From Pseudogemmobacter humi (GTDB lineage Bacteria > Pseudomonadota > Alphaproteobacteria > Rhodobacterales > Rhodobacteraceae): 64,000 nt of DNA. The notes under the pieces were generated by a model. The model worked only from the letters and a program-made list of their open reading frames with translations, did no database searches and had not been told where the DNA came from. The first letter of the stretch is position 1. Every line of letters starts with the position of its first letter. This document shows positions 1 to 64,000 of the stretch, one piece after another. The stretch spans positions 62,001 through 126,000 of the forward strand of contig NZ_UXAW01000051.1 of assembly GCF_900609055.1 (NCBI RefSeq), given 5' to 3'. The translations under genes and the position numbers were made by a program.

Positions 1-345
1 GCCCGCGACGGTGGAGAAGCGCACGAAAACCGGGGTTTGCTTACCCTTTTCGGCGAAAAGGCTTGCCCGGGTCAGCCCGGGGATCGGATCGGTGCAGGTG
101 AAGACCCCATGCGCGGCGGAACCACGGGCATGGACGATGCGCTCGGGGATGCGCTCATGGTCGAAATGGAAGATCTTCTCGCGCAGGAGGAAGTCTTCCA
201 GCAGGGTCGGGCCGCGCGCCCCTGCGCGCAGGGAGTTCTGGTTGTCGGAAAACGGGATGCCGTGGTTCGTGGTCAGCACGGCGCCGCCGCGCTGCTGCGT
301 CTCACCCGCATTGCCGGTGGTGCTGTCATAGGATTTCCGTGCCAT
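1..345 (-). CDS. katE: Catalase, N-terminal part (runs off the window)
   Basis: This is the first 115 codons of a heme catalase, which converts hydrogen peroxide to water and oxygen. Reading leftward from the ATG at 345, the protein shows the family's N-terminal block: [19 protein letters not shown], then [20 protein letters not shown], then [18 protein letters not shown], which holds the distal catalytic His in VHARG, and finally [11 protein letters not shown] at the window edge. The wording of these blocks resembles the large-subunit KatE/HPII type more than the small catalases, but the C-terminal domain that would decide this lies outside the window. A GC-rich hairpin at 424-460 separates it from the upstream gene, so it probably has its own promoter, though I found no convincing one. 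The frame is open to the window edge. Confidence 0.93.
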
Positions 346-423
346 CTGTCCTGCCTTTCAAAGGTGGGAAAGGGTGGCGCTGGCGGGCATGTCCGAGGCC
401 CGTGGCGCCGGCTCTGTCGTGAG

Positions 424-460
424 GCGGGGCGCGCGCGCCTGAACGGTGCGCGCGCCCCGC
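424..460 (-). terminator. GC-rich hairpin after the membrane-protein gene
   Basis: A perfect 13-bp stem, GCGGGGCGCGCGC (424-436) and its complement (448-460), has an 11-nt loop. It lies just past the stop of the gene at 477-1541 and before the catalase start. There is no clear T-run on either side, so it could be a terminator or an mRNA-stabilising structure. Confidence 0.55.
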
Positions 461-476
461 GAAGGTATGACGGGTG

Positions 477-1541
477 TCAGAAGCGGTAGCTGAACCCGCC
501 CCAGATGCGGCCTTCGTCGCGGTGACGGCCACCGCGAACCGCGCCGGAGACGGCTGCGGCACCCGCCACCAGAGCGGCCGCCGTCAGCAGAAAGGCGGTC
601 AGGATCGCGCTTTTGCGGGCGGTCTCGGCGGCGGCGATCGCGGCTTCCTCGGCCTCTTTGGCCAGACGTTCGGCCTCGGCACGTGCCTCCGCCACGGCGG
701 CTTCGGCCTTCTCGCGGGCGTCCTGGACGGCGGCTACCGCCTGATCCACACGCGCCTCGACCTGGGCCTCGGTTTGTCCGGTGCGCCGTGCGACAGCGGC
801 GATGAGGAAGGCGCGGTCATCCTCAGAAATCTCGCCGCTCCGCAGGACATTCCCCAAAACGATACCGCTCTGACGCGCAAGTTCGGCATCATCCATCGAC
901 GGCGTGCCCGGTGAGGTGGTGCCGTCGGCCTGCTGCACTCCCTGACGCATGGCACTTACTTCGGGGCGCATCAGGGTGCTGTTGATATAGTCCATCAGCC
1001 CCTCATCCGCATCATCGGGGATGGCCGCGCCCACGGCCTGGGCAACGCCCTGAACCGCGCCGCCGACCGCGTTGCCAGCGCCCTGGACGACGCCGCCGAC
1101 AGCCGATCCGGCAGCCGTTGCGGCGGTGCCCACCGCAGAGGCCGCACCGCTGATCGCCCCGGCAGCCATCCAGGCCGTCACCAGCATGCCAAGACCCCAG
1201 ACCACAAGGCCGTTGATCCCGTCGCGGGCCGCGACCTCATCGGCGGAGGCATCATCGACGCGCCGCCGCATCCGGCCGGCGATATAGCCTCCGGCCAGAT
1301 AGCTTGCGACCAGCGATATCACGAGCCAGAGCGCCGTCACGATCAGCCAGAGACTGAACGATCCCTCACCCGGCTCGGCCGAAATCGTCGAGAGACCGAG
1401 AGCCGCCCCGAATGCGGTGAAGAGCCCGGCGGTGGCGGCGGCAACAACCGCGCCGCCGAACACCGCAGCCCAGTCAATATAGGCGCCGCCGGTTTCACGA
1501 CGCGGTGCCGAGGCGGCGGTCATGGTTTCTGTGCGTTCCAT
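477..1541 (-). CDS. Membrane protein with coiled-coil C-terminal half, function unknown
   Basis: A 354-residue protein with no assigned function. About residues 25-50, 65-90 and 112-135 are hydrophobic and probably span the membrane. A Gly/Ala/Val-rich stretch follows (about 135-170, with repeats such as GGVVQGAGNAVGGAVQGVAQ). Residues about 255-310 are rich in Ala, Glu, Arg and Lys and should form a coiled coil, and a last membrane segment lies at about 312-335. The start at 1541 is chosen because GGAGG sits seven bases upstream; an internal ATG at 1523 has no such site. The 24-residue ORF at 1554-1628 lies 12 bp upstream on the same strand and is probably co-transcribed. Neighbouring tspO, a DUF883-like gene and catalase suggest an envelope or stress role, which is inference. 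Confidence 0.8.
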   Translation of the reverse strand: MERTETMTAASAPRRETGGAYIDWAAVFGGAVVAAATAGLFTAFGAALGLSTISAEPGEGSFSLWLIVTALWLVISLVASYLAGGYIAGRMRRRVDDASADEVAARDGINGLVVWGLGMLVTAWMAAGAISGAASAVGTAATAAGSAVGGVVQGAGNAVGGAVQGVAQAVGAAIPDDADEGLMDYINSTLMRPEVSAMRQGVQQADGTTSPGTPSMDDAELARQSGIVLGNVLRSGEISEDDRAFLIAAVARRTGQTEAQVEARVDQAVAAVQDAREKAEAAVAEARAEAERLAKEAEEAAIAAAETARKSAILTAFLLTAAALVAGAAAVSGAVRGGRHRDEGRIWGGFSYRF

Positions 1542-1553
1542 TTCAACTCCTCC

Positions 1554-1628
1554 TCAGCGCAGGCCAAGCAACGACAGGATGGCGAGAACCACGACCACAA
1601 GGCCGACCAGATAGATGATGCTGTGCAT
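1554..1628 (-). CDS. 24-residue single-pass membrane peptide
   Basis: A very short ORF reads ATG at 1628 to TGA at 1554 and is preceded by GGGAGGG six bases before the ATG. The product starts MHSIIYLVGLVVVV and ends LLGLR. It is almost wholly hydrophobic with one terminal Arg, as expected for a single transmembrane helix. Its stop is 12 bp from the next start on the same strand, so it forms a two-gene unit with the membrane protein at 477-1541. Similar tiny membrane peptides are widespread in alphaproteobacteria as unannotated hypotheticals. The function is unknown; the good ribosome site and the hydrophobic composition are the evidence that it is real. Confidence 0.68.
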   Translation of the reverse strand: MHSIIYLVGLVVVVLAILSLLGLR

Positions 1629-1674
1629 GAACGTCCCTCCCGAAAATGCCTGTTCAGGCGATTACAGATAAAAC

Positions 1675-1713
1675 CTCCGGATGCGGCGGGGGCACCGGGT
1701 GCCGCATCCGGAG
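1675..1713 (-). terminator. Terminator of tspO
   Basis: A perfect 13-bp stem, CTCCGGATGCGGC (1675-1687) paired with 1701-1713, has a 13-nt loop. In the minus direction it is followed by GGTTTTATC, a short T-run, which fits a rho-independent terminator for tspO. It also lies just downstream of the GGAAC promoter at 1717-1741, so part of it may sit in the leader of the small ORF mRNA. Confidence 0.65.
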
Positions 1714-1716
1714 CAA

Positions 1717-1741
1717 AACGCAAAAAATGTATACTGGTTCC
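1717..1741 (-). promoter_or_regulatory. Possible EcfG-type stress promoter
   Basis: Minus-strand GGAAC, a 16-nt spacer and CGTT match the promoter of the alphaproteobacterial general stress sigma factor (GGAAC, 16-19 nt, CGTT). It points at the small ORF and membrane-protein genes. A near copy (GGAAC, 16 nt, CATT) precedes the DUF883-like gene. Confidence 0.45.
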
Positions 1742-1776
1742 ATGTTTTATGCGCGCGGCCGGGCTGCGTGCCGCGT

Positions 1777-2238
1777 TCAGTTCAGGCGCCAGATTTCGAA
1801 ATTCAGCAACGCAGCAAAGGAAACCCAGGCCAGATAGGGAATGAACAGACCCGCCGAAAGCCTGTCCCGCGGCAGCGCCCGCAGAATGAAAGCAAGGATC
1901 GTGGCGAGCAACAGAGAGATCAGGACCAAGGCAAGGCCCGCGCTCTCCAGCCCGAAGAAAGCAGGCGACCAGGCGTAGTTCAGCAGCAGTTGCAGCCCCC
2001 ACAGGGCGCGGAGGCTCCCGGTGCCGGAACGGCTGTCTGTCGTCCGCCCGAATACCCGCCAGCCCACCACCCCGATGATCAGATAGAGGATCGTCCAGAC
2101 CGGGGCGAACACCCAATTTGGCGGGTTGAAAGCGGGTTTGGAAAGGCTCTCATACCATGGGCCGGGGATGTTGAACCAACCGATCACCCAGCCTGCGAGA
2201 ACCACAGGAACGACGAAAAGGGCTGCTCTCAGGAACAT
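1777..2238 (-). CDS. tspO: TspO/MBR family protein
   Basis: A 153-residue tryptophan-rich sensory protein homologue, an integral membrane protein that binds tetrapyrroles and cholesterol-like ligands. In Rhodobacter it modulates photosynthesis gene expression in response to oxygen. Five membrane helices are visible. The family motifs are present: the block PPNWVFAPVWTILY near residues 41-54, and LNYAWSPAFFGL in the third-fourth helix region. The length equals that of characterised TspO proteins (about 155-160). The start at 2238 begins MFLRAALFVV; longer readings upstream have no membrane character and lack the motif spacing. It sits between the DUF883-like gene upstream and the small membrane-peptide gene downstream, each apparently a separate unit because hairpins flank it. 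Confidence 0.92.
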   Translation of the reverse strand: MFLRAALFVVPVVLAGWVIGWFNIPGPWYESLSKPAFNPPNWVFAPVWTILYLIIGVVGWRVFGRTTDSRSGTGSLRALWGLQLLLNYAWSPAFFGLESAGLALVLISLLLATILAFILRALPRDRLSAGLFIPYLAWVSFAALLNFEIWRLN

Positions 2239-2350
2239 GCTGCGATCCTTATGTGGGGGTGAAGGTGCCCTGGTCCGCGGCGAAGCCGAACCGCTGCCAG
2301 GTCCGCCAGACAGGGTCGCGGCCCGCGCGGGAGCAGAGCGGGCCGCAACC

Positions 2351-2381
2351 GTCGGGAAAGGGAGGGAGGTCCTTTCCCGAC
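2351..2381 (-). terminator. Hairpin after the DUF883-like gene
   Basis: An 11-bp perfect stem, GTCGGGAAAGG (2351-2361) and CCTTTCCCGAC (2371-2381), has a 9-nt loop. It begins 12 bp past the stop of the DUF883-like gene. There is no T-run, so termination efficiency is uncertain. Confidence 0.5.
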
Positions 2382-2392
2382 GAAAAGCGCGT

Positions 2393-2710
2393 TCAGCGGC
2401 GACGGTCGCCGGACAGAACGCCACTGAGGAGCATACCGGCGGCAAGGCCGAGAAGGCCGACGGTCGAGAGCACGGTTGCGGTGGTGCCGGGGTTTTCGCG
2501 CATGGCGCCGACCGCGGCACTGGCCTGATCGCGGACCCGGGCCACCGCCTGACCTGCGCGGCCCTTGCCATCTTCGAACATCTCTTCGGCGTCATCCATC
2601 GCATCCGAGGCGCGCGATGCCAGCGATTTGCTGATCTTCGACATTTCCTTTTTCAGATCGGCGATCTGTTTTTCGAGATCGGCGCGGATATCATTTGCGG
2701 CATCGGCCAT
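2393..2710 (-). CDS. DUF883 (ElaB/YqjD-like) stress-associated membrane protein
   Basis: A 105-residue protein of the ElaB/YqjD/DUF883 type. Residues 1-60 are charged and helical (LEKQIADLKKEMSKISKSLA...), and about 80-97 form one hydrophobic helix (VLSTVGLLGLAAGMLLSG), followed by a short basic tail ending DRRR. E. coli YqjD and ElaB are inner-membrane, ribosome-associated proteins made in stationary phase; that role is carried over here only by homology. The start at 2710 is preceded by AAGGAG at seven bases; the GTG one codon upstream is less likely. A GGAAC-type element at 2772-2796 points at this gene and is consistent with stress control. Confidence 0.85.
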   Translation of the reverse strand: MADAANDIRADLEKQIADLKKEMSKISKSLASRASDAMDDAEEMFEDGKGRAGQAVARVRDQASAAVGAMRENPGTTATVLSTVGLLGLAAGMLLSGVLSGDRRR

Positions 2711-2771
2711 CACTGCACTCCTTGATGAAACTACCCGGGCTCGTGAGCCGTCGCTGAGCCCTGGATCAGAA

Positions 2772-2796
2772 AATGCGCTGAGGTCGATCTGGTTCC
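2772..2796 (-). promoter_or_regulatory. Possible EcfG-type stress promoter
   Basis: On the minus strand GGAAC is followed by 16 nt and CATT, one base from the CGTT consensus. Its first eight bases, GGAACCAG, are the same as in the element at 1717-1741. It lies about 60-85 bp upstream of the DUF883-like start. Confidence 0.4.
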
Positions 2797-2890
2797 GGGA
2801 GGTGACGTAGGGTTCTCTTAGGGCCGTCGATGCGACATTTTCATTTGTCCGCGCCGGGGAGCATCACAATGGTCTGGGGCGCCTTGATTG

Positions 2891-3031
2891 GGCTTTGTTG
2901 CACAACAGAAGATTTTGCTCGGAAGCAGATCAATTTATGCGCCGCTTTTCTCTCGCGGCCGACACTGGCCGGTCAATATGGCCTGAACGCGGCCTGAGCA
3001 CGATAGTTTTCTTCTATTGTGCAACAAAGCC
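2891..3031. mobile_element. MITE-like element, 141 bp
   Basis: Two 22-bp terminal inverted repeats, beginning GGCTTTGTTGCACAA and differing at one position, bound a 141-bp segment with no credible gene. The arms are 2891-2912 and 3010-3031. This is the form of a non-autonomous miniature transposable element. GGCTTTGTTGCA-type ends are found on IS5-like elements, so an IS5-family source is likely but unproven. I could not see a target duplication: the flanks are GATTG on the left and TTATG on the right. Confidence 0.7.
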
Positions 3032-3225
3032 TTATGCCATGCTCCATGGCCAGTCTCATTGGCGATGTTTTTACACAAGTCCAATTTATCATTATTTATT
3101 TTTGGCCAATGCAGAAAATAAGGCGACGCCGAAAGCTATGGGTATCCGTCAATCCCGAAGCCATGTCTGCCTGCTGTTACTGCTGTTGAACCAGGTCCGC
3201 TCCGGAGGGGGCGGATGGTTGTTTC
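3032..3225. other. AT-rich spacer without a supported gene
   Basis: This stretch is much poorer in GC than its surroundings, notably 3060-3130. Readable frames look random in composition and lack ribosome sites. It may be a remnant of the insertion that brought the neighbouring MITE. Confidence 0.5.
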
Positions 3226-3255
3226 GGGTGCCGGCTGGCGTGTGACCCGGCACCC
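3226..3255 (-). terminator. Hairpin at the end of the export operon
   Basis: GGGTGCCGG (3226-3234) pairs perfectly with CCGGCACCC (3247-3255) across a 12-nt loop, 8 bp past the stop of the ABC permease gene. The minus-strand tail is GAAACAACC rather than a T-run, so it is a weak rho-independent terminator at best. Confidence 0.5.
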
Positions 3256-3262
3256 CTGCACC

Positions 3263-4426
3263 TCAGCTGCCGCGCAGGATGATCGCGGGATCCACCCGGG
3301 CAGCGGTGATGGCGGGGATCAGCCCGGCGATCAGCCCGGTCAGCAGAAAGAGCAGCCCGAGCCCGGCTATGTACTGTGGAGCCAGCGAGCCTTCGGATGA
3401 CAGCCCGGGAACGCCTGCCCCTGCCATATGCTGCAACAGCAGATGGCCGAGATACGGGCCTGCGACAAGCCCGAGCCCGAGGCCGGCGCCGACAAGGCCC
3501 GCGACCTCGGACTGGACGCCGATCATGATGCGCCATTGCGTGGCGCCCAGTGCCCGGCGGATAGCGATGTCGCGCAACTGCCCCGACACGGAAAATGTGA
3601 AGGTTGTCGCAATGGCAAAGGCCGAGATGCCAAGCGCGATGCCGCTGATCGTGCCCGAGACAAAGCGGTAGATTGTCAGGATCTCGGCGGCGCGGGCGGC
3701 CTGATCGCGACTGGACCAGATCTCGACCATGTCAGGGTCGATCCATGGTGTCAGTCCCTCGCGCAGCCGCTCAGCGCCAAAGGACAGCCCGTCCGAATGC
3801 AGAAAGCCGCTCCAGACGAATGTTTCCCCGGTCATCGCCCGGCCCGGCGGGGCCAGCCGCAGCACGGCGCGGTCCAGCGTCCAGAAGGGGGCGCGCCCCG
3901 TCGCATCGAACACGCCCGCCAGCGGGCAACGGCGGTCGCCGAAATGCAGCCATTGCGGCAGCGGATCGCCAAGGGAAGCCGCCAGCGTCCGCCCGACAAG
4001 ACAGCTGTCCGCGGTGGGAGCAACATCGGGAGCGAGGCCGACTCCCCAGGCCGCCAGAAAGCCGGGCTCTGTCGTCAGCAGTTCGACCTGGCCGGTATCG
4101 GAAGCCTCGGCCAGACGGACAAACTGGCGCGAGAAGGGTGCGAAGGCCAATCCGGCATCGGCAAAGGCCGCATGGATCGCGCGTTGCATGTAAAGGTCGA
4201 TATGGGCCGCATCGGCGCGGCCGCGGCTGACATCCGGCGCGGCGATCAGCGGGAAGCTCAGCACCGCCTCATTGCTGAGGCCGGAGGCGATGCGGGTCTC
4301 GAACCCCGCCGTTGCGGCAGAGGTGACGATCCGGTTGGCCAGCACCACCGAGAAACAGGCCGCGACCAGCACGAGGATCAGCAATCGCCGCAGCATGACG
4401 CGCCCGCCGGGCCGGGACTGCTTCAT
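3263..4426 (-). CDS. ABC transporter permease, FtsX/MacB type
   Basis: A 387-residue permease. An N-terminal membrane helix (about residues 12-30) is followed by a periplasmic domain of roughly 220 residues, then three helices near the C-terminus (about 255-285, 310-335, 350-375). The signature around QLRDIAIRRALGATQWRI is the FtsX-family cytoplasmic loop. MacB and LolC/E proteins of this fold power export or lipoprotein extraction rather than import. The start at 4426 overlaps the ATPase stop as ATGA. It closes a minus-strand operon with an ATPase, a TolC-like lipoprotein and an HlyD-like adaptor, so it most likely drives tripartite export. The substrate is unknown. It lacks a fused ATPase domain, unlike MacB. 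Confidence 0.85.
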   Translation of the reverse strand: MKQSRPGGRVMLRRLLILVLVAACFSVVLANRIVTSAATAGFETRIASGLSNEAVLSFPLIAAPDVSRGRADAAHIDLYMQRAIHAAFADAGLAFAPFSRQFVRLAEASDTGQVELLTTEPGFLAAWGVGLAPDVAPTADSCLVGRTLAASLGDPLPQWLHFGDRRCPLAGVFDATGRAPFWTLDRAVLRLAPPGRAMTGETFVWSGFLHSDGLSFGAERLREGLTPWIDPDMVEIWSSRDQAARAAEILTIYRFVSGTISGIALGISAFAIATTFTFSVSGQLRDIAIRRALGATQWRIMIGVQSEVAGLVGAGLGLGLVAGPYLGHLLLQHMAGAGVPGLSSEGSLAPQYIAGLGLLFLLTGLIAGLIPAITAARVDPAIILRGS

Positions 4427-5121
4427 GCCGGTGCCCCCGCCTCGGCCAGATGCCCGCCCCGCAGGACAAGAACACGGTCGAAATGAGGGCAATGTGCATG
4501 GTTATGGGTCACGACGACCACGCTGCGTCCGGCATCGGCGTCCCGGGCGAGGATCAGGCGCAGGATCTCTGCCCCCGTCGCCGGATCAAGACTGCCCGTT
4601 GGTTCATCGGCAAGGATCAGGCCGGGCGTGTGTACCGTGGCGCGGGCGAAGGCCACACGCTGTTTCTCGCCCCCGGAGAGCGCGCTTGCCGAGACTGCCG
4701 CCAGATGGGACAGGCCCAGATCGGCCAGCCGTTCAAGGGCGTGGCGATGCGCGGCGGAAGCCGCCATACCATCCAGGCGCAGCGGCAGAGCGATATTTGC
4801 GGCGGCGGTCAGATGCTCGATCAGCGCATAATCCTGGAACATGAACCCCATCCTCTGCCGACGTAACCGCGAACGAAGGGAATCTGCGGCCCGTGCCGGA
4901 TCCATGCCGAACAGCCGGACCCGGCCCGCATCCGGGCGGCGGAACCCGCTGATCAGTTCCAGCAGCGTGGTCTTGCCAGCGCCGCTTTCGCCAAGGATGC
5001 ACAGCCTCTCGCCTGGCGCGAGGGTGAGGTCGACGGCGTCAAGCACACAGCGGCCCGTCGCGCCGCCATGGCGGACCGAAACCTGGTCCAGCTGCAAGGG
5101 AATGTCCTGCATGTCACTCAC
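4423..5121 (-). CDS. ABC transporter ATP-binding protein, LolD/MacB type
   Basis: A 232-residue ATPase with a full motif set: Walker [10 protein letters not shown] (about residues 44-52), Q-loop [11 protein letters not shown], signature LSGGEKQR, Walker [13 protein letters not shown] and H-loop VVVTHNH. The FQD..L.EHLTA context and the EPTGSLD wording are typical of the LolD/MacB/FtsE group, which pairs with FtsX-type permeases such as the gene immediately downstream (4-nt overlap). The upstream gene overlaps by 8 nt, so translation is coupled. It energises the export complex of this operon. Confidence 0.9.
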
Positions 5122-6355
5122 GGGCTGGCACTGACGCGGCGGGGGTGCAAAGCAGATGCAGGCTGGCCCGCATATGGGCGGCGGTCAGCGCCGCGCGGCG
5201 GCGCGCGATGTCATCCTGGCGCGCGCTCAGCACGGCGGTGCAGTCATCGGTCGCGGGCGGTGTCGCCGGTCGCAGCATTTCCAGCTCTGCCTCGGCCAGG
5301 GTGACACGCATTCGGGCATGGGCCAGCAGAAAGGCGGCGCGGCTGTCCCCGGCGGTGATCAGCGCATTGGCCACTGCGATCCGTGCCTGCATCACCTGCC
5401 GGTCGCCACGGCCCTGATCGATCAGCGGCACCATCAGGTTCAGCAGCAGTTCGATCCGGGCCGGGTTCTGACTGCCAAGCTGATTGGGCACGATCCCCGA
5501 GAGGTTCAGCCATTTTTCGATCCGGGCCGCCTCCAGCCCGCCAAGCGCGATGTCGTGAAGGGCGTCGTTGCGCGCCCGCAGGGCCGATCCGGCATAGCAC
5601 TGCGCCGCGTCCTCGCTGATCCTGGTCACGGGCAGAAGGGCGGTGATCGTGGGGCGGGGCTGAACCGGGGCGCCCCCGCCGCTATGGGACAGCTTTGCCC
5701 AGGTGGCGGCGTTCAGCGTCCGGACCGCTCCGGTCAGCGCCTGCAGGCGGCGGTGCTCGCTTTCCTTTTCGGCGACGGCCGCGCCGGCGACGGCCCCGGC
5801 GGCGAGATCGCTGCGCATCTGTTGCAGCAGGCATTGTTCCGCCTGAAGCCGCAGCGCATCGCGTTCAAGATCCAGGTCTGCCAGCAATGCGGCAGCAAGC
5901 TGGTCCAGCAGGTCCTTTTCGGCCTCCTGCACAGCGAGAGCGCTGTCCTGCGCGACAAGCCGGGCAAAGGTTTCAGGGGTGCGGCGAAAGAAGACATAAA
6001 GCGCGCGGACGAAATCCCATTCGATGACAAAGGCATGGTTGCGCCCCCGCAACTCCAGCGCTGCCGGATCGCTGCGCAATTGCAGGGTGCCCTGCATCAG
6101 CAGGCTGAAACGGGGCAGCGCACCCCGGCGCAACTCATCCAGTTCGAGCCAGAGAGACGCCTCGCGCAGCCGGGCCTGCCGGAAGCCGGGTCCGTGGCGG
6201 CGGGCATGTTGGGCGAAGGGCAGAGCTGCGCCCTTGTCAGGGTTGGCGAGGTCTGAATCCACCTGATCGACCAGCGCGGCTGCGCGGTCATATTCAGGGG
6301 CCCGGCAGGCCGCGTTCAGCACAAGGACCAGCCCCAGGATCAGCCCCCGCATCAT
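5114..6355 (-). CDS. TolC-like outer-membrane efflux lipoprotein
   Basis: A 413-residue protein with a signal peptide ending in a lipobox (LVLNAAC, Cys17). The mature part is rich in long amphipathic helices with heptad-like Leu/Ala spacing, such as the LLDQLAAALLADLDLERDAL region and the HMRASLH C-terminus. This resembles the outer-membrane efflux protein fold, in which trimers form a periplasmic tunnel. Position between the adaptor and ABC genes supports the role. Similarity to characterised TolC members is weak by eye, so the assignment rests on lipoprotein signal, helical pattern and operon context. The start overlaps the adaptor stop by 4 nt. Confidence 0.7.
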   Translation of the reverse strand: MMRGLILGLVLVLNAACRAPEYDRAAALVDQVDSDLANPDKGAALPFAQHARRHGPGFRQARLREASLWLELDELRRGALPRFSLLMQGTLQLRSDPAALELRGRNHAFVIEWDFVRALYVFFRRTPETFARLVAQDSALAVQEAEKDLLDQLAAALLADLDLERDALRLQAEQCLLQQMRSDLAAGAVAGAAVAEKESEHRRLQALTGAVRTLNAATWAKLSHSGGGAPVQPRPTITALLPVTRISEDAAQCYAGSALRARNDALHDIALGGLEAARIEKWLNLSGIVPNQLGSQNPARIELLLNLMVPLIDQGRGDRQVMQARIAVANALITAGDSRAAFLLAHARMRVTLAEAELEMLRPATPPATDDCTAVLSARQDDIARRRAALTAAHMRASLHLLCTPAASVPARE

Positions 6356-7371
6356 GGCGCTGACACCGGATTTTCAGTAAAGACGCAGCTTGCCGGTTGC
6401 GGTTCGATCTCTTTCGCGACGGGGTCAAAGCGGATGCCGACCTCATGCGTGCTGCCATCGGGCAGCGAATGGCGCAAGGCGCTGATATCCGTGACCTGCC
6501 CCGACAGCACCGTGCCATCGGCCATCAGTGTCGCCGTGACCCTGCGCTCTGCGAACAGCGGCAGATCACGGGCATGGACCGGGATGCGGGCGAGAAACCG
6601 TCCGGGGGCCGCGATGCTGGCCAGGTGGTCGCCGCGCCGGATGCCGGCCAATCCGCCAGCGGCCAGCTGCGGCGCGATATCGGTGATCACGCCCTCTGCC
6701 TCGGCGCGCAGGACCAGCTGGTCGCGCGCTGTTTCCAGAGCCTCGCGCTCTGCGTCAAGCAGCGCCTGCTCTACCCGCAATTCGGCCAGCCGCTGCGCAT
6801 GTTCGGCATGAAGCAGCGACAGCGCCAGGTCCGTGCGCGCGACGGTCTCGCGCAGTTCGGCATGCTGGTCGGCAGCCTGATCCAGCGTCAGGCGATCCAC
6901 GCGCCCCTCGCGGTGGCGCGCGGCAAGCAGGTCTTCATTCTGTTCCGCGCGTTTCAGACGGCGCGACAGGGCGGCGGCCTCGGCCTGTAGCCGGGCCTCT
7001 GTCTCGCGCAGGCTGGCCTCTGCCAGCGCCGCGCGGCTGACGAGGCTGTCGGCGCGCAGATCGAGGATCGCGAGACGGGTCGTTTCCTCCTCCTCACGGT
7101 AGTGAAGCAGCGCGGTGCCATGGACAACCCGTTCGCGCGCGGCCAGCGTCATGCGGGCAAGACCATCGCGCTGCGCGATGACGGGGATCTCGCTCGCCCA
7201 GAGCAGGAAGCAGCTGCGATAGGCCTCGGGAGCCGGGGTGTCAGGTGGCCTCTTGGCGAGTGCGACAGCGCCAGGCGGCGCCGTCGTACCCGCGCCCGGG
7301 CGCAATGCCAGGGCGATCACCGCAGCCGTCAGGGCGAGGGCTGCGGCGGCGACATAAAGCAAAGGTCGCAT
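6352..7371 (-). CDS. HlyD/MacA-like periplasmic adaptor (membrane fusion protein)
   Basis: A 339-residue protein with one N-terminal membrane anchor (about residues 4-23), a long alpha-helical hairpin region (about 95-215, rich in Glu, Arg, Ala and Leu) and beta-rich flanks that include a lipoyl-like/barrel segment (LVLRAEAEGVITDIAPQLAA and the following GDHLASIAAPGRFLARIPV). These are the parts of HlyD-family adaptors, which bridge an inner-membrane pump and an outer-membrane channel. The start at 7371 gives the anchor at the N-terminus; the longer open frame upstream covers the lipoprotein gene in another frame. The gap to the upstream lipoprotein stop is 14 bp and the overlap with the downstream TolC-like gene is 4 nt. 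Confidence 0.82.
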   Translation of the reverse strand: MRPLLYVAAAALALTAAVIALALRPGAGTTAPPGAVALAKRPPDTPAPEAYRSCFLLWASEIPVIAQRDGLARMTLAARERVVHGTALLHYREEEETTRLAILDLRADSLVSRAALAEASLRETEARLQAEAAALSRRLKRAEQNEDLLAARHREGRVDRLTLDQAADQHAELRETVARTDLALSLLHAEHAQRLAELRVEQALLDAEREALETARDQLVLRAEAEGVITDIAPQLAAGGLAGIRRGDHLASIAAPGRFLARIPVHARDLPLFAERRVTATLMADGTVLSGQVTDISALRHSLPDGSTHEVGIRFDPVAKEIEPQPASCVFTENPVSAP

Positions 7372-7385
7372 CTGATGGCGCAGGA

Positions 7386-7712
7386 TCAGGGATTGCAACC
7401 GATCTGTTGCACCATGCTGCGCGCGAGGCTCGCGGCGCTGGAATGGTTTTGATACAATTGATCCAGAACGCTGGCCGAGGCCCCGGCCTGCGCATTCTGC
7501 ACATAGACCTGATAGTAGGATTCCGACGCCTGGCAGCTGGTGCGGGTCTGGACGTTCGCGCAGTTGGACGGGCAGGTATAATACCGCGGGCGGACCGACA
7601 CACTGCCACCCCCGTCGCCCCAGTCGGTGCCGGTCGAGGTGTCGCCGGTTTCGTAGCATCCGGCCAGCAGGATGGCCGTTCCCAGTATGGCGACAAGTTT
7701 CATAAAACGCAT
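7386..7712 (-). CDS. Small Cys-rich lipoprotein, first gene of the export operon
   Basis: A 108-residue predicted lipoprotein. The signal peptide ends at the lipobox LLAGC (about residue 19). The mature part is Ser/Thr/Gly-rich, then contains YTCPSNCANVQTRTSCQAS and a final Cys in QQIGCNP, so four Cys besides the lipidated one could form disulfides. It resembles no family that I can name. It opens the minus-strand operon with adaptor, outer-membrane and ABC components 14 bp downstream, and may be an accessory or a marker of the exported substrate. The start at 7712 is preceded by GGGAG at eight bases; a second in-frame ATG lies three codons on. Confidence 0.75.
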   Translation of the reverse strand: MRFMKLVAILGTAILLAGCYETGDTSTGTDWGDGGGSVSVRPRYYTCPSNCANVQTRTSCQASESYYQVYVQNAQAGASASVLDQLYQNHSSAASLARSMVQQIGCNP

Positions 7713-7824
7713 TGTAAAGGCTCCCTCAGGGCCGCCGGAGCGTCAGCGCAAGGCCTGGCCAGTCCGGCGGGGTGGTGACTGATCCCTGAGCGATAGGCGC
7801 TGCATGCGAACCGGAAATCCCCCA

Positions 7825-7887
7825 AACGGGTGACGAATCCTGTGGAACAGGCGGAAGGTCCTGGCTTTGCCTTCCTGTTCACCCGTT
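7825..7887. terminator. Two-tier hairpin between the LuxR gene and the export operon
   Basis: Outer arms AACGGGTGA (7825-7833) and TCACCCGTT (7879-7887) are perfect complements. Within them GAACAGG (7845-7851) pairs with CCTGTTC (7874-7880) and AAGG with CCTT, so the outer and inner pairings share bases and are alternatives. It lies downstream of the luxR-type gene and upstream of the lipoprotein start, so it may terminate the former or act as a leader switch for the latter. Confidence 0.4.
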
Positions 7888-7945
7888 CAGGTGAGGCGCG
7901 ACATGGCCGATGCTGTAAATCTGAGGCTGAACGCAATCATGGATA

Positions 7946-9040
7946 TCAGGCTTGATGCGACCAGCCCCCGGCCAATCCCGTGGCAATGCGCACCAGATGC
8001 GCCTGCCCTTCGGCACCCGTCTTGGCAAAGACCGCCTTCAGCTGACTGCGCACGGTTTCCACCGAAAGCCCGGCGTCGCGCGCGATTGCGGCGGGGCGCC
8101 TGCCGTCAAGAATGGCCGCCGCCACCCGGGCTTCGGCAGGGGTCAGTTCGAACCGTCTGGCCAGAGCGACGATATCGCCGGGTCCGCGCGCGAAGATAAC
8201 CGCGACCATACGGCCGCTGAAACATTCTGCGGCCTCGTGCTGGCCCAGGGGCAGGAGAGTGATCTCGATCCCTGCGCGGGTCATGGTGACAGGGCGCTCT
8301 GCTCCGGTGCCGCGCAGCATCTGCTGGAACGCCTCCTGCAGATCAGGGTCGGCAAAGCGCAGGCTGCGCCCCGGGCCAAGACCCGCAGGGCCGCCCCGGT
8401 CAAGGATATCGGCCGCCCCCGGGCTGGCATGCACCACCTTGCCGATGAAGTCGGTAAAGGCCACCGCCATGCCCGCGCGTTCGCCCAGATGGACCGAAAG
8501 GTCCTGACCAAGGCTGCCGAGCCGGTGTCGCCGATAGAAATCGGATGCGCGGCGCAGATGGGGGGCGATCGCAGTCAGCAAATCGGCCCGGGCCAGATTG
8601 CGCGTCTCATCGGTGTCGCCCACCAGCGTGGAAAGCAGCAGGAACCGGCCGTCCTGCCGTTCGATGGTGACACCGACGCCGGTCTCAATTTCATAGCGGT
8701 GCAGAAAATCGTTATAATATTCCGTCCGGGTGAAGCGGTCGCGCGCCACCAGCTGATCTCCGAGTATGGCGGTTCCGATCGGAGTTGCGCCGACCTGCCA
8801 CATCCAGGGGTTCAATCCTCCGAAATGAGAGAAATAGTCGCGCTGCGCGGCGTCCGGGATGCCGGTCTGGAGGGTGATCGCGCCCCGGCCGCTGGGGGCG
8901 TCGTGAAAGAACAGGGTGGCGCATTCCACATCGGCATGCCGTGCGAAATCATCAATGAAACCCTGCCATCCGGTTTCGCCCAGTAGGGCCGCATACAGGC
9001 CCTGAATCAGGGTTTCTGGGGCGTTCATGACCAGCGCCAT
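7946..9040 (-). CDS. LuxR-family transcriptional regulator
   Basis: A regulator of about 364 residues. The last about 60 residues are a LuxR/GerE DNA-binding domain (FELTPAEARVAAAILDGRRP...GLSVETVRSQLKAVFAKTGAEGQAHLV). The N-terminal part is not an autoinducer domain that I recognise; the middle (about residues 185-270) resembles a PAS-like sensor (AFTDFIGKVVHASPGAADIL). No phosphorylation receiver is present. The start is uncertain: a GTG at 9076 and ATGs at 9040 and 9028 are all in frame and none has a good ribosome site; 9040 is a compromise. The neighbouring export operon on the same strand is a plausible target. Confidence 0.8.
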   Translation of the reverse strand: MALVMNAPETLIQGLYAALLGETGWQGFIDDFARHADVECATLFFHDAPSGRGAITLQTGIPDAAQRDYFSHFGGLNPWMWQVGATPIGTAILGDQLVARDRFTRTEYYNDFLHRYEIETGVGVTIERQDGRFLLLSTLVGDTDETRNLARADLLTAIAPHLRRASDFYRRHRLGSLGQDLSVHLGERAGMAVAFTDFIGKVVHASPGAADILDRGGPAGLGPGRSLRFADPDLQEAFQQMLRGTGAERPVTMTRAGIEITLLPLGQHEAAECFSGRMVAVIFARGPGDIVALARRFELTPAEARVAAAILDGRRPAAIARDAGLSVETVRSQLKAVFAKTGAEGQAHLVRIATGLAGGWSHQA

Positions 9041-9100
9041 CCCGTTGCTGCATCTGTTGATTCCATATCCTTCCACACAAGACGCTGAAAAGGAAAGCTT

Positions 9101-9490
9101 ATGCGCCTCTCATTTATCCTGTCCCCGCTCATGGTCCTGGTTTGCACCGCCTGCGTCGATCCCGGCGGCGACGGTGTGCTGACCCATAGCGAGCACAGCC
9201 TCACAGCGGCTGACCGGGCCCGGATCGAGGCGGGTATGGCCGGATATCTGAAAACGCCGGTTCAGCTGAGCGGGCTGCGCAGCAGCTATGGTCTTGGCGA
9301 TGGCAATGTGCAGGTTTGCGGCTATGTCACCACCGTGACGGGCGGACGGACGCCGCCGCCCGCTCTTTTTGCCGGCACATTGCTGTCGTCGGGGCCGTTC
9401 GTGCCCTACCGCGTACCGGGCGCGGGCCAGGATCCGCAGCGCATTGCGGCGGTGCAGGCCTTCTGCCGCAGTCAGCAGATCGAAATCTGA
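9101..9490 (+). CDS. Small lipoprotein of unknown function
   Basis: A 129-residue protein starting at 9101, with AAGGAAAG just upstream. The signal peptide ends with lipobox VCTAC (Cys18). The mature part starts with a charged helix (LTAADRARIEAGMAGYLKTP) followed by an apparently beta-rich half with conserved-looking VQVCGYVTTVTGG and PFVPYRV, ending in FCRSQQIEI; Cys104-type residues could pair. It is divergent from the LuxR gene with a short 60-bp gap, so the two may share control. I do not recognise the family. Confidence 0.72.
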   Translation: MRLSFILSPLMVLVCTACVDPGGDGVLTHSEHSLTAADRARIEAGMAGYLKTPVQLSGLRSSYGLGDGNVQVCGYVTTVTGGRTPPPALFAGTLLSSGPFVPYRVPGAGQDPQRIAAVQAFCRSQQIEI

Positions 9491-9657
9491 GCGGCCGGAC
9501 CATGCGCAACTATGGCCGCCGCCGGGCTCGGTGCGTTCGGGAAAAATGGGCCACGAAACATGCCCGCTTTGCGCCTGGCTGGCGGCGGGCGGGGCAGGAG
9601 GTTGTCCCGTTTGTTGCGGGAGCGGAAAACGGTGCCATTCGCGCGGCGGCGGCCACC

Positions 9658-12600
9658 TCAATGGAAATCCCGGCTGGGGAACAGGCGTTTCGCCTGCTCT
9701 CGCGGATGGTGCGCGCGGGCGGCATACCGCGCGGGGCGCGGAGCATCGTCGGCTTCCGGCCGGGTGATGCCGACCGCGCTTTCCAGCGGATGGCCAAGAT
9801 CGGCAAGGCGGTGTGAGAGATCCTCGATCCTGTCGGCGATCAGATGGGTGACGATGCCCTCGCGCTCCAGCCGCCCCGTCACGCGCAAGAGCCGCCCGCC
9901 CATCACGATCCGCCGGAACCGCGCGTAGGTCTTCGGCCAGACGACGACGTTGGATACGCCGGTTTCGTCCTCCAGCGTCAGGAAGATCACGCCCGATGCG
10001 GTGCCGGGGCGCTGGCGGGTGATGACCAGGCCGCAGACCGAGATGCGGCGCAACGGTGTCTGGCACAGTTCCGCATGCGGGGTCAGACCGGGGATCGAGG
10101 GGCGCAACAGTTCCATCGGATGCGCGCGCAACGTCAGGCGCATGGCGATGTAATCCTCGACCACCTCCTCGCCCGGACGCATGGCGGGCAGGGGCACGGC
10201 GGGCTCGCGCACGCCCTCGCCGTCGGTCGGGTTCGAGAACAGCGGCAGCGGCGCGGGCGCGCGGATCGCCCGCACCGCCCAAAGCGCGTCGCGCCGGGTC
10301 AGCCCCATGCCGGCAAAGGCATCGGCCTCGGCCAGACGCTCCAGAACCGGAGGCATGACGCCCGCGCGCAGCCAGAGGCTTTCGGGATCGTGATAGCCGT
10401 TGCCGCGCGCCCGGGCGATCAATCCGGCATCCGCCTCGCGGAAGCCCCTGATCTGGCGAAATCCCAGCCGCAAAGCGAGGGCCCCGTCCGCGCGCCGTTC
10501 CAGCCGGTTGTCCCAGGTGCTGTGGTTCACGCAGACGGGGCGGATTTCCACCCCATGCTCTCGGGCGTCGCGCACGATCTGGGCGGGGGCGTAGAAGCCC
10601 ATCGGCTGCGAATTCAGCAGCGCACAGGCAAAGATCGCCGGATGGCGGCATTTCAGCCAGGACGAGACCCAGGTCAGCATGGCGAAGGCCGCCGCATGGC
10701 TTTCGGGAAAGCCGTAATCGGCGAAACCCTCGATCTGGCTGAAGCAGCGCTCGGCGATCTCCAGGCTATAGCCGTTGTCCAGCATGCCGGTGATGAATTT
10801 CCGCTTATGCTGGCCGATGGTGCCCATCCGCCGGAACGAGGCCAGCGAGCGACGCAACTGGTCGGCCTCCTCGGCGGTATAGCCCGCCCCAATCATGGCG
10901 ATCTGCAAAGCCTGTTCCTGAAACAGCGGCACACCCAGCGTCTTGTGTGTCACGGCGGCCAGCGCGGGGCCGAAGGGTTCCGGCTTTTCCAGCCCCTGCC
11001 GCCGCTTGATATAGGGCTTGACCATGCCGCCCTGGATCGGGCCGGGGCGCACGATGGCGACCTCGATCACCAGATCGTAGAATTCGCGCGGCCGCATCCG
11101 GGGCAGGAAATTCATCTGCGCCCTGCTTTCGACCTGGAACACGCCCACCGCATCGGCGCGGCAGAGCATGTCATAGGTCGCCTCGTCCCCCTGCGGGACG
11201 GAGGCGATTGTGTGGCGGATATTCTCGTGCTCCTCAAGCAGGGCAAAGGCCTTGCGGATGCAGGTCAGCATGCCCAGGCTCAGGACATCGACCTTCAGGA
11301 TGTTCAGCGCGTCGATATCGTCCTTGTCCCATTCGATGCAGGTGCGCCCCTCCATCGCGGCGTTCTCGATAGGGCACAGCGCGTCCAGCCTGCCTTTGGT
11401 GATGACGAAACCGCCGACATGCTGGGACAAATGCCGCGGAAAGGCGATGATCTCGCCGATCAGGGCAATGGTCTGCGCGAGGCGGCGATCCTCGGGGTTC
11501 AGGCCCAGTTCGCGGATCCGCGCGGGGTCCGCGCCGCCGTTCGACAGACCCCAGATCTGCCCCGACAGGCTTGCGGTCACATCCGCGCTCAGGCCCATGA
11601 CCCTGCCCACCTCGCGGATCGCGGCGCGCGAGCGGAAATGGATCACGGTGGCGCAGAGCCCGGCACGGTGGCGACCGTATTTCTCATAGATCCACTGGAT
11701 CACCTCCTCGCGCCGCTCATGCTCGAAATCCACGTCGATATCGGGCGGCTCGCCGCGGTGGCGCGAGAGGAACCGCTCGAACACCATGCCGATCATATCG
11801 GGCGAGACATCGGTGATGCCGAGCGACCAGCAGATGATGGAATTCGCCGCCGATCCCCGTCCCTGACACAGGATGCCGCGCTTGCGGGCCTCGGATACGA
11901 TGTCATGAACGGTCAGGAAATAAGCGGCATAGCCGAGCTCGCCGACAACGGTCAGCTCTTTCGCCAGCAGGGCGTGATAGCGTTCGGGGATGCCGTCCGG
12001 GCAGCGCCGCGCCAGCCCTTCGCGCGTCAGCCGCTCCAGCCGGCCCTGGGGCAATTCGCCATCCGCGATTTCGTCGGGATATTCATAGCTGAGTTCGGAC
12101 AGATCGAAGCCGCAGCGCGCCGCGATTTCCAGCGTCCGGCGGACAGCGCCCGGATGGCGATGATAAAGCCGTTCCATGGCCGGGGCGTCCTTCAGCCGCC
12201 GCTCGGCATTCAACAGGGCGCGGGTGCCGATCTGGTCGATGGTGATATGCTCGCGCATGCAGGTCAGCACATCGGCCAGCGGCCGGCGGGCGGCGCGGTG
12301 CATCAGCACATCGCCCACCGCCACCATCGGGCTCGACGCCCGCAGCGCAAGATCGGCGCAGGTGTCGAACCACGCCTGATCCGACCCGTCATAGCGCGGC
12401 GCAGCCCCCAGGAAGACATGGCCGGGATAGCGGCGCGCCATGTTGCGGACCGGATCGAGCGCCTGCCCCGGGTCCGGCGGCGGCAGCGCGATCAGGATCA
12501 TGCCCCGGCACCCCCCCTCTGAATCGGGGGCGGCCAGATCGGCGGCTGTCAGATGGCATTCCGCCTTTCCCGCCCGACCCTTCCCCAGTGTCAGCAGGCG

Positions 12601-13026
12601 CGAGAGCCGGTGATATGCCGGACGGTCCGTGGGCAGCGCCAGCCATTCGACCGGGCAGTCGCGCAGCACCAGCCGCGCGCCCACGATCAGCTTCGGCAGC
12701 CGCAGCGTTTCGGGCCGCGCGAGGTCGCGGGGCTGTCCGGTCTCCTGCCGCGAGGATGTATCCATCCGGGTCGTCGAGCGGATGCGCAGGCTTTCCTCGG
12801 CCTCTTTCCTGAGGGTTTTCAACGCGGACCAGGCCCGGACCACCCCGGCCAGAGAGTTGCGGTCGGTGATCGCGATCGCCTCCAGCCCCAGTTCGGTGGC
12901 GCGCAGAACCAGTTCCTCGGGATGCGAGGCCCCGGTCAGAAAGGTGAAATTCGTGGTGATGCAAAGTTCGGCATACCGCGCCTGCGGAAGATCCTCCGCC
13001 GCCGGGGAGAGGGTGGGAGCGCTCAT
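9658..13026 (-). CDS. dnaE2: Error-prone DNA polymerase DnaE2 (ImuC)
   Basis: A 1122-residue C-family polymerase alpha subunit. The N-terminal PHP domain begins YAELCITTNFTFLTGASHPEE. The catalytic block contains PDIDVDFEHERREEVIQ (about residues 423-440), with the paired Asp typical of DnaE. The C-terminal half has the helix-hairpin-helix and OB-fold segments (PLRRISVCGLVITRQRPGTA...). The length matches DnaE2 (about 1050-1150) rather than replicative DnaE1. DnaE2 performs translesion synthesis and SOS mutagenesis together with ImuA and ImuB. Its start overlaps the imuB stop by 4 nt, so the two are translated together. Confidence 0.97.
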   Translation of the reverse strand: MSAPTLSPAAEDLPQARYAELCITTNFTFLTGASHPEELVLRATELGLEAIAITDRNSLAGVVRAWSALKTLRKEAEESLRIRSTTRMDTSSRQETGQPRDLARPETLRLPKLIVGARLVLRDCPVEWLALPTDRPAYHRLSRLLTLGKGRAGKAECHLTAADLAAPDSEGGCRGMILIALPPPDPGQALDPVRNMARRYPGHVFLGAAPRYDGSDQAWFDTCADLALRASSPMVAVGDVLMHRAARRPLADVLTCMREHITIDQIGTRALLNAERRLKDAPAMERLYHRHPGAVRRTLEIAARCGFDLSELSYEYPDEIADGELPQGRLERLTREGLARRCPDGIPERYHALLAKELTVVGELGYAAYFLTVHDIVSEARKRGILCQGRGSAANSIICWSLGITDVSPDMIGMVFERFLSRHRGEPPDIDVDFEHERREEVIQWIYEKYGRHRAGLCATVIHFRSRAAIREVGRVMGLSADVTASLSGQIWGLSNGGADPARIRELGLNPEDRRLAQTIALIGEIIAFPRHLSQHVGGFVITKGRLDALCPIENAAMEGRTCIEWDKDDIDALNILKVDVLSLGMLTCIRKAFALLEEHENIRHTIASVPQGDEATYDMLCRADAVGVFQVESRAQMNFLPRMRPREFYDLVIEVAIVRPGPIQGGMVKPYIKRRQGLEKPEPFGPALAAVTHKTLGVPLFQEQALQIAMIGAGYTAEEADQLRRSLASFRRMGTIGQHKRKFITGMLDNGYSLEIAERCFSQIEGFADYGFPESHAAAFAMLTWVSSWLKCRHPAIFACALLNSQPMGFYAPAQIVRDAREHGVEIRPVCVNHSTWDNRLERRADGALALRLGFRQIRGFREADAGLIARARGNGYHDPESLWLRAGVMPPVLERLAEADAFAGMGLTRRDALWAVRAIRAPAPLPLFSNPTDGEGVREPAVPLPAMRPGEEVVEDYIAMRLTLRAHPMELLRPSIPGLTPHAELCQTPLRRISVCGLVITRQRPGTASGVIFLTLEDETGVSNVVVWPKTYARFRRIVMGGRLLRVTGRLEREGIVTHLIADRIEDLSHRLADLGHPLESAVGITRPEADDAPRPARYAARAHHPREQAKRLFPSRDFH

Positions 13027-14498
13027 GCGAACTCTCCCTGCACGAACCAGCCGGGATTCTGCGGCGTGTGGAACAGCCAGAGCCGCCGCCCCTGATGGGT
13101 CTCGACCCGCCAGTAATCGCGCAGACCCGAACGCCAGTTGTCATCCTCCACCCACCATTCCGGTGCGATGCGTTCCGGCCCGGTGGCGCGGGCGGTGGTC
13201 AGGCGCATCCGCCGCCAGCGGAACCGGGCGGGCGGGGCCGCGCCATGGCCGGAGATGGGTTCGGGCGGAAACAGCCGCAGGGGGCGCGGACGCGGGGCAT
13301 GCCAGCCGTCGCAGGCCTTCGTTCCGGCGGCGGGCACCATGACGAAACTGCGCTCGGGGATATGGCTGTCGGCGGGCAGGAAACGCAGGATATTGTCCAG
13401 CCCGATCCGGGTGCCGATCCGGGTGATCAGATCGTCCAGCCGGTCGGGGGCCTCCGACACCGGGCCGGCCTGCCGGATGGGCAGGGGTTCGACCCGCGTG
13501 GCCTCCAGCCGCAACTGGTCGATGCCGAAACCCGCATCGGCCCCTTCCACCCCGCGGGCGAAAAGCGGCAGGATGCGCGCGGGATCGCGCATCGCCGTGG
13601 CCAGCCGCAGATCGACCGACAGGCTTTGCCGGTCGACCCGGCGCAGACTCAGACGCAGCGCCCGCGCCCCGCTTTCCTGCGCCCTGAGCCTGCCGCAAAG
13701 CGCTTCGAGCAGCCGCGCCGTTCCCGCCATGACATCGGCGGTCAGCCCGATCGGTTCGGGCAGGGTCAGGCGGGCCGCGTAATGGGGCGGATCGGCAAGC
13801 GGGGTGATCGACTCGCATTGCGCGCCGGTCGCCTGATCGAGCCGTCGCAGCAGCTCCGGCCCGAAGCGCCGCGCGAGGGGGCCACGGGATGCGCCCGCCA
13901 GGGCGCCGATGGTGCGCAGACCCAGCCGTTGCAGGGCGATGCTCGTGTCCTCATCCAGCCGCAGGCCCGCGACAGGCAGCGCCGCCAGCGCGGCAAGGCT
14001 TTCGCCCGGCGCCGCGATTCCCCCGCCATGACGGGCCAGCGCCCAGGCCGCGCCGCGCGTATCGGCCAGCCCGATCCGCACCCCGAAACCCGCCCGTTCC
14101 AGGCGCGCCTGCATATCGGCGAGCATGGCCGGCTCATCGCCCCAGAGATGCGCCGCGCCGGTGATGTCGAGGGTCAGCCCGTCCTTTCCCTCCGTTCCCA
14201 CCCAGGGGCAGTAGCGGGTCGCCCAACGGCGCAGGATGCCCAGCATGCGGGCCTCCTGCGCCGGATCGGCCGGGGCGCTTTGCAGCGCCGGGCAAAAGGC
14301 CCGGGCTTCCGAAAGGGGCATGCCGCGATGCAGTCCTCCGGCCTCTGCCGCAGGGTTCAGGCAATGGATCTGCCCGGCATTGTTGAGCCGCAGGGTAAGG
14401 GCGAACGGCCCCTCAACCGGGCGCAGCCGCAGAACCCGGTCGCTGGGCAACCGGGGAAACCACATCGAGACGATGCGCCGCCGCGTCCCAACGAACAT
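13023..14498 (-). CDS. imuB: ImuB, Y-family polymerase-like mutasome subunit
   Basis: A 491-residue protein related to DinB but, in the family, inactive as a polymerase; it links ImuA, DnaE2 and the beta clamp. It opens RRIVSMWFPRLPSDRVLRL, the ImuB hallmark. The middle contains the helix-hairpin-helix region (LGLRTIGALAGASRGPLARRFG) and the little-finger part, and the end is ARATGPERIAPEWW...RRLWLFHTPQNPGWFVQGEFA, characteristic of ImuB. ATG 14498 has CTGGAG six bases upstream. The first 86 bp overlap the end of imuA in another frame. Promoter-like elements and an SOS box sit 15-58 bp upstream of this start, inside imuA. Confidence 0.96.
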   Translation of the reverse strand: MFVGTRRRIVSMWFPRLPSDRVLRLRPVEGPFALTLRLNNAGQIHCLNPAAEAGGLHRGMPLSEARAFCPALQSAPADPAQEARMLGILRRWATRYCPWVGTEGKDGLTLDITGAAHLWGDEPAMLADMQARLERAGFGVRIGLADTRGAAWALARHGGGIAAPGESLAALAALPVAGLRLDEDTSIALQRLGLRTIGALAGASRGPLARRFGPELLRRLDQATGAQCESITPLADPPHYAARLTLPEPIGLTADVMAGTARLLEALCGRLRAQESGARALRLSLRRVDRQSLSVDLRLATAMRDPARILPLFARGVEGADAGFGIDQLRLEATRVEPLPIRQAGPVSEAPDRLDDLITRIGTRIGLDNILRFLPADSHIPERSFVMVPAAGTKACDGWHAPRPRPLRLFPPEPISGHGAAPPARFRWRRMRLTTARATGPERIAPEWWVEDDNWRSGLRDYWRVETHQGRRLWLFHTPQNPGWFVQGEFA

Positions 14499-15003
14499 GC
14501 CAGACTCCAGTTGTTCCTGATTTGTTCTTTATAATTTCCCATCGCATCAGAGTCGAGTCGGGCCGCCCCTCCGGGTCGAGGACCGGGGCGCAATGCCAGC
14601 GCGTCTCGCTGGCCGGGCTGCCCCCGCCATCCGGGATCAGGCACAGGCCCGTCGCCTGCCCGGCCTTCGCCGCCAGTTGCAGCCGCCGCCCCTCGCGCAG
14701 ATCAAGCGGATGGCTGATCTCGATCACCACCAGCGTGACCGCACCATCCCTGAGCGCCTCTTCGGCAATGGCGAGCATGTCGGTCTGATCCTTCGCCCGC
14801 GCGATCAGAATGCGCGCGGGATCGCAGATCTCCGAAAGGCCCACAGGGTCAAGCGCCCCCGCCTGCCAGGCCCCACGCAGCCAGAGCAGATCCCCCCCGC
14901 TCTGCGCGCAGGCGACCGCGGCAAAACCGGCCGCACCCGGTCCGCAGACCTCATGAACGCGGGCGGAACGCAAGGAAGGAAGGCTGTTCGATGTCGCGGT
15001 CAT
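14413..15003 (-). CDS. imuA: ImuA, RecA-like mutasome protein
   Basis: A 196-residue ImuA homologue. Recognisable parts are VHEVCGPGAAGFAAVACAQ, LLWLRGAWQAG, the ILIARAKDQTDMLAIAEEAL helix, VVIEISHPLDLREGRRLQLAAKAG and the conserved ending ETRWHCAPVLDP...RWEIIKNKSGT...WHVRWDAAAHRL. ImuA resembles RecA but lacks a complete ATP site, and acts with ImuB and DnaE2 in SOS mutagenesis. The last 86 bp overlap imuB. Codons for EIIKNKSGTT (ATT, ATA, AAA, TCA, GGA, ACA, ACT) are unlike the strongly GC-ending codons of the rest of the gene, which suggests a constraint on the DNA itself there. I found no complete SOS box before its own start. Confidence 0.9.
   Translation of the reverse strand: MTATSNSLPSLRSARVHEVCGPGAAGFAAVACAQSGGDLLWLRGAWQAGALDPVGLSEICDPARILIARAKDQTDMLAIAEEALRDGAVTLVVIEISHPLDLREGRRLQLAAKAGQATGLCLIPDGGGSPASETRWHCAPVLDPEGRPDSTLMRWEIIKNKSGTTGVWHVRWDAAAHRLDVVSPVAQRPGSAAAPG
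14513..14556 (-). promoter_or_regulatory. Intragenic SOS box with promoter-like hexamers upstream of imuB
   Basis: On the plus strand GTTCCTGATTTGTTC (14513-14527) is an exact GTTC-N7-GTTC, the LexA site of alphaproteobacteria. On the minus strand it directly follows TATAAA (14528-14533), and TCGACT (14551-14556) lies 17 bp further up, a reasonable -10/-35 pair. The set points at imuB-dnaE2 (start 14498) and lies within the coding sequence of imuA. Confidence 0.6.
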
Positions 15004-15195
15004 GGGTTGAAGTCATACCATATGCGCAAAAGAGCGACAGGAGCTCTTTCAGAAAGGTTCCGCGGAATGCCGGGCCGCAAACCATGTCGCAAGCCGAACG
15101 GCTGCTTCGGGAAATACCGTATCGCACTATCGGGCGATGCCGGGCGGCGGCTTGCCCGCGCGGCATAAGGCCGGGCAACAAGCTGTAGAAAAGAG

Positions 15196-15245
15196 TTGAC
15201 AACCAGCCGTATATACTGATTTTTGATACAAAGCCCGAAAATCAG
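15196..15245 (+). promoter_or_regulatory. Promoter/operator region of the amino-acid operon
   Basis: TTGACA occurs at 15196-15201, an 8-bp perfect palindrome GTATATAC at 15209-15216, and an inverted repeat CTGATTTT (15216-15223) with AAAATCAG (15238-15245). The last arm touches the ribosome site (AGGA) of the aldehyde dehydrogenase at 15256. The palindromes suggest a repressor site, perhaps for the IclR-type protein encoded at the end of the operon. No well-spaced -10 follows TTGACA. Confidence 0.4.
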
Positions 15246-15255
15246 GACAAATCAG

Positions 15256-16803
15256 ATGACAGATACGCTGCCCCGGGTAACCTATTCCAACATCGGAGCC
15301 GATTTTTCCCCGCTGCACGCCTTCCTCGACCGTGAGATCCCCGCGTTCCAGGCCGGGATGTCGGGCAAGACCTGGGCCACGCCTTTCGCCACCGGCCCGG
15401 TTGCCGCGGTGGCCAGCCCCATCGACCCGGCGCTGGATCTCGGCCGCTTCCCGGTATCGACCGAAGCCGACGTGAAGGCCGCCATCGCCTCGGCGCGCAA
15501 GGGCGCGGCGGTCTGGAACAAGGCCAGCCTCGATGAGCGTCTCGCCTTTGCCGCGCGCTGGCGGGCGGCGCTGGACGAAGCGAAATACCGGCTGGGCATC
15601 GCCGCGCTGTTCGAGGTGGGCAAGTCGCGGATCGAGGCCATCGGCGAGGCCGACGAGGCGGTCGACATGCTCGACTACTACCCCGGCGAGCTGAAGGCGA
15701 ACGCCGGCTACCGCCGCGAGATGATCGAGATGGTGCCGGGCGAGACCGCCGTCTCGGTCCAGCGGCCCTATGGCGTCTTCGCCGTGGTCGCGCCCTTCAA
15801 CTTTCCGGTGGCGCTGTCGGTGGGGATGCTCTGCGGCGCGCTGCTGACCGGCAATGCGGTGGTCTACAAGCCCTCGCCGGAATGCCAGCTGACCGGGCTC
15901 TTGCTGGCGGAAACGCTGCGCAAGGCCGGCCTGCCCGAGGGCGTGTTCAACATCGTCCTCGGCGGTGCCGCGGTCGGCGAGGCGCTGACCACCGACCCCG
16001 GCATCGACGGGGTGGTCTTCACCGGCTCGCACAAGACCGGCATGTCGATCTTCCGCCACATGGCCACGCGGCCCTGGATGCGCCCGGTCATCGCCGAGAT
16101 GGGCGGCAAGAACCCGGCCTATGTCACGAAACACGCCGATATCGAACGCGCCGCCGCGGGTGTCGCGCGCTCGGCTTACGGGCTTCAGGGCCAGAAATGC
16201 TCGGCCTGTTCGGTGGTCTATGTCGACAATGCCGTGAAGGAGCGGTTCGTCGAGGCGTTCCGGGCCTTCGTGGCGAAGTTGCAGGTGGGCGATCCGCGCG
16301 ATGGCGCCACCTTCATGGGCCCGCTCTACAACGATGCCGCCGCCGCGCGCTTCATCGCCGCCATGGCCGAGGCCCGGGCCGGGGGCAGGGTCCTGCTGGG
16401 CGGCGAGCGGATCGCGGATCTGCCCGGCAACTACTTCGCCCCGGCCCTGGTCGAGATGGACGGGCCGTCGCGGCTGACCCGGGAAGAGCTGTTCATGCCC
16501 TTCCTCGTCCTGCGCGGGGTGGACGGGCTGGAGGCCGCGCTGGCCGAGGGCAACGATGTCTCCTACGGCCTCTCGGCGGGGATCTTCTCGCAGGACCAAG
16601 GCGAGATCAGCCATTTCCTGGCCCATGCCGAGGCCGGGGTGCTTTACGCCAACCGCGCCTCGGGCGCGACCACCGGCGCCTGGCCGGGCGGCCAGCCGTT
16701 CTGCGGCTGGAAGGGCACAGGCGTCGGCGGCAAGGGCGGGCTGGGCACCTGGTATCTGCCGCAGTTCATGCACGAGCAGAGCCACACGATCATGACCGTC
16801 TGA
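15256..16803 (+). CDS. Aldehyde dehydrogenase, P5C/glutamate-semialdehyde dehydrogenase-like
   Basis: A 515-residue NAD(P)-dependent aldehyde dehydrogenase. The Rossmann part shows the block YGVFAVVAPFNFPVALSVG; the catalytic Cys is about residue 315 in GQKCSACSVVYV, and the general base Glu is in VIAEMGGKNPAYV. GQKCSA is the wording of the 1-pyrroline-5-carboxylate dehydrogenase branch, which oxidises semialdehydes from proline, ornithine or arginine breakdown. The start at 15256 (MTDTLPRV) has AGGA eight bases upstream; an in-frame TTG at 15223 lies inside the operator region and is unlikely. It leads an operon with an aminotransferase and FAD oxidoreductase, so it probably oxidises the aldehyde made by one of them. 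Confidence 0.88.
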   Translation: MTDTLPRVTYSNIGADFSPLHAFLDREIPAFQAGMSGKTWATPFATGPVAAVASPIDPALDLGRFPVSTEADVKAAIASARKGAAVWNKASLDERLAFAARWRAALDEAKYRLGIAALFEVGKSRIEAIGEADEAVDMLDYYPGELKANAGYRREMIEMVPGETAVSVQRPYGVFAVVAPFNFPVALSVGMLCGALLTGNAVVYKPSPECQLTGLLLAETLRKAGLPEGVFNIVLGGAAVGEALTTDPGIDGVVFTGSHKTGMSIFRHMATRPWMRPVIAEMGGKNPAYVTKHADIERAAAGVARSAYGLQGQKCSACSVVYVDNAVKERFVEAFRAFVAKLQVGDPRDGATFMGPLYNDAAAARFIAAMAEARAGGRVLLGGERIADLPGNYFAPALVEMDGPSRLTREELFMPFLVLRGVDGLEAALAEGNDVSYGLSAGIFSQDQGEISHFLAHAEAGVLYANRASGATTGAWPGGQPFCGWKGTGVGGKGGLGTWYLPQFMHEQSHTIMTV

Positions 16804-16873
16804 GCGAATCCGGCGCGCCCCGGGCCTTGCCGGGGGCGCGCACCTTTCCCGACCTCTCTCCCTGCGGATCATC

Positions 16874-18193
16874 ATGCCGACCTATCCAGACAGCTTTCCC
16901 GCCTCCCGCCGCCTTTTCGAGCGCGCCCGCAAGGTGATGCCGGGCGGAAACACCCGGACCACGGTTTTCCTCGACCCCTTCCCGATCTATGCCGTCCGGG
17001 GCGAGGGATGCCGGGTCTGGGACGCCGACGGGCAGGTGTTCTACGACTGCATCAACAACTTCACCTCGATGATCCACGGCTACGGCCAGCCCGAACAGGT
17101 GGCCGAGGTCGCGGCGCAGCTGCCGCTTGGCACCGCCTTCGGCGCGCCCACCGAATCCGAGATCGAACTGGCGGAACTGCTGACCGGCCGCCTGCCGGCG
17201 ATGGACCAGATCCGCTTCGCCAATTCCGGCACCGAAGGCGTGATGATGGCGATCAAGGCCGCGCGCGCCTTCACCGGGCGGCCGAAGATCGTCAAGATCG
17301 AGGGCGCCTATCACGGCTCCTACGATTTCGCCGAGGTCAGCCTCGACAGCGCGCCGGGGAACTGGGGCGACATGCCCGTCTCGACCGCCTATGCGAGGGG
17401 CACGCCCGCGGGGGTTCTGGCCGATGTGATCGTGGTGCCCTTCAACGATACCGAGGCCTTGCGCGCCGTCTTCTCCCGCGAGGGCGACACCATCGCCGGC
17501 GTGCTGATCGACCCGATGCCGAACCGCGCCGGGCTGATCCCCGCGCGCCGGGACTATCTGGAGGAAATGACGCGGATTGCGCATGACGCCGGGGCGCTGG
17601 TGATCTTCGACGAGGTGATCTCGTTCCGGCTGAGCCATGCCGGGGCGCAGGGCCTGTGGGGCATCCGGCCGGATCTCACCGCGCTGGGCAAGATCATCGG
17701 CGGCGGTTTCCCGGTGGGCGCGGTCGCGGGCCGGGCCGAGGTGATGGCGGTGTTCGATCCCACCTCCGGCAAGCCGGCGCTGCCCCATGGCGGCACCTTC
17801 ACCGCCAACCCGGTGACGATGCGGGCGGGGCTGGCGGCGATGCGCGCGCTGACGCCCGCGGCCTTCGCCCATCTCGACGAACTGGGCGATATGCTGCGCG
17901 ACGGCATCAACGCGGCGCTGGCGCGGCTGGCGCTGCCTGGGCGCTGCGTCGGGCTCGGCTCGCTGTTCAGGGTGCATTTCACCGCGCAGCCGATCACCGA
18001 CTACCGCTCGGTCTGGCCCGGCCCGGTCGAGAAGCGCCGCCTCGGCGCTTTCCACCGCGGGCTCTTGGACCGTGGCGTGCTTTCGGCCAGCTACGGGCTT
18101 TTCGCCCTTTCGACGCCGATGACCCGGGGCGATGCCGCCGAAATCCTTTCGGCCATCGAGGACACGCTGGGCGAGATCGCCCGCCAGGGCTGA
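16874..18193 (+). CDS. Class III aminotransferase (glutamate-1-semialdehyde aminomutase-like)
   Basis: A 439-residue PLP enzyme of fold type I. The opening RRLFERARKVMPGGNTRTTVF and the following DGQVFYDCINNFTSMIHGY are typical of the GSA-aminomutase-like subgroup of class III. The PLP pocket is seen in FANSGTEGVMMAIKAARAFTG and VIFDEVISFRLSHAG, and the Schiff-base Lys is about residue 273 in LGKIIGGGFPVGAVAG. In catabolic operons such enzymes act as omega-transaminases or amino-acid racemases rather than in heme synthesis. The gap from the aldehyde dehydrogenase is 70 bp. The substrate cannot be read from sequence. Confidence 0.87.
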   Translation: MPTYPDSFPASRRLFERARKVMPGGNTRTTVFLDPFPIYAVRGEGCRVWDADGQVFYDCINNFTSMIHGYGQPEQVAEVAAQLPLGTAFGAPTESEIELAELLTGRLPAMDQIRFANSGTEGVMMAIKAARAFTGRPKIVKIEGAYHGSYDFAEVSLDSAPGNWGDMPVSTAYARGTPAGVLADVIVVPFNDTEALRAVFSREGDTIAGVLIDPMPNRAGLIPARRDYLEEMTRIAHDAGALVIFDEVISFRLSHAGAQGLWGIRPDLTALGKIIGGGFPVGAVAGRAEVMAVFDPTSGKPALPHGGTFTANPVTMRAGLAAMRALTPAAFAHLDELGDMLRDGINAALARLALPGRCVGLGSLFRVHFTAQPITDYRSVWPGPVEKRRLGAFHRGLLDRGVLSASYGLFALSTPMTRGDAAEILSAIEDTLGEIARQG

Positions 18194-18225
18194 AACGGCC
18201 CGAGGCCAACAGGACGGAAAAGAAG

Positions 18226-19392
18226 ATGACAGCGAAACTTCATGCCGCGGTGATCGGCGGCGGCGCAGCCGGCATGGCCACGGCGCTGGAACTGGCGCGC
18301 CAAGGCGCGCGGGTGACGGTGATCGAGGCGGATGCGCTCGGCTCGGGCTCGTCGGGGCGTTCGGTCGGGGTGGTGGGCACCCAGATGACCGATCCGTTCC
18401 AGCTGCTGATGCGGCGCTACGGCCAGGCCCGGTTCCGCGAATGGGAAGGGCAGGGCTTCCGCTTCAACCATATCGGCTATCTGCGGCTGGCGCGCAGCGC
18501 GGCGCAGATGCGCGCGCTGGAACGCTCGCAGCAGATGCAGGAAGAGGCGGGATTCCGCGCCCGCGTCCTGACCCCGGACGAGATGGTACGGCTGATCCCG
18601 CATCTGTCGGCCGAGGGGCTGGCCGGCGGGATCTTCGGGCCGGACGACGGCTTTCTCGACCCCTACGAGCTTTGCACCTTCCTCGGCGCGCGCCTGCGCG
18701 AACTGGGCGGCGAGATCCGCCAGTTCTGCAAGGTGACGGGTCTCGCGCGCCGCAGCGGCGGCTACCGGCTGGAGACGGCAAAAGGCGCGGTGGACTGCGA
18801 TGTCGTGGTCAATGCCGCCGGAGCCTGGGCGCCGAAGGTGGCGGCGATGTTCGGCCAGCAGCTTCACATCTTCCCCGAGCGCCACGAGGCGATGGCGATC
18901 CTGCTCGACCAGCCGCTCGATTACACGATGCCGATGGTGATGGATCTGATCGACGGCGAGGGCACCGGGCTGAACTTTCGCCACGAAAAGCCGGATGAGC
19001 TGATCTCCGAGATCCACAAGGTCTCGACCGGCGCCCCTTCGGACCCCGACGACTACAACGACCAGTGCATGGACGAATCGCGCGAATATCTGGCGGAGCT
19101 GCTGCTGGAGCGGCTGCCCGATCTGCCGGGCGCGCGGCTCGGCCGGGGCTGGGCGGGGCTTTACCCGATCACCGCCGACCGCCGGCCCTTCGCCGGGCCG
19201 GTGGACCCGGCCGAGCCGGGGCTGATCACCGCGGGCGGCGGCGGCGGCTACGGCATCCAGCTTGCCCCGGTGATCGGCATCGCCGCCGCCGACTGGGCGC
19301 TGCACGGCGCCGTCGTCTCGGCCCCGGGGCTGGAGGCGCTGCGGCCCTCGCCCGACCGGAACCGTCCCGTTGGCCAGGAGGAGCGTCCCTGA
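18226..19392 (+). CDS. FAD-dependent amino-acid oxidoreductase (DadA/glycine oxidase-like)
   Basis: A 388-residue flavoprotein of the DAO family. The dinucleotide fold GGGAAGMA is at residues 11-18 with the acidic end VTVIEAD, and a second FAD contact is the VVVNAAGAWAPKVAAM block. The C-terminal GLYPITADRRPFAGPV and GGGGGYGIQLAPVIG are typical of D-amino-acid dehydrogenases and sarcosine oxidase-type enzymes. It should oxidise an amino or imino acid to the oxo acid or aldehyde. The start at 18226 follows AGGACGG, and its stop overlaps the ABC ATPase start by one base. Substrate specificity is unknown. Confidence 0.87.
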   Translation: MTAKLHAAVIGGGAAGMATALELARQGARVTVIEADALGSGSSGRSVGVVGTQMTDPFQLLMRRYGQARFREWEGQGFRFNHIGYLRLARSAAQMRALERSQQMQEEAGFRARVLTPDEMVRLIPHLSAEGLAGGIFGPDDGFLDPYELCTFLGARLRELGGEIRQFCKVTGLARRSGGYRLETAKGAVDCDVVVNAAGAWAPKVAAMFGQQLHIFPERHEAMAILLDQPLDYTMPMVMDLIDGEGTGLNFRHEKPDELISEIHKVSTGAPSDPDDYNDQCMDESREYLAELLLERLPDLPGARLGRGWAGLYPITADRRPFAGPVDPAEPGLITAGGGGGYGIQLAPVIGIAAADWALHGAVVSAPGLEALRPSPDRNRPVGQEERP

Positions 19393-20168
19393 TGACCGAA
19401 GCGCAAAGTCCGGCTGCACCGCCCGTCGTCTCACTGGAGAAGATCAACATCCGCTACGGCAACCATCACGCGATCCGCGATGTCTCGCTCGACATCGCGC
19501 GCGGCGAGGTGGTCGCCATGGTCGGGCCCAGCGGGGCGGGCAAAAGCACGCTGCTGCGGGCGATCAACATGCTGGAGACCCCGGTTTCCGGCACGCTCCG
19601 CGTTGGCGATTTCACCTTTTCACTTGATCACAGGCTGGGCCAGAAGGATCTGCTGGCGCTGCGGCGCTCGACCGGGATGGTGTTCCAGCAGTTCAACCTG
19701 TTCCCGCATATGACGGTGGGCAAGAACATCTCGCTGCCGCAGATGCGGGTGCTGGGCCGGTCGCGCGCCGAGGCCGACAAGGTGACCGCGCGCCTGCTGG
19801 AGCGGGTGCATCTGGCCGACAAGGCGGCGGCCTATCCGGCGCGGCTGTCGGGCGGCCAGCAGCAGCGCATCGCCATCGCCCGCGCGCTGGCGCTGGACCC
19901 CAAGGTCATGCTGTTCGACGAGCCGACCTCGGCGCTGGATCCGGAACTGGGGCTTGAGGTGCTGGCGGTGATGCGCGAGCTGGCCGCCGACGGCATGACC
20001 ATGATCGTCGTCACCCATGAGATCGCCTTCGCCGCCGAGGTGGCCGACCGGGTGATCGTGATGGCCGATGGCGAGATCATCGAACAGGGGCCACCCGACC
20101 AGGTGATCCGCAACCCGAAGCTGCCGCGGACGCAGAAATTCTTCCGCGCCATTCTGGACCGCCACTGA
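19392..20168 (+). CDS. Polar amino acid ABC transporter ATPase (GlnQ/HisP type)
   Basis: A 258-residue ATPase with Walker A GPSGAGKST, Q-loop VFQQFNLFPHMTV, signature LSGGQQQR, Walker B VMLFDEPTSALDPE and H-loop MIVVTHE. The FNLFPH wording and the short C-terminus place it in the polar-amino-acid importer group. It overlaps neighbours on both sides by one base (TGATG), so translation is coupled from the oxidoreductase through the permeases. It energises uptake of the operon's amino-acid substrate. Confidence 0.94.
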   Translation: MTEAQSPAAPPVVSLEKINIRYGNHHAIRDVSLDIARGEVVAMVGPSGAGKSTLLRAINMLETPVSGTLRVGDFTFSLDHRLGQKDLLALRRSTGMVFQQFNLFPHMTVGKNISLPQMRVLGRSRAEADKVTARLLERVHLADKAAAYPARLSGGQQQRIAIARALALDPKVMLFDEPTSALDPELGLEVLAVMRELAADGMTMIVVTHEIAFAAEVADRVIVMADGEIIEQGPPDQVIRNPKLPRTQKFFRAILDRH

Positions 20169-20809
20169 TGACCGAGACCTTCCTTGCCCTGTTGAAAGGG
20201 GTGCCGGTGGCGCTGGCAGTGACGGGGCTGTCGTTCCTGATCGGCGCCGTCCTCGGCATCCCGCTGGTGCTGATGCGGCGCGCCCGGTCGGTGCTGCCGC
20301 GGCTGGCCGCCCGGATCTACATCGACGTGATGCGGGGCATCCCGCCGGTGGTCTGGCTGTTCATCATCTTCTTCGGCCTCGGCAGCGGCATCGTCACGCT
20401 CAGCCCGTTCCAGGCGGCGGTGCTGGGCATGGGGCTGATCTCGGCGGCCTATCTGGCCGAGATCTACCGCGGCGGCTTTCTGACGCTGCCGGCGGGGCAG
20501 AATGCGGCGGCGGTGGCGCTTGGGCTGACCCGGCTGGATACCCTGCGCTATGTGCTGGCGCCCCAGGTGCTGCGGGTCTCGGTCCCGCCGATGGCGACCT
20601 TTCTCGTCAGCCTGCTGAAGGACACCACCGTCGCCTCGACCATCGGCGTGCGCGACGTGATGATGCTGGTGACGCAGCAGGCCCAGGCGGCGGGCGGCGG
20701 TTTCGCCCCGTTCATCGCGGCGGCGGTGCTTTACATCCTGCTGTCGATCCCGGTGGCGGCCCTCGCCCGCGCGATGGACGCCCGGATGCGCAGGAGGATC
20801 ACGGCATGA
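20168..20809 (+). CDS. Polar amino acid ABC transporter permease 1
   Basis: A 213-residue permease of the HisM/GlnP family with about five membrane helices. The EAA loop is AAVALGLTRLDTLRYVLAPQVLRVSVPPM, in which AALGL-type residues contact the ATPase, and an earlier TM region holds the family segment YIDVMRGIPPVVWLFIIFFGL (RGIPP being the conserved core). The start overlaps the ATPase by one base and the stop overlaps the second permease by four. Confidence 0.92.
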   Translation: MTETFLALLKGVPVALAVTGLSFLIGAVLGIPLVLMRRARSVLPRLAARIYIDVMRGIPPVVWLFIIFFGLGSGIVTLSPFQAAVLGMGLISAAYLAEIYRGGFLTLPAGQNAAAVALGLTRLDTLRYVLAPQVLRVSVPPMATFLVSLLKDTTVASTIGVRDVMMLVTQQAQAAGGGFAPFIAAAVLYILLSIPVAALARAMDARMRRRITA

Positions 20810-21465
20810 GCGGGCTTCTGGCGAACTGGGCCGACTGGCTGCCGCAACTGTGGAAGGGGCTGCTGGTCAGCCTGCAACTGACCGGGGCGGCGCTGGCGGC
20901 GGGGCTGCCGCTCGGGCTGGCGCTGGCGCTGCTGAGCGCGGCGCGGGCGCCCTGGCTGAAATGGCCCGCGATCGCGCTGGTCGAGGTGGGGCGCGGCGCG
21001 CCGGCCCTGGTGGTGTTGCAGATGGTCTATTACGGCCTGCCCTCGGCGGGGATCAGCGTCAGCGCCTTCGTCTCGGGCGCGACGGCGCTGGCGCTGACCA
21101 CCGGCGCCTATACCAGCGAGATCCTGCGCGCCGGCATCAATGCCGTGCCGAAGGGCGAGGTCGAGGCCGGCCATGCACTGGGCATGACCCCGGGCGACGT
21201 GCTGCGCTTCGTGGTGATCCCCCAGGGCGTGATCTTCGCGGTTCCGGCGCTGATGGGCTTCGCGATCCTGATCTTCCAGGCCACGGCGCTGACCTTCACC
21301 ATCGCGATCCCCGAACTGCTGGCCCGGGCCTACCGGATCGGGGCGGCGACCTATCTCTATTTCGACGTGCTGGTCCTTGCCGGCCTCGTCTACCTGGCCA
21401 TCACCATTCCGTTCGGCTGGCTCGTCAACCGTGCCGCGCGGCGCCTCGGCAGCCATCTTGGCTGA
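20806..21465 (+). CDS. Polar amino acid ABC transporter permease 2
   Basis: A 219-residue HisQ/GlnP-family permease. It has the family features RGAPALVVLQMVYYGLP, TTGAYTSEILRAGINAVPKG and the EAA loop EAGHALGMTPGDVLRFVVIPQG. It pairs with the preceding permease as a heterodimer, and the 4-nt ATGA overlap argues for stoichiometric production. The substrate-binding protein follows 28 bp later. Confidence 0.92.
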   Translation: MSGLLANWADWLPQLWKGLLVSLQLTGAALAAGLPLGLALALLSAARAPWLKWPAIALVEVGRGAPALVVLQMVYYGLPSAGISVSAFVSGATALALTTGAYTSEILRAGINAVPKGEVEAGHALGMTPGDVLRFVVIPQGVIFAVPALMGFAILIFQATALTFTIAIPELLARAYRIGAATYLYFDVLVLAGLVYLAITIPFGWLVNRAARRLGSHLG

Positions 21466-21493
21466 AACCCATCCAACAGGAGGAAGAAAGACC

Positions 21494-22306
21494 ATGAACA
21501 CCGCAAGACTTTCGCTCGCCGCCGCCGCGCTGACCCTGTCGGGGGCGGGGCTCGCCATGGCGCAGGATTGCAGCCCGAAGCACAGCTTCACCACCCTGAC
21601 CGAAGGCACGCTGACCGTCGCCCTGACCAACACTCCGCCCTATTCGGCCGAGAAGGACGGCACCGTCAGCGGCATCGACGGCGATCTGCTGGCGAAATTC
21701 GCCGCGGAGAACTGCCTGAAGATCACCTACGAGATCTTCACCTACCCGGCCGCGGTCTCGGCGGTGCAGTCCGGCCGCGCCGATGTCGCGCTTGGCGGGT
21801 TCTACCGCACTGCGGCGCGTGACCAGGTGATCACGCTCTCGACCCCGGTCTACCTGGACCAGCTGGCCGTCGCGTCGAAGGAAGGGCTTTCGACCGTCGA
21901 CCAGCTGATCGGCAGGAAGGTCGGCACCGTCGAGGGCTATGACTGGGTGATCGAGATGGAGAATACGATCGAGGGCTCGACCACCTATCCCTCTTCGCTG
22001 AACCTGGCGCAGGACGTGCAGGCCGGGCGGCTGGATGCCGGGCTGGAAGGCTTCGGCGCGGCTGTGCTGCTTCATGCCGGCACCGATGTGAAGGTGGTTC
22101 TGCTGGAAGCCGATCCGCGCGTCACCGCCACCACGCTGGCCTCGCAGACCGCGTTCCTGCTGCCGAAGGACAACGCGGACTTCGTGACCGCGGTCAACGC
22201 TTCGCTGGAAGACTACCGCGCCGCCGGGGTGATCGGCGAGGTGCTGGCGGCCTACGGCCTCGACCCGTCGGCGGCCGAGGTGGGCGAAAGCCGCGTGATC
22301 GAGTGA
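21494..22306 (+). CDS. Amino acid ABC transporter substrate-binding protein
   Basis: A 270-residue periplasmic protein of the bacterial extracellular solute-binding family 3. The signal peptide ends at LAMAQD. The mature start LTEGTLTVALTNTPPYSAEKDGTVSGIDGDLLAKFA is the family's first lobe; VSAVQSGRADVALGGFYRT and VGTVEGYDWV mark ligand-site loops. The start at 21494 has AGGAGGAAGAAAG upstream. Family-3 proteins bind polar or basic amino acids; which one is not evident. It is followed by a strong hairpin (22338-22368). Confidence 0.92.
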   Translation: MNTARLSLAAAALTLSGAGLAMAQDCSPKHSFTTLTEGTLTVALTNTPPYSAEKDGTVSGIDGDLLAKFAAENCLKITYEIFTYPAAVSAVQSGRADVALGGFYRTAARDQVITLSTPVYLDQLAVASKEGLSTVDQLIGRKVGTVEGYDWVIEMENTIEGSTTYPSSLNLAQDVQAGRLDAGLEGFGAAVLLHAGTDVKVVLLEADPRVTATTLASQTAFLLPKDNADFVTAVNASLEDYRAAGVIGEVLAAYGLDPSAAEVGESRVIE

Positions 22307-22337
22307 TCTCTGCCCGCCCTGGCTGACAGCAAGGGCA

Positions 22338-22368
22338 GAAGCGGCGCCGGAAGTTTCGGCGCCGCTTC
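22338..22368 (+). terminator. Strong hairpin after the binding-protein gene
   Basis: GAAGCGGCGCCG (22338-22349) pairs perfectly with CGGCGCCGCTTC (22357-22368) around a 7-nt loop. It lies 31 bp past the stop of the binding-protein gene. There is no T-run, so it may end the operon or protect the 3' end and attenuate read-through into the IclR gene. Confidence 0.65.
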
Positions 22369-22462
22369 ACCGAGGGCGGCGGACAGGCCGCGTAACCCCG
22401 GCCAGCTATAAGGTTGCGCCGCCGCACGGCCTCGGAGTAGATGTGACGGGATTTACCTGAAA

Positions 22463-23257
22463 ATGGCTGGCACTGGCTCGATGGCCGCATCGGAAAACCG
22501 CGACACACCGCTCGAACGGTATATGACGACCCTGGAGCTTCTGGCCCCGCATACCGACGGGCTCACCTCGTCCGAGCTGGAACGCGCGCTCGATCTGCCG
22601 AAGGCCAGCGTCAACCGGATCGTCCATGTCCTGCTGGACAGCGGGCTGATCGCGCCCAGCCCCGGCCGCGCGCGCGCCTTTCAGCTGGGTCCGCGCATCC
22701 TGCATCTGCTGCACGGCACCAGCGACACCGCCTGGCTGGAGCGCATCAGCGGGCGGTCGTTGCAGCAGCTTGCGGCGGCGACCGGGCAGTCGGCCTTCCT
22801 CGCCCGGCTTTACGAGGCCGAGATCCGTTCGGTGAACTGTGTCGCGCCCGATACCACGGTGCGGCTGCATATCGTTCCCGGCACGCTGATGCCGCCGCAT
22901 GCCTCGGCCTCGGCCAAGGCGATCCTCAGCTATCTGCCGCCCGATCGGCGCGACCGCATCCTTGACGCGCAGGAACTGGAAGCCTTCACCCCGCGCACGC
23001 TGATTGACCGGACAAAGCTGCTTCAGGATATCGCCCAGGTTCCGGGGCGCGGCTATTCCATCGAATGCGGCGAACACGTCTACGGCCTGGCCTCGGTGGC
23101 GCGGCCGATCTTCGGTCCGTCGGGCGAGGTGCGCTATGTGGTCGGCCTGACCGGCCCCGAGAACAGCATCCTCGGCCCGAACAAGGACCACAACCTGGCC
23201 GCGCTGGCCGAGGCGAGCGAAAAGCTGGCGCGGACGCTTACCCTGCCGATGACCTGA
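22463..23257 (+). CDS. IclR-family transcriptional regulator of the amino-acid operon
   Basis: A 264-residue regulator. An N-terminal winged helix (about residues 20-75, LTSSELERALDLPKASVNRIVHVLLDSGLI) precedes the IclR effector domain (about 90-260, with VPGTLMPPHASASAKAILSYL and RGYSIECGEHVYGLASVARPIF). This is a complete family architecture. It sits directly behind the amino-acid uptake and oxidation operon and probably controls it; the palindromes at 15209-15245 are candidate sites. The start at 22463 has only a weak ribosome site; an ATG six codons later is an alternative. Confidence 0.88.
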   Translation: MAGTGSMAASENRDTPLERYMTTLELLAPHTDGLTSSELERALDLPKASVNRIVHVLLDSGLIAPSPGRARAFQLGPRILHLLHGTSDTAWLERISGRSLQQLAAATGQSAFLARLYEAEIRSVNCVAPDTTVRLHIVPGTLMPPHASASAKAILSYLPPDRRDRILDAQELEAFTPRTLIDRTKLLQDIAQVPGRGYSIECGEHVYGLASVARPIFGPSGEVRYVVGLTGPENSILGPNKDHNLAALAEASEKLARTLTLPMT

Positions 23258-23445
23258 TCCGCGCGCACCGCACCTCCGGTCGGTGGCATTCTTTGCGCGG
23301 GCTTGTTCCCCGGGCCTGTATCCGGCGCGGAGAGATCTGCGCGATTGCGCGACAATTGCATCTGGCCCGTCATTCGGCCTGCCGGGTCATGATCCGGGTG
23401 AACACGCCCGTCAGGCTCCGGCGGTTGCAGAGGGTCCCCGGGCGG

Positions 23446-23461
23446 GCCCTTCGCGAAGGGC
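23446..23461. terminator. Palindrome between convergent IclR genes
   Basis: GCCCTTCGCGAAGGGC is a 16-bp perfect palindrome in the 229-bp gap between two convergent regulator genes, just past the stop of the pcaR-like gene. It could work as a bidirectional hairpin; no T-run is present. Confidence 0.35.
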
Positions 23462-23486
23462 ATCGCAAATCAATGGGTCCTGGGCG

Positions 23487-24245
23487 CTAACGCAGCATGG
23501 CCCGCAGGTCGGCCTGAACCTGGCGCAGCCTGGGCAGGAAGCGCGCCGGCAGTTCGGCTGCATCGCCGCGGGCCGCCGACAGCCCGATGTTCAGGGCCGC
23601 GATGACCTGGCCGCGCGCATTCGTCACCGGCACCGCGATCGAGCGCAGGCCGGTCTCGATCTCCTGATCGTTGACCGCGAAGGCCTGCGCCCGCACCCGG
23701 GCAAGCTCTGCCATCACCGCTCCGGGGTCGGTCAGGGTCAGGCCGGTCCGGGCGGGCAGCGGGCCGGGGCCCAGCAGGGCGCGGGCCTCGGCCTCGGGCA
23801 GGGCGGCGAGCAGCACCCTTCCCATGCTGGTGCAATATGCGGGCAGCCGCGAGCCCGGCATCAGCGCGATGGACATCACTTTCTTCTGCGCAGCACGCGC
23901 GACATAGACGATTTCGGCCCCGTCAAGGATCGACACCGACGAGCTTTCGCCGATCTTTTCCGACAGGTCGTCCAGCATCGGCTGCACGATCTGCGGCAGG
24001 GGCATGGTGGCAAGGCAGGCGGTGCCCAGCCGAAGGACCCGCGGCGTAAGGGTGAAAAACTTGCCGTCCCAATCGGCATAACCGTGGTGCGCCAGGGTCA
24101 GCAGACAGCGCCGGGCGGTGGCGCGGTCCAGTCCGCTGGCGGTAGCGACCTCTGTGATCGACTGGCGCGGTTTCTCGGCGGTAAAGGTTTCGATGACGGC
24201 CAGTCCCTTGGCCAGCCCGCCCATGATGTCGCGCTCGCTGATCAT
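23487..24245 (-). CDS. pcaR: IclR-family regulator, PcaR/PobR type
   Basis: A 252-residue IclR protein. The helix-turn-helix is ITEVATASGLDRATARRCLLTLAHHGYADWDGKFFTLTPRVLRLG, whose RATARRxLLTL and FxLTPRVLxLG wording is typical of PcaR, PcaU and PobR, regulators of protocatechuate and beta-ketoadipate catabolism. The effector domain has SVSILDGAEIVYVARAA, YCTSMGRVLLAALP and FAVNDQEIETGLRSIAVPV. The start at 24245 places a perfect 13-bp inverted repeat 11 bp upstream. The divergent neighbours are broken pcaI, pcaJ and pcaF genes, so this regulator appears to have lost its local targets. Confidence 0.88.
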   Translation of the reverse strand: MISERDIMGGLAKGLAVIETFTAEKPRQSITEVATASGLDRATARRCLLTLAHHGYADWDGKFFTLTPRVLRLGTACLATMPLPQIVQPMLDDLSEKIGESSSVSILDGAEIVYVARAAQKKVMSIALMPGSRLPAYCTSMGRVLLAALPEAEARALLGPGPLPARTGLTLTDPGAVMAELARVRAQAFAVNDQEIETGLRSIAVPVTNARGQVIAALNIGLSAARGDAAELPARFLPRLRQVQADLRAMLR

Positions 24246-24255
24246 CACCGCCCTC

Positions 24256-24290
24256 TGTGCGATATGTAAACAAAAAATACATATCGCACA
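24256..24290. promoter_or_regulatory. Probable PcaR operator
   Basis: TGTGCGATATGTA (24256-24268) and TACATATCGCACA (24278-24290) are perfect inverted repeats with a 9-nt A-rich spacer. They lie between pcaR and the pca remnants and have the GTGCGATATG form associated with pca-type IclR regulators. Confidence 0.75.
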
Positions 24291-24366
24291 ATCCGGATGA
24301 GCGCAAACCCCATCGGCAGCTATTCCGGCCCGCGCGGGGAGACCCGCCCCGGAGGGACATTCACCG

Positions 24367-24509
24367 ATGGACAAGAGGCTTTCCGACCTCGCCGCCGCCG
24401 TGGCGGGGACCCCGGCATCTTCGCGCAGGGCGTGGTCGAGGTGCGAAACCCGGCGCAGGAGGAAGACCTGAACCGCGCCAGAGCCGTCTGCCCGGAGGTT
24501 TCCGCATGA
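24367..24509 (+). pseudogene. pcaI: pcaI remnant (3-oxoadipate CoA-transferase subunit A)
   Basis: A start at 24367 with GGAGGG upstream gives MDKRLSDLAAAVAG, the usual beginning of PcaI. The match then stops. In another frame DPGIFAQGVVEVRNPAQEED follows, which resembles the PcaI C-terminus (PGIFVQRVVE), and this frame ends in TGA overlapping the pcaJ start. PcaI is normally about 220-230 residues, so some 180 residues are deleted and the junction is out of frame. The enzyme transfers CoA from succinyl-CoA to 3-oxoadipate and needs both subunits; this copy cannot be active. Confidence 0.75.
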
Positions 24510-24966
24510 AACTGACCCCCAGGCAGATGGCATGGCGCGCCGCGCAGGACATTGCCGAAGGCGCCTGTGTCAACCTCGGGATCGGTTTTCCCGAGATGGT
24601 GGCGCGGTTCCAGCCGCCCGGACGTGAGGCGATCTTCCACACCGGGAACGGCATCCCCGGCTTCGGCGAGGCTCCCGCGCCGGGGGCGGAGGACCGGGGT
24701 CTGATCAACACCGGCAAGAAGGCGGTGACGATCAGGCCCGGCACCGCCTTTTTCCACCGCGCCGACAGTTTCGCCATGATGCGCGGCGGGCATCCGGATG
24801 TCGCGATCCCCGGCGCCTGCGAGGTGGCCGAGACCGGCGATCTGACGAACTGGTCCACCGGGCCGAAGGGCGTGCCCGCCGTGAGGGGCGCGATGGATCT
24901 GGTGCATGGCGCGAAGCGGTGATCACCGATCATTTAACGAAGGACGGCAAGCCCAGGCTGGTGAAG
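24506..24966 (+). pseudogene. pcaJ: pcaJ remnant (3-oxoadipate CoA-transferase subunit B), frameshifted and truncated
   Basis: From ATG 24506 the reading KLTPRQMAWRAAQDIAEG, then CVNLGIGFPEMVARF, the catalytic-Glu region HTGNGIPGFGEAPAPGAED and SFAMMRGGHPDVAIPGACEV are clear PcaJ blocks. After GAMDLVHGAKR the frame meets TGA at 24920. The homology continues in another frame with VITDHLTKDGKPRLVK up to about 24966, then joins thiolase sequence. Intact PcaJ has about 215 residues, so the last third is lost besides the frameshift. The active-site Glu motif is altered from the usual SENG to HTGNG. Confidence 0.82.
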
Positions 24967-25193
24967 TGGTGCAGGGCATCGCCACGCTGCGCCAGCCTGG
25001 TGTGGCCGACGACGATCCGCGCGTGAACCGCAACGGCGGGGCCATCGCGCTCGGCCATCCGCTGGGTATGAGCGGCGCGCGCAGCACCGGCACCGCCGCG
25101 CTGGAACTGCGCGAAACCGGCGGGCGGCGGTCGTTGTCGACGATGTGCGTCGGCGTGGGGCAGGGCATCGCCATCGCACCGGAGCGGGGCTGA
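24966..25193 (+). pseudogene. pcaF: pcaF remnant (beta-ketoadipyl-CoA thiolase), C-terminal fragment only
   Basis: The last about 75 codons of a thiolase are fused to the pcaJ remnant: VQGIATLRQPGVADDDPRVN, then GGAIALGHPLGMSGAR with the catalytic His, and CVGVGQG with the catalytic Cys, ending IAIAPERG. The wording fits PcaF/PaaJ. A complete thiolase has about 400 residues; everything before the final catalytic loops is missing, and the fragment has no start of its own. Confidence 0.82.
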
Positions 25194-25491
25194 GTGTTCC
25201 AGGTCGCTCGTTCCCCGGGCATATTGTCGGGGAGGGGCCATTGCGCAAGCGGATGATGCGGCAGATTTTTGAAGCACGATTGCGTCCGGGTGACGCCGTT
25301 GCCGGACGCGCAGACTGTTTCGGACTGCTCGGTGGCCTGATCGGGGATTACAACGAAAACCCCGTATTCAGGGGGCAAAATGCGTTCGCCCCGCGTGTTC
25401 ATCGCAGTTCATACCGCAACCGCCCGAGTATGCGGTGAAACGCGGGAAAGCCCCCCATTCGCGGAGAATTTTCCGCTAGGCATCTGGTCCT
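25194..25491. other. Spacer between pca remnants and soxH, no gene seen
   Basis: About 300 bp with no frame that has a ribosome site or recognisable product. It contains a small inverted repeat GCGGAGAATTTTCCGC at 25461-25476. It may hold eroded remains of further pca sequence, but I could not identify any. Confidence 0.5.
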
Positions 25492-25530
25492 GCCGGGCCC
25501 GGTCATCCCATGGAGACGGTCGGGCCCGGC
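25492..25530 (-). terminator. Terminator hairpin of the sox operon
   Basis: GCCGGGCCC (25492-25500) and GGGCCCGGC (25522-25530) are perfect complements, 14 bp past the soxH stop. A smaller hairpin CCCGGC-CTC-GCCGGG overlaps its right arm. There is no T-run. Confidence 0.55.
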
Positions 25531-25543
25531 GAGGCCGGGTAAG

Positions 25544-26482
25544 CTATTCGAACTCCATCTCGGCGAAGACCACACCGGCGTTCCTGGTCGCCAGTTCCTC
25601 GAACGTGTCGAGATGCGACCATTGCGACTGGTCGACGTAATAGGCGCCGCCCAGATCGCCGCCCGCCTCGATATGCGCGCCGATCTTTTCGCGCAGGTCC
25701 AGCAGGTAGTCGCGGGTATAGCGCTGCACCTGCGCGAGGTTGGTCGGATGGCCGTGGCCTGGGATGACATAGGTCGGCGCCAGCGGGACCAGCGCAGTGT
25801 CCCAGGTTTCGATCCAGCAGGCGGTGCAGGTGCCCTCGAAGATCGGCGGCATCCGTTCGTGGAAGGCGATGTCGCCCGCGATCATCATCGACCATTCGGG
25901 GATCCAGACCTGGGTGTCGCCGGGGCTGTGGGCCGGGCCGAGATGCAGGACCTCGATGGTGAGGCCGCCCATTTCGACCTGCTTGCGGTCGGTGAAGGTC
26001 TCGGTCGGAGGAGCGATGACGGTGCCCTCGGCGCGGTCGCGGGCGTAGCTCCGCAGGTTCGTCAGATCCTGCGGCGCATGGTCGGCGAAATCGGCCGCGG
26101 CCTCCTCATGGGCGAGGATCGGCACGCCCTGCGCCGCCCAATAGCCGTTGCCCAGCATGGAATGGCCCTGGCCGTTCTCGTTGATCACCAGCCTGACCGG
26201 CTGATCGGTGACCGCGCGGATTTCGGCGTGCAGCGCCTCGGCCAGCTGCCATGAGGCGCCGGAATTGACCACCACCACGCCATCGCCGGTGACGACGAAG
26301 CTGAGGTTGTTGTTGTGGCCCGCGTTCTCATAGGTCGGCGGCGCGGTGGCGCCGATGGCCGAGAAGACATGCGGGATCACCTCGACCGGCTTCGCGTAAA
26401 GCACCGATTGCGGATACTGATCCGGGATATCCTCCGAAGCGAAAGCGGGTCCGGCCAGAAGGCACAGGGCAAGGCGGCGCAT
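25544..26482 (-). CDS. soxH: SoxH, metallo-beta-lactamase-fold periplasmic protein
   Basis: A 312-residue exported protein (signal peptide ends AFASED) of the metallo-hydrolase fold, the last gene of the sox operon. SoxH is not required for thiosulfate oxidation in Paracoccus and its reaction is not established. At the place where the family has HxHxDH, this protein reads NENGQGHSMLGN (about residues 101-112), so the first two His and the Asp-His pair are replaced; later motifs HLGPAHSPGDTQVW and VIPGHGHP are kept. Metal binding may therefore be reduced or altered. Start and soxG stop share one base (TGATG), so it is translationally coupled. Confidence 0.88.
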   Translation of the reverse strand: MRRLALCLLAGPAFASEDIPDQYPQSVLYAKPVEVIPHVFSAIGATAPPTYENAGHNNNLSFVVTGDGVVVVNSGASWQLAEALHAEIRAVTDQPVRLVINENGQGHSMLGNGYWAAQGVPILAHEEAAADFADHAPQDLTNLRSYARDRAEGTVIAPPTETFTDRKQVEMGGLTIEVLHLGPAHSPGDTQVWIPEWSMMIAGDIAFHERMPPIFEGTCTACWIETWDTALVPLAPTYVIPGHGHPTNLAQVQRYTRDYLLDLREKIGAHIEAGGDLGGAYYVDQSQWSHLDTFEELATRNAGVVFAEMEFE

Positions 26483-27390
26483 CAGATACTCCCGACGAAA
26501 CGATAGGCGGAACCGGCCTTTTCGACGCGGCCGATGCCGCCTTCGGGCAGGTGATAGCCGATGAAGGGCATCCCGCTGGCGGCAAACTCTTCCATCAGCG
26601 CCACGCGGGTGGCGGCGGCGAGCGCCGGATCCTGATCCGAAGGCGAGGGCCAGTCCGGCTGCTCGAAAGCGATGTGGTGGTTGCCGATGGCGTCGCCCGC
26701 CACCATCACCGCGCCCCCGGGGCCGGCGATCCCGAACGCCATATGGCCGGGGGTATGGCCCGGGGTCAGCCGGGCGGTGATGCCGGGCAGCGCCGCCTCG
26801 CCATCCTCCAGCTTGCGGACGGCACCGGCGATCACCTCCAGCCGCCGCGCGGCGCCCACGGCGAAACTGGCGCGCTCTTCGCCGATGGTTTCCACCGTGG
26901 CCGGGTCCATCCAGTAGTCGAATTCCGCCCGCCCGATCATGTATTCGGCTTCGGTGAAGACCGGCTCGTCGAATTCGTCCAGAAGGCCCCAGAGGTGATC
27001 GGGGTGGCCGTGGGTGATCAGCACATGCGTCACCTCTTCGGGCGCAACGCCCAGCAGGTCCAGCGCCTCGGCCAGTTTCCCGGCGGAGGGCATGAAATCC
27101 GGCCCCGCGCCCACGTCGAACAGCACCGTATGGGTGCCGTCGCGCAAGAGCGTCAGGTTGCAGGGCGGGGTCAGGCCGTCCGCCGCCAGTCCGTGCCGGG
27201 CGACCAGCGCCGAAAGCTCTGCCTCGGGCAGACCGGCAAGGCCGAACTCCAGCGGCAGGACCAGATGCCCGTCGGACAGGCTGTCGATCCGCAGCGGGCC
27301 GAAGGTCAGGGTGCTGGCGGCCCAGACCCGCGGGGCGGGCAGGGTCAGGGCGCAGGCCCCGGCAAGGAAATGGCGGCGGCTCAGTTTCAT
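26482..27390 (-). CDS. soxG: SoxG, metallo-beta-lactamase-fold periplasmic protein
   Basis: A 302-residue protein with a twin-arginine-like export signal (KLSRRHFLAGACALTLPAP). It carries the complete metallo-hydrolase set: THGHPDH (about residues 120-126), the later His in LTPGHTPGHM, and Asp in MVAGDAIGNHH. It lies in the usual position between soxF and soxH. Its exact role in sulfur metabolism is unknown; a binuclear metal hydrolase is expected from the motif. Start 27390 has a GGGG-type ribosome site and lies 14 bp after the soxF stop. Confidence 0.9.
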   Translation of the reverse strand: MKLSRRHFLAGACALTLPAPRVWAASTLTFGPLRIDSLSDGHLVLPLEFGLAGLPEAELSALVARHGLAADGLTPPCNLTLLRDGTHTVLFDVGAGPDFMPSAGKLAEALDLLGVAPEEVTHVLITHGHPDHLWGLLDEFDEPVFTEAEYMIGRAEFDYWMDPATVETIGEERASFAVGAARRLEVIAGAVRKLEDGEAALPGITARLTPGHTPGHMAFGIAGPGGAVMVAGDAIGNHHIAFEQPDWPSPSDQDPALAAATRVALMEEFAASGMPFIGYHLPEGGIGRVEKAGSAYRFVGSI

Positions 27391-27404
27391 CGCATCCGTC
27401 CCCT

Positions 27405-28667
27405 TCAGCCGAAGATGTCGGCGGTGATGCCGCTGTACCAGCCGAGGCTTTCCTCGTAGGTCGCCTTGCGCAAGGCCGCATCCTCGCCGGTGTCCGAGAT
27501 GAAGCTGGCGACGCTGGCGATCTTTTCCGCCGTCGGCTCGTAGCTGGCACCGACCTTCACCCCGTCCTCGGGCGCGATCAGCGACCAGCAGGTGTTGGAG
27601 TATTTCGCCGGGAACACTTTCGATCCGGTCAGTTCGCCCCGGATCGCCATCGCCGCCACCTTGGCCTGGCTGTTGGCCGAGAAGGCGGATTTCGGCATGT
27701 CGCCCTGGGCCGAGGAATCGCCGAGGACGAAGATGTTCTCGTCCAGCTTCGCCTTCATGCTGCCGGGATCGACCGGCGCCCAGCCGGTCTCGTCCGTGAC
27801 CCCGGCGATGGCGGCGATCTGCCCTGCCATCTGGCCCGGAATGACATTGCAGCAATCGACCTTCTGCGCCTCGCCCTCGATCACCACTTCCATCGTATCG
27901 GGGCGCACCTCGACGGCGCCGCCGCCGAATTCCGGCCCGATCCAGTCGATCATTCCGTCGTAATGCTTGCCCCAGCCTTCCTCGAACAGGGCCTGTTTGG
28001 AGTATTTGTCCTTGGGGTCGAGGATCAGGATCTTGGCGGTCGGGTTTGTCTGCTTCAGCAGATGCGCCACCATGCTGATCCGTTCGTAGGGGCCGGGCGG
28101 GCAGCGGTAGGGGTTGGGGGGCGCCACCATGGCGAAGGTGCCGCCTTCGGGCATCGCCTCGACCATGCTCTTCAAGAGCCGGGTCTGCGGCCCGGCCTTC
28201 CAGGCATGCGGCATCACTTCGGCATCGGCCAGCGACCAGCCGGGGACCGAGCCCTCTCTGAAGTCGATTCCGGGCGAGAGGATCAGCCGGTCGTAGTCCA
28301 GCACCTGCCCGCCGGCCAGCGTCACCGTCCGCGCCGCGGGGTCCACGGCGGTGGCGGTATCGGTGATCACCGTCACCCCGCCCGCCGTCACCTTGTCATA
28401 GCCATGTTGCAGGCTCTCGAAATCGCGGAAGCCGCCGATGTAGAGGTTCGAGAAGAAGCAGGTCGTATAGACCGGGTTGGCCTCGACCAGCGTCACATCA
28501 AGCGCGCCCGCGCCGTCCCTGGCCAGATAGCGCGCCGCCGTGGCGCCGCCCGCGCCGCCGCCGATCACCACCACCTTCGGTTTCGCCTGCCCCAGAACCA
28601 TGGGCGCCGCGAGCAGGCCTCCGGCAACAAGGCCGGTTCCGATGAAATGCCGTCTGTTCAGGATCAT
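27405..28667 (-). CDS. soxF: SoxF, FAD flavoprotein (sulfide dehydrogenase type)
   Basis: A 420-residue flavocytochrome-c sulfide dehydrogenase-like flavoprotein. The signal NRRHFIGTGLVAGGLLAAP is twin-arginine-like. The FAD fold VVVIGGGAGGATAARYLA follows. PVYTTCFFSNLYIGG holds the Cys implicated in FAD attachment and sulfide reaction, and VDCCNVIPGQMAG and the C-terminal NTCWSLIAPEDGVKV complete the family. SoxF with SoxE stimulates thiosulfate oxidation in Paracoccus, and has sulfide dehydrogenase activity. GGAGG precedes the start at 28667 by eight bases. Confidence 0.95.
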   Translation of the reverse strand: MILNRRHFIGTGLVAGGLLAAPMVLGQAKPKVVVIGGGAGGATAARYLARDGAGALDVTLVEANPVYTTCFFSNLYIGGFRDFESLQHGYDKVTAGGVTVITDTATAVDPAARTVTLAGGQVLDYDRLILSPGIDFREGSVPGWSLADAEVMPHAWKAGPQTRLLKSMVEAMPEGGTFAMVAPPNPYRCPPGPYERISMVAHLLKQTNPTAKILILDPKDKYSKQALFEEGWGKHYDGMIDWIGPEFGGGAVEVRPDTMEVVIEGEAQKVDCCNVIPGQMAGQIAAIAGVTDETGWAPVDPGSMKAKLDENIFVLGDSSAQGDMPKSAFSANSQAKVAAMAIRGELTGSKVFPAKYSNTCWSLIAPEDGVKVGASYEPTAEKIASVASFISDTGEDAALRKATYEESLGWYSGITADIFG

Positions 28668-28705
28668 GCGCGTTTCCTCCCCTGATTGGCCGGGCTCCCC
28701 GGCGG

Positions 28706-29410
28706 TCATTCGAGCGTGGCGAAATAAGCCGCCAGCGCCGCGATCTCGTCGTCTGACAGCCGCCCGGCCATCATCTGCATCACCGGATGCGGCCGCAGCC
28801 CGCGTTTGTAGCCATGCATGGCCACGACAAAATCCGCCTCGGGCCAGTTGGTGATCGAAGGGATGCCCTCGTCCGCGCCGTCGCGGCGATGGCAGGTCTG
28901 GCATTCCGAGGCGAGATATTCGCCGTAAGCCGGATCGCCCCTGATCGCGAGGATCGCCGGATCCAGGTCGTGGGTGCTGCGCCGCGCGGTCGGCTCGGCC
29001 TCGGGGATGTTCTGCGGCCGGTCGGACCATTCGCGCAGGAAGGCCAGCAGGTCGGCGCGGGCCTGCCCGTCGGCCATGCCGCGATAGTTCATCCGGGTGC
29101 CAGAAACCAGCGCCTTGGGGTTTTCGATATAGGCATCAAGGGTTTCCAGCGTCCAGACCAGCCCGTCGGTGCCCATGCGCGCCATGGATTTCGAGTATTT
29201 GAAATCGGCCAGCCCCCCGGCCCTGCGCCCGAAGATGCCGTTCAGGCGGGGGCCGACGCCGTTCTTCGCGGTGGGGCCGACCTTGTGGCAGGCGAGGCAC
29301 TGGCGCTGGAACAGACCCTCGCCCCGGACGGCGTCGCCGATCTCCTCGGCCGCGGCGGAAGCGCCCGCCACGGCGAGGATCAGCGCGAGGAAGGCGCGGC
29401 GGGCCGCCAT
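28706..29410 (-). CDS. soxE: SoxE, diheme cytochrome c
   Basis: A 234-residue exported cytochrome (signal peptide to about residue 20) with two heme sites, CLACH (about residue 39) and CQTCH (about residue 168). Each is followed by a conserved Met-containing region (FKYSKSMARMG, MNYRGM; HPVMQMMAG). The first domain is class I cytochrome c-like and the second monoheme-like, as known for SoxE, the electron-accepting partner of SoxF. The start is 5 bp after the soxD TAG stop. Confidence 0.93.
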   Translation of the reverse strand: MAARRAFLALILAVAGASAAAEEIGDAVRGEGLFQRQCLACHKVGPTAKNGVGPRLNGIFGRRAGGLADFKYSKSMARMGTDGLVWTLETLDAYIENPKALVSGTRMNYRGMADGQARADLLAFLREWSDRPQNIPEAEPTARRSTHDLDPAILAIRGDPAYGEYLASECQTCHRRDGADEGIPSITNWPEADFVVAMHGYKRGLRPHPVMQMMAGRLSDDEIAALAAYFATLE

Positions 29411-29415
29411 GACCT

Positions 29416-30525
29416 CTATTCCGCGAAGGTCGCCAGCCAGGCGATGATCGCGGTGCGCTCCTCCTCCTTCTTCAGTCCGGCGAACGACATCTTGGTGCCT
29501 TTCATGAACTTCTTCGGATCGGTCAGGAAGGCGTGCAGGCTGGCGTCGTCCCAGACCAGACCCTCCGCGGCCATATCCATCAGCGCCTTGGAGTATTTGA
29601 ACCCGTCCACCGTGCCCGCCGCCCGGCCGACGATGCCGTTCATCTGCGGGCCGGTGGCGTTCTTCGCGCCTTCGCCGACCTTGTGGCAGGCGGCGCATTT
29701 CCTGAACAGCTTCTCGCCCTCGGCCAGCAGCGCCGGATCGGCGGATGCGGTCGGGGTTTCGGCAGGGGCCTCTGCAGCAGCCTCCTCGGCCGCAGCCTCC
29801 TGCGCCGGGGCGGCCTCTTCGGCGGGCGCGGCGGCGGGGACGAGCGCGGCGCCGGGCGAGATGTGGGGCATCGAGCCCGCCGGGCGGCCGTCCGGGTCCT
29901 CGGGCGTCACGTTCAGCTCGACCGCGCGCCTGGTGATCTGCGCCGGGGACAGGCAATCCGTCATGCAGGGCTCGCCCGAGAACAGCGGATATTCGGTTTC
30001 CGGCCGGTCGTCGGGATAGAAGCCATCGGCGTTCGGCAACACCACTTCGGTGAAATTCTCGTGCGTCAGCACGAAGTCCTCATCCACCAGGCCGTTGGAA
30101 TACAGAAGGAAAGCGGTGATGGCGTAAGTGTCGTCCACGCTCATCGTCTGCGCCGCGCCGAAAGGCATCGAGCGGTGGATGTAGTCGTAGACGGTGGAAA
30201 GATGGGGCCAGTAACTGCCGATGGTCTTGACCGGGCGCGGATCGGTCAGGCTGCCGTCGCCCCCTGCCAGCACCGGCCAGCTGTCCAGCCCTTCGGCGAA
30301 ATCCCCATGGCAGGAGGCGCAGTGCCCGGCAAAGATCTCATCCCCCGTCGCCACATCGCCGGAGCCGGGGCGCAGGCCCTGGCCATCGGGCAGCACCGCC
30401 ACGTCCCAGGCGGCGATCTCGTCGGGCAGGGCGGGGCGCCCCAGCCCCAGGGGCTCGGCCAGGGCGGGGGCGACGAAGGCCGGGACGATCAGCGCGAGCG
30501 CCAGCAGCTTAAGCGATCTCGACAT
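29416..30525 (-). CDS. soxD: SoxD, diheme cytochrome c of sulfane dehydrogenase
   Basis: A 369-residue diheme cytochrome, the electron-transfer partner of SoxC in the sulfane dehydrogenase SoxCD, which removes six electrons from the SoxY-bound sulfane sulfur. After the signal peptide (ends PALAEP), the first heme site CASCH is about residue 67 and the second, CAACH, about 278. They are joined by an Ala/Glu/Pro-rich linker (about 215-265), a known feature of Paracoccus SoxD. The start lies 16 nt inside the soxC 3' end, so the genes overlap. Confidence 0.95.
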   Translation of the reverse strand: MSRSLKLLALALIVPAFVAPALAEPLGLGRPALPDEIAAWDVAVLPDGQGLRPGSGDVATGDEIFAGHCASCHGDFAEGLDSWPVLAGGDGSLTDPRPVKTIGSYWPHLSTVYDYIHRSMPFGAAQTMSVDDTYAITAFLLYSNGLVDEDFVLTHENFTEVVLPNADGFYPDDRPETEYPLFSGEPCMTDCLSPAQITRRAVELNVTPEDPDGRPAGSMPHISPGAALVPAAAPAEEAAPAQEAAAEEAAAEAPAETPTASADPALLAEGEKLFRKCAACHKVGEGAKNATGPQMNGIVGRAAGTVDGFKYSKALMDMAAEGLVWDDASLHAFLTDPKKFMKGTKMSFAGLKKEEERTAIIAWLATFAE

Positions 30526-31780
30526 TCTCGACCTCCCCGTCGGCCCTGACCCACCAGGTCTGGATGGCATTGTTGTGATAGACGTTGTTGCGGCCGCGGA
30601 TTTCGCGCAGCGCGTCCTTGGTGGGCTGGACATAGCCGGTCTCGTCCACCGCGCGCGATTGCAGGAACATCTCGGATCCGTCCCAGTCGATATCCAGATG
30701 GAAGCGGGTCAGCGCCTTGGCCCGCGCCTCGCCGGTGATGCGCGCGGGCGTCCAGTTCCTGCCGCCGTCCAGCGACACGTCCACCCGGGTCACGGCGCCG
30801 TTGCCGCTCCAGGCGAGGCCCGAGATCACCAGCGGCCCCTTGCCGTGGCGGATCGGCACCTGCGGGCTGGGCGAGGTGATGACGGATTTCGCATCCATCA
30901 CCCAGGTCCATTTCCGGGCGCGGCCATCGGGCATCAGATCGGTGTATTTCGAGGTCTCTTCGCGGCTTTCGACCGCCTGGTCGTAAACGCCGAGGCGGCG
31001 GACCCATTTCACCCACATGTTGCCTTCCCAGCCGGGAACCACCAGCCGGGCCGGGTAGCCGTGTTCCTTGCGCAAAGCCTCGCCATTGGCGAAGAAGGCC
31101 AGCATCACGTCGTCCATCGCCTTTTCCATCGGCATCGAGCGGCCGTTGGAGGAAGCGTCGGCCCCTTCGGCGTAAAGCCATTTGCCCTCGGGCTTCACGC
31201 CGGCCTCTTCCAGCAGCACGCGCAGGGGGACGCCGACATATTCCATGTTGTGGATCATGCCCTGGGTATACTGGCAGCCCTCCAGCTGCGCGCCGCCCCA
31301 TTCCATGCCGCCGTTCGCCGCGCATTCGCAGAAGGCGGTGGTGGTGGCGCGGGGGAAGCGCAGGAGGTCCTCGAAGGTGAAGACCAGCGGGCGTTCCACC
31401 AGCCCGTTGATCATCAGCCGGTAGTCCTGTTTCGACAGCTCGATCGCCCCGGAATGGTGCCGCTCGAAAGCGCAGCCCTGGGGCGTGATCGTGCCTTCCA
31501 GCGCATGGATCGGCGTGAAGTTGATCGAGCTGACCGGGCTTTCGGTCAGCCATTCCACATATTGCCGCCGCACATGCGATTCGAAGCGGATGGGCATCCC
31601 ATAGGCATGGGCGTCCACCGCATCGCCGAATTCGGTGGCCCAGGGCTGCACTTCGGTGATCAGCGGGTCGGGCGTATCGGCGCGGGCGGCGGTGGCTCCG
31701 GCCACCAGGCCTGCGCCGGCCAGCGCGGTCTGGCGCAGGAAACCGCGGCGCGAGGGGCCGGTTTCGGGTTCGTCAGTCAT
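30509..31780 (-). CDS. soxC: SoxC, molybdenum subunit of sulfane dehydrogenase
   Basis: A 423-residue sulfite-oxidase-family molybdoprotein. The twin-arginine signal is PSRRGFLRQTALAGAGL, as needed for export with a folded cofactor. RRQYVEWLTESPVSSINFTP and the molybdenum-pterin region TTAFCECAANGG with its Cys ligand are in place; the dimerisation domain with VDVSLDGGRNWTPA follows. Together with SoxD it forms sulfane dehydrogenase. Presence of soxCD means thiosulfate is oxidised fully to sulfate without sulfur globules. Confidence 0.96.
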   Translation of the reverse strand: MTDEPETGPSRRGFLRQTALAGAGLVAGATAARADTPDPLITEVQPWATEFGDAVDAHAYGMPIRFESHVRRQYVEWLTESPVSSINFTPIHALEGTITPQGCAFERHHSGAIELSKQDYRLMINGLVERPLVFTFEDLLRFPRATTTAFCECAANGGMEWGGAQLEGCQYTQGMIHNMEYVGVPLRVLLEEAGVKPEGKWLYAEGADASSNGRSMPMEKAMDDVMLAFFANGEALRKEHGYPARLVVPGWEGNMWVKWVRRLGVYDQAVESREETSKYTDLMPDGRARKWTWVMDAKSVITSPSPQVPIRHGKGPLVISGLAWSGNGAVTRVDVSLDGGRNWTPARITGEARAKALTRFHLDIDWDGSEMFLQSRAVDETGYVQPTKDALREIRGRNNVYHNNAIQTWWVRADGEVENVEIA

Positions 31781-31799
31781 GGGCGAACTCTCCCTTGGT

Positions 31800-33494
31800 T
31801 CAGAGGCCGGTCACGGTGACCGAGGTGTTGGGTTCCAGCCGGACGGTGCCGGTCTTGCGGATGTGGGTTTCCACCACATCCCAGATCTGCGGGCCTTCGG
31901 TGCCCTCGTTGACCGAGGCCCAGCCTGCGACCGTGTAGGATTTCGCGGGGTCGATCTCTTCGCCGGTATCGGCCAGCGCCATGGCGCCGATGCGGCTGCC
32001 CATCGGCTTCGACACGTCGATTTCCCAGGCGAGCCCGCCCACCCGCACCATGTCGCCGCCCTGCTGGTAATAGGGGTCGGTGTTGAAGATGTTGTCGGCC
32101 ACGTCTTCCAGAATCGTCCGCAGCATCCCGCCGGTCATTTCGCTGCGGTAGCAGGCGCCGTAGGTCATCGAGGTGACGTTGTGGATGTCCTCCCGGGTGA
32201 TCGCCTCGCCCGGCAGCAGCGTGGTGCCCCAGCGGACGCCGGGCGACAGCGCGATCTGGGCGTCGCGCTCCTGCCGGATGGCGTCGCAGATCAGGTCGTC
32301 CCAGGTGCCGTTGAAATTGCCGCGGCGGTAGAGCAGGCTTTCGGTGGTGCCGACCTTCTCCTCCAGCTGCTCCTGGAACGGTGCGCGTTCGGCGTCGATC
32401 AGGGCGGCCATATCCGGGTCGGGCGCGATCACGTCCGAGAAGACCGGGATCAGCTTGTGGCGGAAGCCCATCATCTTGCCGTCGCGCACATCCAGATCGA
32501 CGCGGCTGACGAATTTGCCGTTCGATCCGGTGGCGATCAGGATGGTCTCGCCGATCAGGATCGGCTCGGGCACGGCGTCATGGGTATGGCCCGACAGGAT
32601 CACGTCGATGCCCCGGACCCGGCCGCCCATCTTCTTGTCGACATCGAAGCCGTTATGCGACAGCACGACCACCAGATCGACGCCCTCGGCGCGCAGTTCG
32701 TCCACCACCGCCTGCATCCGTTCCTCGCGGATGCCGAAAGAGTATTCCGGGAACATCCAGCGCGGATTGGCGATCGGCATATAGGGGAAGGCCTGGCCGA
32801 TCACGCCGATGCGCTGACCGGCGCGCTCGAAGATCTGGTAGGGCTCGAAGGCGGGCTCGTCCCATTCGGCGTCGAAGATATTGGCGCCGAGGAAGGGGAA
32901 CTTCAGTTGCGTGTCGACGATCTCTTTCACCCGGTCGGTGCCGTAGGTCCATTCCCAGTGGCTGGTCATGGCGTCGACGCCGAGCGCGTTCATCACGTTC
33001 ACCATATCCTGCCCTTTGGTCAGGAACGAGGTCATCGAGCCGTGCCAGGTGTCGCCGCCATCGAGCAGGATCGACTCGGGCCGGGCGGCGCGGATCGACT
33101 TCACCACCGTCGCCACCCGGTCCATGCCGCCCATCTTGCCATAGGTCCGGGCCAGGGCCTCGAAATCGGGGCTGGTCAGCGCATAGGCCTCGGGCGAGCC
33201 GGGGCTGATGCCGAACATCTGCTGGAATTCGGTGCCGGTGACATGGGGCACCTGGCCCCTGGCCTCGCCCACGCCGATATTGATCTCGGGTTCGCGGAAC
33301 CAGACCGGCTTCAACTGGGCATGGATGTCGGTGACATGGATCAGCGTCACATTGCCGAAATCGTCGAACTGCAACAACTGATCCTGGGTCAGGGCCTGCT
33401 GCGCCGCCAGCCGCGACCATCTGCCGAAGCCCGAAGCGCCGTAAAGCGCCGAGGCGGCCATGGCGGCCTGAAAGAACTCACGGCGGGTGATCAT
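31800..33494 (-). CDS. soxB: SoxB, dimanganese sulfate thiohydrolase
   Basis: A 564-residue exported hydrolase that releases sulfate from the cysteine S-thiosulfonate on SoxY. The signal begins MITRREFFQAAMAAS (twin-arginine type). The metallophosphatase-like motifs TDIHAQLKP, LLDGGDTWHGS, VLSHNGFD and LSGHTHDA are complete, and the C-terminal 5'-nucleotidase-like domain contains GNFNGTWDDLICDA and YYQQGGDMVRVGGL. The length equals known SoxB. It is separated from soxA by 118 bp with a strong hairpin, unlike the tight spacing elsewhere in the operon. Confidence 0.97.
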   Translation of the reverse strand: MITRREFFQAAMAASALYGASGFGRWSRLAAQQALTQDQLLQFDDFGNVTLIHVTDIHAQLKPVWFREPEINIGVGEARGQVPHVTGTEFQQMFGISPGSPEAYALTSPDFEALARTYGKMGGMDRVATVVKSIRAARPESILLDGGDTWHGSMTSFLTKGQDMVNVMNALGVDAMTSHWEWTYGTDRVKEIVDTQLKFPFLGANIFDAEWDEPAFEPYQIFERAGQRIGVIGQAFPYMPIANPRWMFPEYSFGIREERMQAVVDELRAEGVDLVVVLSHNGFDVDKKMGGRVRGIDVILSGHTHDAVPEPILIGETILIATGSNGKFVSRVDLDVRDGKMMGFRHKLIPVFSDVIAPDPDMAALIDAERAPFQEQLEEKVGTTESLLYRRGNFNGTWDDLICDAIRQERDAQIALSPGVRWGTTLLPGEAITREDIHNVTSMTYGACYRSEMTGGMLRTILEDVADNIFNTDPYYQQGGDMVRVGGLAWEIDVSKPMGSRIGAMALADTGEEIDPAKSYTVAGWASVNEGTEGPQIWDVVETHIRKTGTVRLEPNTSVTVTGL

Positions 33495-33581
33495 CCCCGG
33501 TCACTCCTGTAGGTTTCGGGCAAAACCACGCCGCCGCGCCGGGGCGCGTCGGGCGATTGCCCCGTCGGATGGAAAGGAAGA

Positions 33582-33606
33582 CGGCCGCCGGGCGCTCCGG
33601 CGGCCG
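33582..33606 (-). terminator. Hairpin between soxA and soxB
   Basis: CGGCCGCCGG (33582-33591) and CCGGCGGCCG (33597-33606) form a 10-bp perfect stem with a 5-nt loop. In the minus direction it is followed by CTTCCTTTCC. It starts 7 bp after the soxA stop and looks like a partial terminator or mRNA stabiliser within the operon. Confidence 0.6.
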
Positions 33607-33612
33607 CAAGGA

Positions 33613-34485
33613 TCAGTGCCGGACCGAGACGCCCTCGACCGTCAGGCCGTTGCCGCGCGAGGCGACGTAAAGCTCCAGCGCCCTGAACTCGTCCGAGCCG
33701 GCCTTGAAGGTCTCGGCGCGGGTGTCGCGGACGCAGCCGACGAAACGCTGCTGCGCGCTGACCATGCCGGCATCCTTCAGGCGATAGGTCGGGAAGCCGT
33801 TGACCTGGCCCTGCGACAGATGGTCGGCCCGGATCATGTTGCCGTAATTGTCCTCGTGGCAATTGGCGCAGGACATCTCAAGCTGGCCGTAGCGGGTGTA
33901 GTAGATCTCCTTGCCCTGCTCCCAGAAATGGGCGGCGGGGCCGTCGATCGCCACATTCACCGGCATCCCGCGCGATTGCAGCGAGATCAGCGAGAGCATG
34001 TCCTTCATGTCGTCCGAGGTGGTGCCCCATTTCTCCAGCCCCATGCGCCCGGTCACGCAGGCGTTGATGTAATCCTCAAGGATCATCAGCTTGCCGCTTT
34101 CCGCATCCACCCGCGGCAGAACGGCGCGCAGGCCGGCCATCGACTCGGGCCCCTGGTGGCAGCCCGCGCAGCTTTCGCCGTTCGCCCCCATGGCGGCGTT
34201 CCAGGCATCCATCCCGCGGTCGACGAACACCATGGCCGGGTTGTCGAAATCGTCGCGCTCCATATCGCGGGTGGTGTCGTCGCGGAACAGCCAGCCGGAA
34301 TAGATCGTGTCGAACGTGTCCGCCAGAAAGGCGGGCGCCGCGGTTTTGGTCACGATCCGGACCGGGCCGTCATCGGTCTCGATGACCAGCTCGTCCTCTG
34401 CCGGACCGGCGAGGGCCGCACCCGCGAGGGCGAGGCCGAGGGCCGTTGCGGCCAGAGATTTCATGGTCTTGGTAAAGCGCGCCAT
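33613..34485 (-). CDS. soxA: SoxA, diheme cytochrome of the SoxAX complex
   Basis: A 290-residue cytochrome c that with SoxX couples thiosulfate to SoxY. The signal peptide ends ALAGPAED. Heme sites are CAGCH (about residue 106) and CANCH (about residue 207). The catalytic Cys that carries the persulfide ligand lies in FVGCVRDTRAETF near residue 250. Two heme motifs put it in the diheme SoxA class of Paracoccus and Rhodovulum. It lies 30 bp after soxZ and has GGGAGGAG upstream of its start. Confidence 0.96.
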   Translation of the reverse strand: MARFTKTMKSLAATALGLALAGAALAGPAEDELVIETDDGPVRIVTKTAAPAFLADTFDTIYSGWLFRDDTTRDMERDDFDNPAMVFVDRGMDAWNAAMGANGESCAGCHQGPESMAGLRAVLPRVDAESGKLMILEDYINACVTGRMGLEKWGTTSDDMKDMLSLISLQSRGMPVNVAIDGPAAHFWEQGKEIYYTRYGQLEMSCANCHEDNYGNMIRADHLSQGQVNGFPTYRLKDAGMVSAQQRFVGCVRDTRAETFKAGSDEFRALELYVASRGNGLTVEGVSVRH

Positions 34486-34515
34486 CCGCGTCTCCTCCCT
34501 GGACGGATGCGGGGC

Positions 34516-34845
34516 TCAGGCGACTTCGATCGGCTTCACGTCTTCGTAGACGGAGCCGTCGTCATCATACCAGGTGAACTTGAATTCGCCCGCCGCATCC
34601 ACCCTGGCGTCGAATTCGAAATAGGGGTTGGTCGAGACCGCCGGGTCGATGGCCACATCCACCACGTTCGCCCCGTTCAGATCGCAGGTGAAGCGGTTGA
34701 TGATCGAGCGCGGGATCAGTTTGCCCTCGGCGTCCTTGCGCTGACCCGATTCCATCTTGTGCGAGATCAGCGCCTTGATCGTCACCACCTCGCCGGCTTT
34801 GGCCGATTTCGGAACCTTCACGCGCGGCTTTGCATCGTCTGCCAT
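34516..34845 (-). CDS. soxZ: SoxZ, subunit of the SoxYZ sulfur carrier
   Basis: A 109-residue soluble protein without signal peptide; it is co-exported with SoxY through the Tat system. It has the family pattern: PRVKVPKSAKAGEVVTIKAL, ISHKMESGQRKD, IPRSIINRFTCDLNG and the ending FTWYDDDGSVYEDVKPIEV. The immunoglobulin-like fold and length match known SoxZ. The gene is 22 bp downstream of soxY. Confidence 0.97.
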   Translation of the reverse strand: MADDAKPRVKVPKSAKAGEVVTIKALISHKMESGQRKDAEGKLIPRSIINRFTCDLNGANVVDVAIDPAVSTNPYFEFDARVDAAGEFKFTWYDDDGSVYEDVKPIEVA

Positions 34846-34867
34846 CTCTGTTCTCCTGTTCCTGTTC

Positions 34868-35290
34868 TCAGCCGCCGCAGCCGCCGATGGTGACCTTGAC
34901 GGTGGTTTGCGCCCGGATGACCGAACCGTCGCCCATCCTGGCCAGCGCGATCACGTCCTGGGTCTGCGCGAGACGGATGCGGGTGGCGGCACGCTGTGCG
35001 GCGGCGGCGGGGCCGAAGGTGAAGGTGGCCACCGCAGGCTCGGGGTTGCCTGCCGCCAGCAGCATGATCGCCACCGCGCCGGGGGCCGAAACCTCGACCG
35101 GCACGGTATTGCCGTTCTCGGCGATCTCGGGAGCGGTCAGCGTCAGCCCGCCCTCGCCCGGGGTGGCTCCGCCGGTGAAGGCCGCGGTCAGCTCGTCTAC
35201 GGTGGCGGCAAACGCTGCGGTGCCGGGCAGGACGGCGGCGGCAACGCCGCCGAAGCCGAGCCAGAGTGCATCGCGTCGTGAAAGGGTCAT
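34868..35290 (-). CDS. soxY: SoxY, sulfur-carrier subunit
   Basis: A 140-residue protein with a twin-arginine signal (TLSRRDALWLGFGGVAAAV) and the invariant C-terminal GGCGG, whose Cys is the covalent carrier for all sulfur intermediates. The core TAPEIAENGNTVPVEVSAPGA and RMGDGSVIRAQTTVKV matches the family. AGGAGG precedes the start at 35290. It forms a heterodimer with SoxZ. Confidence 0.97.
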   Translation of the reverse strand: MTLSRRDALWLGFGGVAAAVLPGTAAFAATVDELTAAFTGGATPGEGGLTLTAPEIAENGNTVPVEVSAPGAVAIMLLAAGNPEPAVATFTFGPAAAAQRAATRIRLAQTQDVIALARMGDGSVIRAQTTVKVTIGGCGG

Positions 35291-35355
35291 ATCGTTCCTC
35301 CTGGTTTCGGGGCCGGGCGCGGGGCGCAGCCGGGGCCGGATATGTATCCGGGTCG

Positions 35356-35829
35356 TCATTCCTTCAGCGTCACGAGGAAGGCGACGACATCCTCGATCTG
35401 CTGGGCGTTCAGGATCGGGGCCAGCGGCTCGGTTCCGGCCTTGCCGGTGAAGCCGTCGCCGGGGCGGACGAAGCCGTCGACCTTGTAGAAGGCCGGCATG
35501 AACGTGCCCTCGAAGGTCATCTTCGCATTGGCGACGATGCCGCGCAGCTCGGCCTCGGACCAGCGGTCGCCCGCCCCGTCGAGCGGCGGCGCGATGGTGC
35601 CGGGAAATTCGACATCCGGCAGCGCGCCGATCTGATGGCAGGCCACGCAATTTCCCAGGGCGTTGGTGGTCATCACCTTGACGCCGTTCGCCGGATCACC
35701 CGGCACGCCGGTCAGCGAGGCCTCTACCGCACCTTCGGCGAAGCTCACGTCTTTCGGCGCCGTTTCACAGATGGCGGGCGTTGCGATGACCGTTACCATC
35801 GCAGACACTCGCCACAGATGGCTGTTCAT
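35356..35829 (-). CDS. soxX: SoxX, monoheme cytochrome of SoxAX
   Basis: A 157-residue cytochrome c with a signal peptide (to about residue 21) and one heme site CVACH near residue 61, followed by PGTIAPPLDGAGDRWSEAELRG and a probable Met ligand in FMPAFYKV. It forms the SoxAX complex. It is the first gene after an AT-rich 113-bp gap with candidate SoxR operators and is expected to be the start of the main inducible sox transcript. Confidence 0.95.
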   Translation of the reverse strand: MNSHLWRVSAMVTVIATPAICETAPKDVSFAEGAVEASLTGVPGDPANGVKVMTTNALGNCVACHQIGALPDVEFPGTIAPPLDGAGDRWSEAELRGIVANAKMTFEGTFMPAFYKVDGFVRPGDGFTGKAGTEPLAPILNAQQIEDVVAFLVTLKE

Positions 35830-35887
35830 GCTGTCCTCCCTGTGCTCTCCCTTGCGACAGGATAACCGCCCGGGCAGAGCTCTGACA

Positions 35888-35919
35888 ATATTAATATAGC
35901 AATATCTGAATATTTATAT
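35888..35919. promoter_or_regulatory. Candidate SoxR operator, soxW-soxX gap
   Basis: The gap is far more AT-rich than its surroundings. It holds the palindrome ATATTAATAT (35888-35897) and ATATCTGAATATTTATAT (35902-35919). The latter matches 15 of 18 positions of the motif in the soxS-soxV gap. SoxR of Paracoccus is known to bind both gaps. Confidence 0.68.
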
Positions 35920-35942
35920 CTTCTATTGCGCGACAGGGTTCT

Positions 35943-36497
35943 TCAATCGGCAGGATTCACCTGACCGGCAAGGAATTTCTGGAAATGCTCGCCGTTCTCA
36001 TAGCCGTGGTCGCGCACCCAGGTCAGCAGAGCGCGGGTGGTGCCCTTGCCGAAGGCGCCGGGCATCTGCGCCACCGCCGCCTCGGCCGCCGTTGCCCCTT
36101 CGGGCACCTCTTCGGGCAGGAAGATCATCGTCGGCGTGAACATCACCCCCCAGCGGGCCGCCATCTCCTTCTCGGGCAGCGCGGTGCCGTCAAAATCGGT
36201 CACTTCGACATCGCCGAACAGATTCATCTGCACCACGAAGTAGTTTTCACGCAAAAGCGCGTCGATCTGCGGATCGGGGAAGACCTCTTCATGCATCTTC
36301 CGGCAGTAGATGCAGCCCCGTTGCTCGACGAGAATCAGCAGGCGCCTGCCCTCGCCATTCGCTTCGGCCAGATCCTCGCGCAGATCCCTGAAAGTTTCGC
36401 GCAGCCAGGCGGGCTTGTGCAGCCCGTCGTCGCCGATCTCGGCGGCGGCAGGGGCGGCGATCAGCAACAGGGCGGCAAGCAGCCGAAGCGGTTTCAT
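35943..36497 (-). CDS. soxW: SoxW, periplasmic thioredoxin
   Basis: A 184-residue exported thioredoxin-like protein (signal ends PAAAEIG). The redox motif is CIYC near residues 62-65 in LVEQRGCIYCRKMHEEVFPD, and the cis-Pro loop is VMFTPTMIF. SoxW receives electrons from SoxV and keeps periplasmic Sox components reduced. It lies 12 bp after the soxV stop and forms a transcription pair with it. Confidence 0.93.
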   Translation of the reverse strand: MKPLRLLAALLLIAAPAAAEIGDDGLHKPAWLRETFRDLREDLAEANGEGRRLLILVEQRGCIYCRKMHEEVFPDPQIDALLRENYFVVQMNLFGDVEVTDFDGTALPEKEMAARWGVMFTPTMIFLPEEVPEGATAAEAAVAQMPGAFGKGTTRALLTWVRDHGYENGEHFQKFLAGQVNPAD

Positions 36498-36509
36498 CTG
36501 AGGCTCCTC

Positions 36510-37259
36510 TTATCTGAGCGTGGCGGACCAGTCGAAATGCCGGATCATCCATTCGGCGATCAGGTTCACGGAATCGGTGGCGATCAGCAGGCCGAAGACG
36601 ATCAGCATCGCCCCCATGGCCTTTTCCACATGCCCCATCAGCGCGCGGTGGCGTGCGACCCAGGCCAGGAACGGCCCGGCGAAAAGCGCGGCCAGCACGA
36701 AGGGCAGGGTCATCGCCAGACCGTAGATCACCAGGAGAAGCCCGCCGCGCCACAGCTCGCCCATGCCCGAGGCCACCATCAGGATCGCCGCCAGCGCCGG
36801 GCCGACGCAGGGCGTCCAGCCGAAGCCGAAAGCCAGCCCCATGATATAGGCGCCCAGTGCGCTGGTGGGTTTCGCGGCGCTCTGCACGCGGGCCTCGCGG
36901 TAGAACAGGCCGATCCGCAAGATGCCGAGGAAATGCAGCCCGAACAGGATCAGCACCGCCGCGGCTGCCCAGGACAGCATCCCTTTCCATTGCGCGAAGG
37001 CCCGGCCCATCGCCGTCGCCCCGAGGCCGAGCAGCAGGAAGATCGTCGTCACCCCGAGCGCGAAGGCCAGCGCGCGCAACGCCATCCGCCTGCGTGCGCC
37101 AGGCGCAAACCCGGCCTGCCCGGCGCCGCCCTCCCGCAATTCGCTTACCGAGACACCGGCCATATAGGACAGGTAGAACGGCACCATCGGCAGGATGCAG
37201 GGCGACAGGAAGGACAAGAGCCCCGCCAGCGCGGCCCCGCCCCAGGTGATATCCGGCAT
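36510..37259 (-). CDS. soxV: SoxV, CcdA-type membrane thiol transporter
   Basis: A 249-residue membrane protein of the CcdA/DsbD family with six membrane helices. The two reactive Cys lie in FLSPCILPMVPFYLSYMAG (about residue 20) and FGWTPCVGPALAAIL (about residue 140). It carries reductant from cytoplasmic thioredoxin to SoxW. GGAGG is six bases upstream of the chosen start 37259. An upstream extension would run through the operator region and is rejected. Confidence 0.94.
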   Translation of the reverse strand: MPDITWGGAALAGLLSFLSPCILPMVPFYLSYMAGVSVSELREGGAGQAGFAPGARRRMALRALAFALGVTTIFLLLGLGATAMGRAFAQWKGMLSWAAAAVLILFGLHFLGILRIGLFYREARVQSAAKPTSALGAYIMGLAFGFGWTPCVGPALAAILMVASGMGELWRGGLLLVIYGLAMTLPFVLAALFAGPFLAWVARHRALMGHVEKAMGAMLIVFGLLIATDSVNLIAEWMIRHFDWSATLR

Positions 37260-37305
37260 TGCATTCCTCCCCGTCCCTCGGGCGGCTTGCCCGGGGAACC
37301 CTCTT

Positions 37306-37323
37306 ATATTAGAATATTCATAT
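37306..37323. promoter_or_regulatory. Candidate SoxR operator, soxS-soxV gap
   Basis: ATATTAGAATATTCATAT contains the palindrome GAATATTC and is the partner of the motif at 35902-35919. It is 46 bp from the soxV start and overlaps the first two bases of the soxS start codon, so repressor binding could block transcription of both divergent units. Confidence 0.68.
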
Positions 37324-37714
37324 GTTAAAATTCTTCCGTCAATCCCTTGCCCGGTTCCCGGTCCGGGCACTCGTCCTCCTGGCCGCGCTGGTGCCGGGGA
37401 GGGCGCTGGCGGCGGGGGAATTGCAGCTTCTGATGTTTGAACAGCCGGGCTGTGGCTGGTGTGCCCGCTGGAATGCCGAGGTCGCACCGCAATATCCGCT
37501 GACCGACGAAGGCCGGGCGGCGCCGCTGCGGCGGCTGCAATTGCGCGAGCCGCTGCCCGGGGGGCTGGCGCTTCAACGCCCTGTCACCTTCACCCCCACC
37601 TTCGTTCTGGTGGCCGACGGGGCCGAGACCGCGCGGCTGGAGGGCTATCCGGGCGAGGATTTCTTCTGGCCGCTTCTGTCGCGGATGATCGCCGAAGCCG
37701 GCGCCACGCCTTAG
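37322..37714 (+). CDS. soxS: SoxS, periplasmic thioredoxin-like protein
   Basis: A 130-residue exported protein (signal to about residue 31, GRALAAGE). The redox motif CGWC sits in MFEQPGCGWCARWNAEVAP and the cis-Pro loop is VTFTPTFVLV. SoxS of Paracoccus reactivates SoxYZ. The first ATG (37322) lies within the operator and has no ribosome site; no other in-frame start gives a signal peptide, so translation may be leaderless or weak. soxR follows 97 bp later. Confidence 0.9.
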   Translation: MLKFFRQSLARFPVRALVLLAALVPGRALAAGELQLLMFEQPGCGWCARWNAEVAPQYPLTDEGRAAPLRRLQLREPLPGGLALQRPVTFTPTFVLVADGAETARLEGYPGEDFFWPLLSRMIAEAGATP

Positions 37715-37811
37715 CCGACACGCCGTTTCCCCCGGTTTTTTGTCGCAGTTTCCTGTTCCGGTACGAGTTTCGGTTGCCGAACGGCGGTTTCGCCTGCATG
37801 TAGGGAACGGC

Positions 37812-38171
37812 ATGAATAGGATATGTCCATTGGGGAATATCGATAGCATCCCTGACAGGCCGGAACCGGAAGCGGATTTCGATTCCCTGCTGCGCGCGGC
37901 GACCGAAGCCGCGACGCTGCTCAAGGCGCTTGGCCATGAGGGGCGGCTGATGATCCTGTGCCATCTGCTTGGCGGCCCCAAAAGCGTGACCGCGCTGGAA
38001 AACCTGCTCGAGTCGCGCCAGGCCGTGGTCAGCCAGCAGTTGGCCCGGCTGCGCCACGAGGGCCTGGTGACCGCCCGTCGCGAGGGGCAGACAATTTATT
38101 ACGCCTTGCTCGATCCGAAGGTCGTTGACATTTTGCATGTTCTGCAAAGGCTGTATGGACCTGCCTGCTGA
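37812..38171 (+). CDS. soxR: SoxR, ArsR-family repressor of the sox genes
   Basis: A 119-residue winged-helix protein. The ArsR pattern is ATLLKALGHEGRLMILCHLLGGPKSVTALENLLESRQAVVSQQLARLRHEGLVTARREGQTIYYAL (residues about 34-97). The N-terminus has Cys5 and the C-terminus ends YGPAC; in Paracoccus SoxR two Cys sense sulfur species, and these Cys are plausible counterparts of that pair. The start at 37812 has AGGGAA upstream. It binds the soxS-soxV and soxW-soxX gaps and is released during growth with thiosulfate. Confidence 0.93.
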   Translation: MNRICPLGNIDSIPDRPEPEADFDSLLRAATEAATLLKALGHEGRLMILCHLLGGPKSVTALENLLESRQAVVSQQLARLRHEGLVTARREGQTIYYALLDPKVVDILHVLQRLYGPAC

Positions 38172-38225
38172 GCGCGGAGTCTGCGCGCCCGGGCAGGCTG
38201 CCACGACGCAAGGGAGAGAGGCGAT

Positions 38226-39269
38226 ATGGATGAGCTGCCATTCGGGGCGCTCGCGGCCCTCGTCGGTCTGACCGGCGGCGTGGTTCTGGGGCTGGCGGCC
38301 CGGCTGGGCGATTTCTGCACACTCGGGGCGCTGGAAGCGGCGATCTACGGCAAGGATCAGCGGCGGCTGCGGCTTTGGGGCGTGGTGCTCGGCGTGGCGG
38401 TTCTGGCGACCCAGGGGCTGGCACTGGCCGGGCTGGTCGACCTTTCGGGCAGTTTTTACCACAATATCGAATGGAATCCGGTGGCTTCGATCGTCGGCGG
38501 ACTGATCTTCGGTTATGGCATGGCGATGGCCGGAAACTGCGGCTTCGGCGCGCTGGTGCGGTTCGGGGGCGGCGATCTTCGCTCGCTCGTCGTGGTGGTG
38601 GTGATGGGCATCACCGGCTTCATCGCGCTTTCCGGCCCGCTGGCGCCGCTGCGGGTGGCGCTGTTCCCCCAGCCCGAGGCCGCGGGGCCGCAGGGGATCG
38701 TTCATCAACTTGGTCTCTTCGGCCTGCCGGCGGCGGCGACGGTGGCGCTGATCGGCTTCGGCGCGCTGGCCTGGGGCCTCTCGCACGAGCCTTTGCGCCG
38801 GCGGCCGCGGATGGTGCTCTGGGGCGCCGCCGCGGGGCTGGCGGTGGCCTGGTGCTTCCTGGGCACCAGCTGGCTTTACGACCAGAGCCTCGGCGGCGTT
38901 CCGGTCGAAGGCCCCTCTTTCACCGCCCCGGTCGGGCGGACGCTGATCTTCCTGATGACCTCGACCGCCGGCGGGATCACCTTCTCGGTCGGCTCGGTGG
39001 TGGGGGTGATGGCGGGGGCGCTGATCGGCTCGACCCTGCGCGGGTTGTTCAGATGGGAAGCCTGCGAGGACCCGCGCGAGCTTGGCCGGCAGGTCGGCGG
39101 TGCCGCGCTGATGGGGATGGGCGGCGTGATCGCCATGGGCTGCTCGGTGGGGCAGGGCGTCACCGCCTTCGCCGCGCTGGCCTGGTCGGGGCCGGTGACG
39201 CTGGCCGCCATCGCGGTCGGCGCGGTCTTCGGCCTGCATCACCTGATCAGCGGCTTTCAGCCGGAGTGA
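38226..39269 (+). CDS. soxT: SoxT, YeeE/YedE-family sulfur-compound transporter
   Basis: A 347-residue membrane protein with about nine helices of the YeeE/YedE (TsuA/PmpAB) family, which imports thiosulfate or other sulfur compounds. The conserved Cys-containing helical turns are seen as RLGDFCTLGALEAAIYG, AGNCGFGALVRFGGGD and MGCSVGQGVTAFAAL; such Cys relay thiosulfate through the channel in TsuA. It follows soxR on the same strand after 54 bp and may deliver the inducing sulfur species to SoxR in the cytoplasm, as proposed for SoxT elsewhere. Confidence 0.88.
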   Translation: MDELPFGALAALVGLTGGVVLGLAARLGDFCTLGALEAAIYGKDQRRLRLWGVVLGVAVLATQGLALAGLVDLSGSFYHNIEWNPVASIVGGLIFGYGMAMAGNCGFGALVRFGGGDLRSLVVVVVMGITGFIALSGPLAPLRVALFPQPEAAGPQGIVHQLGLFGLPAAATVALIGFGALAWGLSHEPLRRRPRMVLWGAAAGLAVAWCFLGTSWLYDQSLGGVPVEGPSFTAPVGRTLIFLMTSTAGGITFSVGSVVGVMAGALIGSTLRGLFRWEACEDPRELGRQVGGAALMGMGGVIAMGCSVGQGVTAFAALAWSGPVTLAAIAVGAVFGLHHLISGFQPE

Positions 39270-39365
39270 GGCCCGCGCCCGCCCGGGCGGCGCCATCCCG
39301 GACCGGCTGCCGGCTGGAATCACCGAAGGGGCGGGGAAAGCCGAAGCCCGGGCAGATCCCGGCCA

Positions 39366-39416
39366 GCGACATTCGCCTGAGCCGCGCCGCTCTGGCACGG
39401 CTCAGGCGAATGTCGC
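39366..39416. repeat. 19-bp perfect inverted repeat after soxT
   Basis: GCGACATTCGCCTGAGCCG (39366-39384) is exactly complementary to 39398-39416 across a 13-nt loop, about 100 bp past the soxT stop. Stem length and perfection exceed those of usual terminators, and no T-run follows. It could be a terminator, a REP-like unit or a transposon scar. Confidence 0.75.
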
Positions 39417-39599
39417 GGGCTCGGCAGCAGCGCCGAAGACGCCCTGAGGCCCCTGCTCATGCGGGAGACCTCCGGGGTTGCGGTCCGGCGAGGGCCGGGG
39501 GGGCGCCCCATCCCGCCTGAGGGTGTTCGGGGGACGTCGTATCCGCTCCTGCGGTCAGGGCGCTTCGGGGCCGGTTCAGGTCGCCATGGAAGAACGCTT

Positions 39600-39781
39600 C
39601 AGCAGCACCGCAGGCTAGGCGCGACGGCCAGTCCGCGCGACGGTTTGGCGGTGGAAACCGAGCCCTGCCAGATTGGCTTCATCGATGAAAATATCCACGG
39701 CACGAGCCAGGGTGTCTTCCGTGATCCTGGCCGTCCGGTCGCTTCGGGAAAAGCGGTCTGATCCCGACTGAAGCCCGCCAT
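39600..39781 (-). pseudogene. IS1182-family transposase remnant (N-terminal fragment)
   Basis: From ATG 39781 the reading MAGFSRDQTAFPEA matches the usual IS1182-type opening MAGFxRxQT. It then shifts by one base into RITEDTLARAVDIFIDEANLAGLGF, the next conserved block of these transposases, and ends at a stop near 39617. An intact protein has roughly 450 residues. About 30 bp upstream lies GGGTTTTCACACAGGC (39812-39827), of the type found at IS1182 ends. Confidence 0.62.
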
Positions 39782-39811
39782 GTGAGGCCTGCCAACCCCA
39801 GGCATGTGTTG

Positions 39812-39985
39812 GGGTTTTCACACAGGCGCGGCGAAGTTGTGCCAGAGCTCCGGTTTGCAGAACCTGCGAAGAACGACTTCCTCTGAATCCTGATCAAGGC
39901 AGATCGCAGCGGAACGAGAGGCCGCCGTCTGGCCTGTGGAAAAGTATCATTCCCCAGCCATCCCCGACCGGGTTTCCACACAGCC
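39812..39985. repeat. Two IS-end-like direct repeats
   Basis: GGGTTTTCACACAGGC (39812-39827) and GGGTTTCCACACAGCC (39970-39985) are near-identical and in the same orientation, 158 bp apart. With the adjacent transposase remnant they are best read as terminal-repeat relics of one or two IS1182-type elements. From 39986 to 40198 I see nothing further. Confidence 0.45.
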
Positions 39986-40198
39986 TCGGCGGAAAGCGGG
40001 CTGACGGCAGTGCGGCTATGGGATCACAACACCGGAGGCAGTCATTCATACATCGCGCAGGATGGGCGCTGCCGGATCGCCCCTGTCGCGGTTCGCGTGG
40101 CCATGCTGGCGATCTCGCGGCCTTGTTCCAGGGGTGCCCTGGGCAGGAGATCGCCTGATGTTTGCGGGAGGATGAAACCCGGGGGCGGACACGACTGA

Positions 40199-40495
40199 TC
40201 AGACGGCCTCAGCCTGTCCAATGCAACGATAGGTCACATCGAAGCCGAAGGTCGATCTCTGCTCCATGCCCATGAAAGCGGCTTTTTTGCCGGCCCGGGC
40301 GCATTCGCTTTGTGCCAGCGTGTCGTAGCGGGCGGGCGGGCTGCTGCGGGTGGCATCGATCAGCCCATGCAGCACGACACCATCTGCCGTGCTGCGCAGG
40401 ATACGCACAGGCTGATCCTGTCCGGTTGTCACACAGGCCGCCAGCACCGGGCCCAGCAGGGCCAGCGCCGGCAACAGGATCAGGGTCTTTGTCAT
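40199..40495 (-). CDS. Small lipoprotein
   Basis: A 98-residue predicted lipoprotein. The signal peptide ends with lipobox VLAAC (about residue 21). The mature part contains two further Cys (SECARAGKKAAFMGMEQ and TYRCIGQAEAV) and no domain I recognise. It is the last gene of a minus-strand run with the Ntn hydrolase 13 bp upstream. It could be an accessory of the exported amide-cleaving enzymes. Confidence 0.72.
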   Translation of the reverse strand: MTKTLILLPALALLGPVLAACVTTGQDQPVRILRSTADGVVLHGLIDATRSSPPARYDTLAQSECARAGKKAAFMGMEQRSTFGFDVTYRCIGQAEAV

Positions 40496-40508
40496 CGCGA
40501 TTTCTCTC

Positions 40509-41555
40509 TCAGTCGGCGGGCTCGAACGGGAAGGGTTCCGCCGGCACAAAGGCGCCCGATACCTCACCCGAGAGGATGCTGCCCATATCCATGCCCAGAT
40601 CCAGCAGGCGTACGCCGCTGTCCGCGGCAAAGTCCAGCTGCTTCAGATCGACCCAGAACACATTCGGCGAGATCGCGGATTCCACATAGAACAGCCGGTC
40701 CTTCTGATCCGCCACCACCCGCCAGCGCGTGGTCGAGAGGTTCGGCGAATCGGGCGTCGAAATGCCGTAAGGGACCGAGGCGTTGCGGATCACGCTGAAG
40801 GCCGCCGCCGCCGCCTCACGCGGGTCATCGGACTGGACGACCATGTCGATATAGGTGCCCGCCCGCACGAAACGATCAGACGCGCGGGTGGTGCCGGGCA
40901 AGACCTCGCGCGGGTTGACGCCTTTCCAGTAAGAGGCCAGCGCAAGCTGCTGATCATAGGGCGGGTCATTGGTCATGACGTTGAAGTCGCGGCTGTGATG
41001 GATCACCAGTTCGCCATTGATCCATTCCAGAATGGCGCTGTCCCCGCTGGTATCCGACAGGGACAGATGCACCGTGGTCAGCTTGCCGGGCTGCATCGGC
41101 ACATCGCGTGTCGCCACATGGAAGGGGTTGGCTTCCAGATCGGCCACCGCCTCGGCCACGGTCGCGTAATTGTCCATGAAATACTGCGCCCAGAGGGCGA
41201 GCGACATCCGCGGGGTCTTGCCGTCATCTTCCGGGTAATCCGAGCTGACCAGCCAGAGCATATTCGCGACCAGACCCGCCTCGTTCATGCCGTCGACGGT
41301 GGCGATGTCATAGCCCGAGACGATCAGGCTGCCATATTTCGAGGTCCATTCCAGCGAGCGCGGGCCCGCCTCGCCCGTGCGGGTCACGCCGCGCGGCATC
41401 ACCCAGAGATTGGAGACCATCGGCATGCTCCAGTCCATCGAGCGCGCGGTCAGCACGCGGCCTTCGGGGCCGTGATAGACGACGCGGGTGCAGGCGTCGG
41501 CAACCGGGGCGGCGGCGACAGCCAGCGCAAGGGCAAGAGTAAGGGATTTGATCAT
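40509..41555 (-). CDS. Exported Ntn-type linear amide hydrolase (choloylglycine hydrolase family)
   Basis: A 348-residue protein. Cleavage of the signal peptide after VADA exposes Cys22 (CTRVVYHGPEGRVLTARSMDW) as the N-terminal nucleophile, the hallmark of penicillin V acylase and bile salt hydrolase relatives. YDIATVDGMNEAGLVANMLWL, the Asn in FNVMTNDPPY and ASDRF.RAG follow the family pattern (Asn and Arg of the active site). Such enzymes cleave linear C-N amide bonds in N-acyl amides, penicillin V or acyl-homoserine lactones. It lies with a small outer-membrane barrel and an amidohydrolase in a tight operon, so a periplasmic amide-degrading role is likely; the substrate is unknown. Confidence 0.85.
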   Translation of the reverse strand: MIKSLTLALALAVAAAPVADACTRVVYHGPEGRVLTARSMDWSMPMVSNLWVMPRGVTRTGEAGPRSLEWTSKYGSLIVSGYDIATVDGMNEAGLVANMLWLVSSDYPEDDGKTPRMSLALWAQYFMDNYATVAEAVADLEANPFHVATRDVPMQPGKLTTVHLSLSDTSGDSAILEWINGELVIHHSRDFNVMTNDPPYDQQLALASYWKGVNPREVLPGTTRASDRFVRAGTYIDMVVQSDDPREAAAAAFSVIRNASVPYGISTPDSPNLSTTRWRVVADQKDRLFYVESAISPNVFWVDLKQLDFAADSGVRLLDLGMDMGSILSGEVSGAFVPAEPFPFEPAD

Positions 41556-41567
41556 CTTTTTCTCTCC

Positions 41568-42302
41568 TCAAAAGCGCCAGGTCGCGCCGATAAGCGGGCC
41601 GCCCATGCGGACATCCACCTCGGTGCCGCCGCTGCGGTAATCGACATTCAACTGACGATACCCAAAAGACAACCACAGGTTGTCATTCACCTCATAATTC
41701 ACCGTGGCAAGAACCTGGCTGGTGCTTTCCGAGCCAACGCCAAAGCCGCCGAAATCGGCATAGACCAGCGCCGACCATTGTGGGCCCATCGCGATATTGG
41801 CCCGCGCCGCGAGGATCGGATCAACGAAATTCTTGCCCGGCGAGGCATGAATCAGCCCGCCCGCAACGGCAATGCTGCTTTTGATGCTCCAGGCCCGCGC
41901 GCCCCCCAGCAGGTCCAGCGAGAAACCCTGGTTCTCCACCGCGCGCCAGCCCATCAGCATCGTCAGCGAGCGTTGGGTCAGCTTGCCCTCGGCGGGCAGG
42001 CCTGGCGGCACCCGGCCGGATTTCGAGCTTGACGACCAGCTGAGATCGCCCATCAGGACCAGCCGGTCCTGCCGCGCATAGCCCGAGAGGAAGAAAGCGC
42101 CGTCAAGGTCCTCCAGGACGTCGGAAAAGCTCTTGTCGAAGGACAGCGTCGGCGCGCCGGTAAAGGGGGTGATATCGCCGCCGAAGCCGGTCGCCCAGAT
42201 ATAAGGGGTGATCTGGCCTGACCAGTCTTCGGCCAGTGCAGGAAGCGATCCCAGGACAGCGATGGCCACAGCACCCGACAGATTGCGGATCATTTCACTC
42301 AC
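41568..42302 (-). CDS. Small outer-membrane beta-barrel protein
   Basis: A 244-residue exported protein (signal ends LPALAED). The mature sequence begins WSGQITPYIWATGFGGDI, alternates hydrophobic and polar residues throughout and ends GGPLIGATWRF with terminal Phe, as outer-membrane barrels do. About eight strands can be drawn. It resembles the OmpW-like or outer-membrane-autotransporter-barrel-like single proteins of alphaproteobacteria. It lies between the amide hydrolase and amidohydrolase genes with gaps of 12 bp and 1 bp, and may admit their substrate. Confidence 0.78.
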   Translation of the reverse strand: MSEMIRNLSGAVAIAVLGSLPALAEDWSGQITPYIWATGFGGDITPFTGAPTLSFDKSFSDVLEDLDGAFFLSGYARQDRLVLMGDLSWSSSSKSGRVPPGLPAEGKLTQRSLTMLMGWRAVENQGFSLDLLGGARAWSIKSSIAVAGGLIHASPGKNFVDPILAARANIAMGPQWSALVYADFGGFGVGSESTSQVLATVNYEVNDNLWLSFGYRQLNVDYRSGGTEVDVRMGGPLIGATWRF

Positions 42303-42303
42303 C

Positions 42304-43752
42304 TCACAGGCTGTTCTTGAAGATGCGGCCGCCTTTCAGGATCACCCGCAGATTGTCACTGTCGGCCAGCCAGTCGAGCCCGGCCTCGGCATCGCCATCA
42401 ATCACCAGAAGATCGGCGAAGGCCCCCTCGGAGATCACGCCCAGCCTGCCATCATAGGGCGCCCGCGCGCCCGACATCGCCAGAAGATCGCCCGCCGCCC
42501 CGGTGGCGCGGTGCAGCGCCGTCAGCGGCGACATGAAGCGCGCGAGCTTGGTCAGTTGTTTCGCCTGGGTCTCGCCGCCGCCGTAAAGAATATCGGTGCC
42601 GAAGGACCAGTTGACCTTGTGCTTGTCGGCCCATTCAAAGGCCCGCATCGTGCCCTCGGCCACCATTTTCTGCGCGGCCACCGCCTTCGGGTCGGTGTAT
42701 TTATTGGCGTCCTCATCGGCGAGGAAGGGCTGGATCGACCACCAGGTGCCGTGATCGGCCATCATGCGGACGGTATCCTCATCGGCAAGCTGGCCATGTT
42801 CGATCGACTTCACGCCCGCCCTGATGCAGCGCTGAATCCCTGCCGAGGTATAGACATGGGCGCAGACATAGGTGCCCCAGTCCGTCGCGGCATTGACCGC
42901 CGCGCGCATTTCCTCTTCGGTGAATTGCAGCGATTCCAGCGGATCATATTGCGAGGCCACACCGCCGCCTGCGGCGATCTTGATCTGGCTTGCGCCCTTC
43001 ATCAATTGCTCGCGCGCGCGGCGCAGCACCTCGGGCACGCCATCGGCCAGCGCCGACACCCCCGCCTTCGTCGCGTAATCGGCCTGATCGACCGGCATCA
43101 TCGGCAGCGCGTTCTGAAAGCGGAAATCGCCATGGCCCGAGGTCTGGCTGATGATCGCCCCCGCCGGGAAGATGCGCGGGCCGGCGACCACGCCGCGATC
43201 CACCGCCGCATGCAACCCGAAGGCTGGCCCGCCCACATCGCGCACGGTGGTAAAGCCGCGCATCAGGGTGGCGCCCGCCTCTTTCCCCGCCATCAGATGC
43301 ACGAAACCGATGTCCTGGGTCATGGCGGCCAGCTGGCTGACCGAGGCCAGCGTCGTATGCCAGTGGCTGTCGATCAGGCCCGGAATGACGGTGCGCCCGC
43401 CGCAGTCGATCCGCTCGGCCTCGGCCGGGCCTTGCCCTGCGGCCGGCAGCGCGGCGATACGGCCCTCCTCGATCAGAATGTCGACGCCGCTGTGCAGGCT
43501 GAGCGTATTGCCGTCGAAATATTTCAGATTGGTCAGCAAAAGCGGTGCGCCCGCCGCCTGCGCATGCCCCTCCTTCGGGGCGAGGCCAAAACCTGCGAAC
43601 ATTCCCATGACCGCCGCCATGCCCCCCAGCATCTGACGCCGCGAGAGATCCGCCTCGATGCGGCGCATGGCGGCCAGAGTGTCAGGGCTGCCGCAATGGC
43701 AGAAGTGCATCAGACCGCTGCCTGCGACAGCCTCAAAGCAGATTTGACACAT
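42304..43752 (-). CDS. Tat-exported amidohydrolase with Cys-rich N-terminal extension
   Basis: A 482-residue metal-dependent amidohydrolase of the imidazolonepropionase/prolidase-like group. Metal-ligand motifs are SHWHTT after VIPGLID, the Lys/His region KIAAGGGVAS, ICAH-type VCAHVYTSAG, SIEHGQLADE and the Asp in GTDILYGGG. Before the catalytic domain is a twin-arginine signal, LSRRQMLGGMAAVMG, which begins only at about residue 38. The preceding residues contain four Cys (MCQICFEAV...MHFCHCGS). The start at 43752 is supported by AGGAG seven bases upstream, so the extension appears to be translated. It leads the four-gene run down to 40199. Confidence 0.85.
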   Translation of the reverse strand: MCQICFEAVAGSGLMHFCHCGSPDTLAAMRRIEADLSRRQMLGGMAAVMGMFAGFGLAPKEGHAQAAGAPLLLTNLKYFDGNTLSLHSGVDILIEEGRIAALPAAGQGPAEAERIDCGGRTVIPGLIDSHWHTTLASVSQLAAMTQDIGFVHLMAGKEAGATLMRGFTTVRDVGGPAFGLHAAVDRGVVAGPRIFPAGAIISQTSGHGDFRFQNALPMMPVDQADYATKAGVSALADGVPEVLRRAREQLMKGASQIKIAAGGGVASQYDPLESLQFTEEEMRAAVNAATDWGTYVCAHVYTSAGIQRCIRAGVKSIEHGQLADEDTVRMMADHGTWWSIQPFLADEDANKYTDPKAVAAQKMVAEGTMRAFEWADKHKVNWSFGTDILYGGGETQAKQLTKLARFMSPLTALHRATGAAGDLLAMSGARAPYDGRLGVISEGAFADLLVIDGDAEAGLDWLADSDNLRVILKGGRIFKNSL

Positions 43753-44000
43753 GCGATGGCTCCTGCGAGGAAAAGACAAGAAATCCAATATTTCGGATAT
43801 ATTCAACAGAAACAATCAGAGGATGAAAGCTATTTTTTACATGGATTTCCCGCGCCTGGGGCCATCGTCAGACCGGGCGTGATCACGGGCCTGAGCGATG
43901 GCGATTTCCGCATATCGAACCGGGACGCCTGCAACGACGCGGTGAGGCAGCGCGGATCCTCGCCGCTCCGGCCGGAGGGCGATGCGCGGCCCCGTTGCGG
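43753..44000 (-). promoter_or_regulatory. Upstream region of the amidohydrolase operon
   Basis: The part next to the gene (43780-43850) is AT-rich and has TTGTTTCTGTTGAATATATCC on the minus strand, a loose promoter candidate, and AATAT/ATATT repeats that could be a protein site. The rest, up to the stop of the binding-protein homologue at 44001, shows nothing else. Confidence 0.35.
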
Positions 44001-45212
44001 CTACCGCGCCAGCCAGGGCGGCAATTCAAAAGCCGAGTCGGCGAAGGGCTCGGGCGCGATCAGTGCGGGCGCGTCCTCGGGTTCGTGCAGCTGATAGAAC
44101 AGATGCGGCAGCCCCATCGAGGGATCGCTGGTCGCATCGGGATAGGGCACCGCCGCCTGCCATTTCGGATGATAGCGGATCATCCCCGCCACGCTGCGAT
44201 AGGGGAGCTGAAGAAGCACTTCGGCGATCCGGCGGTTGGCGGCGAAATCGCCCGGGTCGCCCACGCCGCCCGCCACCGCCGCGGCGATGGCGTAATGATG
44301 CAGCGCGACATAGGGCTGGCAGCCGATCTCGGGGGTGGAATGCGGGCCGAACTGCGCCTTGTAGGCCTCGGTGAAGCGCCGCCCGGGCTCGTCGCGCAAC
44401 AGGCCGATCACGGTGCCGACGATGGTGCCGCGCCCCTGCGGGCCGACGATCTCGGAAAACGACTTATGCAGCGCGCCATATTGCAGATAGAGCAGCGCCG
44501 GCAGCGGCCGGCGCATGAATTCCAGATGGAATTTCGCCAGATCTCCGGCGTGGAAATGGGTGAAGGCCAGCACCGCCGGATCGGTGCCGCGCACCTCGTC
44601 GAGCAAGGCGCCCCAGTCGGTCTTGAGGCTGCGCATGATCCGCGGCGGAAAGGCCGGGGTCCAGCCGAACTGCGCGGCGCAGGCGTCCATCGCATTGGCG
44701 ATGACGATGCTGTAGGGCTTCGGCCCCGAGATCACCGCGATGCGGCGGTTCCTCGGTTTCCAGCGCCCGGTGTCGCGCAACCAGGAGATGAATTTGATGA
44801 AGCCCTGGCCATACCAGTATTCCGCCGGATCACCCATGAAACAGCCGAAATAGCGCTCTGGGTCGCTGGCCACCGTGTCGTGATGCTGCAAGAGCGTGTT
44901 GTGGTGGATGTAGATGATGCCGGCATCCGCGATAGGTTCGTATTCCGAATTCTGTGGCCCGATGTTGTAGCCGTTGATGATCGCGCTGACGCCGTGGGTG
45001 GCGATCAGGCCGCGCGCGGCGCGCACCACCACTTCGGCGGTCTGACTGCCGGTATCGGCAAAGACCGGCTCGATCCGGCGGCCGAGAATGCCGCCGCGGG
45101 CGTTGATCTCTCCGGCGGCCATGATCAGGCCGTTGCGGAATTCGCGGCCATCGCTGGCAGAGGTTCCGCTCAGGGGAACCATGCTGCCTATGCGGATCGG
45201 ATCTGTGCGCAT
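44001..45212 (-). CDS. Leaderless branched-chain/amide-type binding-protein homologue, putative cytoplasmic sensor
   Basis: A 403-residue type I periplasmic-binding-protein fold of the urea/short-chain amide group. The opening PIRIGSMVPLSGTSASDGREFRNGLIMAAGEINARGG is the first lobe. There is no signal peptide: the chain starts MRTDPIRIG. It resembles its neighbour at 47906-49228 in several places (WKPRNRRIAVISG versus WKPKNRKIHIVAE; LQYGALHKSF versus LQYGPSQPEF), but that one is exported. Leaderless members such as AmiC of Pseudomonas sense amides inside the cell. It is downstream of a soluble hybrid kinase and a response regulator on the same strand, so an amide-sensing role with them is a fair inference. 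Confidence 0.78.
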   Translation of the reverse strand: MRTDPIRIGSMVPLSGTSASDGREFRNGLIMAAGEINARGGILGRRIEPVFADTGSQTAEVVVRAARGLIATHGVSAIINGYNIGPQNSEYEPIADAGIIYIHHNTLLQHHDTVASDPERYFGCFMGDPAEYWYGQGFIKFISWLRDTGRWKPRNRRIAVISGPKPYSIVIANAMDACAAQFGWTPAFPPRIMRSLKTDWGALLDEVRGTDPAVLAFTHFHAGDLAKFHLEFMRRPLPALLYLQYGALHKSFSEIVGPQGRGTIVGTVIGLLRDEPGRRFTEAYKAQFGPHSTPEIGCQPYVALHHYAIAAAVAGGVGDPGDFAANRRIAEVLLQLPYRSVAGMIRYHPKWQAAVPYPDATSDPSMGLPHLFYQLHEPEDAPALIAPEPFADSAFELPPWLAR

Positions 45213-45282
45213 CGTCGTGCCTCCCCGGCTTTTATGATTTTTTGCGATGTGCGGCCGCGGGGTCGTTGCCCGGCGGCTTTGG

Positions 45283-46803
45283 TCAGTTCAGTTCAGGAAC
45301 GGCCTCCGGCTCGAAAAGAAGATTGTGCATCACCACCCGCAGCCCCGGCGGGCCGACGGGCTTGATCAGCACCGGATAGCCCTGGGCCCGGATGCCGGCG
45401 ATCAGTTCGGGCCCGGTGTCGGCGGTGATCACCAGCGCCGGGCAGGGCTTTTCCAGGATGTCGTTCACCTCGTTGACGATTTCGGTGCCCAGATATTCGC
45501 GGTGCAGCCGGTAGTCGGTGACGATGATGTCGGGCGCGCGGTCCAGCGCGGCGAGACTGCGGGGGATGTCGCTCAGATCGACAAGGTTGAGCACCGTGAT
45601 CCCCCAGCGTTCCAAGAGCGCGGCCAGCGCCTCGCGCACATGGGGGTCGTCCTCCAGCAGCAGGCAGGCGAGACCGGCGAACTCGCCGCCGATCTGTTCG
45701 CTGATCTCGGGTTCGCTGATGGTGCTGTGCCAGATATTGCCCACCGGCATCTCGATGGCGAAATCCGAGCCCCGCCCCGGCAGGCTGCGCAACATGATGC
45801 GATGGCCGAGGATGTCGGCCAGCCGGCGCGAGATATTGAGACCCAGGCCCAGGCTGTGGCGGCGCTTGTCCTGATGTTTCGAGATGCGGAAGAATTCCTC
45901 GAAGATCTCTTCGCGGAACTCGGGCGCGATGCCGGGGCCGGTGTCGATGACATGGACCTGCAACTGCCCTCCGGCCTGTTTGCAGCCGATCACCACCCGG
46001 CCCACCTCGGTGTATCGGATCGCGTTGCTGACGAAATTGGACAGGATGCGCTCCAGCAGCACCCGGTCGCTGACCACCGCCGCGGTCGAGGGGATGATGC
46101 GCAGTTCCAGCCCCTTTTCACGGGCCTGGTGGTCGAACTGGATGCGCAGCCGCTCCAGGATGGCCGAGATCTGGAAGGTCTGGATCGAAGGATGGATGCG
46201 GCCTGCATCAAGCTGCCCGATGTTCAGAAGCGCGCCGAGCAGATCCTCCATGATGGCGACCGAGACTTCCATCGCGTGCAGGGCCTGCTGGCGTTCGGCC
46301 TCTTCCCGGGCGCCGATGCAACTGTAGATCAGGATCTTCATCGCGGCGAGCGGCTGGCGCAGGTCGTGGTTCGCGGCGCGCAGAAACCGCGACTTGCTCT
46401 GATCGGCGGCGGTGGCGGCGTCGCGGGCCTTGCGAAGCGCGCGCTCGTTGCGCTGCGCCGTGGTGATGTCGAGGCAAATGGTGGTCCGGCAGCCATCCGG
46501 CGCCTGCCAGCTTTCCAGGCGGTAGATGCTGCCGTCCGAGAAATAGAGCGTGGGCGCATCGGTGGCCTCGCCCGTTTCGGCGGGCCGGGTCTCGATCTGC
46601 ACCAGCAGGCCCGCGCGCTCCACCGCGTCGATGAACCGGTCGCGGGTGATGCCGGTGGGAATACCGGCGGGGAAGCAGCTGAACCGCTCGGCAAATGCCG
46701 GATTCCAGGACAAAAGTTTCAGATCGGCCGACCAGTAGGAGACGGGAAGCCGAAGGTTGTCCAGCGTCGCGGCAGCGTATTGCCCGGCCGCGGCGGCGCT
46801 CAT
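45283..46803 (-). CDS. Soluble hybrid histidine kinase with PAS domain and C-terminal receiver
   Basis: A 506-residue kinase without membrane segments. A PAS domain occupies about residues 10-115 (YWSADLKLLSWNPAF...). The phosphoacceptor His is about residue 145 in RAANHDLRQPLAAM, of the wording seen in the NahK/FmdS-like group. The N-box is NFVSNAIRYT, and G-boxes are DTGPGI and SLGLGLNISRRLA. The receiver begins LLLEDDPHVREAL with the probable Asp near 429 in IIVTDYRL. It overlaps the upstream regulator gene by 4 nt. With the leaderless binding-protein homologue next to it, it may perceive a cytoplasmic amide signal. Confidence 0.9.
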   Translation of the reverse strand: MSAAAAGQYAAATLDNLRLPVSYWSADLKLLSWNPAFAERFSCFPAGIPTGITRDRFIDAVERAGLLVQIETRPAETGEATDAPTLYFSDGSIYRLESWQAPDGCRTTICLDITTAQRNERALRKARDAATAADQSKSRFLRAANHDLRQPLAAMKILIYSCIGAREEAERQQALHAMEVSVAIMEDLLGALLNIGQLDAGRIHPSIQTFQISAILERLRIQFDHQAREKGLELRIIPSTAAVVSDRVLLERILSNFVSNAIRYTEVGRVVIGCKQAGGQLQVHVIDTGPGIAPEFREEIFEEFFRISKHQDKRRHSLGLGLNISRRLADILGHRIMLRSLPGRGSDFAIEMPVGNIWHSTISEPEISEQIGGEFAGLACLLLEDDPHVREALAALLERWGITVLNLVDLSDIPRSLAALDRAPDIIVTDYRLHREYLGTEIVNEVNDILEKPCPALVITADTGPELIAGIRAQGYPVLIKPVGPPGLRVVMHNLLFEPEAVPELN

Positions 46804-47504
46804 GCCCGGTCGCGCATCTGGGCGAGCGCCTCGCCGTTCTCGACCGCATAGCGGATCGCGGCTTCGCGGGTGCGAAGGTCCAGCTTGCGCATGGCATTGC
46901 CCAGGTGGACCCGCACCGTCTGGCGGCTGATCTCCAGTTGCCCGGCGATGTCCTGGATCGAGCAGCCGCTGCCCAGCAGGACAAGGATCTCGCTCTCGCG
47001 CCGGCTGAGACCGGCACGGGCCGCATCGGGTGCGGGCGGGGTCTCGGGCGGGGGCTGTTCGCTCCAGCCGCGGGCGATCAGGTTGCGCGGGAAGGCGACT
47101 TCACCCGCCAGCACCCGTTGCAGCGCGAGCTGAATCTCCTCTGGCCCCGATGATTTCGGGATATAGCCGATCACCCCGTGCTGGATCGCGCGCAGCACGT
47201 AATGCGGATCCTCATGCACCGAGACGATGACGATCGGGATCGACGGGTAGTTGCTGCGGATCAGCCGCAGTCCTTCCATCTCGGTAAAGCCCGGCATCAC
47301 CAGGTCGATCAGCAGCAGCCCCACATCGGGGTTGTCCTGCAACACCGCCAGGGCCTCGTTGAAGCCGCCCGCCTCTTCTATGCGCAGATTGCTGTCCAGC
47401 CCCTGAGCGACCTGCTTCAGCGATTCCCGCACCACCCAATGGTCGTCCGCGATCAGAATCGTCAGCGGCGAGCCGAGGTCAGGGGCGCGATCCATCATGC
47501 TCAT
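46800..47504 (-). CDS. NarL/FixJ-family response regulator
   Basis: A 234-residue regulator. The receiver domain (about residues 15-130) has the acidic pair ADDHW, the phosphorylated Asp near 67 in LLIDLVMPG and Lys in YIPKSSG. The C-terminal LuxR-type domain is GLSRRESEILVLLGSGCSIQDIAGQLEISRQTVRVHLGNAMRKLDL. It is the first gene of the minus-strand trio and divergent from the amide-import operon, which it probably controls through sites in the 400-bp gap. In known Paracoccus DMFase loci the regulator is a single LuxR-type protein, DmfR; here a two-component system takes the place. Confidence 0.92.
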   Translation of the reverse strand: MSMMDRAPDLGSPLTILIADDHWVVRESLKQVAQGLDSNLRIEEAGGFNEALAVLQDNPDVGLLLIDLVMPGFTEMEGLRLIRSNYPSIPIVIVSVHEDPHYVLRAIQHGVIGYIPKSSGPEEIQLALQRVLAGEVAFPRNLIARGWSEQPPPETPPAPDAARAGLSRRESEILVLLGSGCSIQDIAGQLEISRQTVRVHLGNAMRKLDLRTREAAIRYAVENGEALAQMRDRA

Positions 47505-47905
47505 CTTGCGCGATATCCTTCATCTGACCGGCACCTCGGGCAAAGTGCCATATTGAAGGCTGTTTAGTTGTTCCTGGCAAAGGTTGCAACGCTGACAGCT
47601 AGACGATGAGCCGGAGCACGCCCGGAGCGCGATACCTCTGGCGCAGGATCTGCGTATGGCTGCAATGTCTAGACGCTTTCGGTGAAGGAAGTCTGCATAA
47701 GACGAGGCTTTCCGGTCGTCTTGCTGGATTTCGGTCAAATTTGGCCTCCTGAATGTGTGGTTGGGGAGATCGACGCACATTTCCGTTGAAATCTTCCATT
47801 GACACGGAAGTCATCATGATCATACGTCTAGATGAAACGATAAATATAGATGTGTAAAGCATCAAATCAGACGGCCAAAGGCCGACCAACAAGGAGAGGT
47901 GAAAG
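47505..47905. promoter_or_regulatory. Divergent control region of the amide import/DMFase operon
   Basis: A 401-bp gap without a supported gene. A CTAGA core recurs as GCTAGAC (47598-47604), GTCTAGAC (47667-47674) and GTCTAGA (47826-47832). AAGACGA (47699-47705) and TCGTCTT (47716-47722) form an inverted repeat with a 10-nt spacer. TTGACA occurs at 47799-47804 with the third CTAGA copy about 22 bp after it, near the expected -10. AGGAGAGG precedes the first gene. These are candidate sites for the adjacent NarL-type regulator. Confidence 0.5.
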
Positions 47906-49228
47906 ATGAAGAACCTTCCGTTCCGCACCGCCGCCGGCGGGCTGCGGATGACCCGCCGCACCGCGGTGAAACTGTCGCTGGGCGCCGCCGCGACCCATCT
48001 TGCCGCCCCCGCCCTTGCGCAGGTCGGCAGCGACAAGATCCTGATCGGGGTGCCCGCCTCGCTGTCGACGCCTTACGGCGTGGCGGATGATACCGACCAT
48101 GTGAACGGCACCATGCTGGCGGTCGAGGAGATCAACGCCGCGGGCGGCGTGCTCGGGCGCGAGCTTGAGATTTTCGTGGCCGATGTGGACAAGCTGTCGC
48201 CGGAAAGCGCGCGCCAGACCATCGCAGCCTGTATCGACCGCAAGGTCCATGCGATCTCGAACTCGTTCATCTTCGCGCCGATCCCGGCCATGGACGAATC
48301 CGCAAAATACCGCTGCCCCTATGTCCAGGGCAATACGCAGCGCGCGGCGACCGAGGCTTACCGCGAAAATCCCGAGAAATACGCCCATGTCTTCCAGACC
48401 GACCCGTCCGAGGTCAATTACGGCTGGACCTATCCGCTCTGGCTGAAAAAGATGGAGGAAACCGGGGTCTGGAAGCCGAAGAACCGCAAGATCCACATCG
48501 TCGCCGAGCAGGTCGCCTATTGCCAGACCATCCTCAAGGCCGCGCGCGAGGCGATCCCGAACTATGATTTCGAGCTGGCCGAAGTCACCGACATCCAGTT
48601 CCCGGTCAATGACTGGAGCCCGGTGATCCGCCGCCTGAAAGAGGTGGATGCGGCGGCGATCATGATCGACCACTGGGTCGCCTCGGAATATTCCGCTTTC
48701 TGCAAGCAATTCGCCGCCAATCCGGTGCCGGATTCGCTGGTCTATCTGCAATACGGTCCCTCGCAGCCGGAATTTCTGGAACTGGCGGGCCGCGCGGCCG
48801 AGGGCTTCTGCTGGAGCACCGTGCTTGGCATCTATGGCGATGAGAAGGGCCAGGCCTACCGGCAGAAATATCTGGCCCGCTACCCGGAATATGCGGGCAA
48901 TATGGGCCTCGTCTATACCGGAAACGGCTATGATATCGTGCAATATCTGAAGCTTGCCTGGGAGGCGACCGGCAATCCCGAGGATTTCGCCGCCAACTGC
49001 GCCTGGATCCGCGCCAATCCCTATCGCGGCGTCTGCGGCATGATGAACATGAACAACAACCTCCAGGAGGGGCTGCACTACCCCAATAACGGCTTCGACA
49101 ACCAGACCGATGTGCTGGAAGAGGGCATGGCGCAGCTTTTCGTCCAGGTCCAGGACGGCGAGCACAAGATCATCTGGCCGAACGAGGTTGCCGAATCCAG
49201 CCTGCGGCCCGCGCCGTGGTGGGGCTGA
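47906..49228 (+). CDS. Urea/amide-type ABC transporter substrate-binding protein
   Basis: A 440-residue exported binding protein. The signal MTRRTAVKLSLGAAATHLAAPALAQV (written in parts: MTRRTAVKLSLG, then AAPALAQ) is twin-arginine-like and starts about residue 15 after a short lead. The mature part, KILIGVPASLSTPYGVADD...VEEINAAGGVLGRELEIFVADVD, is the branched-chain amino acid/urea/short-chain amide type (UrtA, FmdD). AGGAGAGG precedes ATG 47906. It starts the operon that ends with DMFase, so it probably delivers a small formamide or related amide. A leaderless paralogue lies at 44001-45212. Confidence 0.9.
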   Translation: MKNLPFRTAAGGLRMTRRTAVKLSLGAAATHLAAPALAQVGSDKILIGVPASLSTPYGVADDTDHVNGTMLAVEEINAAGGVLGRELEIFVADVDKLSPESARQTIAACIDRKVHAISNSFIFAPIPAMDESAKYRCPYVQGNTQRAATEAYRENPEKYAHVFQTDPSEVNYGWTYPLWLKKMEETGVWKPKNRKIHIVAEQVAYCQTILKAAREAIPNYDFELAEVTDIQFPVNDWSPVIRRLKEVDAAAIMIDHWVASEYSAFCKQFAANPVPDSLVYLQYGPSQPEFLELAGRAAEGFCWSTVLGIYGDEKGQAYRQKYLARYPEYAGNMGLVYTGNGYDIVQYLKLAWEATGNPEDFAANCAWIRANPYRGVCGMMNMNNNLQEGLHYPNNGFDNQTDVLEEGMAQLFVQVQDGEHKIIWPNEVAESSLRPAPWWG

Positions 49229-49243
49229 GGGGGCATCGGTCAC

Positions 49244-49972
49244 ATGACAGCATGGGATGAACAGATGCTGTTCTCCTGCCGGAATCTCTCGCTCGACCTG
49301 GGCGGGCGGGAGGTTCTGTCGGATATCAGTTTCGACCTGCGCGCCGGTGAGGTTCTGGGCATCATCGGCCCCAATGGTGCCGGCAAGACCAGCCTTCTGG
49401 AAATGCTTTCGGGGCGCTACCAGCCGAAATCCGGCTCGATCCGTTACGAGGGGCGGGATGTTACCAGACTGCCGCTGTTCGAGCGCTCGCGCCTCGGGAT
49501 CGGGCGGACCTATCAGACGCCGCTGGTTCCCGAGCAACTGACGGTCGGAGAGACCTTCAAGGCCGCGCGTCAGGCCTACCGGCCTTATCTGACACGTTTC
49601 GACGCGGAATATGGCGCGAAGCTGGTGAATTTCACCACGCCATATGACACGCCGACCGCCCAGCTCAAGACCTTCGAGCGGCGCAAGCTGCTGTTGTCGT
49701 GCCTGCTGATGCGCGAGCCGAAGGTCCTTCTGATGGACGAACCGGCGGCGGGGCTCATCAATGCCGAGATCGACGAGATCGACCAGATCATGCGGATGCT
49801 CTCGAAAGAGATGAATGTCGCGGTGCTGATCGTCGAGCACCGGATCGAATTGCTCGAATCCATCGCCGACCGGGTGATCGTGATGGATGCGGGCGTGGTG
49901 ATCGCCCAGGGCGAGCTGGCCGAGGTGATCGACAGCCCCGCCGTGCGCGAAGCCTATTTCGAAAACCACTGA
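49244..49972 (+). CDS. Branched-chain/urea-type ABC ATPase (UrtD/LivG-like) with divergent signature motif
   Basis: A 242-residue ATPase. Walker A GPNGAGKTS is at residues 42-50 and Walker B VLLMDEPAAG at 161-170; the H-loop is VLIVEHRI. At the position of the ABC signature, where LivG has LxYGQQRR, the protein reads AQLKTFERRKLLLS (LKTFE at 141-145), so the canonical LSGGQ-like core with its Gly residues is absent. The partner ATPase at 50009-50710 has a normal LSGGERR. Such asymmetric pairs in other ABC proteins have one degenerate ATP site. An alternative start is Met8. Confidence 0.88.
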   Translation: MTAWDEQMLFSCRNLSLDLGGREVLSDISFDLRAGEVLGIIGPNGAGKTSLLEMLSGRYQPKSGSIRYEGRDVTRLPLFERSRLGIGRTYQTPLVPEQLTVGETFKAARQAYRPYLTRFDAEYGAKLVNFTTPYDTPTAQLKTFERRKLLLSCLLMREPKVLLMDEPAAGLINAEIDEIDQIMRMLSKEMNVAVLIVEHRIELLESIADRVIVMDAGVVIAQGELAEVIDSPAVREAYFENH

Positions 49973-50008
49973 CCGGCCGCCGCAGACGCGGCCATTCCAG
50001 AGGAACAC

Positions 50009-50710
50009 ATGTCAGAGATACTGAAAGTGGAAGGCCTTTCGGCCGGCTACGGGCCTTTGCGTGTCCTGCACGACCTTGATCTGGTGATCCATGCCGGGGA
50101 AAGGGTGGGCATCGTCGGGCTGAACGGCCATGGCAAGACCACGCTTTTCTACGCCATCGCCGGGCTGACCGGCTGGCAGCGCGGCTCGATCGAGCTGGCG
50201 GGAAAGCAGATCGGCCGCACCCGCAGCCAGGGGCCGGGCCGCTACACGCACCAGATCGTGCGCCAGGGCCTCGCGATCATGCCGCAGGGCGATGAGATCT
50301 TCAACGGGCTGACGGTCGAGGAACATCTCGACAGCGGCGCCTTCACCCCCGAGGCCTGGCGCACCCGCAAGGAACGCAAGGAGCGCGTCCTCGACATCTT
50401 CGAGCCGCTCAGAAAGCTGATGAAGATGCCGGTCGGCCGTCTTTCCGGCGGCGAGCGGCGCATGGTCTCGATCGGGCGGGGGCTGATGACCGATGCAAGG
50501 CTTTATCTGGCGGACGAGCCCTCGCTGGGGCTGGCGCCGAAGATCGGCCTCGCGGTGATGGAGGCGCTGCTGAAGATCGACCTCAAGGGCAGCGCCATGT
50601 TCATCGCCGAGCAGAATGTCGCGCTGCTGGAAGGCAAGGTCGACCGCATCATCGGGATGCACGCCGGCAAGCTGAAGGGCGAGGCCTCGGCGGCCTCCCG
50701 TCTCGGATGA
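50009..50710 (+). CDS. Branched-chain/urea-type ABC ATPase (UrtE/LivF-like)
   Basis: A 233-residue ATPase with Walker A GLNGHGKTT, the Q-loop region LAIMPQGDEIFNGLTVEEHL, signature LSGGERRMVSIGRGLM, Walker B LYLADEPSLGLAPKI and a final MFIAEQN as H-loop region (Gln replaces His, usual in this family). The Asn-His-Gly in Walker A (GLNGHGKT) is slightly unusual. It pairs with the preceding ATPase. The gap to the first permease is 52 bp. Confidence 0.92.
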   Translation: MSEILKVEGLSAGYGPLRVLHDLDLVIHAGERVGIVGLNGHGKTTLFYAIAGLTGWQRGSIELAGKQIGRTRSQGPGRYTHQIVRQGLAIMPQGDEIFNGLTVEEHLDSGAFTPEAWRTRKERKERVLDIFEPLRKLMKMPVGRLSGGERRMVSIGRGLMTDARLYLADEPSLGLAPKIGLAVMEALLKIDLKGSAMFIAEQNVALLEGKVDRIIGMHAGKLKGEASAASRLG

Positions 50711-50762
50711 GGGGTCTCATGCCGCTTTCCCGCCACCGCAATTCATATGGGAGGGGTCCGCG

Positions 50763-51644
50763 ATGGATGTCTTTTTCGTACTGACCAACGCGATCACCGT
50801 CGCCTGTATCTACGGGCTGATCGCGGTCGCGGTCTCGATCACCTGGTCGAGCCTCGGGCTGATCAACCTGGCTTACGGTTTCGTCTTCACCTTCGCGGGC
50901 TATGGCGCCTGGCTCGTGTCGCAACATGTCGGAGAGCACCCGCTGATCATCGCCGCGGCCGGCATCGCCATGGGGGCGCTTGCGGGTGTGCTGGTCTGCC
51001 TCGTGGTGTTCATCCCGCTGCATGACAAGCCGAATTTCACCACGCGCGGCATGATCGCCACCCTCGCGATCAGCCTGATCGGCAGCCAGAGCTTCCTGAT
51101 GTTCTTCGGCCCGCGCCCGAAATCGCTGCCGGATCTGTTCGGATTCTGGAGCGTGGATCTCTTCGGCGTCACGCTGACCTCGGACAAGATCGGCATCGTG
51201 GTCTGTTCGGCGCTGATGCTGTTTCTGGTGGTGCGCTGGATGAAGGGCAGCCGCCGCGGGCTGGAGATCCGGGCGATGATGATGAACCCCCATGCCGCCT
51301 CGATTGTCGGCATCGGCATCCGCAGCACCGGGATCTATGTGATGGCGGTGACGGGGGCCATGGCGGGGCTGGCCTCGGTTCTCTTGTCGCAGACCTATTA
51401 CATCGCGCCTTTCAACGGGCTGACGCCGCTGATCAAGGGCGTGTCCATCGCGCTTTGCGGCGGGCTCGGCTCGGTCCAGGGCGCGGTGATCGCCGCCATA
51501 TTGCTCGGCCTCGTCGAGGCGCTGACCAATGAATTCCTCGGCGGCCAGTATGTGCTGATGACCCAGTTCCTCTTCATCATCGCCGTGCTGGTCGTCCGGC
51601 CGCGCGGGATCTCGGGGCTTCTCGACAAGGCGCGCGAACAATGA
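50763..51644 (+). CDS. Branched-chain/urea-type ABC permease (LivH/UrtB-like)
   Basis: A 293-residue permease with about eight membrane helices. The start MDVFFVLTNAITVACIYGLIAVAVSITWSSLGLINLAYG has the family's first helix and the conserved LINLAYG turn. The coupling region GLEIRAMMMNPHAASIVGIGIRSTGIYVMAVTGAMAGLA matches LivH. The stop overlaps the next permease by 4 nt. It probably forms the channel with the fusion permease for a small amide. Confidence 0.92.
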   Translation: MDVFFVLTNAITVACIYGLIAVAVSITWSSLGLINLAYGFVFTFAGYGAWLVSQHVGEHPLIIAAAGIAMGALAGVLVCLVVFIPLHDKPNFTTRGMIATLAISLIGSQSFLMFFGPRPKSLPDLFGFWSVDLFGVTLTSDKIGIVVCSALMLFLVVRWMKGSRRGLEIRAMMMNPHAASIVGIGIRSTGIYVMAVTGAMAGLASVLLSQTYYIAPFNGLTPLIKGVSIALCGGLGSVQGAVIAAILLGLVEALTNEFLGGQYVLMTQFLFIIAVLVVRPRGISGLLDKAREQ

Positions 51645-53299
51645 GCAAGAAACACGAAAAATCCGGCTACACCTGGATCAACCCGCTTGCGGCCTGGGGC
51701 ACGGCGGTCGGCAATGCCGCCGCGCCCTCGGTCGAGGTTCCCGATATCCGCGAGGACTGGGACAAGGCGACCGGCTACAAGGTGAAGACCCATAAGGTCG
51801 GGCGGCTGAAGCATTACATCATCTGGCCGAACCATGGCGAAAAGCTCTGGAGCCGCTGGCGCTGGTGGCCGACGCGGCGCAACCTGCTGCATGTCACCGG
51901 CATCTACAACCGCAAGACCGCGATCGCCGAGACGAAGATCCTCGACCGCCGCCCGCTTTACTGGCTGATCTGTCTGGCCTTCCTGGCCATCGCGCCGATG
52001 CTTTTTCCCGACAATATGCAGAATACCCTGCTGACGGCGGGCACCATTTTCGGCATCTTCGCCGCGATCAATGTCTGCTGGACGCTGATCATCGGCACCG
52101 CGAGCATCTTTTCGCTGGCAAGCTATGCGGTGGTGGGGACGGCCGCCTTCCTGACCTCCTGGCTTTCGGTCACCTACGGCGTGCCCTGGTATGTGCTGCC
52201 GGTGATCGGAGCGGTGATCGGGCTGGTCTTCGGCGTCGCCATCGCCTTGCCCGCGCTGCGGCTGGACGGCTTCTATTACGCACTGCTGACGCTTGGCCTG
52301 AATGAGCTGTGCCGGGTCTTTTTCACCACCTCGCGCGAATTCGGCTCGGCCTCGGGCGGGCTTTACGGCGCCGACAGTTTCATCAGCGAATCCTGGGATC
52401 CGATGGTGCAGTCGCATGTCGGCTATTACTCGGCCTTCCTTCTGTTGCTGATGTCGCTGTCGCTGTTCCGGCTGATCAACGGCAAGAGGCTCGGCCGCAT
52501 CCTGCGCATGGCGCCCGAAAAGCGCGAGGCTTTCGCCGCCGCCTGCGGAGTGGACTACAAGCGCGCGCGGATCATGATCTTCCTGATCACCTCGGTCGCG
52601 CTCGGCTTCATCGGCGGGTTCTATGCCGCGCAATATCGCGGCGTGGCCTTCTCGATCTTCAGCTTCGACACCGTTCTGCTGGGGCTTGCGATGCTGGCCA
52701 TTGGCGGGATCGGCAAGGCCGAAGGCGCGGTTCTGGGCACGCTGGTCGTGATTTTCCTCGACAAGGTGCTGCTCGACTGGGGGCCGATGCGCCATTTCAT
52801 GATCGGCGCGCTGATGCTGGCGGCGGTTCTGTTCCTCAACAACGGCTATTTCGGCATCAAGAAGCAGTTCAACGCCTGGCGCGAGAAGAAGCGCGGCGAA
52901 TGGCGCTCGGCCCGGACCGAGAAGGGCGGCGAGGCGCTGCCGGAAGAGGCGACCGAGGTCGATGACAAGGACCAGCTCTATCTGCGCCGCTTCGACAAGA
53001 TCCAGCGCGATTACCTCAAGACGCTGATCACGCCGGAGATCATCGAAGAGCATCGCCGTCAGCCGCTCGGCCAGCACAGCGAGGCGCTGGAGCGCGTGCT
53101 GCTCTATTTCCGCCGCGCCAGGATGGAGGACAAATACGCCCTCCACCGCGCAGGGCCAGAAGGGCCTTACAAGATCATCGCCTTTTCCGGCACGCGCGGC
53201 GTCTCGCCCCGCCTGGTCGATGACCGCGAATTCGCCACCGTCGATGAGGGCTATCACGGCGTGTTCATGCGCCGGGTCCACGACCTGATGGAATCCTGA
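51641..53299 (+). CDS. LivM/UrtC-like ABC permease fused to a DMFase small-subunit domain
   Basis: A 552-residue protein with three parts. Residues 1-105 are a soluble N-terminal extension. Residues about 106-405 are a LivM-type permease (SLASYAVVGTAAFLTSW, LRLDGFYYALLTLGLNELCRV, GGIGKAEGAVLGT). Residues about 443-552 are homologous to the DMFase small subunit encoded directly after it: ITPEIIEEHRRQPLGQHSEAL versus SDALIEEHRLKPEGHHSEPL, KYALHRAGPEGPYKIIAFSGTRGVSP versus QYAVLAGTDGRFRVVRLSGKRRVPP, and FATVDEGYHGVFMRRVHDL versus YATVREARHAAFLNHIKDL. The frame is uninterrupted through a charged linker (about 407-442). LivM proteins normally end after the last helix. The cytoplasmic domain could dock the large DMFase subunit at the transporter, which is inference. 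Confidence 0.9.
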   Translation: MSKKHEKSGYTWINPLAAWGTAVGNAAAPSVEVPDIREDWDKATGYKVKTHKVGRLKHYIIWPNHGEKLWSRWRWWPTRRNLLHVTGIYNRKTAIAETKILDRRPLYWLICLAFLAIAPMLFPDNMQNTLLTAGTIFGIFAAINVCWTLIIGTASIFSLASYAVVGTAAFLTSWLSVTYGVPWYVLPVIGAVIGLVFGVAIALPALRLDGFYYALLTLGLNELCRVFFTTSREFGSASGGLYGADSFISESWDPMVQSHVGYYSAFLLLLMSLSLFRLINGKRLGRILRMAPEKREAFAAACGVDYKRARIMIFLITSVALGFIGGFYAAQYRGVAFSIFSFDTVLLGLAMLAIGGIGKAEGAVLGTLVVIFLDKVLLDWGPMRHFMIGALMLAAVLFLNNGYFGIKKQFNAWREKKRGEWRSARTEKGGEALPEEATEVDDKDQLYLRRFDKIQRDYLKTLITPEIIEEHRRQPLGQHSEALERVLLYFRRARMEDKYALHRAGPEGPYKIIAFSGTRGVSPRLVDDREFATVDEGYHGVFMRRVHDLMES

Positions 53300-53313
53300 G
53301 GAGAGATCCGGAA

Positions 53314-53673
53314 ATGACCGATCCTGACATCATCTCCGAAGATGCCGACATCCATGTGCGGGCGAATTTCGACCGCTTCACCCGCGCCTATCTGCTTTCG
53401 GTGCTGAGCGATGCGCTGATCGAAGAGCATCGCCTGAAGCCCGAGGGCCATCACAGCGAGCCGCTGACCCGGCTGCTGAACTGGTGCCAGACCCGCCCGC
53501 TGGACGAGCAATATGCCGTTCTGGCCGGGACGGACGGGCGTTTCCGCGTGGTCCGGCTGTCGGGGAAGCGGCGCGTCCCGCCCGCGCCGGTCGGCACCGA
53601 AAGCTACGCGACCGTGCGCGAGGCCCGCCATGCGGCGTTTCTCAACCACATCAAAGATCTGACAGGGAAGTAA
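53314..53673 (+). CDS. dmfA1: N,N-dimethylformamidase small (alpha) subunit
   Basis: A 119-residue protein homologous to the small subunit of DMFase. Helical segments surround the conserved ALIEEHRLKPEGHHSEPLTRLL; a beta-rich half has YAVLAGTDGRFRVVRLSGKRRVPPA and the ending YATVREARHAAFLNHIKDLTGK. The known Paracoccus subunit is about 132 residues. It lies 14 bp after the fusion permease, whose last 110 residues are its paralogue, and one base before the large-subunit start. With DmfA2 it forms the enzyme that cleaves N,N-dimethylformamide to dimethylamine and formate; the natural substrate here could be another formamide. Confidence 0.88.
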   Translation: MTDPDIISEDADIHVRANFDRFTRAYLLSVLSDALIEEHRLKPEGHHSEPLTRLLNWCQTRPLDEQYAVLAGTDGRFRVVRLSGKRRVPPAPVGTESYATVREARHAAFLNHIKDLTGK

Positions 53674-53674
53674 C

Positions 53675-55996
53675 ATGGCTCAGCAGAAAATCTTCGGTTA
53701 CGCCAACCGGATCTCGGTGAAACAGGGCGAGGACATCACCTTCTACGTCAACTGCGACGGCGCCTCCGAGGCGCAGGTGCAACTCGTCCGGCTGATCCAT
53801 GGCGACGCGCATGAGGCCGGTCCCGGCTTTCAGGAGGAAGAGGTCGCCCATCCCGCCAACGGCTCCTGGAAGGTGAAGAAGCAGTTCACCCAGCTTGGCA
53901 GCTTCCTTCAGGTCGCCGATCCCGACAACCGGCTTGCGGTTGACGGCGCTTTCACCATGTTCTGCCATATCTGGCCGACCATCCCGAAAAAGGGCGAACG
54001 CCAGACCCTGATGGGCCGCTGGGACACGAAGAACAACACCGGCTTCGCGCTTGCGATCAACCCCGAGGGGCGGCTGGAATTCCAGGTCGGCGATGGCAAG
54101 GAGGTGGATTACGTCACCGCCGAACTGCCGCTGGTGGCCAGGATGTGGTATTTCGTCGGCGTCTCCTTCGATCCGGCATCCGGCCAGGCCACGCTTTACC
54201 AGGAGGGGGTGGCGAACCGCTACAACTCGCTTCTGGGCAAGGTGGTGCCGCATGATTATGCCAGCCATGTCCGCCAGACCTTCCGCTTCCGGCAGAAGAA
54301 TGCGCCCTCGACCCCCTTCCTGATCGCCGGCTCGCGCGACCATCACCTGCTGCGCGGCGATTTCGTCAGCGACCTCTTCGCCGGCAAGATCGACCGTCCG
54401 GCGATCTGCGACCGGGTGCTGAGCCGCGAAGAGCTTGACGCCTGCAAGACCGGCGCAAAGCCCAATGCCGCCGCCATCCTGGCCTGGTGGGACACCACCG
54501 CCGGCTACAGCGACCGCGGCGTCGGCCAGACGGTGTTCGACAGCGGGCCGCACGGGCTCGATGCCGAGGGGGTGAACCATCCCGTGCGCGCCATGACCGG
54601 CTTCAACTGGAACGGGCGCGACGATTGCTTCCGCCTGGCCCCCGAGCAATACGGCGGCATCGAATTCCATCCCGATGCCGTCACCGATTGCCGATGGGAG
54701 GAAACCGCGCGCATCACCGTGCCGCAGGATCTGAAAAGCGGCATCTATGCGATGCGGCTGCGCATTGGCCCGGGCACCGGCATCACCGAGGAATATATCG
54801 TCTTCATCGTGCGCCCGGCGAAACCCTCGGCGAAGCTCTGCTATCTGATCCCGACCGCCAGCTACCTGGCTTACGGCAACGAAAGCCTCAGTTTTGATGC
54901 CCATATCATCCAGCCGATGACCGGCCAGCCTCCGGTCGTGACCGAACTGGATGTCGAGACCTATGAGCATCGCGAATACGGGCTGTCGACCTATGACCAT
55001 TTCGAGGACGGGGCAGGGGTCTGTTTCAGCTCTTATCTGCGTCCGGTGATCAACATGCGGCCGAAATACCGCATGTCGAGCATGAACATCACCTGGCAAT
55101 TCCCGGCGGATCTGTCGATCTCGGCCTGGATCCGCCATCAGGGCTATGATTGCGATTTCATCACCGACGAGGATCTCGACCGCGAGGGGCTCGACGCGAT
55201 CAAACCCTATAACTGCGTGATCACCGGCACCCACCCGGAATATGTGTCCGAGCGGATGCTCGACGCCCAGGAGGATTTCGTCGCGGGCGGCGGGCGGCTG
55301 ATCTACATGGGCGGCAACGGCTATTACTGGGTCGTCGGTTTCTCGCGCGACAATCCCGCCTGTATGGAGGTCAGAAAGCTCGATTCCGGCATGCGGGCCT
55401 GGGCCGCGAAACCGGGCGAGCATTATCTGCAAACCACCGGCGAGAAGAGCGGCCTCTGGCGCAACCGGGGCCGCGCGCCGCAGAAGCTGACCGGGGTGGG
55501 CTTCATCGGCGAAGGCTTCGAGACCGCCTCGCCCTATCGTAAGATGCCCGATGCCTGGCACCGCACCGTGTCCTGGATCACCGAAGGGGTCGAGGGCGAG
55601 ATCATCGGCGACCAGGGCCTCGCCTATGGCGCCGCCGGGGGGATCGAGCTTGACCGCTATGACCTGAGCCTCGGGACGCCGCCGCACACGAAGATCATCG
55701 CCGCGACCGGCGGGCATTCCGACAATTACGTGCTGGTGACCGAGGAACTGCTCTACGCCTATGCCGGGCTGGTCGGTTCGCTCGATTACCGGATCCGGGG
55801 CGATATGACCTATTTCACCGCGCCCAATCACGGGGCGGTGTTCTGCACCGGCGCGATCGGATACGGCCAGGCTTTGCCCGCGAACGGGTTCGACAACAGC
55901 GCGGCGAAGGTGCTGGCCAATGTGGTCGAGGCTTTCATCAAGGACGGACCTTTGCCGGGCACGAAATGGACGCTCGAAGAAAAGCAATGGCGCTAG
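53675..55996 (+). CDS. dmfA2: N,N-dimethylformamidase large (beta) subunit
   Basis: A 773-residue protein, near the 762 of known DMFase large subunits. Residues about 85-260 form a laminin-G/concanavalin-like domain (FCHIWPTIPKKGERQTLMGRWD...). The catalytic part follows: PTASYLAYGNES (Tyr400), STYDHFEDGAGVCFSSY (Tyr440), and ITGTHPEYVSERML (His520, Glu522). In the characterised Paracoccus enzyme a mononuclear iron is held by two Tyr and one Glu near positions 399, 440 and 521, so the ligands appear conserved. No signal peptide, hence cytoplasmic. AGGGAAG precedes the start. It ends the import operon, linking amide uptake to hydrolysis. Confidence 0.92.
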   Translation: MAQQKIFGYANRISVKQGEDITFYVNCDGASEAQVQLVRLIHGDAHEAGPGFQEEEVAHPANGSWKVKKQFTQLGSFLQVADPDNRLAVDGAFTMFCHIWPTIPKKGERQTLMGRWDTKNNTGFALAINPEGRLEFQVGDGKEVDYVTAELPLVARMWYFVGVSFDPASGQATLYQEGVANRYNSLLGKVVPHDYASHVRQTFRFRQKNAPSTPFLIAGSRDHHLLRGDFVSDLFAGKIDRPAICDRVLSREELDACKTGAKPNAAAILAWWDTTAGYSDRGVGQTVFDSGPHGLDAEGVNHPVRAMTGFNWNGRDDCFRLAPEQYGGIEFHPDAVTDCRWEETARITVPQDLKSGIYAMRLRIGPGTGITEEYIVFIVRPAKPSAKLCYLIPTASYLAYGNESLSFDAHIIQPMTGQPPVVTELDVETYEHREYGLSTYDHFEDGAGVCFSSYLRPVINMRPKYRMSSMNITWQFPADLSISAWIRHQGYDCDFITDEDLDREGLDAIKPYNCVITGTHPEYVSERMLDAQEDFVAGGGRLIYMGGNGYYWVVGFSRDNPACMEVRKLDSGMRAWAAKPGEHYLQTTGEKSGLWRNRGRAPQKLTGVGFIGEGFETASPYRKMPDAWHRTVSWITEGVEGEIIGDQGLAYGAAGGIELDRYDLSLGTPPHTKIIAATGGHSDNYVLVTEELLYAYAGLVGSLDYRIRGDMTYFTAPNHGAVFCTGAIGYGQALPANGFDNSAAKVLANVVEAFIKDGPLPGTKWTLEEKQWR

Positions 55997-56495
55997 GGCG
56001 GGTCGCCTGCCCCGGGGTTGTCACCGGGAACGGCCCCATCCTTTACTGATGTTATGTAGGTCATGCCGGGGTCCGGGTCGCTTTGCAGGTGAGCCGGGCC
56101 CCATAGCATGCGGGAAATGAGGTGCCGTTGAAGGTCGCGGCCGGGATCTTCAGGCAATCTTCCGAACCGCATCACAGAAGAGACCGGCCGTGGCGGGCGC
56201 TGAACGACTCCAAGGCCCTCAGCACCGCCGATGTGGGGCGGCGGGGGCCGGATCCGTCAGGGAAAGAGGCTTCCCGGCCGGTGCCTGTGCTCTGCAACAA
56301 CGCCCGGGTGATCTGACGCCCAAACCGCGTTTCCTTCCCGAGCCAGGGTGCTGACGATGAGAGTGGTGGGAGCCGGCTGCGCTGCCGCTTCGGTTCACGG
56401 ATTCATGGTGACGCGGGCAGCGGGACAGATGCGCGCCATGAGGAAACCTGCCCCGGTGTTCCGAGCCACGACTGCTCCGGCTATACTCTGGGCGA
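55997..56495. other. 500-bp spacer after the DMFase operon
   Basis: No frame here has a ribosome site together with a plausible product. GGGGTCCGG (56068-56076) and CCGGGCCCC (56094-56102) can form a hairpin with one G-U pair, about 70 bp past the dmfA2 stop, and may end that operon. The remainder shows nothing I recognise. Confidence 0.5.
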
Positions 56496-57623
56496 TCAGG
56501 ACAGCAGGCGCGTCAGTGCTGCCACCAGCCTTGCCATGAAGGCCTCATCATAACCTGACGGATTTTCCAGCACGCCGAGATAAACCGCGACCCGGCCGCT
56601 GTCGGGGTTTATCATCAGATATTGCCCGCCATAGCCCGCATGGCCGATCCGCGTGCCGTCGGTCATCAGATGTCCCGCATAGCGCTGGCCGGGCCGCGCC
56701 CGCGACAGGGGCGGACCTGCCGCGCGCCGGCAGGTCCCGATATACCCGGCGCAGCCCAGATTTTCGCCGCCGATGCCCCGCCCCCCGCGCGCGAACAACA
56801 GGCCGAACCGCGCCAGATCGAGCGCCGAAAGCACCCCGCCGCCGGAAAGGGCGGGCAGGCCCTCGGGGCTGAGGCTGATGTGGAAGCCGCCCTCATACCC
56901 CGCAGCGTCACAGATCCCGGCCAGGGCCGCCGGCAGATCGGTGAGCCCTGCCGCGATCAGGGTCAGCACATCGGTATTGGCCGATTTGTAGGCGACATAG
57001 CCCGAGCGGTTGACCGGATCGCCACCCGAAATCCCCGCCACGAATTGCGACAGCGTCATCTCGGGCATGCCATCGGCGGGCAGACGCCAGCCGAGCGCCT
57101 CTTCCTCGCGGTAGCAATCCGCGGCCGGATCGGCGTAGTTTTCCGAGAAGTCGTTGGCGACGTTCATATCCAGCAGGTCGCCGACCAGGGCGTCGCGGTA
57201 ACCGCTGCCGAGGCCGGGCAGCAGGGCTCCGGCGCTGGCCTTCGGGTTCAGCAGCCCCCGGGCGATCAGGCGGCCCGCGATCAGATTCATGTGCATCTTG
57301 CTGACCGACTGGATCGAATGGGGTCGGGTCAGGCTGAAATCCGGGGCGGCTCTGGCGCAAAGCACCCGTCCTTCTTCGGCCACCACCAGGGCCGAGAAAC
57401 CGGGCAGCCGCGACAGCCCCAGATCGTCCGCCACCCGGGCCAGCGCCGGGTCGGGCGCATCCTCCAGCCGCAGGATGCGCCGGGCGCGGATGCTCAGCGT
57501 GCGGCGAAAGATCAGATGGGCGTTGTGAAACCCGCGGCGGCGGTTTTCCGGCCGGTTCCAGCCCTGGCGCAGATCGGGCCCGACGCTGAGATCGGGGTTG
57601 GGCTCGCTGTCAGGCCAGGACAT
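56496..57623 (-). CDS. Beta-lactamase-fold serine hydrolase
   Basis: A 375-residue protein of the class C beta-lactamase/esterase family (serine hydrolase, amide or ester substrates). The SxxK motif is SVSKM near residue 106 in RPHSIQSVSKMHMNLIAGRLIARGLL; the second motif is YKSAN (YxN type: VAYKSANTDVLTLI), and the third is HAGYGG near the end. No signal peptide is evident, so it is probably cytoplasmic. It is the last gene of the minus-strand operon and overlaps the acyl-CoA synthetase by 14 nt, which suggests it hydrolyses an ester or amide of the imported compound. Confidence 0.85.
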   Translation of the reverse strand: MSWPDSEPNPDLSVGPDLRQGWNRPENRRRGFHNAHLIFRRTLSIRARRILRLEDAPDPALARVADDLGLSRLPGFSALVVAEEGRVLCARAAPDFSLTRPHSIQSVSKMHMNLIAGRLIARGLLNPKASAGALLPGLGSGYRDALVGDLLDMNVANDFSENYADPAADCYREEEALGWRLPADGMPEMTLSQFVAGISGGDPVNRSGYVAYKSANTDVLTLIAAGLTDLPAALAGICDAAGYEGGFHISLSPEGLPALSGGGVLSALDLARFGLLFARGGRGIGGENLGCAGYIGTCRRAAGPPLSRARPGQRYAGHLMTDGTRIGHAGYGGQYLMINPDSGRVAVYLGVLENPSGYDEAFMARLVAALTRLLS

Positions 57624-59703
57624 GGATCAGCGCATCCACGATCACCGCCCGGTCGGCGCAGGCGAAAAGCGGGTTGATCTCGATTTCGGCCAGATCCGGG
57701 CGCGACAGGAAAAGGCTTTGCAACCGGCAGATCACCGCGAGCAGCGCCTCCCGGTCGGCCGCCGTTGCGCCCCGGTAGCCCGCGAGCAGCGGCGCGATCC
57801 GCAGCGCGGACAGGGCCGCCCCGATCCGCTCCGGCGTCTCGGGCAGCAACAGGCTTGCGCTGTCTTGCAGGATCTCGACCAGCACGCCCCCGGCCGCCAG
57901 CGTCAGCACCGGCCCGAACTCGGAATCGCGGCGCAGGCCGACCAGCAGCTCGGCAACCGGCTTCGGCGCCATCTCTTCGATCAGGAAACGGTCGGTGACG
58001 GCGGCGGGGTCATAGGCGGCCACCCGCGCAGGCATCGCCTGCGCCGCCGCCAGCACGGCGGCGGAATCACCCAGGTTCAGCGCCACCGCCCCGGCATCGG
58101 ATTTATGCGCGAGCCGCGGCCCCATCATCTTGAGCACCACCGGAAAGGTCAGCCCCGCAGCAGCGGCGGCCAGCCCCGCCCCGTCGCAGAGGCGCGCTGC
58201 GGGAACCGGCAGGCCCGCGGCGGCCAGCAGAGCCTTGCTTTCGGCCTCATCAAGGCCGCGCAGACGGGCCATGGGGCGCGCAGGCGCCAGCGGCGCGGGC
58301 GGCGCCGCGGCCAGATCGGCGCGGCGCTCGGCCCAGAGGGTCGCGTTGCGGATCGCCCCCAGCCCCTCGGCGATGCCGAGAAGCGGCGCGATGCCCTCGG
58401 CCGCCAGCCAGTCGCGGGTGGCGGGGTCGATGTTTTCATGCAGCGTCGCCAGAACCGCTGCCGGCAGGCCACGCGCCTGCGCCGCGCGCAGAAAGGCCCC
58501 GGCGTCGGCGTGGTAGTAACCCGCGCTTTCATCCAGCCCGGGCGCGGGATAGTCCTGCACCAGAACCGCCGCCGCCGCGCCGGTCAGATCCATCGCCTTG
58601 TCGAACACCGGCCCGGTCCTGTCGGCCTGGCCCCAGATCGGCGTCGTGTAATCCAGCGGGTTCGACACCGTGGCGATCGGCGGCAGCAAACCGGCAAGGC
58701 CGGGTTTCAGCGTGTCGGGAACGGCGGGGAACGAGAGGCCGATCCGCTCGGCCCGGTCCGCGAGCATGGTCGCCCCGCCGCCCGAACAGGTGAAGCCCGC
58801 CACCCGGTTCGCCTTCGGCGCGCCCGCGACGACAAGGAACTTCAGCGTCTCGATCAGTTCGGGCGGGGTTTCGACCCGGATCACCCCGGTCCGCGCGAAA
58901 AGCGCGTCGTAAAGATCGTCCGAGCCGGAAAGCGAGCCGGTATGGCTGACCGTCAGCGCCGCGCCGATCGCCGAGGCGCCGGTCTTGAGCGCGACGATGG
59001 GGATCCCGTTCGCAGCGGCGCGCAGGGCGACGGCGTGAAAGCGGGGGATGCTGCGCAGCCCCTCGATATGCAGCCCGACCGCGCGCACCCCGGGCTGGTC
59101 GATCAGGAAATCGGTGAAATCCTCGAGCGACAGCACCGACTGATTGCCGCAAGAGATCATATGCGTCAGCGGCAGGCCGCGCCGCGTCATGGTGATGTCG
59201 GAAGACAGCATCCCCGACTGGGTGACGATGGCGGCGCCGAAGCCCCGGGGGCTGTCGCCGCCATGGGCAAAGGGCCAGAGCGCGGTCTGCGACAGGTAGC
59301 TGATCGCGCCGTAGCAATTCGGGCCGATCAGCGCCAGATCCCCCGCCGCAGCGACCAGCGCGGCCTCAAGCGCCGCGCCTTCCGGCCCGGCCTCGCGGAA
59401 CCCCGCGGTGTAGCAGACGATGCCGCCCGCGCCGGCCCGGCTGAGGGCGGCTGTCACCCCGACCGCCGCCGGGGCCGGCACCGCGAGGAACACCGCATCC
59501 GGCGGCTCGGGCAGATCCCCGACCGAGGCGAAACAGGGATGGCCCGCCATCTCGGACCGCGCCGGATTGACCGGCCATATCGCGCCGCGGAAGCCGCGCC
59601 GCTGCGCCTCGCCGATGGCGGTCAGACAGTCCCGGCCGCCGACAAAGGCGATGTGGCGCGGATTCAGAAGCCGCCCCAGATTGCTGCGTTGCGCCGGTGT
59701 CAT
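57610..59703 (-). CDS. NDP-forming acyl-CoA synthetase (acetyl-CoA synthetase/succinyl-CoA ligase superfamily)
   Basis: A 697-residue fused alpha-beta synthetase. The N-terminal CoA-binding domain reads LLNPRHIAFVGGRDC and PVNPARSEMAGHPCF; the phospho-His region is VTQSGMLSSDITM and the second ligase part has VALKTGASAIGAALTVSHTGSLSG. The C-terminal ATP-grasp half begins near residue 475 (LDEAESKALLAAAGLPVPAARLCDG, VVLKMMGPRLAHKSDAGAVALNL). Such enzymes activate acids such as pimelate, carnitine-type or aryl acids. Start and upstream acyl-CoA dehydrogenase stop overlap by 4 nt. It probably activates the acid that the next enzyme dehydrogenates. Confidence 0.9.
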   Translation of the reverse strand: MTPAQRSNLGRLLNPRHIAFVGGRDCLTAIGEAQRRGFRGAIWPVNPARSEMAGHPCFASVGDLPEPPDAVFLAVPAPAAVGVTAALSRAGAGGIVCYTAGFREAGPEGAALEAALVAAAGDLALIGPNCYGAISYLSQTALWPFAHGGDSPRGFGAAIVTQSGMLSSDITMTRRGLPLTHMISCGNQSVLSLEDFTDFLIDQPGVRAVGLHIEGLRSIPRFHAVALRAAANGIPIVALKTGASAIGAALTVSHTGSLSGSDDLYDALFARTGVIRVETPPELIETLKFLVVAGAPKANRVAGFTCSGGGATMLADRAERIGLSFPAVPDTLKPGLAGLLPPIATVSNPLDYTTPIWGQADRTGPVFDKAMDLTGAAAAVLVQDYPAPGLDESAGYYHADAGAFLRAAQARGLPAAVLATLHENIDPATRDWLAAEGIAPLLGIAEGLGAIRNATLWAERRADLAAAPPAPLAPARPMARLRGLDEAESKALLAAAGLPVPAARLCDGAGLAAAAAGLTFPVVLKMMGPRLAHKSDAGAVALNLGDSAAVLAAAQAMPARVAAYDPAAVTDRFLIEEMAPKPVAELLVGLRRDSEFGPVLTLAAGGVLVEILQDSASLLLPETPERIGAALSALRIAPLLAGYRGATAADREALLAVICRLQSLFLSRPDLAEIEINPLFACADRAVIVDALIHVLA

Positions 59704-60866
59704 GCCCCGAGCGGCCTCAGGATCGCGCGGGTGATGATGTGGCGCTGGATTTCCGAGGTGCCGTCCCAGATCCGTTCCAGCCGCGCATCGCGCCACAGAC
59801 GCTGCACCGGCAGTTCCTCCATCAGCCCCATGCCGCCGTAGATCTGCACGCAATCGTCGGCGACGCGGTTCACCATTTCCGAGCAGTAGAGCTTGACCAT
59901 CGACACATCGGCATCCGTCAGCACCCCTGCCTCGGCCCGCGCCACCGCATCGGCGACCAGAAGATCCCCGGCCCGCAGGCCGACCGCCATATCCGCCAGT
60001 TTGAAGCCGGTCGCCTGGAACTGGCCGACCGGCTGGCCGAACTGTTTGCGGCTGGCGGCCCAGTCGGTGGCCAGCCCAAGAAGCCGCTCGGCCTTGCCGC
60101 AGCAACTGGCCGCCACCCAGACCCGGCCCATCGTCAGCCACTGGCCGGCCAGTTCGAACCCGCGTCCTTCTTCGCCCAGGATCTGCCCGGGCCCGAGACG
60201 GACATCCGAGAAATGCAGCTGGAAGGTCTTGTAGCCCCGGTAGCTGACCGAGCGGTTGCCCTCGCGCAGCTCGAAGCCGGGCGTTCCGGCATCGACCAGA
60301 AAGGCGGTGACGCGCTTGCGCGGGCCGCGCCGGGTCTCGTCCACGCCGGTCACGGCGAAGACGATGGCGAAATCGGCCATGCAGGGCCCCGAGATGAAAT
60401 GTTTCGAGCCGTTCAGGATCCAGTCCGCGCCGTCGCGCCGCGCGTTCGACTTCATCCCCATGGCGTCCGATCCGGCCTCGGGTTCGGTCAAAGCGAACAG
60501 TTCGCGCTTGTCGCCGCGCACGCAGGGCAGGAGATAGCGTTCGATCTGATCGCCCTCGCAGGCCAGCAGCAGCTCGGTCGGGCGCGCGATCCAGGAATGC
60601 AGCGCATGGCTGGTCTTGCCGTATTCGCGCTCGATCAGGCTCATCGCCTTCATCGAAAGCCCGCCGCCGCCCACCCGCTCGGGCAGGTTCGCAGCATAGA
60701 GCCCGATCTCTTTGGCGCGCGCCTCGATCCGGCGGCCGGTCTCTTCGGGAACGAAGCCCTGGCGGTCCACCAGGTCTTCATGCGGGTAGACTTCCTCGTT
60801 CAGGAAGCTGCGGACGGTCTGCAACAGCAGGCCGGTCTCGTCGTCGGGATCGAAATGGGCGGTCAT
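59700..60866 (-). CDS. Acyl-CoA dehydrogenase
   Basis: A 388-residue FAD enzyme of the acyl-CoA dehydrogenase family. FALTEPEAGSDAMGMKSNARRDGADWILNGSKHFISG (the FAD-binding block, given in parts: FALTEPEAGSDA; WILNGSKHFISG), SRKQFGQPVGQFQATGFKLADM and QIYGGMGLMEELPVQRLWRDARLERIWDGTSEIQ (IYGGMG; IWDGTSEIQ) are all canonical. The catalytic Glu of most members is the one in RxxIxEGTSEI-type context; here the wording is RIWDGTSEIQRH, with Asp in place of that Glu, and the base may be elsewhere as in glutaryl- or isovaleryl-type relatives. Overlaps of 4 nt join it to both neighbours. Confidence 0.93.
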   Translation of the reverse strand: MTAHFDPDDETGLLLQTVRSFLNEEVYPHEDLVDRQGFVPEETGRRIEARAKEIGLYAANLPERVGGGGLSMKAMSLIEREYGKTSHALHSWIARPTELLLACEGDQIERYLLPCVRGDKRELFALTEPEAGSDAMGMKSNARRDGADWILNGSKHFISGPCMADFAIVFAVTGVDETRRGPRKRVTAFLVDAGTPGFELREGNRSVSYRGYKTFQLHFSDVRLGPGQILGEEGRGFELAGQWLTMGRVWVAASCCGKAERLLGLATDWAASRKQFGQPVGQFQATGFKLADMAVGLRAGDLLVADAVARAEAGVLTDADVSMVKLYCSEMVNRVADDCVQIYGGMGLMEELPVQRLWRDARLERIWDGTSEIQRHIITRAILRPLGA

Positions 60867-61678
60867 CCGTTATCGCTTTGACTGGAGGAAAGATTGCGGG
60901 CGCGCCGTTGCAGCACCACCCAGACGAGAAAGGCCAGAAGCGTGACGCTCAGCAGCACGACGGCGGCGGCGGCCACCGAAGGGTCGGTGTTCTCGCGGAT
61001 ACCGTTCCACATCCGGCGCGGCAGCGTGTAGACGGCGAATTTCGACAGGAAGAGCGTCACGACGATCTCGTCCCATGAGGCGATGAAGGCGAAGACGGCG
61101 CCTGACAGCACGCCCGGACGGATCGCGGGCAGGATCACCCGCCGGAAGGTCTGGGCATGGCTGGCGCCCAGATTGCGCGAGGCCTGTTCGAGCCGGCGGT
61201 CGAAACCCGCGAGTGAGGCCGATACGGTGATCAGCACCAGGGGCGCGGCCAGCACCGTATGGGCGAGGATCAGCCCCGCATAGGTGTCGATCAGCCCGAG
61301 CGGCACGAACAGCCGATAAAAGGCCATCGCGGCGATGATCGGCGGCACCACCAGCGGCAGCAGCAGGAACGCGCGCAGCAGCCCCGCCCCTGCCGACATA
61401 CGCCACAACCCGACCGCGGCCAGCGTTCCCAGGGTGGTCGCAAGGGCGGCCGAGGACAGTCCGATCACCGCGCTTTGCAGGAACGAGGACATCCATTCGG
61501 GCGAGCTGAAGATCTTGCGGTAATATTGCAGCGACAGACCGTCCCATGGCAGCGACAGGTAGTTCTGCGCGGTCAGTGAGACCGGCACCGCCACCAGCGC
61601 GGGCGCCACCAGGAAGATCAGCAGCCCCCAGGCGATGCGGCGATTGACCCGGACGGCCAGACTTGTTGCCCCGGTCAT
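60863..61678 (-). CDS. ABC transporter permease, PotC type
   Basis: A 271-residue permease of the spermidine/putrescine group. Six helices are apparent, with the loop RRLEQASRNLGASHAQTFRRVILPAIRPGVLSGAVFAFIASWDEIVVTLFLS in the family order (conserved NLGAS and PGVLSG). An ATG at 61684 overlaps the upstream stop, but the GGGAGGG site is seven bases before the second ATG at 61678, which I prefer. It pairs with the preceding PotB-type permease. Confidence 0.9.
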   Translation of the reverse strand: MTGATSLAVRVNRRIAWGLLIFLVAPALVAVPVSLTAQNYLSLPWDGLSLQYYRKIFSSPEWMSSFLQSAVIGLSSAALATTLGTLAAVGLWRMSAGAGLLRAFLLLPLVVPPIIAAMAFYRLFVPLGLIDTYAGLILAHTVLAAPLVLITVSASLAGFDRRLEQASRNLGASHAQTFRRVILPAIRPGVLSGAVFAFIASWDEIVVTLFLSKFAVYTLPRRMWNGIRENTDPSVAAAAVVLLSVTLLAFLVWVVLQRRARNLSSSQSDNG

Positions 61679-61680
61679 TG

Positions 61681-62523
61681 TCATGCCCTCCCGCCAAGCG
61701 CGGCCGACAGCTTCATGAAGCGCGACATCAGCGCCAGAAGCGCCAGAACCGAGACGAGGATCAGCACCGCCAGCATCGCTGCCGTGCCCCATTTCAGCGT
61801 GATCAGCACCTGGACCGAGATATATTCGGCCACCATCAGCACCTTGCCACCGCCGAGGATCGCAGGCGTGACATAGAAGCCGAGGCTCAGGATGAAGACC
61901 AGAAGCGAGGCGGCAATCACGCCGGGCTTCGTCAGCGGCAGCCAGATGCGCCAGAAGGTCTGGGCCGGGCTTGCGCCCAGGTTGCGCGAGGCGGCCATCA
62001 CCCGGCCGTCGATCGCGCGCATCGCGCCAAGAAGCGGCAGCACCGCATAGGGGATCATGTAATGGACCATGCCGATCAGCACGCCCAGCTCGTTGCGAAC
62101 GAAGGGCAGCGGCGCCGAAATCAGCCCGGCCGACATCAGCCCGTTGTTCAGAAGCCCGTTGCGCCCGAGGATCATGATCCAGGCGAAGGTCCGCACCAGA
62201 ACCGAGATCCAGAACGAAATCAGCAGCAAAAGCAGCATCTTCTGCCGCGCGCCCTCGCCGGCATGGGTCATGGCGTAAGCGATGCAATAGCCCAGCACCA
62301 CCGAGAACAGCGTCGTCAGGGCGCAGATCCGCAATGTGACCCAGAGCAGCCGTCTCAGGCTCTCGCGTTCGGCAAGGGCGGTATAGTTCGACAGGCCGGG
62401 CCCGGGGTCGGTGAAGCTGAGCCAGAAGATGTTGAAGAGCGGGCCGGCGAACATCACCACGACCAGCCCGAGAAGGGGCAGGACCAGCAGCCAGCCGGAA
62501 GTCCTGAGCGTAAGTGCCGCCAT
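61681..62523 (-). CDS. ABC transporter permease, PotB type
   Basis: A 280-residue permease with six helices. The start MAALTLRTSGWLLVLPLLGLVVVMFAGPLFNIFWLSF is the first helix; the coupling loop is MAASRNLGASPAQTFWRIWLPLTKPGVIAASLLVFILSLGFY. Similar to PotB and YdcU. It is separated from the binding-protein gene upstream by a strong 11-bp hairpin, suggesting lower expression than the binding protein. Confidence 0.9.
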   Translation of the reverse strand: MAALTLRTSGWLLVLPLLGLVVVMFAGPLFNIFWLSFTDPGPGLSNYTALAERESLRRLLWVTLRICALTTLFSVVLGYCIAYAMTHAGEGARQKMLLLLLISFWISVLVRTFAWIMILGRNGLLNNGLMSAGLISAPLPFVRNELGVLIGMVHYMIPYAVLPLLGAMRAIDGRVMAASRNLGASPAQTFWRIWLPLTKPGVIAASLLVFILSLGFYVTPAILGGGKVLMVAEYISVQVLITLKWGTAAMLAVLILVSVLALLALMSRFMKLSAALGGRA

Positions 62524-62547
62524 CTGCGCATCCGTTCGTAGGAGGGG

Positions 62548-62576
62548 GCGCGCGGCGGAAACCGGCCGCCGCGCGC
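62548..62576 (-). terminator. Intercistronic hairpin between binding-protein and permease genes
   Basis: GCGCGCGGCGG (62548-62558) and CCGCCGCGCGC (62566-62576) form an 11-bp perfect stem around a 7-nt loop in the 65-bp gap. In ABC import operons such structures often hold the binding-protein mRNA at a higher level than the permease mRNA. Confidence 0.6.
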
Positions 62577-62588
62577 GGGGATCGGGCC

Positions 62589-63698
62589 TCAGCTGATCGC
62601 TTCGAGGAAAGCGTTCACCGCGGCGTCGCCGTTCTGGCCCCACCAGACCGGATCGTTCAGCACGATCCGCGGCCGGTTTTCCGCCGAGGTGATCGCCCAG
62701 GGCGCATCCCCGGGCGTGATCCGCGCGATGGCTTCGGGATTGGTCGGCGTCATGCCAAGGCACGAGAACAGGCCAAGCTGCGCCTCGACCGACTGCGAGA
62801 CGGCGATGAATTTCATCACGGCCTCGCGTCCGCCCGGATTGCCTTTGGGCACGATATAGGCTCCGGGCATGGCGATGGCCTGGTTCATCACCATCCTGTA
62901 ACGGCCGTTGGTCCTTTCCTCGATGGCGCGGCCGCGGTTCTGCCAGACCATTCCCATCGAGACCTCGCCGTTGACGATCATGTCATGGGCCTCGGAGCCC
63001 GAGCCCCAGTAGATCGTGTTGTCCCTGATCGCGGTGATCCGGGTCAGCGCCCGGTCGATGTCGAGGGGATAGAGCGCCTCGGGCGCCACGCCATCGGCCA
63101 TCAGCGCCGCTTCGAGCGCGCCGTTCGCCCATTTGTAAAGCGAGCGCTGGCCGGGGAATTTCTCCAGATCGAAGAAATCGGCCCAGTCTCGCGGCGGGTT
63201 CTCGCCCCAGGCCTCGGTGTCATACATGAAGGCATAGCCGTAGAGGATGATCGAGACGCCGAATTCCAGCGCATATTCCGGCAGCGTCTTTTCCTTGCTG
63301 ACGACGGAATAGTCGATCGGCTCCAGATGGCCCGAAGCGCCAAGTGCCACCGCGTCGAACAGATCGCCGTCGCAGACATCGGCGGTGACATTGCCGCTGT
63401 CGACCATCTCTTTGATCTTGCCCTGCAAGGGGCCCGACGTGTCGAACCTCAGCGGCATCCCGGTCTCGGCCGTGAAGGGCACACCGATCGCGCTGCCGTG
63501 ACATTCCTCGGACTGGCCGCCCCAGTTCCACAGGATGATCTCGCCCGCCGCCGCCTCTGCGCGCCCGGCCAGCACCGAGGGCAGCGTCACCCCCGCCAGC
63601 CCGCAGATCGCCAGAAAACTCCGTCGCCCCAGCCTGCCCGCCCGGAACGCATGAGCGGCCTCGACGGCGGTTTCGCGCATGAACTGCTTGTCGTGCAT
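62589..63698 (-). CDS. Polyamine-type ABC transporter substrate-binding protein
   Basis: A 369-residue solute-binding protein of the PotD/PotF (family 1) type. A twin-arginine-like signal RLGRRSFLAICGLAGVTLPSVLAGRAEAA lies after a 20-residue lead. The mature part starts EIILWNWGGQSEECHGSAIGVPF; LWNWGGQ and TADVCDGDLFDAVALGASG, GVSIILYGYAFMYDTEAW and VSMGMVWQNRGRAI are family blocks. The ligand is probably a small cationic or betaine-like compound but is not shown by sequence. The start at 63698 has AAGGAGG upstream. Confidence 0.9.
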   Translation of the reverse strand: MHDKQFMRETAVEAAHAFRAGRLGRRSFLAICGLAGVTLPSVLAGRAEAAAGEIILWNWGGQSEECHGSAIGVPFTAETGMPLRFDTSGPLQGKIKEMVDSGNVTADVCDGDLFDAVALGASGHLEPIDYSVVSKEKTLPEYALEFGVSIILYGYAFMYDTEAWGENPPRDWADFFDLEKFPGQRSLYKWANGALEAALMADGVAPEALYPLDIDRALTRITAIRDNTIYWGSGSEAHDMIVNGEVSMGMVWQNRGRAIEERTNGRYRMVMNQAIAMPGAYIVPKGNPGGREAVMKFIAVSQSVEAQLGLFSCLGMTPTNPEAIARITPGDAPWAITSAENRPRIVLNDPVWWGQNGDAAVNAFLEAIS

Positions 63699-63764
63699 CG
63701 TTGTTCCTCCTTGTTGAGGGATGTGACTCCCGTTCGCCGTCAGGCTGACCCTGACTTTCCGTAT

Positions 63765-64000
63765 TCACGACCCCAGCAGGACAGCCGCCTGTTCGGACCA
63801 GTCGAGACCGACCGCCGTTCCCACCGGCAGGGCGCCGCCGCCGCGCCAGGCGTCGACATCCACCTCGATCTGCCCCTGTTCCGCGGTTTCGACCTGGTAT
63901 TTCAGGACCGATCCGAAATAGGCCATCGACAGGATCCGGCCCGAGAGCCGCCCCCCCGTTGCCTGGCCCGTCGCCACCGACAGGTCGATTTTCTCGGGAC
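63765..64000 (-). CDS. ABC ATPase C-terminal part (PotA type), runs off the window
   Basis: The visible 78 codons end the protein: RLSGRILSMAYFGSVLKYQVET, then QGQIEVDVDAW and VGTAVGLDWSEQAAVLLGS. This is the TOBE/OB-fold domain found after the nucleotide-binding domain in PotA, FbpC and MalK-type importers. The Walker motifs lie beyond 64000. It is the upstream gene of the binding protein and permeases and should energise them. Confidence 0.85.
   Translation of the reverse strand, partial: PEKIDLSVATGQATGGRLSGRILSMAYFGSVLKYQVETAEQGQIEVDVDAWRGGGALPVGTAVGLDWSEQAAVLLGS

Follow-up and report, generated by a model that had tools for sequence, protein, structure and literature searches.

A Liv-type ABC permease fused in frame to a DMFase alpha-subunit homologue: a candidate importer that completes its own amidohydrolase

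The window analysed here is a stretch of 64,000 nucleotides from Pseudogemmobacter humi. One operon on its forward strand holds the set of genes of a Liv/HAAT importer, i.e. one substrate-binding protein, two ATPases and two BPD_transp_2 permeases. The periplasmic substrate-binding protein (Peripla_BP_6) is at positions 47906–49228, and is followed by a LivG/UrtD-like ABC ATPase (49244–49972), a LivF/UrtE-like ABC ATPase (50009–50710) and an unfused LivH/UrtB-like permease partner (50763–51644). The second permease, of the LivM type, has a 552 amino acid chain length (51641–53299, stop codon at 53297–53299), and starts with an ATG in a 4-nt overlap with the end of LivH. The free DmfA1, a second and divergent alpha subunit of 119 aa (53314–53673), begins 14 nt after the permease stop, and DmfA2, the large (beta) subunit, is at 53675–55996. 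On the minus strand, a divergent response regulator of the ErdR/NarL type (46800–47504) adjoins a hybrid histidine kinase of the NahK/ErcS type (45283–46803). This response regulator is kept in five related loci (L042–L045 and L077) and is the probable regulator of the importer operon. Genes for an ADP-forming acyl-CoA ligase and an acyl-CoA dehydrogenase are also present near the operon (57610–60866, minus strand), and are apparently not conserved beside the relatives.

The gene content is that of Liv/Urt-type (HAAT) importers, and among NCBIfam models those of Liv and Urt come closest to the permeases. The scores however are far under the curated cut-offs, both for the UrtC equivalog (TIGR03408, 42.5 bits vs. 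296.2) and for the LivM leucine permease (PRK11301, 48.2 bits vs. 366). As far as found, no described member of this importer class has an enzyme subunit on LivM.

The open reading frame at 51641–53299 is a complete LivM-type permease and a C-terminal homologue of the small (alpha) subunit of N,N-dimethylformamidase (DMFase) in one frame. An in-frame fusion to an alpha paralogue at these coordinates had been proposed from the letters of the window, and both the fusion and the coordinates proved correct. The membrane part (residues 104–398, positions 51950–52834) has a BtuC/LivM-like fold, as indicated by the Pfam BPD_transp_2 domain at residues 131–396, the helices of an AlphaFold2 (AF2) model and a VIA-align match to BtuC-like permeases (Z = 13). 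A cytoplasmic linker (residues 399–439, positions 52835–52957) consists of a basic helix followed by a conserved motif. The alpha-subunit domain occupies residues 440–552 (positions 52958–53296) and displays four helices and two strands. No Pfam model covers the DMFase alpha subunit.

When the whole genome was searched in six frames, residues ~438–552 of the permease matched DmfA1 along its length, with 36% identity and E-value = 2.2e-18; the sequence-only reading had already noticed the alignment. Such an E-value excludes a chance match. The same search detected two alpha sequences only, the fused domain and DmfA1, and the genome has one beta. With phmmer, the fused domain matches chain B of PDB entry 6LVB (E-value = 2.4e-7) slightly better than does the free DmfA1 (E-value = 2.2e-5).

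The linker carries the motif RTEKGGE-x-(L/M)-PEEA-T-E at residues 425–439. Residues 426–439 are the most conserved stretch of the protein, with a mean pairwise identity of 0.80 vs. 0.62 in the alpha domain and 0.59 in the membrane part; the same residues have a low AF2 confidence and are probably disordered. In parDMFase, beta domain II is contacted by N-terminal residues of alpha; the motif takes the place of these residues in the fused protein and may do the same job.

The AF2 model of the fused permease was made with 37 relatives in the alignment and no templates. Its mean pLDDT is 76 overall and mostly 77–89 in the alpha domain. The four modelled helices and two strands of the domain, with long helices at both ends, match the description of the parDMFase alpha subunit. 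The best Foldseek matches in the PDB are 6lvb_B and 6lvv_B (probability 1.00, TM on target 0.78–0.79, rmsd 1.5–1.6 Å), and VIA-align superimposes residues 436–552 of the model on residues 12–130 of 6LVB_B with Z = 14.1. The fused domain is thus predicted to have the DmfA1 fold, as a fusion of alpha paralogues would require. An AF2 model of alpha and beta joined by read-through of the stop codon in locus L057 was poor (pLDDT 61).

The LivM C-terminus and the fused alpha are taken as cytoplasmic by analogy with a Neorhizobium open reading frame (L129), in which PF02653 (BPD_transp_2) is followed by PF00005 (ABC_tran) in a LivM-LivG fusion. The loop charges of the permease agree with this, since they fit a positive-inside pattern with a cytoplasmic C-terminus. 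The side of the membrane first suggested for the domain is therefore upheld. LivM-LivG fusions resemble the window permease in having a cytoplasmic C-terminal domain on LivM in a single open reading frame; there, however, the transporter's own ATPase takes the place of the catabolic enzyme subunit.

DmfA2 contains PF13385 (Laminin_G_3, LamG/pentraxin-like) and PF20254 (DMFA2_C, 288 bits vs. a cut-off of 27), and it matches 6LVB_A with E-value = 2e-175. The Fe ligands of parDMFase, Y399, Y440 and E521, and the catalytic H519 (numbering from PMC7686228) are present in DmfA2 in the motifs SYLAY, LSTYD and HPEY. Iron ligands and catalytic His are also kept in the betas of all relatives in the alignment. 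Both subunits are thus homologous to those of the Paracoccus DMFase (PDB 6LVB, PMC7686228), with the beta architecture and Fe(III) ligands kept and the alpha fold matching at 1.5 Å. LuxR-type regulators lie beside many operons of both kinds. The classical dmfA1 however is a free gene without a transporter, whereas the window alpha is part of an ABC permease in an importer operon.

The window beta is ~41% identical to that of P. aminophilus, thus the substrate may differ. N-acetyl-beta-phenylalanine acylase (8huy) is another member of the DMFase family, and P. aminophilus has a second dmfA locus that is unlinked to DMF use (PMC4543880). The imported substrate is probably an amide. DMF itself is unlikely, because a compound that needs an importer presumably does not enter the cell by simple diffusion. 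As a clue to the substrate, the conserved neighbours of the operon offered regulators alone as recurrent genes. A LuxR-type regulator adjoins 26 fused operons, mostly downstream (e.g. L084, 8544–9716), and BLAST detected no similarity between these regulators and P. aminophilus DmfR.

The species genomes of GTDB r220 were scanned with the alpha domain plus the linker. The scan yielded 57 further loci with the same single open reading frame, in Alpha-, Beta- and Gammaproteobacteria and in about 55 sampled species. A frameshift or assembly artefact can thus be ruled out. Within the family of the window organism the fused domain is found in 7 of 395 genomes, including the window genome, each from a different genus. 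The domain is in the LivM frame in all 57 loci, and the order SBP-ATPase-ATPase-LivH is present upstream wherever the contig reaches. The beta gene is downstream of the fused permease in 55 of the 55 loci whose contigs extend that far. In 52 of these 55 it starts 1–47 nt past the permease stop, often 1–5 nt, which leaves no room for a free alpha. A free alpha between permease and beta is present only in L042, L043, L044, the window and Ensifer adhaerens M8. Aminobacter and Agrobacterium plasmids have the fused-only form, which is also that of Tabrizicola oligotrophica.

Alpha sequences were also counted in 20 whole genomes with a profile of the fused domain, which could miss strongly diverged alphas. 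In many of these genomes the fused domain is the sole alpha-like sequence detected, and seven (G391, G213, G777, G780, G784, G785 and G788) have exactly one alpha, the fused one, and one beta (PF20254). Three genomes (G474, G680 and G757) have 4–6 alpha-like sequences each, an expansion of DMFase-like enzymes.

Other candidate fusions were rejected. The match in Haladaptatus halobius (H28) runs on into an unrelated downstream gene. The long open reading frame of G680 (L101) is a high G+C artefact and the true alpha is free, and that of G652 (L110) overlaps a neighbouring chaperonin-like frame. An ‘inner-membrane translocator’ of Halalkalicoccus is a free alpha of 180 aa, extended at the N-terminus, and is misnamed, probably owing to the fused permeases. 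The long extension of this archaeal alpha suggests that additions at the alpha N-terminus are tolerated.

Several loci show variant arrangements. Rhodobacter sp. SGA-6-6 has two different fused importer-enzyme operons in one genome (L042 and L063), only one of which includes the extra free alpha. On plasmid pMDW2 of Aminobacter sp. MDW-2 (L119, 15001–23709), a methomyl degrader (PMC8292978), two beta genes lie behind a single fused permease, with propionyl-CoA synthetase and haloacid dehalogenase genes after them; a single tethered alpha may serve both catalytic subunits. In L131 (G1098) an outer-membrane-porin-like gene (1947–3098; Pfam Porin_O_P, below cut-off) lies between the fused permease and beta, which suggests that uptake through both membranes is encoded together. 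The operon of L044 is in a record titled ‘Oceanobacillus sp. HTM 045’ (Bacillota), and the same contig (C509) is found in a genome of the window's own family (G004). An error or mix-up in the record name is probable.

The relationship of fused and free alphas was analysed with a tree of 71 sequences, whose long branches restrict how exactly sequences can be placed. In it the five free alphas of the window clade group together (support 99/99) on a long stem, and this group sits with the fused domains (95/96), apart from the classical DMFase alphas. When the window is compared with L042 and L043, respectively, dN/dS is 0.056 and 0.054 in the fused domain, as against 0.32 and 0.23 in the free alpha; the values of beta are 0.085 and 0.071, and that of the permease is 0.11. 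The free alpha thus evolves 4–6 times faster than the fused domain. In addition, K498, R545, K/R443 and mostly G520 are common to the fused domains and other alphas and are lost in the free copies. Because of the tree placement, the dN/dS values and the lost residues, the fused domain is the canonical constrained alpha, and the free DmfA1 of the window clade is a derived, fast-evolving copy. The sequence-only reading had explained the arrangement by a tandem duplication and a later fusion, which would make the fused copy the deviating paralogue. That order is not borne out, since the fused form is widespread and constrained and the free DmfA1 is confined to a small clade nested among fused sequences.

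The free alphas of Caballeronia (L122) and G680 (L101) also nest among the fused ones, which suggests secondary separation. In G327 (L039, 1254–10368, minus strand) a free alpha and beta are located directly before an unfused Liv-type ABC operon. The same functional gene set is side by side there, but the alpha is a free gene, LivM ends normally, and the identity is about 30%. This arrangement is a plausible pre-fusion state.

The fused domain is very probably a beta-binding subunit: it is the only alpha beside beta in most relatives and the sole one detected in seven genomes, in keeping with the capacity to bind the large subunit that had been suggested for it. A correlation between the divergence of fused alpha and beta (r = 0.93) was considered as evidence of contact and was rejected, as it is no better than that of other operon gene pairs.

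The best reading of the fusion is that the importer anchors and completes its own cytoplasmic DMFase-type amidohydrolase at its exit, because purified DMFase beta has no activity and a lower stability in the absence of alpha (Arya 2020, PMC7686228). On balance this reading is favoured, with a fair degree of confidence. The Liv-type importer would take up an amide, with alpha permanently attached to the cytoplasmic C-terminus of LivM. Beta, made separately from the next gene, would dock on the permease-borne alpha, and docking would complete an active enzyme whose activity depends on the fused alpha. The amide would then be hydrolysed on entry, where the importer releases its cargo. The benefit may be local capture of the substrate, with no enzyme activity in the absence of the importer. 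A stricter form of this reading, to which slightly less than an even chance is given, is an obligate complex in which beta is active only on the permease-borne alpha and hydrolysis takes place only at the transporter exit; the substrate may then pass directly to the active site.

Several observations count against tethering. The enzyme apparently manages without a tether where free alphas (L122 and L101) are nested among fused ones, a porin-like gene parts the fusion from beta in L131, and the window genome itself has a free alpha. One LivM per importer also fits awkwardly with an alpha2beta2 enzyme, in which the alpha N-terminal helix wedges between both betas (PMC7686228). Because one LivM is expected per importer and DMFase is alpha2beta2, it may be speculated that in the window clade the free DmfA1 fills a second alpha site or makes a soluble enzyme pool.

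The fused alpha could instead be mainly a sensor that reads how far beta is occupied or how much product is present and slows or opens the importer accordingly (gating or trans-inhibition), like the regulatory domains on other ABC importers. The cytoplasmic site near the ATPases and the highly conserved linker motif would suit this role. So would a response of alpha to the active site, as mutants of that site are said to have a disordered beta interface (PMC7686228). Regulatory domains of ABC importers however are usually on the ATPases, and in single-alpha genomes the domain must also act as the enzyme alpha, so that pure sensing is insufficient. Overall a primary role in sensing seems unlikely.

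A little less likely still is that the fusion serves stoichiometry only, by giving one alpha per importer and beta, and that beta binds with no advantage from the location. The operon is tight, with beta starting 1–5 nt past the stop in many loci, and this would be enough for co-expression by itself. An adjacent free gene would do this equally, yet the fusion and the linker motif are kept in three proteobacterial classes.

It is highly improbable that the domain is cleaved after translation at the conserved and probably flexible linker to give a soluble alpha and a cytosolic enzyme; residues 426–439 are conserved in spite of their low model confidence, but there is no known protease or cleavage site, a separate alpha gene would give the same result at less cost, and the free-alpha clade still keeps the fusion under purifying selection. 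Equally improbable is the view, implied by the direction first proposed, that the fused domain is decayed or repurposed and the free DmfA1 is the real subunit here; the window and a few relatives do have a free alpha, but this copy is fast-evolving, is missing from 52 of 55 loci and is without K498, R545 and K/R443.

Importer completion of the amidohydrolase, the preferred reading, has a partial parallel. As cited in PMC6458275, SulP bicarbonate transporters can be joined with carbonic anhydrase (Felce and Saier 2004), likewise a transporter fused to an enzyme that acts on its substrate. There the whole enzyme is on a secondary carrier. In the window fusion the required non-catalytic subunit is on an ABC permease, so that the catalytic subunit would be recruited. 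Transporter-enzyme fusions are thus already known, and what appears to be new is an ABC permease to which a separate enzyme contributes just its required non-catalytic subunit, an arrangement of which no description was found in the literature searched (few subscription journals were covered). In that literature no paper combined ‘dimethylformamidase’ with ‘ABC transporter’, and the one paper with both DMFase and a permease, on P. aminophilus, describes no such fusion.

Transporter-enzyme complexes are often proposed and seldom genetically fixed; here the link is covalent in an ABC importer, and the fused part is the very subunit without which the known enzyme is inactive. Capture of a substrate at the membrane would be directly testable by moving this single domain. 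The fusion also explains amidohydrolases that are annotated as if they lacked a subunit: the alpha is hidden in a gene named ‘branched-chain amino acid permease’, where no Pfam model would reveal it.
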